IMG/VR virus record: IMGVR_UViG_3300050120_000258
Location: 1 to 21,386 of that record
Length of the DNA: 21,386 nucleotides
Direction: 5' to 3' (one strand)
DNA from: a virus
This document shows, piece by piece, positions 1-21,386 of this stretch. Position 1 is the first letter of the stretch. Every line of letters starts with the position of its first letter. Made by a program: the position numbers and the translations under genes. Below the pieces are notes generated by a model. It searched no databases and was not told the DNA's origin. It was given only the letters and a program-made list of their open reading frames with translations.

Positions 1-918
1 CAGCGGGAATCGACGGAAGTAGTGGCGCACCTGGGTTTTCCCGAAACCTTTCTTACGGAGCATTCCGGCGAGATGGAACGGATCTAGCAGTCGCTCGGCA
101 TACTCTCCTGTTTCTGGGTTGCGGCAGCGGTCATATTGGTTGAGCGCTGGAAATTGGAATCCTGGCTTGTAGCATCGAGCGATATCTTCGATTTCTCCAT
201 TGAGAAGGCCGGCCGTCTCAGCCACGATAGTCGTGACCGAATTGTCGTCTAGTTGCTGATTTGCCGCGCGCACGATCTCTTCGCGCATCACAGCGAATGG
301 TTTGGCGTTGGCGTGCTCCACCGGACGCCAGTTCTTCAGCTTCTCGACCCAATCCCACGAGTGTTCGCGCTCCTGCCACATTGCGATGATCTCCTCGCGC
401 GTCTCATGATGGTAGATGTTGTTGTCGTTGACGAGGATGAGTTTGCCACCAGGCTTCAATAGCTCCCAGCAGCGAGCGAACATCGCATCGAGATCGTGGA
501 CGTGCTCAATCGCCTCGATAGAATAAATCGCGTCGAAGCTGTGGGGATCAAGCGGAGCTTGACAGATATCTCCGCAGATGCCCTTCGTGTCGAAGACAAC
601 ACCCTTGGCCTTCATCGTGGCGATGCTCTCATTCATGCCCTCGATCATGCCGGGCAGGATATCGAGGCCGATGACGCTGTTGTTGCCCAAGAGCGAAAAA
701 ACGAAGGCGTACCATCCAAAGCCGCAGCCGACATCAAGAATGCGCTTGCCCCTGAAATCGCCCAGATCAAGGAGAATTTTTTGTCGTTCTAAGAATAGCT
801 TCTTATCTAAAAAGTCTCGTTGCGCGGCCTGTTTCCTGTAGCCGATCTGATCGGGATGATCCGAGCCGTGCATATATTGTTCACAAAACGATATGATCTG
901 GCTGTCTGAAAGGCGCAT
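1..918 (-). CDS. Class I SAM-dependent methyltransferase, C-terminus cut by window edge
   Basis: The minus-strand frame is open from an ATG at 918 to base 1 (306 codons, no stop), so the C-terminus lies outside the window. Residues about 59-78 carry the Rossmann motif I (ILDVGCGFGWYAFVFSLLG) followed by the acidic strand GLDILPGM. Further on come FDAIYSIEAIEHVHDLD (motif IV/post-II style) and ELLKPGGKLILVNDNN (strand 5 region). This is a Methyltransf_11/25-type fold that methylates a small molecule, sugar, lipid or protein; the substrate cannot be told from the sequence. The C-terminal half lacks recognisable DNA-binding or target-recognition motifs, so a DNA methylase is unlikely. It is divergent from the tail operon, with 139 bp between the two start codons. 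Its base composition looks less G+C-rich than the tail genes. It may be a phage moron that modifies the host surface or virion, or a host or acquired gene next to the tail module. Confidence 0.88.
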   Translation of the reverse strand, partial: MRLSDSQIISFCEQYMHGSDHPDQIGYRKQAAQRDFLDKKLFLERQKILLDLGDFRGKRILDVGCGFGWYAFVFSLLGNNSVIGLDILPGMIEGMNESIATMKAKGVVFDTKGICGDICQAPLDPHSFDAIYSIEAIEHVHDLDAMFARCWELLKPGGKLILVNDNNIYHHETREEIIAMWQEREHSWDWVEKLKNWRPVEHANAKPFAVMREEIVRAANQQLDDNSVTTIVAETAGLLNGEIEDIARCYKPGFQFPALNQYDRCRNPETGEYAERLLDPFHLAGMLRKKGFGKTQVRHYFRRFPL

Positions 919-1057
919 CAAAAGCACTTTCTGCTGTGAGACAAACAAAACGCTACCCCACGTTGCCATCCCCGCCTAGCCAGATTCAGGGCTTGACAGC
1001 GGCGCGCACCTAGCCGCAGCCGCACCATTTTCAGTATCCTGACCTATGGGAATCGCC

Positions 1058-1402
1058 ATGAACCTTAAACCCGCCATTCTCGCAGCCGCGCTGCTTTGCT
1101 CGTCTGCTGCGATGGCTGACAGCGGCATCCGGCGCGTGCCGTGCGGCTATCTTCAGGTCACAGTGACCACCGTACAGTCTCTGACCATCCCGGCGGCATG
1201 CGGCAGCAACCCGACGCTGGCTGTGATCAGGGCGGAGGCTCAAGCGGTGCGGTATCGCGATGATGGTGTCGCACCGACGGCCACCGTCGGACAGCCGATC
1301 GCGGTGACCGATGCTCCGATCGCATATAAGGGCATAATCTCGGCGCTACAATTCATCGCCCAGGTGTCCGGCGGCATCGTGGATGTTCTGCTGTACAAAT
1401 GA
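1058..1402 (+). CDS. Small tail-module protein with N-terminal signal peptide
   Basis: This 114-residue protein begins MNLKPAILAAALLCSSAAMA|DS, a textbook Sec signal peptide: a positive start, a hydrophobic core and an AMA cleavage site. The ATG at 1058 is preferred over the one at 1046 because GGGA lies 6 nt upstream and the signal then begins correctly. The mature part (about 94 residues) resembles the short beta-rich proteins often encoded between head-completion and neck genes, with segments such as AVIRAEAQAVRYRDDG, APTATVG and ALQFIAQVSGG. In those relatives the segment GYLQ... is near the N-terminus with no signal. It is probably a minor structural or decoration protein, but function is not proven. 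The stop overlaps the next start (ATGA), so the two are translationally coupled. It is the first gene of the rightward operon. Confidence 0.8.
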   Translation: MNLKPAILAAALLCSSAAMADSGIRRVPCGYLQVTVTTVQSLTIPAACGSNPTLAVIRAEAQAVRYRDDGVAPTATVGQPIAVTDAPIAYKGIISALQFIAQVSGGIVDVLLYK

Positions 1403-2115
1403 CCCCTTCGATCACCGAGACGACGATCACCGACGCGCTCGGCAACTTCCTGACTGCAATCCTCTCACTCCCCGCCAGCAACATCATCGTTGGCCAGGTC
1501 AACCGCGTCGCGTCACCCGAGGGCGATTACTGTGTTATGTGGCCGCTGCGCCGCCCTCGCCTTTCGACTAATGTCGATACCTCGGCGGATGCCAAGTTCA
1601 CCGGATCGATCGCCGGAACCGTGATGACGATCACGACGGTGTTGACCGGCGAGATGAATGTCGGAGCTACGGTGTTCGGCGTCGGGGTTGCGGCCAACAC
1701 GATTGTATCGGAGCAGCTCACCGGCACGCCAGGCGGCGCCGGCACGTACACCGTTGGGCCGTCACAAACCATCGGCCCGATAACGCTATCGGCGGGACAG
1801 ACCGAAATCGAGCAGTCGACGGAAGTCGTCTATCAGATCGACGTGCACGGAAATTCGAGCGGGAATAATTCGCAGACCATCGCGACGTTGTTTAGGGATG
1901 CCTATGGTGTCTCGCTGTTCGCGGGCACCGGAGTGACGCCGCTTTACTGCGATGAGCCCAGACAGATGCCGTTCACGACGGCGGCGGATCAGTTTGAGAG
2001 CCGCTGGATGATAGACGTGCATATGCAGGTGGATCCTGTTCTGAGCGTGCCTACCCAATTCGCCGATCAAGCCAATGTCACCGTCGTCGACGTGACCGAA
2101 GCCTTCCCCGCCTAA
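1399..2115 (+). CDS. Phage neck/tail terminator protein (gp12-like, LIC_12616 type) with inserted repeat module
   Basis: This 238-residue protein is a probable tail terminator or neck protein that joins tail to head. The N-terminal part (TITDALGNFLTAIL... then the conserved-looking WPLRRPRLSTNVDT around residues 54-67) and the C-terminal part (STEVVYQIDVHG, then FRDAYGVSLF, LYCDEPRQMPF and SRWMIDVHMQV) match the architecture of the neck terminator family encoded just before DUF3383 sheath genes. Between them, residues about 67-132 form an extra Gly/Thr-rich beta module (FTGSIAGT...GTPGGAGTYTV) that recurs in the sheath and baseplate J. It sits where a short loop is expected. The start overlaps the upstream stop by 4 nt, and the sheath gene follows after 18 nt. 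The family assignment rests on motif memory and gene order. Confidence 0.78.
   Translation: MTPSITETTITDALGNFLTAILSLPASNIIVGQVNRVASPEGDYCVMWPLRRPRLSTNVDTSADAKFTGSIAGTVMTITTVLTGEMNVGATVFGVGVAANTIVSEQLTGTPGGAGTYTVGPSQTIGPITLSAGQTEIEQSTEVVYQIDVHGNSSGNNSQTIATLFRDAYGVSLFAGTGVTPLYCDEPRQMPFTTAADQFESRWMIDVHMQVDPVLSVPTQFADQANVTVVDVTEAFPA
1597..1794 (+). repeat. Reiterated virion module, copy 1 (in neck terminator)
   Basis: Encodes residues about 67-132 with the pattern FTGSIAGT, then a hydrophobic strand, VGATVFGVGVAANTIVSEQ, GTPGGAGTYTV and a final hydrophobic strand. The same pattern is found in five further places in this window. At DNA level it shares acgattgtatcg with copy 6. Confidence 0.8.
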
Positions 2116-2133
2116 ATCAAAGGACAAACCGAG

Positions 2134-4134
2134 ATGACCATCCCGGCTTCATATTCGGTCGAGAGTTCGCCCTCGGTGATCTCCGCCGGCGGCAACGCGC
2201 TCGACCTCAACGGCTTGTGCTTGACCGATACGCAGCGGGTACCGATCGGGCAGATCTTGTCGTTTCCGAGCGCGGCGGCCGTGGCCTCCTATTTCGGTGC
2301 GGCGTCCAAAGAAGCGATCATCGCGGGCGGTGGCCAGACGCTTGCAGGCAATCCGGCCGGCACCGGCTATTTCGGCGGCTACAAGAATGCCACCGCGGTA
2401 CCGGGCGCGCTGCTGTTCGCCACCTACCCCGAGGTTGCCGTTGCGGCCTACCTGCGCGGCGGCAACATCTCCGCCCTGACGCTGGCGGCGCTGCAGGCCC
2501 TGTCCGGCTCGCTTACCGTGGTGATGGACGGCTATGCCCACGTCATCAGCACGATCAGCCTTGCGACTGACAATAGCTTCTCAGCGGCGGCGGCATCGAT
2601 CCAGGCGGCCTTTACGGACCCAACCGAATCCAGCTTTACCGGCTCGCTTGGCGCATCATTTACCGCCTCTGCCGGCAGCCCGACCACGAAACTGGTTGTG
2701 ACCGCTGTCACTGGGCTGATTTCTGTGGGCGATACTGCCATCGGTACCGGAATTCCCACTGGGACAACCATTATCTCTCAGGATACCGGCGGGACGCCCG
2801 GCGGCGCCGGAACTTATAATCTGAGTGCTGCCAATACGGCGTCCGCGGCTTCCTGCACCTCGACCAGCACCGTGCTTGACGTGACCGTCGACACCGATAT
2901 CACGATCGCGGTCGGCCAGACCTTGAGCGGCATCAGCATCACGGGCTCGCCGCTGATCACGGCCCAGATCGCGGGAACTCCGGGCAGCACCGGCACCTAT
3001 CGCATCAGCGGCGCGCAGCAGCACGTCGTTTCGGAAGCCATGACCGGCGTCGCTACGGCTCCGACCGTGACCTATGACTCGGTCTCCGGCTCCTTTGTCA
3101 TCACGTCCGGCATCACCGGTGCAGCATCGACCGCAGCTTTCGCCACCGGCACGCTGGCGGCTTCCTTGCTGCTGACCTCGGCCACCGGTGCCGTACTGTC
3201 CCAAGGTGCGGCTGCGGCTGTGCCGGCAACCTTCATGGCCGGTATCATCGCGCAAACCACGAATTGGGCGAGCTTCTTCACGTCATTCGATCCGGATGGC
3301 GGCAGCGGCAACACCCAGAAGCTGGCGTTCGCGGCTTGGAACAACAGTGTGGCACCGCGCTACGTCTATCTCGGATGGGATACCGACCTCACGCCGGGCC
3401 AGAGCGTGCCGGCGGCCTCAAGCCTCGGCTATGAAGTCACGACAACGCTTGGCTATTCGGGAACGGTACCGCTCTATGAACCGACCGATTTCAATCATGC
3501 GGCGTTCCTGTCAGGCGCGATCGCAGCCATCAATTTCAACAAAGCCGGCGGCCGCGTCTCGTTCGCCTATCTCACGCAACCCGGGCTGGCCGCTTCCGTC
3601 ACCGACATCACCACCGCGGTGAACCTCGGCGGCAATCCGCAGGCTCTCGGCTCCTTCGGCAACGGTTACAACTTCGTCGGCGCCTTCGCGACGGCCAATC
3701 AGGGCTTCGTCAATTACCAGCGCGGTACCATTTCCGGCCCCTACAAATGGCTGGACAGCTATGTCAACCAGATCTGGCTGACTAACCAGTTCCAACTCGC
3801 CGCCTATGAGTACATGACGCAGGTCGGCGCCTTTCCATATACACCGGCAGGCTACGCGAATTTCGAAATCGCGATGCAGGATGTCATCCAGGCCGGGCTC
3901 TCGTTCGGGGCCTATTCGGCGGGCGTCACGTTATCGTCCACGGAAATCACCGAGATCAACACCGCGGCCGGCGCCAACATCTCCAGCACATTGCAGACGC
4001 AGGGTTGGTATCTGCAGGTCAAGGACCCCGGTGCCACGGTGCGCGCATCGCGCGGATCGCCGGTTATTACGTTCTTTTACGTAGACTCTGGCAGTGTGCA
4101 GGCGCTCAACATCGGCTCGGTCGCCGCTCAGTAA
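2134..4134 (+). CDS. DUF3383-family contractile tail sheath protein, enlarged by two inserted modules
   Basis: This 666-residue protein polymerises around the tail tube and contracts during infection. The N-terminal region (SVISAGGNALDLNGLCLT..., FPSAAAVASYFGAAS, ...GYFGGYKNAT) and the C-terminal half (WASFFTSFDP, FAAWNN, RYVYLGWDTD, YNFVGAFATANQGFVNYQRG, KWLDSYVNQIWL) follow the DUF3383 pattern. Known members are usually around 450-500 residues. The excess is explained by two tandem Gly/Thr-rich modules at residues about 168-242 and 243-309. AAAGGA lies 5' of the ATG at a normal distance. The gene lies between the neck terminator and the tail tube, the expected order. Several long open frames on the other strand here are shadows produced by its high G+C content. 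Confidence 0.9.
   Translation: MTIPASYSVESSPSVISAGGNALDLNGLCLTDTQRVPIGQILSFPSAAAVASYFGAASKEAIIAGGGQTLAGNPAGTGYFGGYKNATAVPGALLFATYPEVAVAAYLRGGNISALTLAALQALSGSLTVVMDGYAHVISTISLATDNSFSAAAASIQAAFTDPTESSFTGSLGASFTASAGSPTTKLVVTAVTGLISVGDTAIGTGIPTGTTIISQDTGGTPGGAGTYNLSAANTASAASCTSTSTVLDVTVDTDITIAVGQTLSGISITGSPLITAQIAGTPGSTGTYRISGAQQHVVSEAMTGVATAPTVTYDSVSGSFVITSGITGAASTAAFATGTLAASLLLTSATGAVLSQGAAAAVPATFMAGIIAQTTNWASFFTSFDPDGGSGNTQKLAFAAWNNSVAPRYVYLGWDTDLTPGQSVPAASSLGYEVTTTLGYSGTVPLYEPTDFNHAAFLSGAIAAINFNKAGGRVSFAYLTQPGLAASVTDITTAVNLGGNPQALGSFGNGYNFVGAFATANQGFVNYQRGTISGPYKWLDSYVNQIWLTNQFQLAAYEYMTQVGAFPYTPAGYANFEIAMQDVIQAGLSFGAYSAGVTLSSTEITEINTAAGANISSTLQTQGWYLQVKDPGATVRASRGSPVITFFYVDSGSVQALNIGSVAAQ
2635..2860 (+). 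repeat. Reiterated virion module, copy 2 (in sheath)
   Basis: Sheath residues about 168-242: FTGSLGASF, LVVTAVTGLISVGDTAIGTG, GTTIISQDTGG, GTPGGAGTYNLS. It is the closest relative by eye of copy 6 in baseplate J ([33 protein letters not shown]). Confidence 0.8.
2861..3060 (+). repeat. Reiterated virion module, copy 3 (in sheath)
   Basis: Sheath residues about 243-309, directly following copy 2: VLDVTVDTDITIAVGQTLSG, then GTPGSTGTYRIS and VVSEAMTG. It is more divergent but keeps the strand/turn order; the ending VVSEAMT matches VASEAMT in copy 4. Confidence 0.7.
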
Positions 4135-4164
4135 CCCAGCCGCCAATTCGAAGGGGCCAGCCAC

Positions 4165-4590
4165 ATGTCGATAACTGCCGCGAATGCTGTTATTCAACTT
4201 TCAATCGCGACGATCTTCCCAACGCCGCAGCAAATACAAGGCTTTGCGGAAGGTGATGTCTTCGACGCGACCAGCGTCAAGATCAACGAAGTGCAGATGG
4301 GCGTCGACGGACAGCAGTCCGCCGGCTTCGTCTGGGTTTCGAAGCCGATCACGTTTCATCTTCTGGCGGATTCCGAGTCGAACGACGTGTTCGATGAGTG
4401 GGGATCGCAGATGGAGGCCAACCAGACCGTTTTTCTGGCGAGCGGCCTTATCGTGCTCGACACCGGCGCGAAGTGGACGATGAGCCGAGGATCTTTTACC
4501 GATTGGCTGTGGATACCTCCCGCGAAGAAGCTCCTGATGCCGCGTTCGCACACCGTCACGTTCGGTAGAATCATCAAGTCGGTGGCCTGA
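4165..4590 (+). CDS. Phage tail tube protein
   Basis: This 141-residue protein begins MSITAANAVIQLSI and contains the segments FAEGDVFDATSVKINEVQMGVDGQ, PITFHLLADSES and MSRGSFTDW...PPAKKLL. This is the pattern of the short tail tube (structural) proteins that follow DUF3383 sheath genes in contractile phages. It would form the inner tube through which DNA passes. AAGGGG lies 8 nt upstream of the ATG. Its stop overlaps the next start by one base (TGATG). The location between sheath and chaperone strongly supports the call. Confidence 0.83.
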   Translation: MSITAANAVIQLSIATIFPTPQQIQGFAEGDVFDATSVKINEVQMGVDGQQSAGFVWVSKPITFHLLADSESNDVFDEWGSQMEANQTVFLASGLIVLDTGAKWTMSRGSFTDWLWIPPAKKLLMPRSHTVTFGRIIKSVA

Positions 4591-5030
4591 TGGCGAGGAA
4601 AGAAGTTTCAGTAACGATAGTCGATGAAGGTCGCGACCAAGGAAAAGTATTCCGATTAACGGAAAAGTCCGCGATCGATATCGACAAGTGGGCCAACCGC
4701 GCCATTCATTCCATTGTTCGTGCCGGTGGCGTGTTGCCGGACGAAATCCAGAAAATGGGGATCATCGGCATCCTAGCCGTCGGCATGCATCGGCTGATGC
4801 ATATCCCGTGGTTGGAGCTCGAACCTCTGCTCGATGAACTTCTGACATGCGTCCAGATCGTACCGACACCAAGCCAGCCCAACGTGGTCCGCAAGCTGTT
4901 CCCCAACGATATCGAGGAAGTCAGCACGCTGCGCACACTACGCGAACAAGTTTTCGTCCTGCATACTTCTTTTATTCTGCCCGTCGACGCATCGAAATCC
5001 CCCGGCGCGGCGGCGGGCACCATCTCCTAG
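4590..5030 (+). CDS. Tail assembly chaperone, zero-frame product
   Basis: This 146-residue protein contains VFRLTEKSAIDIDKWANRAI, a helical middle (GIIGILAVGMHRLMHIPWLELEPLLDELL cut here by family style) and a C-terminal part LREQVFVLHTSF. It occupies the chaperone slot between tail tube and tape measure, where such proteins bind the tape measure before tube polymerisation. The last residues (GAAAGTIS) are low complexity. The frame one base back stays open through the stop and ends in an ATGA overlap with the tape measure gene. As in lambda G/GT, this protein is therefore probably also made in a longer form by -1 frameshifting. Confidence 0.8.
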   Translation: MARKEVSVTIVDEGRDQGKVFRLTEKSAIDIDKWANRAIHSIVRAGGVLPDEIQKMGIIGILAVGMHRLMHIPWLELEPLLDELLTCVQIVPTPSQPNVVRKLFPNDIEEVSTLRTLREQVFVLHTSFILPVDASKSPGAAAGTIS

Positions 5031-5182
5031 AGTATTCGAACATCACGCCGGCGATCGGTGCGGTCATTTCGAGCCGTCTCGCGACGATGGCTGATCTGTC
5101 GACGGTGCTGTCGATCGAGGACGTCTATGTCCTCCTCGAGATCGCGGCGGTGGATGCGTATAATTCGAGGCCGCAGAAATGA
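5000..5182 (+). CDS. Frame -1 extension of tail assembly chaperone (GT-like part)
   Basis: In the frame -1 to the chaperone, the sequence is open across the chaperone stop (tag at 5028-5030 read as cta gag) and encodes a convincing helical tail: ITPAIGAVISSRLATMADL, then SIEDVYVLLEIAAVDAYNS. It stops at 5180-5182, overlapping the tape measure ATG by 4 nt, as a real upstream gene would. The only internal ATG (5088) would give just 31 residues and has no good ribosome site, so fusion by frameshifting is the better model. The most plausible slip point is the C5 run at 4999-5003 (codon CCC re-pairs with CCC). No canonical X XXY YYZ heptamer is present, so the exact site is uncertain and the start given here is approximate. 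Confidence 0.6.
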   Translation, partial: PRRGGGHHLLEYSNITPAIGAVISSRLATMADLSTVLSIEDVYVLLEIAAVDAYNSRPQK

Positions 5183-6696
5183 CTACGATAGATGAACTTG
5201 TCGTAACGCTCGCGTTGGATCCAACCAAGTTCACCAAAGGTCAAAAAGACGCGCTCGACACCTTCAAAAAAACCGACGACGAATTCACCAAGCGCCTCAA
5301 AAACCTCGAGGACCAGAACAAGAAGGCTGGTGAGTCCTTCGGCAACATCACGCACGCCGCGGAAGGCCTCTTTTCGGTGATCGCCGGCGCCGGCATGGCG
5401 TCGTTCGCGCGCGACACCATGACCAGCGTAGCTTCAACTGGGCGCCTGGCGCACAACATCGGTGAGGCCACCGGCGAGCTTTCCGCATTCGGCCGCATGA
5501 TCGAGCGCAACGGCGGAAACGCTGATGCAGCGATGGGCTCGCTGAAGGGCTTCTCGGACCAGATCACGCGGCTCAACACGCTCGGCCAGGGCTCGCAAGA
5601 CCTGTTCATGTTTCTCGGCACGATCGGCGCCCGCGAAGGGGCCGGTCCGCTCGAAACCTTCATGAAGTTCGCCGAATGGGCGGAAAGTCACAAGGAAAAC
5701 CCGCAGCTCGTCAACCTGATTGGCTCACAAGGCGGTTTCGACCAGGGCACCATCAACGAGGCCATGAAAGGCCGCGTGCAGGTTCTCAAGGATCTCGCGG
5801 CGGCGAGCAAGGGTGCGATCGGCCCCGAACAGGTCGAGGCCCTGACGAAGCTGCAAGGTGCCTGGGTCGGTCTCGACCAGGCGCTTGAGAAGACCGGACG
5901 AGACATCGTCACCGACGTTGCTCCGGCGCTGACATCGATGGCGACTGCCACAACGGAACTAATCGAGAAAAACCAGAAGTGGGCTGACATACTTGGCGAA
6001 GTGCTGGCCGCCATCACCGCCCTTACCGCGCTGAAGCCCGCGGCGTGGCTCCTGAGGCTGCTTGGACTGGGCGGTGCCGCTAGCGCAATTAGCGCGGCAG
6101 GACCGCTGGCTGTGGCTGGCGGCCTCGCCTATGCCAATCTACCGACGACGCTCGGTTCGGAGCCCAATATCTATGAAAACGGCCAACTGACCGACTACGG
6201 CCGCAAGATCACCGGCCAGGGCGGCGGCGCTTTCGGCAGCCCGCAGGAAAAAGAGGCCTTCATCCGCGCCTCGGCCATCAAAGCCGGGATCAACCCCGAT
6301 ATCGCCATGGCAGTGGCCAAGAGCGAGGGATTTAACAAGTTCTCCGGTGACAACGATACCTCGTTCGGTGCCTTCCAGCTTCATGTCACGCCAGGCGGCC
6401 GCGGTCACGCCGTCGGCGACGAATTCCAGAAACTGACCGGCCTCGATCCTTCCGATCCCGGCAATGAACATGAAGGCATCATGTTCGCGATGGAGTGGGC
6501 GAAACGTCACGGCTGGCACGATTTCCATGGTGCGGCCAACAGCGGCATTGGCGACCAGCAAGGTATCGGCGATGTCACCGTCGTCGTTCACACCGACTCC
6601 AAGGACCCCCGCGAGCACGGCCGGGTCGCTGCCGACGCCTTCAAGAACCGGGTCAATAGCTCGATCGCGACACAGGCCAACACCGGATTGAACTGA
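5179..6696 (+). CDS. Tail tape measure protein with C-terminal SLT-like (transglycosylase) domain
   Basis: This 505-residue protein has an N-terminal segment DELVVTLALDPTKFTKGQKDAL followed by a long coiled-coil region, both typical of tape measure proteins. A Gly/Ala-rich hydrophobic stretch (about residues 285-315) may be membrane-interacting. Residues about 360-455 form a lysozyme/SLT-like domain: INPDIAMAVAKSEG with presumptive catalytic Glu383, then DNDTSFGAFQLHV, VGDEFQKLTGLDPSDP and FAMEWAKRHGW. The domain would locally open peptidoglycan during DNA injection. The protein is short for a tape measure, which predicts a short contractile tail. The start overlaps the chaperone -1 frame by 4 nt, and the stop overlaps the next start by 1 nt. 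Confidence 0.9.
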   Translation: MTTIDELVVTLALDPTKFTKGQKDALDTFKKTDDEFTKRLKNLEDQNKKAGESFGNITHAAEGLFSVIAGAGMASFARDTMTSVASTGRLAHNIGEATGELSAFGRMIERNGGNADAAMGSLKGFSDQITRLNTLGQGSQDLFMFLGTIGAREGAGPLETFMKFAEWAESHKENPQLVNLIGSQGGFDQGTINEAMKGRVQVLKDLAAASKGAIGPEQVEALTKLQGAWVGLDQALEKTGRDIVTDVAPALTSMATATTELIEKNQKWADILGEVLAAITALTALKPAAWLLRLLGLGGAASAISAAGPLAVAGGLAYANLPTTLGSEPNIYENGQLTDYGRKITGQGGGAFGSPQEKEAFIRASAIKAGINPDIAMAVAKSEGFNKFSGDNDTSFGAFQLHVTPGGRGHAVGDEFQKLTGLDPSDPGNEHEGIMFAMEWAKRHGWHDFHGAANSGIGDQQGIGDVTVVVHTDSKDPREHGRVAADAFKNRVNSSIATQANTGLN

Positions 6697-7271
6697 TGGC
6701 TGATGGACTTCCCGACCTGCCCATTGGCGTGAATGTTTTCACCGACGCCGTGCTGCTGGTCGCCGACGCCGTTTCGCTGTTCTCCGGTGCGACACAGCAA
6801 TGGGGCATCTTCCTTGACGGCGAGCCGGTGGTGGTGGCCGACAACGTCGTCGCGTTCGGTTTCAAGAAGTCGGCGCGCATCTCGAAGTATCCGCAGGAAC
6901 AAGGTGCCTTTGCCAGCTACAACAAGGTTTCGCTACCCGGCGAACCACGGCTGAAGTTCTCGACCGGCGGTTCGGTTGCCGACCGGCAGGCCTTCATCGA
7001 CTCGATCGCGCCGTTGATCGACGATCTCAACCTCTATGATGTCGTGACACCGGAAGTGACCTATTCCGGCTACAACGTCGTCAATTACGATTATCCGCGC
7101 ACCGCCGACAAGGCTGGCCTGATCACGGTCGACGTCTGGCTCGAGGAAGTCATCATCGCCGGCGCTTCGGAATTCAGCAACACGGCTTCTCCGACCGATT
7201 CCAGCCAGACCAACAACGGCCTGGTGCAACCGCAGCCATATTCGGGCGCCAATCTCGGCCCGCTTCAGTAA
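6696..7271 (+). CDS. Tail/baseplate protein (Dit-like position), DUF3383-phage type
   Basis: This 191-residue protein starts at an ATG overlapping the tape measure stop (TGATG). It contains VVAFGFKKSARISKYPQEQG, AFASYNKVSLPG, LNLYDVVTPEVTYSGYNV and ITVDVWLEEV. The segments match by recall a tail protein regularly placed directly after the tape measure in this phage group, thought to connect tube and baseplate. The C-terminal 35 residues are Ser/Gln/Pro-rich and probably flexible. I do not recognise a catalytic motif. Context supports a structural role; the exact name is uncertain. Confidence 0.72.
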   Translation: MADGLPDLPIGVNVFTDAVLLVADAVSLFSGATQQWGIFLDGEPVVVADNVVAFGFKKSARISKYPQEQGAFASYNKVSLPGEPRLKFSTGGSVADRQAFIDSIAPLIDDLNLYDVVTPEVTYSGYNVVNYDYPRTADKAGLITVDVWLEEVIIAGASEFSNTASPTDSSQTNNGLVQPQPYSGANLGPLQ

Positions 7272-7280
7272 GGGCGAGCC

Positions 7281-7610
7281 ATGCAAGTCGTCCCGCTGCA
7301 GCCGGTACCGAACCAGACGCTGCAGATCGTGCTCGCCAGCCAGAATTGCCAGATCAATGTCTACCAGGCACCTGGCGGGATGTTCATGGATCTTCTCGTC
7401 AATGACGAGCCGGTGCGGCTTGGCATCCCATGCCAGAATTTGAACCGGGTCGTTCGATCGCTCTATCTCGGATTTTCTGGCGACATGGTCTGGAACGATA
7501 CCCAGCCTGATCCGGTGCTAGGCGCGCAAGATCCATTCTATAGCGGGCTCGGATCGCGGTTTCAGCTTGTCTATCTCGCGGCATCGGACCTGCCGGCGAA
7601 CGAGGGCTGA
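7281..7610 (+). CDS. Baseplate plug protein, DUF6983-like
   Basis: This 109-residue protein contains VVPLQPVPNQTLQIVLASQ, NCQINVYQ, GMFMDLLVND, IPCQNLNRVVRS, YLGFSGDMVWNDTQ and SRFQLVYLAASDL. These match the small DUF6983 baseplate plug family that closes the tail tube near the hub. AAGGG sits 6 nt before the ATG. It is encoded between the Dit-like protein and the hub, as expected. The length is normal for the family. Confidence 0.8.
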   Translation: MQVVPLQPVPNQTLQIVLASQNCQINVYQAPGGMFMDLLVNDEPVRLGIPCQNLNRVVRSLYLGFSGDMVWNDTQPDPVLGAQDPFYSGLGSRFQLVYLAASDLPANEG

Positions 7611-7612
7611 TC

Positions 7613-8494
7613 GTGAGTTTTGTCAAACGCGCTCTCGACTTCACTTTCCAACTCGGCACCGGCTCGTTCGGCGACACCGGCGCCAACACCGTCAAGGTGC
7701 CTTCCGGTCTATGGGCCACGGCTCAAATCCAGAAGAACGGCACGCCCTCGATGAACCGGGCGAATATCCGGATTTGGGGCCTGTCGCTCACGATCATGAA
7801 CCAGCTTTCGCGGATCGGTGTATTGCCGACCGCGGTACGCAACAACATCGTCACCGTCATGGCAGGCGAGGCCGGCGGCAACATGTCGCTCGCCTTTGCC
7901 GGCGGCATCCAGGAGTGCTGGCCGGACTTCTCCAATCCGACCGAGGCTGTTCTCAACGTCAACGCCTTCACCGGCTTGCTGGCGCAGATGAAAACTGCGC
8001 TGCCGACGAGCTTCAACGGCTCGACCGATGTCGCCACCATCATGGGCCAGCTCGCCAAGCAGATGGGCTACACGCTGGAGAACAATGGCGTATCGGTGCA
8101 ACTCTCCAACCCGTATCTTCCTGGCACCGCGCGCATGCAGGCACTGGCCGCGGCCGACGCCGCCGGAATCTATGTGGTGTTCGACGACGATAATGGTGTC
8201 ATGGCGATCCTTCCGAAGACCGGCGCCCGAGGCGGTGCGGCGCCAGTGATTTCACCGACCGGCGACATGGTCGGATACCCAACCTATGTCGGCCCCGGCC
8301 AGATCGCTCTCACCGACGAATATAATCCGCAGCTCCGCTTCATGGGCAATGTCATCGTGAAGAATTCGATCGTCGGCGGTGCCAATGGCACCTGGCGCAT
8401 CACGAGTCTATCGCACGATCTATCGACGCGGCCTGATGGTCCGTGGTTCTCGCATGTCCAGGGTAACAACCTCTACTCGGCGCAAGGCGCATGA
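7613..8494 (+). CDS. Baseplate hub protein
   Basis: This 293-residue protein starts at a GTG two bases after the previous stop. Segments RANIRIWGLSLTIMNQL, AGGIQECWPDF, VATIMGQLAKQMGY and GVSVQLSNPYLPGTARMQAL fit the gp27/gpD-like hub proteins of contractile phages, which carry the spike and connect it to the tube. It lies directly before the spike gene, and its stop overlaps that gene's start (ATGA). The assignment is by gene order and motif style; no enzymatic motif is visible. Confidence 0.78.
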   Translation: MSFVKRALDFTFQLGTGSFGDTGANTVKVPSGLWATAQIQKNGTPSMNRANIRIWGLSLTIMNQLSRIGVLPTAVRNNIVTVMAGEAGGNMSLAFAGGIQECWPDFSNPTEAVLNVNAFTGLLAQMKTALPTSFNGSTDVATIMGQLAKQMGYTLENNGVSVQLSNPYLPGTARMQALAAADAAGIYVVFDDDNGVMAILPKTGARGGAAPVISPTGDMVGYPTYVGPGQIALTDEYNPQLRFMGNVIVKNSIVGGANGTWRITSLSHDLSTRPDGPWFSHVQGNNLYSAQGA

Positions 8495-9099
8495 ACGACG
8501 TCACCTCCGACGGCTATACCGGTCGCGCCAATGAAACCACGGGTGCCGACGAGTTCAACGCGCAGACATTTCTGATCAACCAGGTTCTCAGCGGCAAGTG
8601 GACGGTCACGCTTTGTGTTGTCAAAAGTGTTTCTGGCGGCGGCGTCAACGTCCCGCCGATCGTCAGCGTCCAGCCGCTAGTCAACCAGGTCGACGGCCAA
8701 GGAACTCCGACACCGCATGGCATCATCAACGGTATTCCGGTTTTTCGTCTGCAGGGCGGCACCAACGCTATCATCGTCGATCCTGTTGCCGGCGACATCG
8801 GGCTTCTGGCAACCGCAAGCCGTGACATATCGGCGGTCAAGAACAACAAGGCGCCGTCGAATCCCGGTTCGCAGCGGGTGTTCGATGCGGCGGACAGTCT
8901 CTATCTCGGCGGCTTCCTCAATGCCGCACCGACGCAATACGTCCAGTTCAGCGAAGCCGGTATTACGCTGAAGTCCGGATCTGCCACGATCGTTGTCGGC
9001 AGCGACGGCACCGTTAAAATCAACGGCATCGACTTCAGCACGCACGTCCATACCCTGGTGCAAACCGGCGGTTCCGATAGCGGCCCACCGCTCGTTTGA
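8491..9099 (+). CDS. Gp138-type membrane-puncturing spike with HxH tip motif
   Basis: This 202-residue protein has an OB-fold-like N-terminal part (NVPPIVSVQPLVNQVDGQG, IINGIPVFRLQGG, DIGLLATASRDISAVK) characteristic of the Gp138 N-terminal domain. It is followed by short beta repeats (SATIVVGSDGTVKINGIDFS) typical of a trimeric beta-helix. Near the C-terminus, His185 and His187 form an HxH motif. In P2 gpV-type spikes this motif coordinates a metal ion at the apex, using six histidines from three chains. The tail TGGSDSGPPLV matches usual spike ends. It would sit at the tip of the tube and pierce the outer membrane. Confidence 0.88.
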   Translation: MNDVTSDGYTGRANETTGADEFNAQTFLINQVLSGKWTVTLCVVKSVSGGGVNVPPIVSVQPLVNQVDGQGTPTPHGIINGIPVFRLQGGTNAIIVDPVAGDIGLLATASRDISAVKNNKAPSNPGSQRVFDAADSLYLGGFLNAAPTQYVQFSEAGITLKSGSATIVVGSDGTVKINGIDFSTHVHTLVQTGGSDSGPPLV

Positions 9100-9127
9100 G
9101 ACAACGATAAAATATTAAGGGGCGGCG

Positions 9128-9580
9128 ATGGCATCTAATTCCACGCTGCTGCTTGATAGTTTGAGTTGGGATTGGGCTGTCGACGCCAACGGCAATTTCG
9201 CGGTAGCGGGTCCGCCCTACTCTCAAGCGCAGGATGCGGCCTCGGCAATCCGGCTCTATCTTGGCGAACTCTATTATGACACTTCCGCGGGCGTGCCCTA
9301 CGCGCGCATTCTGGCGCAGCCGCCGAACGTGCCACTGCTAAAATCGTACATGGTCGCCGCTGCTCTGACGGTACCTGGCGTCGTCTCCGCAGTTTGCTTC
9401 ATCACCTCGGTAACCGATCGCGGTGTCACCGGCCAGGTGCAGATCACAAACGCGGCTGGCCAAACCGCGGCGGCCTCGATCGCGCCATTCGTGCCGCCGT
9501 TGCCGCCGTTACCGCCTTCCGGCGGACCGTCGCTGGATTATTCGGATCCGAACAATTCGCAATACCTGCCGGGTCTGTAA
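9128..9580 (+). CDS. Baseplate wedge protein, gp25/W-like
   Basis: This 150-residue protein contains SWDWAVDANGNFAVAGPPYSQAQDAASAIRLYLGELYYD split over residues 13-52, GVPYARILAQPP and AALTVPGVVSAVCF. This is the pattern of gp25/DUF2634-like wedge proteins encoded immediately before baseplate J. Residues about 120-133 are a proline-rich linker (PFVPPLPPLPPSGGP) not needed for that fold. AAGGGG lies 5 nt upstream of the ATG, and the following gene starts at the base after the stop. The function is sheath initiation and wedge assembly by family knowledge. Confidence 0.8.
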   Translation: MASNSTLLLDSLSWDWAVDANGNFAVAGPPYSQAQDAASAIRLYLGELYYDTSAGVPYARILAQPPNVPLLKSYMVAAALTVPGVVSAVCFITSVTDRGVTGQVQITNAAGQTAAASIAPFVPPLPPLPPSGGPSLDYSDPNNSQYLPGL

Positions 9581-11449
9581 ATGACGAATGTGCCTCAGGT
9601 CTCGTTCGGCTCGACCGGCTTTCAGGCGCCAAGCACCACGCAGGTATTGACCGGCGTCATCGCCGATATCCAGGCCGCGTTCAGCGGCAAGCTCAATCTA
9701 TCGATCACCAATCTGGCGTCGCTGGGAACATCGCAGGGTCAGCTTGCCACCAGCATGACGGGATCGATCGTCAACGCCAACAATGCGTTTTTGGTGCAGG
9801 CCAGTCAGACCGATCCGGCCTATGCGTTCGGCCGCTGGCAGGATGCCATCGGCAACATCTATTTCCTGCAACGCAATGCTTCGGAGCCGACGGCGCTCCA
9901 GATCGCGTGCAACGGTGCACAGGGCGTCAATATTCCGGTTGGCGCCAGTGTCATCGACGGCACCGGCAACATCTATCTGGCGACACAAGCAGGTTTGATC
10001 CCGGTTGGCGGCAGCATCACGCTGGCCTTCGCGGCCTTCATTCCCGGCCCGGTGGCGGTTCCGGCCACGGTCGCGCCCTATCAGACCATCCCGGGCTGGG
10101 ACAGCGCAACCGTAGTCTCCGGAGCGATTGGTCGCAACGTCGAAAGCCGCGCCGCGTTCGAGCAGCGGAGACAGGACAGCGTCGCCGGCAACAGCTTCGG
10201 CCCGATCGGGGCGATCATCGGTGCAGTCGCCAAGGTTCCGGGCGTCCTCGATTATTACGGGTTCAACAATAACACGGCCAATCCAGTCACCATCAACGGG
10301 GTGACGATCGCGGCGAACGCGATCTATATCTGTGTCGCCGGCGGTGCACCCTCCGACATCGCCCAAGCCATTCTGTCAAAAAAGGGCGCCGGCGCGCCGA
10401 TGACCGGCAACACCACGGTCACCGCGTTCGACAGCAATCCGCTCTATGCGTCACCGCAGCCCTATACCATCACTTACGAAATACCGGCCGCACTCCAGCT
10501 GCTGTTCAAGGTGGTCATAGCCAACGGGCCTCTGGTGCCCTCCAATGCCGCGCAACAGGTTCAGAGCGCGCTCCTGGCAGCGTTCGCCGGAGACAGCCTG
10601 TCGGCCAGCTTTACCGGCTCGATCTCCGGCACCACGCTTACGGTCACCGCGGTGGACTCCGGAACAATTGCGATCGGCCAGCTGCTTTCCGACCTCACCG
10701 GCGGCGTCACGGCTGGCACCGCCATCACCGGGCTCGGCACGGGCTCTGGCGGGCTCGGCACCTATTCGATCAGCCTGTCGCAGACTGTCGCCAGCGAGGC
10801 CATGACCTCGGAATCGCCGGCTGCCGTCAACAGTGTGCCGCGGGCACGGATCAATTCGTTGGTCTATGCCATCCAGTACGTTCCGGCGATTGCCGCACTT
10901 GGTTCATGGGCCCAGGTCGCGTCCATCCTGATCGGCTCCATCAATTCTCCGGATGCCGTGGTCGAGGGGCATATCGTCGGAAACACGCTGACGGTCACCT
11001 CGGTCACATCGGGCATCATCCTGCTCGTCGACACACTGTTAGATCCGGCCGGGCTGATCGCGAACGGAACGGTCATCACGGCCTTTGTCAGCGGATCCGG
11101 AGGCACGGGCACCTACACGGTAAACAATCCGCAGACGATCGGTGCCTCATTTACCGGATCCGGATCGGGCATAAACATGGCCGTTACGGCGGTCACCGGC
11201 GTCATCGCGGTGGGTGACGTCGTTGTCGGAGCCGGCGTCCCAGGTGGAACGACGATTGTATCGCAGACCAGCGGGACACCGGGCGGTGCCGGCGTCTATG
11301 TGACGAGCGGTGCCACGACAGCAGCTACCGCTGCGCTGACCTCCAACAAGGCGATCACCTGCGCGTCCGCGGATAATTCCTCGGTGCAGGTGAATGCCAA
11401 CCAGGTGCCACAGCTCACCGCGACGAATATTTTGGTGAGCACAACGTGA
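9581..11449 (+). CDS. Baseplate J-like protein, enlarged by three inserted modules
   Basis: This 622-residue protein is the wedge component that links hub to fibres. The J core spans residues 1-340: [73 protein letters not shown]. It continues around 413-460 with [14 protein letters not shown] and [11 protein letters not shown]. Into this are placed Gly/Thr-rich modules at about 344-412, 461-522 and 523-590. The usual J length of roughly 350-480 residues is restored if the modules are removed. The ending [21 protein letters not shown] is normal for J. The stop overlaps the next GTG start (GTGA). Confidence 0.9.
10610..10815 (+). repeat. Reiterated virion module, copy 4 (in baseplate J)
   Basis: J residues about 344-412: [57 protein letters not shown]. 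By eye this is the copy closest to the consensus. Confidence 0.85.
10961..11149 (+). repeat. Reiterated virion module, copy 5 (in baseplate J)
   Basis: J residues about 461-523: [55 protein letters not shown]. It is directly followed by copy 6. Confidence 0.82.
11150..11349 (+). repeat. Reiterated virion module, copy 6 (in baseplate J)
   Basis: J residues about 524-590: [49 protein letters not shown] and a terminal Ala/Thr strand. It shares acgattgtatcg with copy 1 in the neck gene. Confidence 0.82.
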
Positions 11450-12105
11450 GCGGGCCTCCTTATCCGCATCCTGATCCGGCCCCGGGAAGTAACGGAATCG
11501 GTCTTTTCCAGATCGGTGTCAGCCAAATCGGCGACATCCCATCGTGGGACCCTTGGATCCAAGTGGTGTCGCAATACGCAAATTCGGCCGCCATCGACGC
11601 CCTGATCCTGTCGTTCAACGATGCGATGGATCAGACCGAAAATATCGAAAACCTTTTCGACTTCGTGTGGAACATCCAAACCGCCGTCGGCTACGGACTC
11701 GACGTGCTGGGCCGCATCGTCGGTATCAAGCGAACCATTCCGATTCCGGGTGTAGCCACCTATCTCGGCAACGAAGAGGCCGGAAGCTGGACCGGGTTCG
11801 GTCAAGGCGGCTTCTACAGCGGCGGTGGAACGACAACTAACTTCACGCTGTCAGATCCGGACTATCGGACTCTGATCTATGCCAAGGCAGCCAGCAACAT
11901 CACGGATGGTTCGATACCATCGGTCAATCAAATCCTGCTGACACTGTTTCCGGGGCGCGGTGCCTGCTTCGTCGCCGATGGGCTCAACATGTCGCTGACC
12001 TATACGTTCGATTTCGCGCTCAATCCCGTCGAGCTTGCCATCGTGCAGTTCGCCGGAGTGCTGCCGACGGCGGCCGGTGTCATCCAGAATATCTCTCACT
12101 TCTGA
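11446..12105 (+). CDS. DUF2612 tail protein (gpI-like, fibre attachment)
   Basis: This 219-residue protein starts at a GTG overlapping the J stop. The segments [41 protein letters not shown] (each below the family core length), [18 protein letters not shown] and [13 protein letters not shown] are the DUF2612 pattern. Such proteins follow J and correspond in position to gpI, connecting the wedge to tail fibres. The C-terminus [13 protein letters not shown] is also typical. The fibre gene follows after 26 nt. Confidence 0.85.
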
Positions 12106-12131
12106 TTTCAAAAAGACAAGGACCACGACGA

Positions 12132-13256
12132 ATGAAGCGATTTATTTCGTCGCTGCTTCTGCTTGCACTTTCCGCAACGTCGGCGCTGGCGCTTTCGGAT
12201 TCTGCCGCGCCACCTAAATTTGGAATTCCATGGGCTGCATCCGCCGGCGTACCCTATATCAATTCGATACCGGTACCGTCGCAGATCGGGATCCAGAACT
12301 GCCGGGCATCGCTGACCGACGGCTTTCCGCCGCTGACATTTACGCCGCCCGGAGCCGGTGGCTGTCCGCCATTCGGTGCCGACTGGAATGGCATCATCAA
12401 GCAGATCACGCAGTGGTCTCAGTGGCAGGCGGCTGGAGGCCCCGTATTCTTCGATGGCACATTCGCGACGAATGCGGGCGGCTATCCGAACGGCGCGAAA
12501 CTGATGTCGGCCGTGACGCCGGGCACAGTCTGGATGTCGACGATTGATAACAACACAACGAACCCAGACACGGCGGCGGCGGCGAACTGGGTGCAGGATC
12601 CCGGCCAGATCCCGATCGGAACTCCGGTAGCATCGCTGTCCACGACAATCCAATCTGGCTACGTCTCTGCTAATGGTATGACCATCGGCAGCGCCTCATC
12701 GAATGCCACGAGCCGCGCCAACGCCGACACGCAATTTCTGTTCAATTACATTTGGAACAACTGCAACAACACGCAGTGCCCGATCTACACATCGACCGGA
12801 TCGGCGTCGACGCGGGGAGCGACCCCGTGGGCGGACTTCGCCGCCAATAAGGCGATTGCTACCTTCAACCTGAATGGCACCGGCCTGATGACGGCCGATT
12901 CGCAGAGTGGGACCACGTCGACCAATCTCTCGGGCGTTCCGGTTTCATCTGGAAGCAGAACGGTTCCGGGCTCAATCTTGGGCGAGAATCTTCATACTTT
13001 GACACTGGATGAATTGGCGACCGGGATCACATCATCCGGCAGCAACACGATCAATGTCTCCAGCTTGAGCACCTCCATTTTGAGCGGTGCTGTATCGAAT
13101 GGTGGTACTGGAACACTCGGATTGCTTGGTGTCTCAGCCAGCCAGATAAATTCGACCGGCGTCAACATCATCAATGTCACGTCGAGCAACACCGGCGGAG
13201 GTTCACACAATACCGTCGAACGCAGCATGATAACTTATCGGAACCTGAAACTGTAA
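12132..13256 (+). CDS. Tail fibre protein with N-terminal signal peptide
   Basis: This 374-residue protein starts with a clear Sec signal peptide, MKRFISSLLLLALSATSALA|LS. It is then followed by the normal fibre N-terminus: PPKFGIPWAASAG, ASLTDGFPPLTFTPPGAGG, PPFGADWNGIIKQITQW, GGYPNGAKLMS and STIDNNTTNPDT. Relatives I recall begin directly at the PPKF segment. The remainder is a low-complexity Ser/Thr/Asn/Gly-rich shaft. AAGGA lies 9 nt before the ATG. The stop overlaps the start of the next, larger spike gene (TAATG). It is a receptor-binding or adaptor component by position. Confidence 0.8.
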   Translation: MKRFISSLLLLALSATSALALSDSAAPPKFGIPWAASAGVPYINSIPVPSQIGIQNCRASLTDGFPPLTFTPPGAGGCPPFGADWNGIIKQITQWSQWQAAGGPVFFDGTFATNAGGYPNGAKLMSAVTPGTVWMSTIDNNTTNPDTAAAANWVQDPGQIPIGTPVASLSTTIQSGYVSANGMTIGSASSNATSRANADTQFLFNYIWNNCNNTQCPIYTSTGSASTRGATPWADFAANKAIATFNLNGTGLMTADSQSGTTSTNLSGVPVSSGSRTVPGSILGENLHTLTLDELATGITSSGSNTINVSSLSTSILSGAVSNGGTGTLGLLGVSASQINSTGVNIINVTSSNTGGGSHNTVERSMITYRNLKL

Positions 13257-15835
13257 TGCGCAACATCGGAAAGATATTTGCCGCAATCATTTTTGCGTTG
13301 GCACTGCCGTGCCTTGCGCAAGCGCAAAGCAATCCGGGATGGGGATACAAAGACGTCCCGACCCCGGCTCAATGGAACGCGCAGTGGAGCTCCAAGCAAG
13401 ACTGGCTCGGCGCTCCTCCAATCCTGACGACCGGCGGTACCTTGACCGGGCCGCTGATCACGGTCCCATCAACCGCGTCTATCTCTGGCCTCAACATTCC
13501 GGCAGGTGCCGCTCCGACCTCGCCGAATAACGGTGATTTCTGGTCGACATCGGCCGGTTTCTTCGGGCGCGTGAACGGATCGACCGTTGGCCCGTTTGTT
13601 TCAACGGCAACCATCGGCGACGCGACCAATTCCGCGAAGGGCATCTCGCAGTGCGATGGGGTCACGATTACTTGCTCCGGTGGCGTCATCACCGCAATTG
13701 GCGCGGCTGCCACATCGATCGCCGTGGGTTCCACCACGATAAGCTCCGGCACGTCGGGAAATATCCTCTACGACAATGCCGGCACTCTCGGAAACATAGC
13801 GACGACCGGAACCGGGAACGTAGTGCTGTCAGCATCGCCGACGCTGACGGGCACGGCAACGCTGGCAGCGGCCACCTTCAGCGGCCTCGTCCAAGTCGGA
13901 ACATCGAATTTTGAGAGCAACGGGAACGTTATGACGTTTCCAACGACGACAGCGACGCTTGCACGGACGGATACTGGTCAGACATTCACTGGCACCAATA
14001 CCTTCGGTGCCGTCAATCTGAATGCAGGAGGCGCACTCTCCGGTACCTTCTCTGGCTCCCCGACCCTTTCCGGATCTAACTTCGTCACGCTCGCCAATCT
14101 GACGCAATCAACGGCCGGCGCGCAATTCCTCGGCGTCACTGGAGCTTCGGCTGGCAACTATGCTCCGTTCACGCTGGCAAGCCTGCCGAATCTAGCGGCC
14201 CCGAATGCTACGTTCGATCTTATTCCATGCGTGGATCACACTACCGGGACGATCAAGAATTGCACGCCAAGTGGAATTGCGGCCTCTGTAGTGTCCGGAG
14301 TGTCTTCCTATAATCTTTTGACCGGTGCCGTTGCTGGCTTTGCTTCCGACAAGCGCATCTATGTCTCCACATCGGGCAACGACATCAACAACGGTCTGAG
14401 CCCTGAAAGTGCGAAGCTGACGCTGCAGGCGGCGGTCAACGCCGCAAACCCAGGCGGCACCGTCGATGCTGGCGCGGGAATTTTTACGCTGACTTCGACG
14501 CTTGCGATGCAGCCCGGCGTCACACTGACTTGCTCTCCCGGAACCATAATCACGCAGGGCAACGCGCAAAACCTATTAAACGCCATAGATTTCTTCACCA
14601 ACACAGCGACAGGCGCGCAGCTCGATCATTGCACCATTGACGGCAATCGCGCCAACAATACCGACAATTCCAGCGTGGATTTCGTTGACATATCGACAAC
14701 TGCTAACGTCAAGTTGACGTGGAATACCTTTCAGAACATTCCAGGTGTCGCGGTCGGCGTTAACGGCGGCCAATACGTCACCATCGAGCATAACATTTGT
14801 AAGAACCTGCACGATTTCTGCATAGGGCTTTCCGGCACCGTCGCGAACACGGCGCTTCACGCTCAGGTTCATTATAATACTGCTATCGGTCCATACTCTA
14901 ATTGCATTTATGTTCTTCAGACCGATTACAACGATATCTCTCACAATGATTGCAATCCTGGCGTCGTGATAGGCGGTCGCAATGCGATGAACGTCACGAT
15001 ATCGGGCACATCGGTGTCGTGGGTCAGTGGCGTCAACTTCACTGGCGCGACTCCGGGTCAAATTCTCGTCGTCAATGGCGGCACCGAACTTACGATCGCG
15101 GTCGTCACATCACCTATTGCGATGACGACAACGACATCGGGAGGATCGCTGACAAATGTTCGAGCGGCCATTGGTGCGGCCGATCAGATCAGCCTGAACA
15201 ATCCGTCCTATAACCGTGTTTGCGAAAATACGATCAACGGCGGTGCGACGGGTGGAATCGTATTGTCGAATGAGAGCGCATCGACAGAAAGCCTGACATC
15301 TAATATCATCTGCAACAACACGACCACCAATACAGGTGCATGGGGTATTGCTATCGAGGGCAGCGCGTCATTCGGAACAACCTTCGTTCTGGATACGATC
15401 CTAATCGGAAACCACGTTACAGACCCGGGACAGGCGGGTGTAGCTGGTGTTGATGTCGGCGGATATCAACTCTATTCGGCATCGAGCGGCCGAGTTAACG
15501 GCATGTTGATTGATGGCAATTATGCACTCGATCAGTTCACCCAAACTGGTGGTTATTGGTTAACGGGATCAGGTCAGAATCTCGCGACGAATGTAACATT
15601 TGGATTCAATCATGCGAAGGGTTTTGCCAATAACTTTAAGATGAATGGATATCCCACATTCGCATCACTTCCGGTATCCGCCATCGGAAAGTTTGCCTAT
15701 ATCATCGACGGAAATGCGTCGTTCTGCGGTGATAGCTCATGCACCACATGGGGCACCATTGTCACGGCAGGCGGCGGCTTATTGCCATTGTTTCTATTCA
15801 ATGACGGTGGAAATTTTACTTTGGCAGCGAAATAA
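13256..15835 (+). CDS. Tailspike/fibre with signal peptide and right-handed beta-helix (pectate-lyase-like) region
   Basis: This 859-residue protein starts with a predicted signal peptide, MRNIGKIFAAIIFALALPCLAQA|QS (split here: MRNIGKIFAAIIFALALP and AQA cleavage site). The baseplate-attachment N-terminus common in fibres follows: NPGWGYKDVPTPAQWNAQW and GAAPTSPNNGDFW. Residues about 130-365 are repeats of fibre-shaft type (GTSGNILYDNAGTLGNI, VVLSASPTLTGTATLAA). From R367 (RIYVSTSGNDINNGLSPESA) to about 820 is a right-handed beta-helix of the pectate lyase/glycosyl hydrolase 28 type with N-rich rungs. Such spikes bind or degrade host surface polysaccharide; catalytic residues cannot be assigned by eye. 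Residues about 578-643 look like an inserted extra domain. Base composition drops towards A+T near the 3' end, in keeping with exchange of receptor-binding regions. Confidence 0.85.
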   Translation: MRNIGKIFAAIIFALALPCLAQAQSNPGWGYKDVPTPAQWNAQWSSKQDWLGAPPILTTGGTLTGPLITVPSTASISGLNIPAGAAPTSPNNGDFWSTSAGFFGRVNGSTVGPFVSTATIGDATNSAKGISQCDGVTITCSGGVITAIGAAATSIAVGSTTISSGTSGNILYDNAGTLGNIATTGTGNVVLSASPTLTGTATLAAATFSGLVQVGTSNFESNGNVMTFPTTTATLARTDTGQTFTGTNTFGAVNLNAGGALSGTFSGSPTLSGSNFVTLANLTQSTAGAQFLGVTGASAGNYAPFTLASLPNLAAPNATFDLIPCVDHTTGTIKNCTPSGIAASVVSGVSSYNLLTGAVAGFASDKRIYVSTSGNDINNGLSPESAKLTLQAAVNAANPGGTVDAGAGIFTLTSTLAMQPGVTLTCSPGTIITQGNAQNLLNAIDFFTNTATGAQLDHCTIDGNRANNTDNSSVDFVDISTTANVKLTWNTFQNIPGVAVGVNGGQYVTIEHNICKNLHDFCIGLSGTVANTALHAQVHYNTAIGPYSNCIYVLQTDYNDISHNDCNPGVVIGGRNAMNVTISGTSVSWVSGVNFTGATPGQILVVNGGTELTIAVVTSPIAMTTTTSGGSLTNVRAAIGAADQISLNNPSYNRVCENTINGGATGGIVLSNESASTESLTSNIICNNTTTNTGAWGIAIEGSASFGTTFVLDTILIGNHVTDPGQAGVAGVDVGGYQLYSASSGRVNGMLIDGNYALDQFTQTGGYWLTGSGQNLATNVTFGFNHAKGFANNFKMNGYPTFASLPVSAIGKFAYIIDGNASFCGDSSCTTWGTIVTAGGGLLPLFLFNDGGNFTLAAK

Positions 15836-15987
15836 AAGGAGCGCCAGATAGACCAATCATGGCTCTATAAGCCACGGCCCAAGATAGGATTCATAAAGCA
15901 GGTTGGTAATCTGATGGTAATTACGGTCAGTAAACAAAGCTGACGGTCGCAGCAGCAATAGCAACCTGACCGCGAACAAGCCTGCCC

Positions 15988-16007
15988 GCCGCCTTTTGGC
16001 GGCTTTT
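15988..16007 (+). terminator. Rho-independent terminator after tail operon
   Basis: GCCGCC at 15988-15993 pairs with GGCGGC at 15998-16003 across a TTTT loop, followed by TTTT. It lies 153 nt after the tailspike stop and 16 nt before a small leader frame, so it should end tail transcription and insulate the lysis module. The T-tract is short, so read-through is likely. Confidence 0.7.
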
Positions 16008-16022
16008 CATTGGAGAATCGTC

Positions 16023-16085
16023 ATGGTCGACGCCGTTTCCGCGGGCGCTCCCGCTTTGCCTACAAGCCACGATCTCAATCTTTAG
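16023..16085 (+). CDS. Possible 20-residue leader peptide upstream of endolysin
   Basis: An ATG at 16023 has GGAGA about 7 nt upstream, a good Shine-Dalgarno site. It encodes MVDAVSAGAPALPTSHDLNL and stops at 16083-16085, 12 nt before the endolysin ATG. The stop overlaps the endolysin ribosome site (AGAGGA at 16084-16089), so translation could be coupled. Nothing in the peptide suggests a function. The frame could be chance; the ribosome site and placement are the only evidence. Confidence 0.35.
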   Translation: MVDAVSAGAPALPTSHDLNL

Positions 16086-16097
16086 AGGAAAAGTCAC

Positions 16098-17003
16098 ATG
16101 GCAAACCTCATTGCTCTGCAAGAAGCTAACGGTAAGCGATGGAAGATTGCAAAACTGACAGGACGTTTGCCAGTCGATGCGACGACTCAACGGCTGTTTT
16201 CAAACAAGGCGCGCTATCTCAAGATCGTGCATATGTTGCAGGCACTCGGATCGAACATGCCAGACGAGGCATGGGTGTTCATCGCAGTGACGCACGAGCG
16301 CGAGAGCGGCGGCAACTTCAACACTCATTTGGGGCAAGGTGATCCCCTCACCGACCGGCACGGCAATCCGATCAAGACCGTGCATGTTCCGGCGGGGCGC
16401 GGGCCATTCACCGGGCCAGAGGCGTTCGAAAATGCAGCAGTAGATGCCCTCTGGTACTGCGCGCCATATGCGGCTAAGAACAACAAGGACTGGTCAATCT
16501 CCGGCATGCTCACCTACGATGAGCGGTTCAATGGTCTTGCCTACGCCAATGTCGGCAGGCCGAGCCCCTATGTCTGGTCAGACACCACGGTCTATGATCC
16601 GCCGACTGGCCCTGGCGGCAAGGTGCTGGTCGATCATGGGCCGATCACCTCGACCGTGGACAAGCAGATCGGGGTCGCCGCGCTGTATCTCAAGATCGAC
16701 GCGCTGGATGACACGATCAATTTCGGCGAGATGCCGGACGCGCCATTGCAACCAACATTACCGGAGCCCGACAAGATTCCGGTGGCCGACGTTTACGATG
16801 CCGTTTGGCTCCAAGCATCATTGAATCGTCTCGGCGCGACCCCGCCGCTTACTGTGGACGGCATCAACGGTGCAGCCACGCGAACCGCGGTGCGCGCATT
16901 CCAGACAAGCAAGGGGCTAACGGTGGACGGCAGGGTTGGTCCGTTGACCATCGACGCGATCAAACAGGCTGTTGCCGAGATCAGTGCAGCGCCCGTCACA
17001 TGA
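16098..17003 (+). CDS. Endolysin: lysozyme-like domain plus C-terminal PG_binding_1 domain
   Basis: This 301-residue protein releases progeny by cutting peptidoglycan. Residues about 35-205 form an N-terminal lysozyme-type domain: WVFIAVTHERES (Glu67 or Glu69 as likely catalytic acid), NTHLGQGDPL, VPAGRGPFTGPEAF, CAPYAAKNNKDWS, MLTYDERFNGLAYA and PSPYVWSDT. Residues about 230-292 form a peptidoglycan-binding type 1 domain: WLQASLNRLGATPPLTVDG, TAVRAFQTSKGLTVDG, VGPLTIDAI. There is no signal peptide, so export needs the holin functions encoded downstream. AGAGGA lies 8 nt before the ATG. The stop overlaps the next start (ATGA). The N-terminal family assignment comes from recalled phage endolysins of Alphaproteobacteria. 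Confidence 0.88.
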   Translation: MANLIALQEANGKRWKIAKLTGRLPVDATTQRLFSNKARYLKIVHMLQALGSNMPDEAWVFIAVTHERESGGNFNTHLGQGDPLTDRHGNPIKTVHVPAGRGPFTGPEAFENAAVDALWYCAPYAAKNNKDWSISGMLTYDERFNGLAYANVGRPSPYVWSDTTVYDPPTGPGGKVLVDHGPITSTVDKQIGVAALYLKIDALDDTINFGEMPDAPLQPTLPEPDKIPVADVYDAVWLQASLNRLGATPPLTVDGINGAATRTAVRAFQTSKGLTVDGRVGPLTIDAIKQAVAEISAAPVT

Positions 17004-17209
17004 CGCGCGCCGAAGCGCAGAAGGCGGTTGATGCTGCCTTCCTCGAAACGCTGGGCGGCGAATACCGCAACCTGCTCAACGCGGTTTTTTCCGAGAAGCC
17101 GACCACAGAGACCACAGACACGGCCTTCCGCAAGGCGCTTGCCATGAATCTAGCCGCGCACAAGATCGCTTCGCGCGCGGTTGCGGAAAATACCGATCTC
17201 AAGGACTAG
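17000..17209 (+). CDS. Small helical protein of lysis module, function unknown
   Basis: This 69-residue protein starts at an ATG overlapping the endolysin stop by 4 nt. A longer upstream frame exists but would lie inside the endolysin and has no ribosome site. It is mainly helical (MTRAEAQKAVDAAFLETL, LLNAVFSEKP, FRKALAMNLAAHKIASRAV), with no membrane segment and no cysteine. The tight coupling suggests a role linked to lysis or regulation of lysis timing. I do not recognise the family. Confidence 0.7.
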   Translation: MTRAEAQKAVDAAFLETLGGEYRNLLNAVFSEKPTTETTDTAFRKALAMNLAAHKIASRAVAENTDLKD

Positions 17210-17212
17210 ATC

Positions 17213-17368
17213 ATGATCCGAGTGCTCTTAGTCATGACATCGCTGATCTTCATCGTTGCCTCATTCTATTTTGTTTTTATTCCGCTCTACGAGCTCGGGA
17301 GCGCGATGGGACCATGCCATCCGAATTCCGCTGGCAACTGCAGCTTCACTCTCGGCACGATGGGCTGA
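17213..17368 (+). CDS. Small single-pass membrane protein (51 residues)
   Basis: An ATG at 17213, with AAGGA 7 nt upstream, gives a frame of 51 codons plus stop. Residues 3-25 are strongly hydrophobic (VLLVMTSLIFIVASFYFVFI), followed by a short hydrophilic tail with two cysteines (GPCHPNS, GNCSF) that could form a disulphide outside the inner membrane. It sits one base before the next gene and 3 nt after the previous stop, so it is packed like a real operon member. A lysis-accessory or holin-modulator role is inference from context. Confidence 0.65.
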   Translation: MIRVLLVMTSLIFIVASFYFVFIPLYELGSAMGPCHPNSAGNCSFTLGTMG

Positions 17369-17369
17369 C

Positions 17370-17861
17370 ATGATCAACATTCGGTTCGTCCGCAGCAAGG
17401 GTTTCACGTCGGACATGATCGTGCTGCGGGAGAAAACCTGCATGCCGTTCACGCCGTCGCATACCGAATGCGTGACCCCGGAAGGCAAATGGCTTGGTCA
17501 GCACTCGGATGGTGGAATGCAGGCGCGGGAGCCCGGCTACGACCACGACGATGTCGCGATCATGAAGGATGGACGCCGCTGCGAGATCATCGTTCCGCTG
17601 CCGTGCACACAGGCACAGGCCGACGCCTTCTATGCCGCCGCCACAGCCGCGATCGGTGAGCCCTATGACTGGAAAGCCATCGTCGGATTCGGCGTGACCT
17701 TCCACGAACATCAAAAATTCCACGCGATCTGCTCGGCCAAGATGCTGCTGCTGCTGCGCGCCTGCGGATATTTCCCTTGGCCCATCGTGGTTCCGGCGCA
17801 CCTCGTCGATCCTCGCGATCTGTTCTTGATCCTGTCAACCCACGTTGAAATCCCGCATTGA
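17370..17861 (+). CDS. Permuted NlpC/P60 (YiiX/LRAT-like) hydrolase
   Basis: Starting at the ATG at 17370, the 163-residue protein carries PSHTECVTPEGKWLGQHSDGG with presumptive catalytic His31 in a SHxxxV-like motif, then EPYDWKAIVGFG (residues 97-108) and AICSAKMLLLLRACGYFP with presumptive nucleophile Cys121. The His-before-Cys order is that of circularly permuted NlpC/P60 papain-like enzymes, which act as peptidoglycan amidases/peptidases or on lipids. A longer frame from 17256 would overlap the membrane protein gene and is unlikely. There is no signal peptide. Proximity to the endolysin suggests a second lytic or accessory cell-wall enzyme. The family is recognised from motifs; the substrate is unknown. 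Confidence 0.72.
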   Translation: MINIRFVRSKGFTSDMIVLREKTCMPFTPSHTECVTPEGKWLGQHSDGGMQAREPGYDHDDVAIMKDGRRCEIIVPLPCTQAQADAFYAAATAAIGEPYDWKAIVGFGVTFHEHQKFHAICSAKMLLLLRACGYFPWPIVVPAHLVDPRDLFLILSTHVEIPH

Positions 17862-17873
17862 AGGAGTCCAGTT

Positions 17874-18866
17874 GTGAAGCTTACACCCATGCAGATTATC
17901 GGAATCATTCTCGTCGTGAACGGGGCACTTATCGGAGCGACGGCCCAACTAACCGACGCGTTCGGTGCGCAAGCGGTGAAGTTCATCGTGCTGTTTGCCA
18001 GCCTCGGAAATTCGATATTCGGCGGCATCATCACGATGTTGTCGGGACAAGGATCGATGGTGAGAAGCGTGCTGGCGATGCCTGGTATCGAGAATATCGA
18101 TGTCAATGGTCAGGCCAGCTCGGCACTCGCCACGCTTGCCGTGGACCCGGAGCAGAAAAAGATCGGCCCCACGGAGGCGGCGATGGCTACTGTCACTGCA
18201 ACGGCCAAGGCTGCCGCCTCAGTCCTGTTCGCATTCATCGTACTGTCGATGTTTATGGCAAGCGGTCCGGCGCAGGCGCAGGGTCTCAGGAAGCCTCAGA
18301 TCACCGGCGATTTCGGGGCCGACGCCAAGGTCAATCTCGGTATCGGAACGGCCGTCCCGGCTAATGCCACCACCACACCATCAGGTACCAAGCTCGGTGA
18401 CAGCGGCTGCAAGGCGACCGGAGACCCGATTGGTGATCTGCATTGTGTCATCAAGGCCGGCGGCGCCAAGCTGATCCTGCACCTCAAACAGAGCTATGCG
18501 CTGGCCTCGGCGCCGGGTTCGGCGGCTGGCAGCCTGACCGACAATACTTCCGCGACATGCACCAAGGCACTCGTCCCGATCTTCGATCTCGTCATCAACG
18601 GCCCGAAGGCGGGGACGATCGCAGCCGGCGACCCGATGGCGCTCACGCCAGACGAAGTGACACTGGCTGCTAATCCTAGCGAAATCGATGGCCCGATCGT
18701 CATCATTGAAAAGATTCGCATCCTGCGCCTCGCCATCCAGAGCCCGGCGCTGAACGACGCATGCGGCGCATTGGTGCAGGACGAGGTGAAGAATGCCCAG
18801 AGCCTCGTCGGCAAGGTGACGAGCCTGGTTACCGGCGCCGGCATTCTTGCCCCGCTGGGGCTCTAA
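17874..18866 (+). CDS. Holin-like membrane domain fused to signal-peptide/exported domain
   Basis: This 330-residue protein starts at a GTG at 17874, with AAGGAG 7 nt upstream. Residues 1-60 hold two membrane segments (IIGIILVVNGALIGATA; VKFIVLFASLGNSIFGGIITM) separated by a short polar turn, like a small phage holin. After a polar linker, residues 112-135 (KAAASVLFAFIVLSMFMAS, then PAQA|Q) look exactly like a Sec signal peptide. They are followed by about 195 soluble residues with four to five cysteines. An internal ATG at 18183 (Met104) with its own GGAGG at 18173-18177 would yield the exported protein alone (227 residues). The full-length form would have three membrane segments. The exported domain is not recognised. 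No frameshift or stop separates the two parts. Confidence 0.75.
   Translation: MKLTPMQIIGIILVVNGALIGATAQLTDAFGAQAVKFIVLFASLGNSIFGGIITMLSGQGSMVRSVLAMPGIENIDVNGQASSALATLAVDPEQKKIGPTEAAMATVTATAKAAASVLFAFIVLSMFMASGPAQAQGLRKPQITGDFGADAKVNLGIGTAVPANATTTPSGTKLGDSGCKATGDPIGDLHCVIKAGGAKLILHLKQSYALASAPGSAAGSLTDNTSATCTKALVPIFDLVINGPKAGTIAAGDPMALTPDEVTLAANPSEIDGPIVIIEKIRILRLAIQSPALNDACGALVQDEVKNAQSLVGKVTSLVTGAGILAPLGL
18173..18177 (+). promoter_or_regulatory. Internal Shine-Dalgarno site for a second in-frame start
   Basis: GGAGG lies 5 nt before an in-frame ATG (18183) that begins a complete signal peptide inside the holin-like fusion gene. It would permit separate production of the exported domain. 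Confidence 0.5.
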
Positions 18867-19052
18867 TTGATCGACACCGAAGCGGTCGCCGCCTCGTTAG
18901 CGACGGCCGCAGCCGTTCATAGAGTTGATCCCCGATCGTTTCAGGCCCTGATGGGAGCAGTCGCGAGAAGGGGACGACAAAGATGCCGGACTTCGTCAAC
19001 GAAGCCCTCAAGGGCATGGGGCCCGCTGGTGCCGCCATCTCTGTACTGCTGA
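18867..19052 (+). CDS. Doubtful small frame starting TTG
   Basis: A 61-residue frame starts at TTG directly after the previous stop. It begins IDTEAVAASLATAAAVHRVD, plausible as a helix, and fills an otherwise empty 116-nt gap. However it overlaps the following gene by 70 nt, ends in a basic, unprotein-like stretch, and has only a weak ribosome site (GGGG). It may be a real small gene or chance. Confidence 0.22.
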   Translation: MIDTEAVAASLATAAAVHRVDPRSFQALMGAVARRGRQRCRTSSTKPSRAWGPLVPPSLYC

Positions 19053-19423
19053 CGTTCATCGCGGGCCTCGCCACCGCGGTCGTTGTACAGTGGCGACATG
19101 CCAATAAGGTCTACGGCTACCGGCTCGCCGAACGCGATACCCTCAACAAGGCTTTGACCGACGGCACCGCCGCCCTCAAATCCATGACCAGGGCGACGGA
19201 CGAGCGCAACAAGGTCACCGAGGAGCTTGCGGCCGCTATCAACGCGCATGCAAGCGCCGGGGCACATCTCCGCGACATGCAACAGATGCAGCATGTGATT
19301 CTAAAGGATGAGATCCAGCGTCAAGGCATGGTCATCAGCGCCGGTGCCGAAGCAACCCGGGTTAACTCCGGCATCCTGACCGACATCCGCAACTATGTTC
19401 AGCAGCGCAGGCAGCCCCGATGA
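18983..19423 (+). CDS. Membrane-anchored coiled-coil protein (i-spanin-like topology)
   Basis: This 146-residue protein has a single hydrophobic segment at residues about 14-37 (GAAISVLLTFIAGLATAVVV), followed by a long heptad-rich helical region (ERDTLNKALTDGTAALKSM, RNKVTEELAAAINAHA, LKDEIQRQ). This topology is that of inner-membrane spanin subunits of Rz type, although no matching lipoprotein partner is visible. AAGGGG lies 9 nt before the ATG. The stop overlaps the next start (ATGA). It could alternatively be a structural or exclusion protein. Confidence 0.68.
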   Translation: MPDFVNEALKGMGPAGAAISVLLTFIAGLATAVVVQWRHANKVYGYRLAERDTLNKALTDGTAALKSMTRATDERNKVTEELAAAINAHASAGAHLRDMQQMQHVILKDEIQRQGMVISAGAEATRVNSGILTDIRNYVQQRRQPR

Positions 19424-19647
19424 GTTGCATCAGTCTTTTGCAGAAGATCGGTCTGTTGCCGGTCGTGAGACATTCAGAACTTGAAGACGCTGCGGCCGAA
19501 AACGTCCAGCGTAACGCTCTCGATCATAGCGATGCGGTGCAGCGCGTGACGGTTTCGGCGCAGAGGATCAACGAAAGCAATCGGCGACTTCGAGAGAGTA
19601 TCGGGCGGTTGGCGTCGATCTCGACGGTTCATCACACCATTGAGTGA
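19420..19647 (+). CDS. Small helical protein of accessory operon
   Basis: This 75-residue soluble protein starts within the ATGA overlap with the preceding gene, and its stop overlaps the next GTG (GTGA). Residues about 20-65 are polar and helical (SELEDAAAENVQRNALDH, VTVSAQRINESNRRLRESI) and may form a coiled coil with its neighbours. The family is not recognised. The overlapping starts and stops indicate co-translation of the three genes 18983-20306, perhaps as one complex. Confidence 0.65.
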   Translation: MSCISLLQKIGLLPVVRHSELEDAAAENVQRNALDHSDAVQRVTVSAQRINESNRRLRESIGRLASISTVHHTIE

Positions 19648-20306
19648 GAAAAAAATGGCCTCTACTAGACAGAAACGTCGTCCTACAAGAGGGCGCACGA
19701 ACGGAGAAAGCGGCGCGGGGGTCGCCGTCGATACATACGGGGGGTCCGGCCGTCGATCCTACAGAGAACGTTCTTGCTCTGGTCGATGCCGAAACAAAGT
19801 TTCAGAACGGAATGCGGGAGGCATCGGAAAGATTAACTCTTCAGTTAGCCGATGCGGAATCCCGGCGCATTGATGATCTCGCAGCCTTGAGGCTTCAGTA
19901 CGACACGCAGGTCTCGGAAAATCTTCGTATCCAAGTTAAGACGACATCGGAGCTGATCTCGACGCAATTGGACAAGGTGACCAATTCTCTCGGGGCACAA
20001 ATTACTGCTCTGACCGCAACATTCTCCAGCCAGATTGCGACCGGGATAACCGCGCTTGGTGATCGTATCGCCGACCTGGAAAAATTCCGCTGGGAGGTTG
20101 GCGGTAAAACCAGCGTTTCTGATCCGGCGCTTGCCGATGCCATGAAGGAAATGGCGACAAGTATTCTAAGTCTCAAGACAGGCGAAGGAAAGTCGATCGG
20201 AAAGACTGAGGGCATCGGCATGATTGGCGCGCTGATTATCGGCGCGTCGTTCGTCATCTCGGCGGGAATTTCCATTGTTACGTTCATCCTAAACCACGCG
20301 CGTTGA
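19644..20306 (+). CDS. Coiled-coil protein with C-terminal membrane anchor
   Basis: This 220-residue protein starts at a GTG that overlaps the previous stop by 4 nt. The N-terminal 45 residues are disordered and basic. Residues about 45-165 form an extended coiled coil (ETKFQNGMREASERLTLQL, SRRIDDLAALRLQYD, LISTQLDKVTNSLGAQI, ITALGDRIADLEKFRWEVGG). Residues about 193-217 form a C-terminal membrane segment (IGMIGALIIGASFVISAGIS) with a short basic tail. This tail-anchored arrangement is frequent in alphaproteobacterial prophages next to lysis genes. The role is unknown; lysis, superinfection exclusion or virion release are all possible. Confidence 0.72.
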   Translation: MRKKWPLLDRNVVLQEGARTEKAARGSPSIHTGGPAVDPTENVLALVDAETKFQNGMREASERLTLQLADAESRRIDDLAALRLQYDTQVSENLRIQVKTTSELISTQLDKVTNSLGAQITALTATFSSQIATGITALGDRIADLEKFRWEVGGKTSVSDPALADAMKEMATSILSLKTGEGKSIGKTEGIGMIGALIIGASFVISAGISIVTFILNHAR

Positions 20307-20307
20307 C

Positions 20308-20478
20308 ATGCAATTCGTGGCCAAATGCGCCGCGGTGGTTTCTAAAAATGGATCAATGTTTGTGCTGTTGAAATTCGCCGGCCATCTGATCGGAGAGATA
20401 CCGAAAGAGCTTGGCGAACTTGAGTACGGTGAAACGTACGACGTCACGATACAAAAATCGAAACGCAGTGAAGGATAG
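20308..20478 (+). CDS. Small beta-rich protein, 56 residues, unknown function
   Basis: This frame of 56 codons plus stop starts at an ATG one base after the preceding stop. It contains AAVVSKNGSMFVLLKFAG, HLIGEIPKELGELEYGETYD and VTIQKSK. Alternating hydrophobic residues and the final YGETYDVTI look like a compact small beta-barrel (OB-like) fold. No ribosome site is obvious, so coupling is likely. The following gene starts 5 nt after its stop, with its ribosome site (AAGGA) spanning the end of this gene. The family is not recognised. Confidence 0.62.
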   Translation: MQFVAKCAAVVSKNGSMFVLLKFAGHLIGEIPKELGELEYGETYDVTIQKSKRSEG

Positions 20479-20483
20479 TAGTC

Positions 20484-20705
20484 ATGGGATTTTTTGAAGC
20501 ACTGATCCGCGCGTTGATCTATCTTTGCCTGATCGCGCTGGCGTTTTTCCTCTGTCTTTGGGTTCTGTCCTCGCTGGGAGTGGCACTGCCATCGATGGTC
20601 ATCGTGATCTTGAAGGTCATCTTCGTCTTGGTCGCGATCCTGATCCTGGTCCGGCTGTTCATGCCATTCGTGTCCGGCACTACTTGGTTCCCACCGCGCA
20701 CCTGA
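20484..20705 (+). CDS. Two-transmembrane holin-like protein
   Basis: This 73-residue protein is almost wholly hydrophobic, with membrane segments at residues about 8-30 (RALIYLCLIALAFFLCLWVL) and 36-60 (LPSMVIVILKVIFVLVAILI), and short ends (MGFFEAL; SGTTWFPPRT). AAGGA lies 8 nt before the ATG. The size and topology fit a class II holin or related pore protein. The holin-like domain of the fusion gene at 17874 is a competing candidate for the main holin. Confidence 0.7.
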   Translation: MGFFEALIRALIYLCLIALAFFLCLWVLSSLGVALPSMVIVILKVIFVLVAILILVRLFMPFVSGTTWFPPRT

Positions 20706-20709
20706 AGCC

Positions 20710-20958
20710 ATGCAGATTATCCGGCTCATCGGTGTGGCGCTGTTGCTGCTCGTCGTCCTTGCCTTGATTATCTGGGCGGTATGGGACGTTTCGCCGTCCA
20801 GCGATCGCAGCAGCATCTTGTCGTTGTCGCCCCAGGAGCAGCGGGAAGCATGCCCCTATTCGGGCGGTGTTTCCAACTGCCCATATCCGCGGGAATCCGA
20901 GGTCGACCAGCTGCCGCCCGTTCCACCGGCGCCCAAGAGCATCTGCCGTGACTGCTAG
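20710..20958 (+). CDS. Small membrane protein with proline-rich tail
   Basis: This 82-residue protein has an N-terminal membrane segment (residues 4-25, IRLIGVALLLLVVLALIIWAV), then a polar tail with a proline cluster (DQLPPVPPAPKS) and cysteines at CPYSGG, NCPYP and CRDC. The orientation would place the tail in the periplasm. Although proline-rich, it has no lipobox, so it is not an Rz1-type lipoprotein. It starts 4 nt after the holin-like gene stop and overlaps the next gene by 11 nt if that gene uses its GTG. Confidence 0.65.
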   Translation: MQIIRLIGVALLLLVVLALIIWAVWDVSPSSDRSSILSLSPQEQREACPYSGGVSNCPYPRESEVDQLPPVPPAPKSICRDC

Positions 20959-21145
20959 TATGATTGTAATTGCGGCGATGCTGGCCGCAACACCCGCCAT
21001 CGCCAAGCCGATACCGTGCTGGATGGTCAAGGCCGCGATCGTGATGACCGGCAGCGAGGACGGCGCCGAGAGGGAAGCCCTGGCGCACGGCTACACCAGG
21101 GAACAGATCGCGGAGGCGCGGAGGAAGTGTCTCAAGACGACGTAA
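20948..21145 (+). CDS. Small exported protein, 65 residues
   Basis: The GTG at 20948 gives MTASMIVIAAMLAATPAIA|KP, a complete Sec signal peptide; an alternative ATG at 20960 gives a shorter one. The mature part of about 46 residues has two cysteines (PCWMVK, RRKCLK) that could form a disulphide, plus helical segments (AEREALAHGYTREQIAEARR). Such tiny exported two-cysteine proteins occur near the ends of alphaproteobacterial prophage operons; function unknown. Longer upstream frames overlap the preceding gene without a ribosome site. It is the last gene before the tandem terminators. Confidence 0.65.
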   Translation: MTASMIVIAAMLAATPAIAKPIPCWMVKAAIVMTGSEDGAEREALAHGYTREQIAEARRKCLKTT

Positions 21146-21300
21146 CTTTTTGATGTCTCGTTTGTGAGTTTCGGCGCTTCGGCGCTGTTCGAAACCTCGG
21201 CGCCAACACGCCGTGGTGCCCCTTGTGGGTTCCTCCCAGACTTAGCCCGCCATCCGAACCCGAAAGGGCTGAGGGTGGCGGGCTCTTTTTTTGTCTAGAT
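21146..21300 (+). ncRNA. Hairpin-rich untranslated stretch, possible small RNA or structured 3' end
   Basis: After the last stop, three hairpins follow in 120 nt. At 21168-21195, GTTTCG pairs with CGAAAC and encloses GCGC-TTCG-GCGC. At 21199-21220, GGCGCCA pairs with TGGTGCC. At 21244-21284 is the terminator stem. No credible gene is present. It could be a structured 3' UTR or an independent small RNA; no promoter could be assigned. Confidence 0.35.
21244..21293 (+). terminator. Strong Rho-independent terminator, end of lysis/accessory operon
   Basis: AGCCCGCCA (21244-21252) pairs perfectly with TGGCGGGCT (21276-21284), with an inner CCC/GGG stem possible in the loop, followed by CTTTTTTT. 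It lies 99 nt after the last stop codon. Confidence 0.88.
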
Positions 21301-21312
21301 TTCCACAATCCC

Positions 21313-21347
21313 GCTCCGGTCGCTTCGGCACCGGGGCCTATTTTTTT
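21313..21347 (+). terminator. Second, tandem Rho-independent terminator
   Basis: GCTCCGGT (21313-21320) pairs with ACCGGGGC (21330-21337), including one G-U pair, around a loop of nine bases, followed after CTA by seven T residues (21341-21347). It acts as backup to the terminator 20 nt upstream. Confidence 0.72.
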
Positions 21348-21386
21348 GACCAAATTTCACCAGGGCGGCTCGCCCATCGATTATTC

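Follow-up and report, generated by a model that had tools for sequence, protein, structure and literature searches.

The window analysed here is a stretch of 21,386 bases that comprises an entire IMG/VR virus record. It covers the tail and lysis genes of a contractile, Bcep781/E217-like phage (myovirus), arranged as in Pantoea phage PA-1: terminator, sheath, tube, chaperone, tape measure, hub, spike, wedge, J, DUF2612 and fibres. Within this region we found six in-frame copies of one module of about 65 residues, one in the terminator, two in tandem in the sheath and three in baseplate J. The host proteins and their modules are located as follows.

1399-2115, plus strand: tail (neck) terminator, 238 aa, one module (Pfam PF23961, E 4e-25, in two stretches flanking the insert; NCBIfam NF047498)
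1591-1794, plus strand: module N1 in the terminator, between ...RLSTNVDT and GQTEIEQSTEVVYQIDVHG (HMM E 3e-27; borders against module-free L022, PA-1 and 2_D05)
2134-4134, plus strand: tail sheath (DUF3383), 666 aa, two tandem modules (PF11863, E 2e-96; E217 gp31, Pa193 gp32 and the XM1 sheath by Foldseek)
2650-2862, plus strand: module S1 in the sheath (HMM; sheath alignment A2)
2839-3048, plus strand: module S2 in the sheath, with a linking strand common to S1 (HMM; model strand 239-253 continuous)
9581-11449, plus strand: baseplate J / wedge subunit, 622 aa, three modules (phrog_6, E 2e-32; homologues XM1 gp16 and 9ndy wedge protein 2)
10601-10810, plus strand: module J1, between ALLAAFAGD and VPRARINS (HMM; AlphaFold pLDDT 95.9; borders)
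10952-11161, plus strand: module J2 (HMM; borders; site filled in most J homologues)
11141-11344, plus strand: module J3, in tandem with J2 (HMM; borders)

Several other features of the window deserve mention. Downstream of the tube gene, an ORF at 4590-5030 overlaps a second one at 4847-5182 in another frame, at the position of the tail assembly chaperone pair, and a programmed frameshift ahead of the tape measure gene is possible in this interval (4590-5182). At 505 aa, the tape measure protein (5179-6696) is short; it matches phrog_2013, 'lytic tail protein', and may have a domain that degrades cell walls in its C-terminal part. The end of an endolysin-like ORF (16098-17003) resembles by eye a peptidoglycan-binding repeat (VDGINGAATRTAVRAFQ). 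The N-terminal part of the sheath also has a Gly-rich insertion at 2314-2370 (IAGGGQTLAGNPAGTG), whose full form is common only to the closest relatives, L026-L028.

The initial annotation had proposed that one beta-rich module is reiterated six times in frame within three unrelated virion proteins, and this reading of the window proved correct. The six-copy profile gives E-values of 3e-27 to 2e-64 for the host proteins and the copies are 40-48% identical to the first one, which excludes chance as the source of the six copies. The start positions proposed for them were also right in general, except for 2635, where the motif FTGSLG belongs to a linker that precedes the module in module-bearing homologues; sheath copy 1 instead starts at about 2650 (GASFTAS...), some 15 bases further on. 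The FTGSI strand of the proposed motif pattern is missing from S2. Tandem matches overlap at 2839-2862 (S1/S2) and 11141-11161 (J2/J3), and in the predicted sheath structure (pLDDT about 80-94 around the insert, with a poor C-terminal core and an overall mean of 70.8) strand 239-253 runs across both S1 and S2. The overlap of tandem copies and the missing strand of S2 would thus arise because the last strand of one module is also the first strand of the next.

Around the inserts, the core of each host protein gives a profile match to its own family, namely the DUF3383 sheath, the PF23961 terminator and baseplate J, and homologues with intact cores lack the module. In the module-free sheaths of L013, L021 and L022, the helix ...IQAAFTSP runs directly into the strand PFAVTYDSVSGAF. 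The terminators of PA-1, 2_D05 and L022 have a short loop at the position of the module, the J protein of PA-1 has AVLSSFNGEDGGTRARIGS at the position of J1, and the J proteins of PA-1 and phiAO1 lack J2 and J3 near the C terminus. The comparison with insert-free homologues, which the initial annotation had recommended, therefore gave clean borders in the sheath, the terminator and J. As also claimed there, the modules account for nearly all the extra length of the window's proteins over those of PA-1 (238 versus 183 aa for the terminator, 666 versus 492 for the sheath and 622 versus 410 for J). Since GC and third-position GC are similar in modules and cores, composition gives no sign of a foreign origin.

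Judged from these alignments, the six segments are in-frame inserts in otherwise normal family members. The opposite reading, that each family has them natively in the core of its protein and that no homologue lacks them, could appeal to the J2 site being filled in most fetched relatives and to the module occurring in 26 of 26 terminators with both core halves recognised (a biased sample), but it is refuted by the module-free homologues PA-1, phiAO1, 2_D05, L022 and L023 and by the module-free sheaths of L013, L021, L134 and others, and we regard it as practically untenable. In the Acetobacter phage phiAO1, a gene annotated as a catalase (L139:8180-10303) lies amid the tail genes of the cluster, on the opposite strand.

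The AlphaFold model of the module (78 copies; pLDDT 95.9, pTM 0.82) is all beta with a long strand at each end, and the module is accordingly predicted to be a compact domain whose termini lie on the first and last long strands. Foldseek found no fold match in the PDB, the best probability being 0.25 and the hits being mostly beta-barrels of F1-ATPases and endosialidases; a profile search of PDB sequences with the module returned no match either. The initial annotation had likened the segments to the Ig-like decorations of phage tails, a comparison that we retain for their proposed role and abandon for their fold. Ig (Fab) chains were recovered from the PDB by Foldseek only at a probability of 0.02-0.03 and a TM score of 0.22-0.29, and the 78 modules had no recurring family in Pfam, where we obtained a single stray Big_6 hit at E 0.35 and no Ig profile match.

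Matches to the fold were instead found among viral proteins. In BFVD, 15 of them contain it at E < 0.001, with an rmsd of mostly 0.6-1.4 A over about 68 residues and about 40-60% identity to the module. These otherwise unrelated proteins include a major capsid protein of HK97 type, a lambda Stf-like fibre, a P22 gp10-like protein, one protein of pectate-lyase type and one with an intramolecular chaperone. Collagen-like proteins of the giant virus Indivirus are represented as well: A0A1V0SCQ2 and A0A1V0SDM6 of Indivirus ILV1, whose hosts are eukaryotes, have the module fold with an rmsd of 1.2-2.3 A and 36-43% identity.

Glycine, serine and threonine together make up 47% of the module residues and charges are few (Asp, Glu, Lys and Arg sum to 3.6% in the 78 copies). 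Such a composition might suggest a convergent low-complexity beta sequence whose copies are not homologous, but the profile E-values, the fixed pattern of near-invariant positions (Gly21, Gly26, Gly48, Gly50, Gly53, Tyr55 and small hydrophobics) and the low rmsd to viral proteins at substantial identity make this hardly credible.

The module is not confined to this phage. Its consensus, used as the query because profile A3 was too diverse, matches at least 404 IMG/VR stretches and only 24 loci in 84,980 cellular genomes; both scans need exact 8-residue seeds and both counts are lower bounds. Among the viral records, 27 of 28 carry 2-12 copies, a prevalence that is biased since many loci were fetched using the module itself. 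The description of the host proteins as three unrelated virion proteins is right for the window, and the list in its relatives is longer. There, the module follows the core of a capsid cement protein (PF22758/PF23982) in 1-3 copies and occurs in the head protein phrog_1912. Another phage group has it in the adaptor Ad3 and the head closure protein Hc3, and we also found it in a T7-like tail tubular protein, in tail fibres and in spikes, as well as, by fold, in the capsid and gp10-like proteins mentioned above. It is hence present in several unrelated families of virion proteins. In addition to the module at the usual site, three terminators (L117:6995-7936, L119:6502-7452 and L123:8669-9694) have another one in an extension of the N terminus; L117 is a prophage in Rhizobium freirei PRF 81 and L119 lies in a Rhizobiales genome, so that cultured hosts exist. 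A prophage of Paraburkholderia panacisoli DCY113 (L131/L134) has the module in its terminator and J and no copy in its sheath.

A 4214-residue ORF of Synechococcus lacustris (L125:2451-15092) combines three modules with FG-GAP repeats. Since a few module-bearing ORFs look like giant bacterial surface proteins of this kind, the family is mainly, and not strictly, viral, and it may also serve in bacterial surface proteins. A tblastn search of 50,697 cultured phages with single and triple modules returned no match at E 10, not even the chance ones. We do not take this as absence, as the query is probably masked by the low-complexity filter, although hundreds of module copies are recovered by a local tblastn control run with SEG. 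Literature searches outside subscription journals gave no account of the module.

How the modules came to occupy so many sites was addressed with a set of 232 modules from 70 loci and eight host-protein classes. The initial annotation had offered within-genome duplication as an explanation and, in its recent form, this would mean that one cassette was copied from neck to sheath to baseplate in the phage's own history. One family does occur in three genes of a single record, and S1 and J3 fall into the same subtype (60% aa identity), but these two share only 34% of their third codon positions. Overall, the copies of the window are 25-60% identical in amino acids, 42-62% in nucleotides and 26-58% at third codon positions, whereas copies at the same site in the close relatives L026-L028 reach 42-84% amino acid identity. 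The nearest relative of a module lay in its own genome in 0 of 53 and 0 of 232 cases, and in the same protein class of another genome in 171 of the 232. As paralogues within a genome are not more alike than same-site copies elsewhere, recent duplication is refuted at the DNA level and we consider it very improbable.

The module tree points in the same direction. The host-protein label changes 50 times on it, compared with 135-153 in shuffles, while the genome label changes 212 times against 200-215 in shuffles and thus shows no extra clustering. Because the short module sequences make the tree noisy, the 50 changes are not a count of transfers; the clustering by protein and not by genome nevertheless indicates that sites were inherited rather than refilled within a genome. 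The same insertion sites are filled across the clade. At the sheath site, 44 sheaths have between 0 and 4 copies, and the copy number changed at least 8 times, as opposed to a shuffle mean of 18, with all shuffles at 15 or more. Movement between proteins can be recognised in two pairs: a head-region module of L015 and a sheath module of L008 (81% aa and 75% nt identity, 57% at third positions), and a sheath module of L037 and a J module of L026, which share 74% and 76%. As far as the sequences tell, the modules are old residents whose tandem number varies, with occasional transfers between proteins. An ancient duplication in the ancestor of the clade is possible.

Regarding the location of the modules on the particle, the insert in the sheath corresponds to residues 147-158 of E217 gp31 / Pa193 gp32 and falls within residues 91-210 of Pa193 gp32, described as a flexible domain (PMC11042391). 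Additional sheath domains, many of them Ig-like, sit at a distance from the tube (PMC9230969), and the sheath modules plausibly face outward. In the terminator and J, the inserts replace or extend loops. The J sites map to domain III of XM1 gp16, which touches the neighbouring wedge (PMC10457771), so that some copies could be structural. E217 has 204 sheath subunits (PMC10329688) and XM1 has 12 J subunits (PMC10457771); by analogy, we infer that a tail with E217/XM1-like stoichiometry would carry on the order of 450 module copies.

What such a number of modules might do can be approached from their conservation. The initial annotation had suggested selection for a shared outward-facing binding surface, and a lectin-like family presenting a single conserved ligand-binding surface along the virion would suit both the spread of the module over fibres, spikes and other exterior proteins and the analogy with phage Ig-like domains. 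Conservation argues against it, since the near-invariant residues are glycines, Tyr55 and small hydrophobics, and no conserved polar, acidic or aromatic surface patch was detected among the 78 copies, in which Trp accounts for 0.2% and Asp plus Glu for 2.8% of residues. With no carbohydrate-binding family match in Pfam and no fold match in the PDB, we deem this possibility unlikely.

Structural reinforcement is a serious rival. In this scenario, the modules would tie adjacent subunits of the sheath or wedge together, so that tail or capsid become more stable, and would bind nothing. Additional sheath domains have been proposed to cement the tail (PMC9230969), the conserved residues of the module are structural only, and capsid cement proteins carry it too. 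On the other hand, relatives with anything from no copy to four at this site of the sheath have otherwise ordinary cores, which means that no fixed geometry is required, and we therefore see reinforcement as the sole function of the modules as having a real but minority chance.

As the probable overall explanation, we favour a promiscuous module that decorates the virion surface, comparable to phage Ig-like domains in role and different from them in fold. The six segments belong to one accessory beta-module family that occupies loops, probably at the surface, of tailed-phage virion proteins; here, in-frame insertions interrupt loops of the terminator, of the extra domain of the sheath and of the J wedge protein. 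Its sites pass down the phage lineage with a varying tandem number, and modules moved between protein families in the past. Each subunit would display its modules outward, giving several hundred copies per tail, and the resulting neutral Gly/Thr/Ser-rich coat of beta domains could make weak multivalent contact with polymers of the host surface or matrix. The same coat might also shield and/or stiffen the particle, as proposed for phage Ig-like domains. We are quite confident of the fold and origin in this explanation, and a role in surface decoration seems a good bet. Since conservation shows no ligand site, adhesion is argued purely by analogy, and the preference for weak adhesion over shielding or stabilisation is somewhat doubtful.

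Altogether, these findings suggest that many environmental phages dress the exterior of their particles with one interchangeable accessory module. More broadly, and tentatively, we may be dealing with a new and widespread beta-domain family, absent from Pfam and the PDB, whose members serve as a generic plug-in for loops at the surface. Phages that differ in tail type (and possibly giant viruses, Indivirus for instance, as well as some giant bacterial surface proteins) would have taken it up repeatedly, in proteins of the capsid, connector, sheath, baseplate and fibres, yielding a chemically uniform, neutral coat of the whole particle. A profile and a confident model now exist for this recurrent unnamed domain, and the role of virion accessory domains becomes directly testable, as the same site within the same lineage holds from none to four copies. 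A warning for annotation also follows: through the module alone, virion proteins that are not related come to look alike and are linked to the 'tail fiber' PHROG 38233.

Among known families, PHROG 21413 (about 395-470) and PHROG 38233 (tail fiber protein; about 550-630) each hold a segment homologous to the module. Both are whole-protein clusters without a named domain, and the module and its spread are undescribed there. To judge from published descriptions, the tandem BACON-domain repeats of crAss-like phages (PMC6949934) are similar in being copy-variable beta modules of a phage protein, and differ in family and phage group. Like the InD of XM1 gp6, domain A of E217 gp31 and the flexible domain of Pa193 gp32, the sheath modules form part of an extra domain away from the tube; unlike those domains, they are a further insertion inside it and recur in other proteins. 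The closest parallel is offered by the phage Ig-like accessory domains, for which weak binding of host-surface carbohydrates was proposed (Fraser et al. 2006, J Mol Biol 359:496, as reported in PMC9230969). As described in that source, these too are beta domains of small size that diverse phages have as appendages or insertions in surface proteins of the virion; they are exchanged among genes as well as among phages, and relatives may lack them. The module differs from them by its non-Ig fold, its length and its Gly/Thr/Ser-rich, nearly uncharged sequence, and by being present together in the terminator, sheath and J of one phage. What is new here is the unnamed module family, whereas its behaviour as an accessory domain is already known from the phage Ig-like domains.
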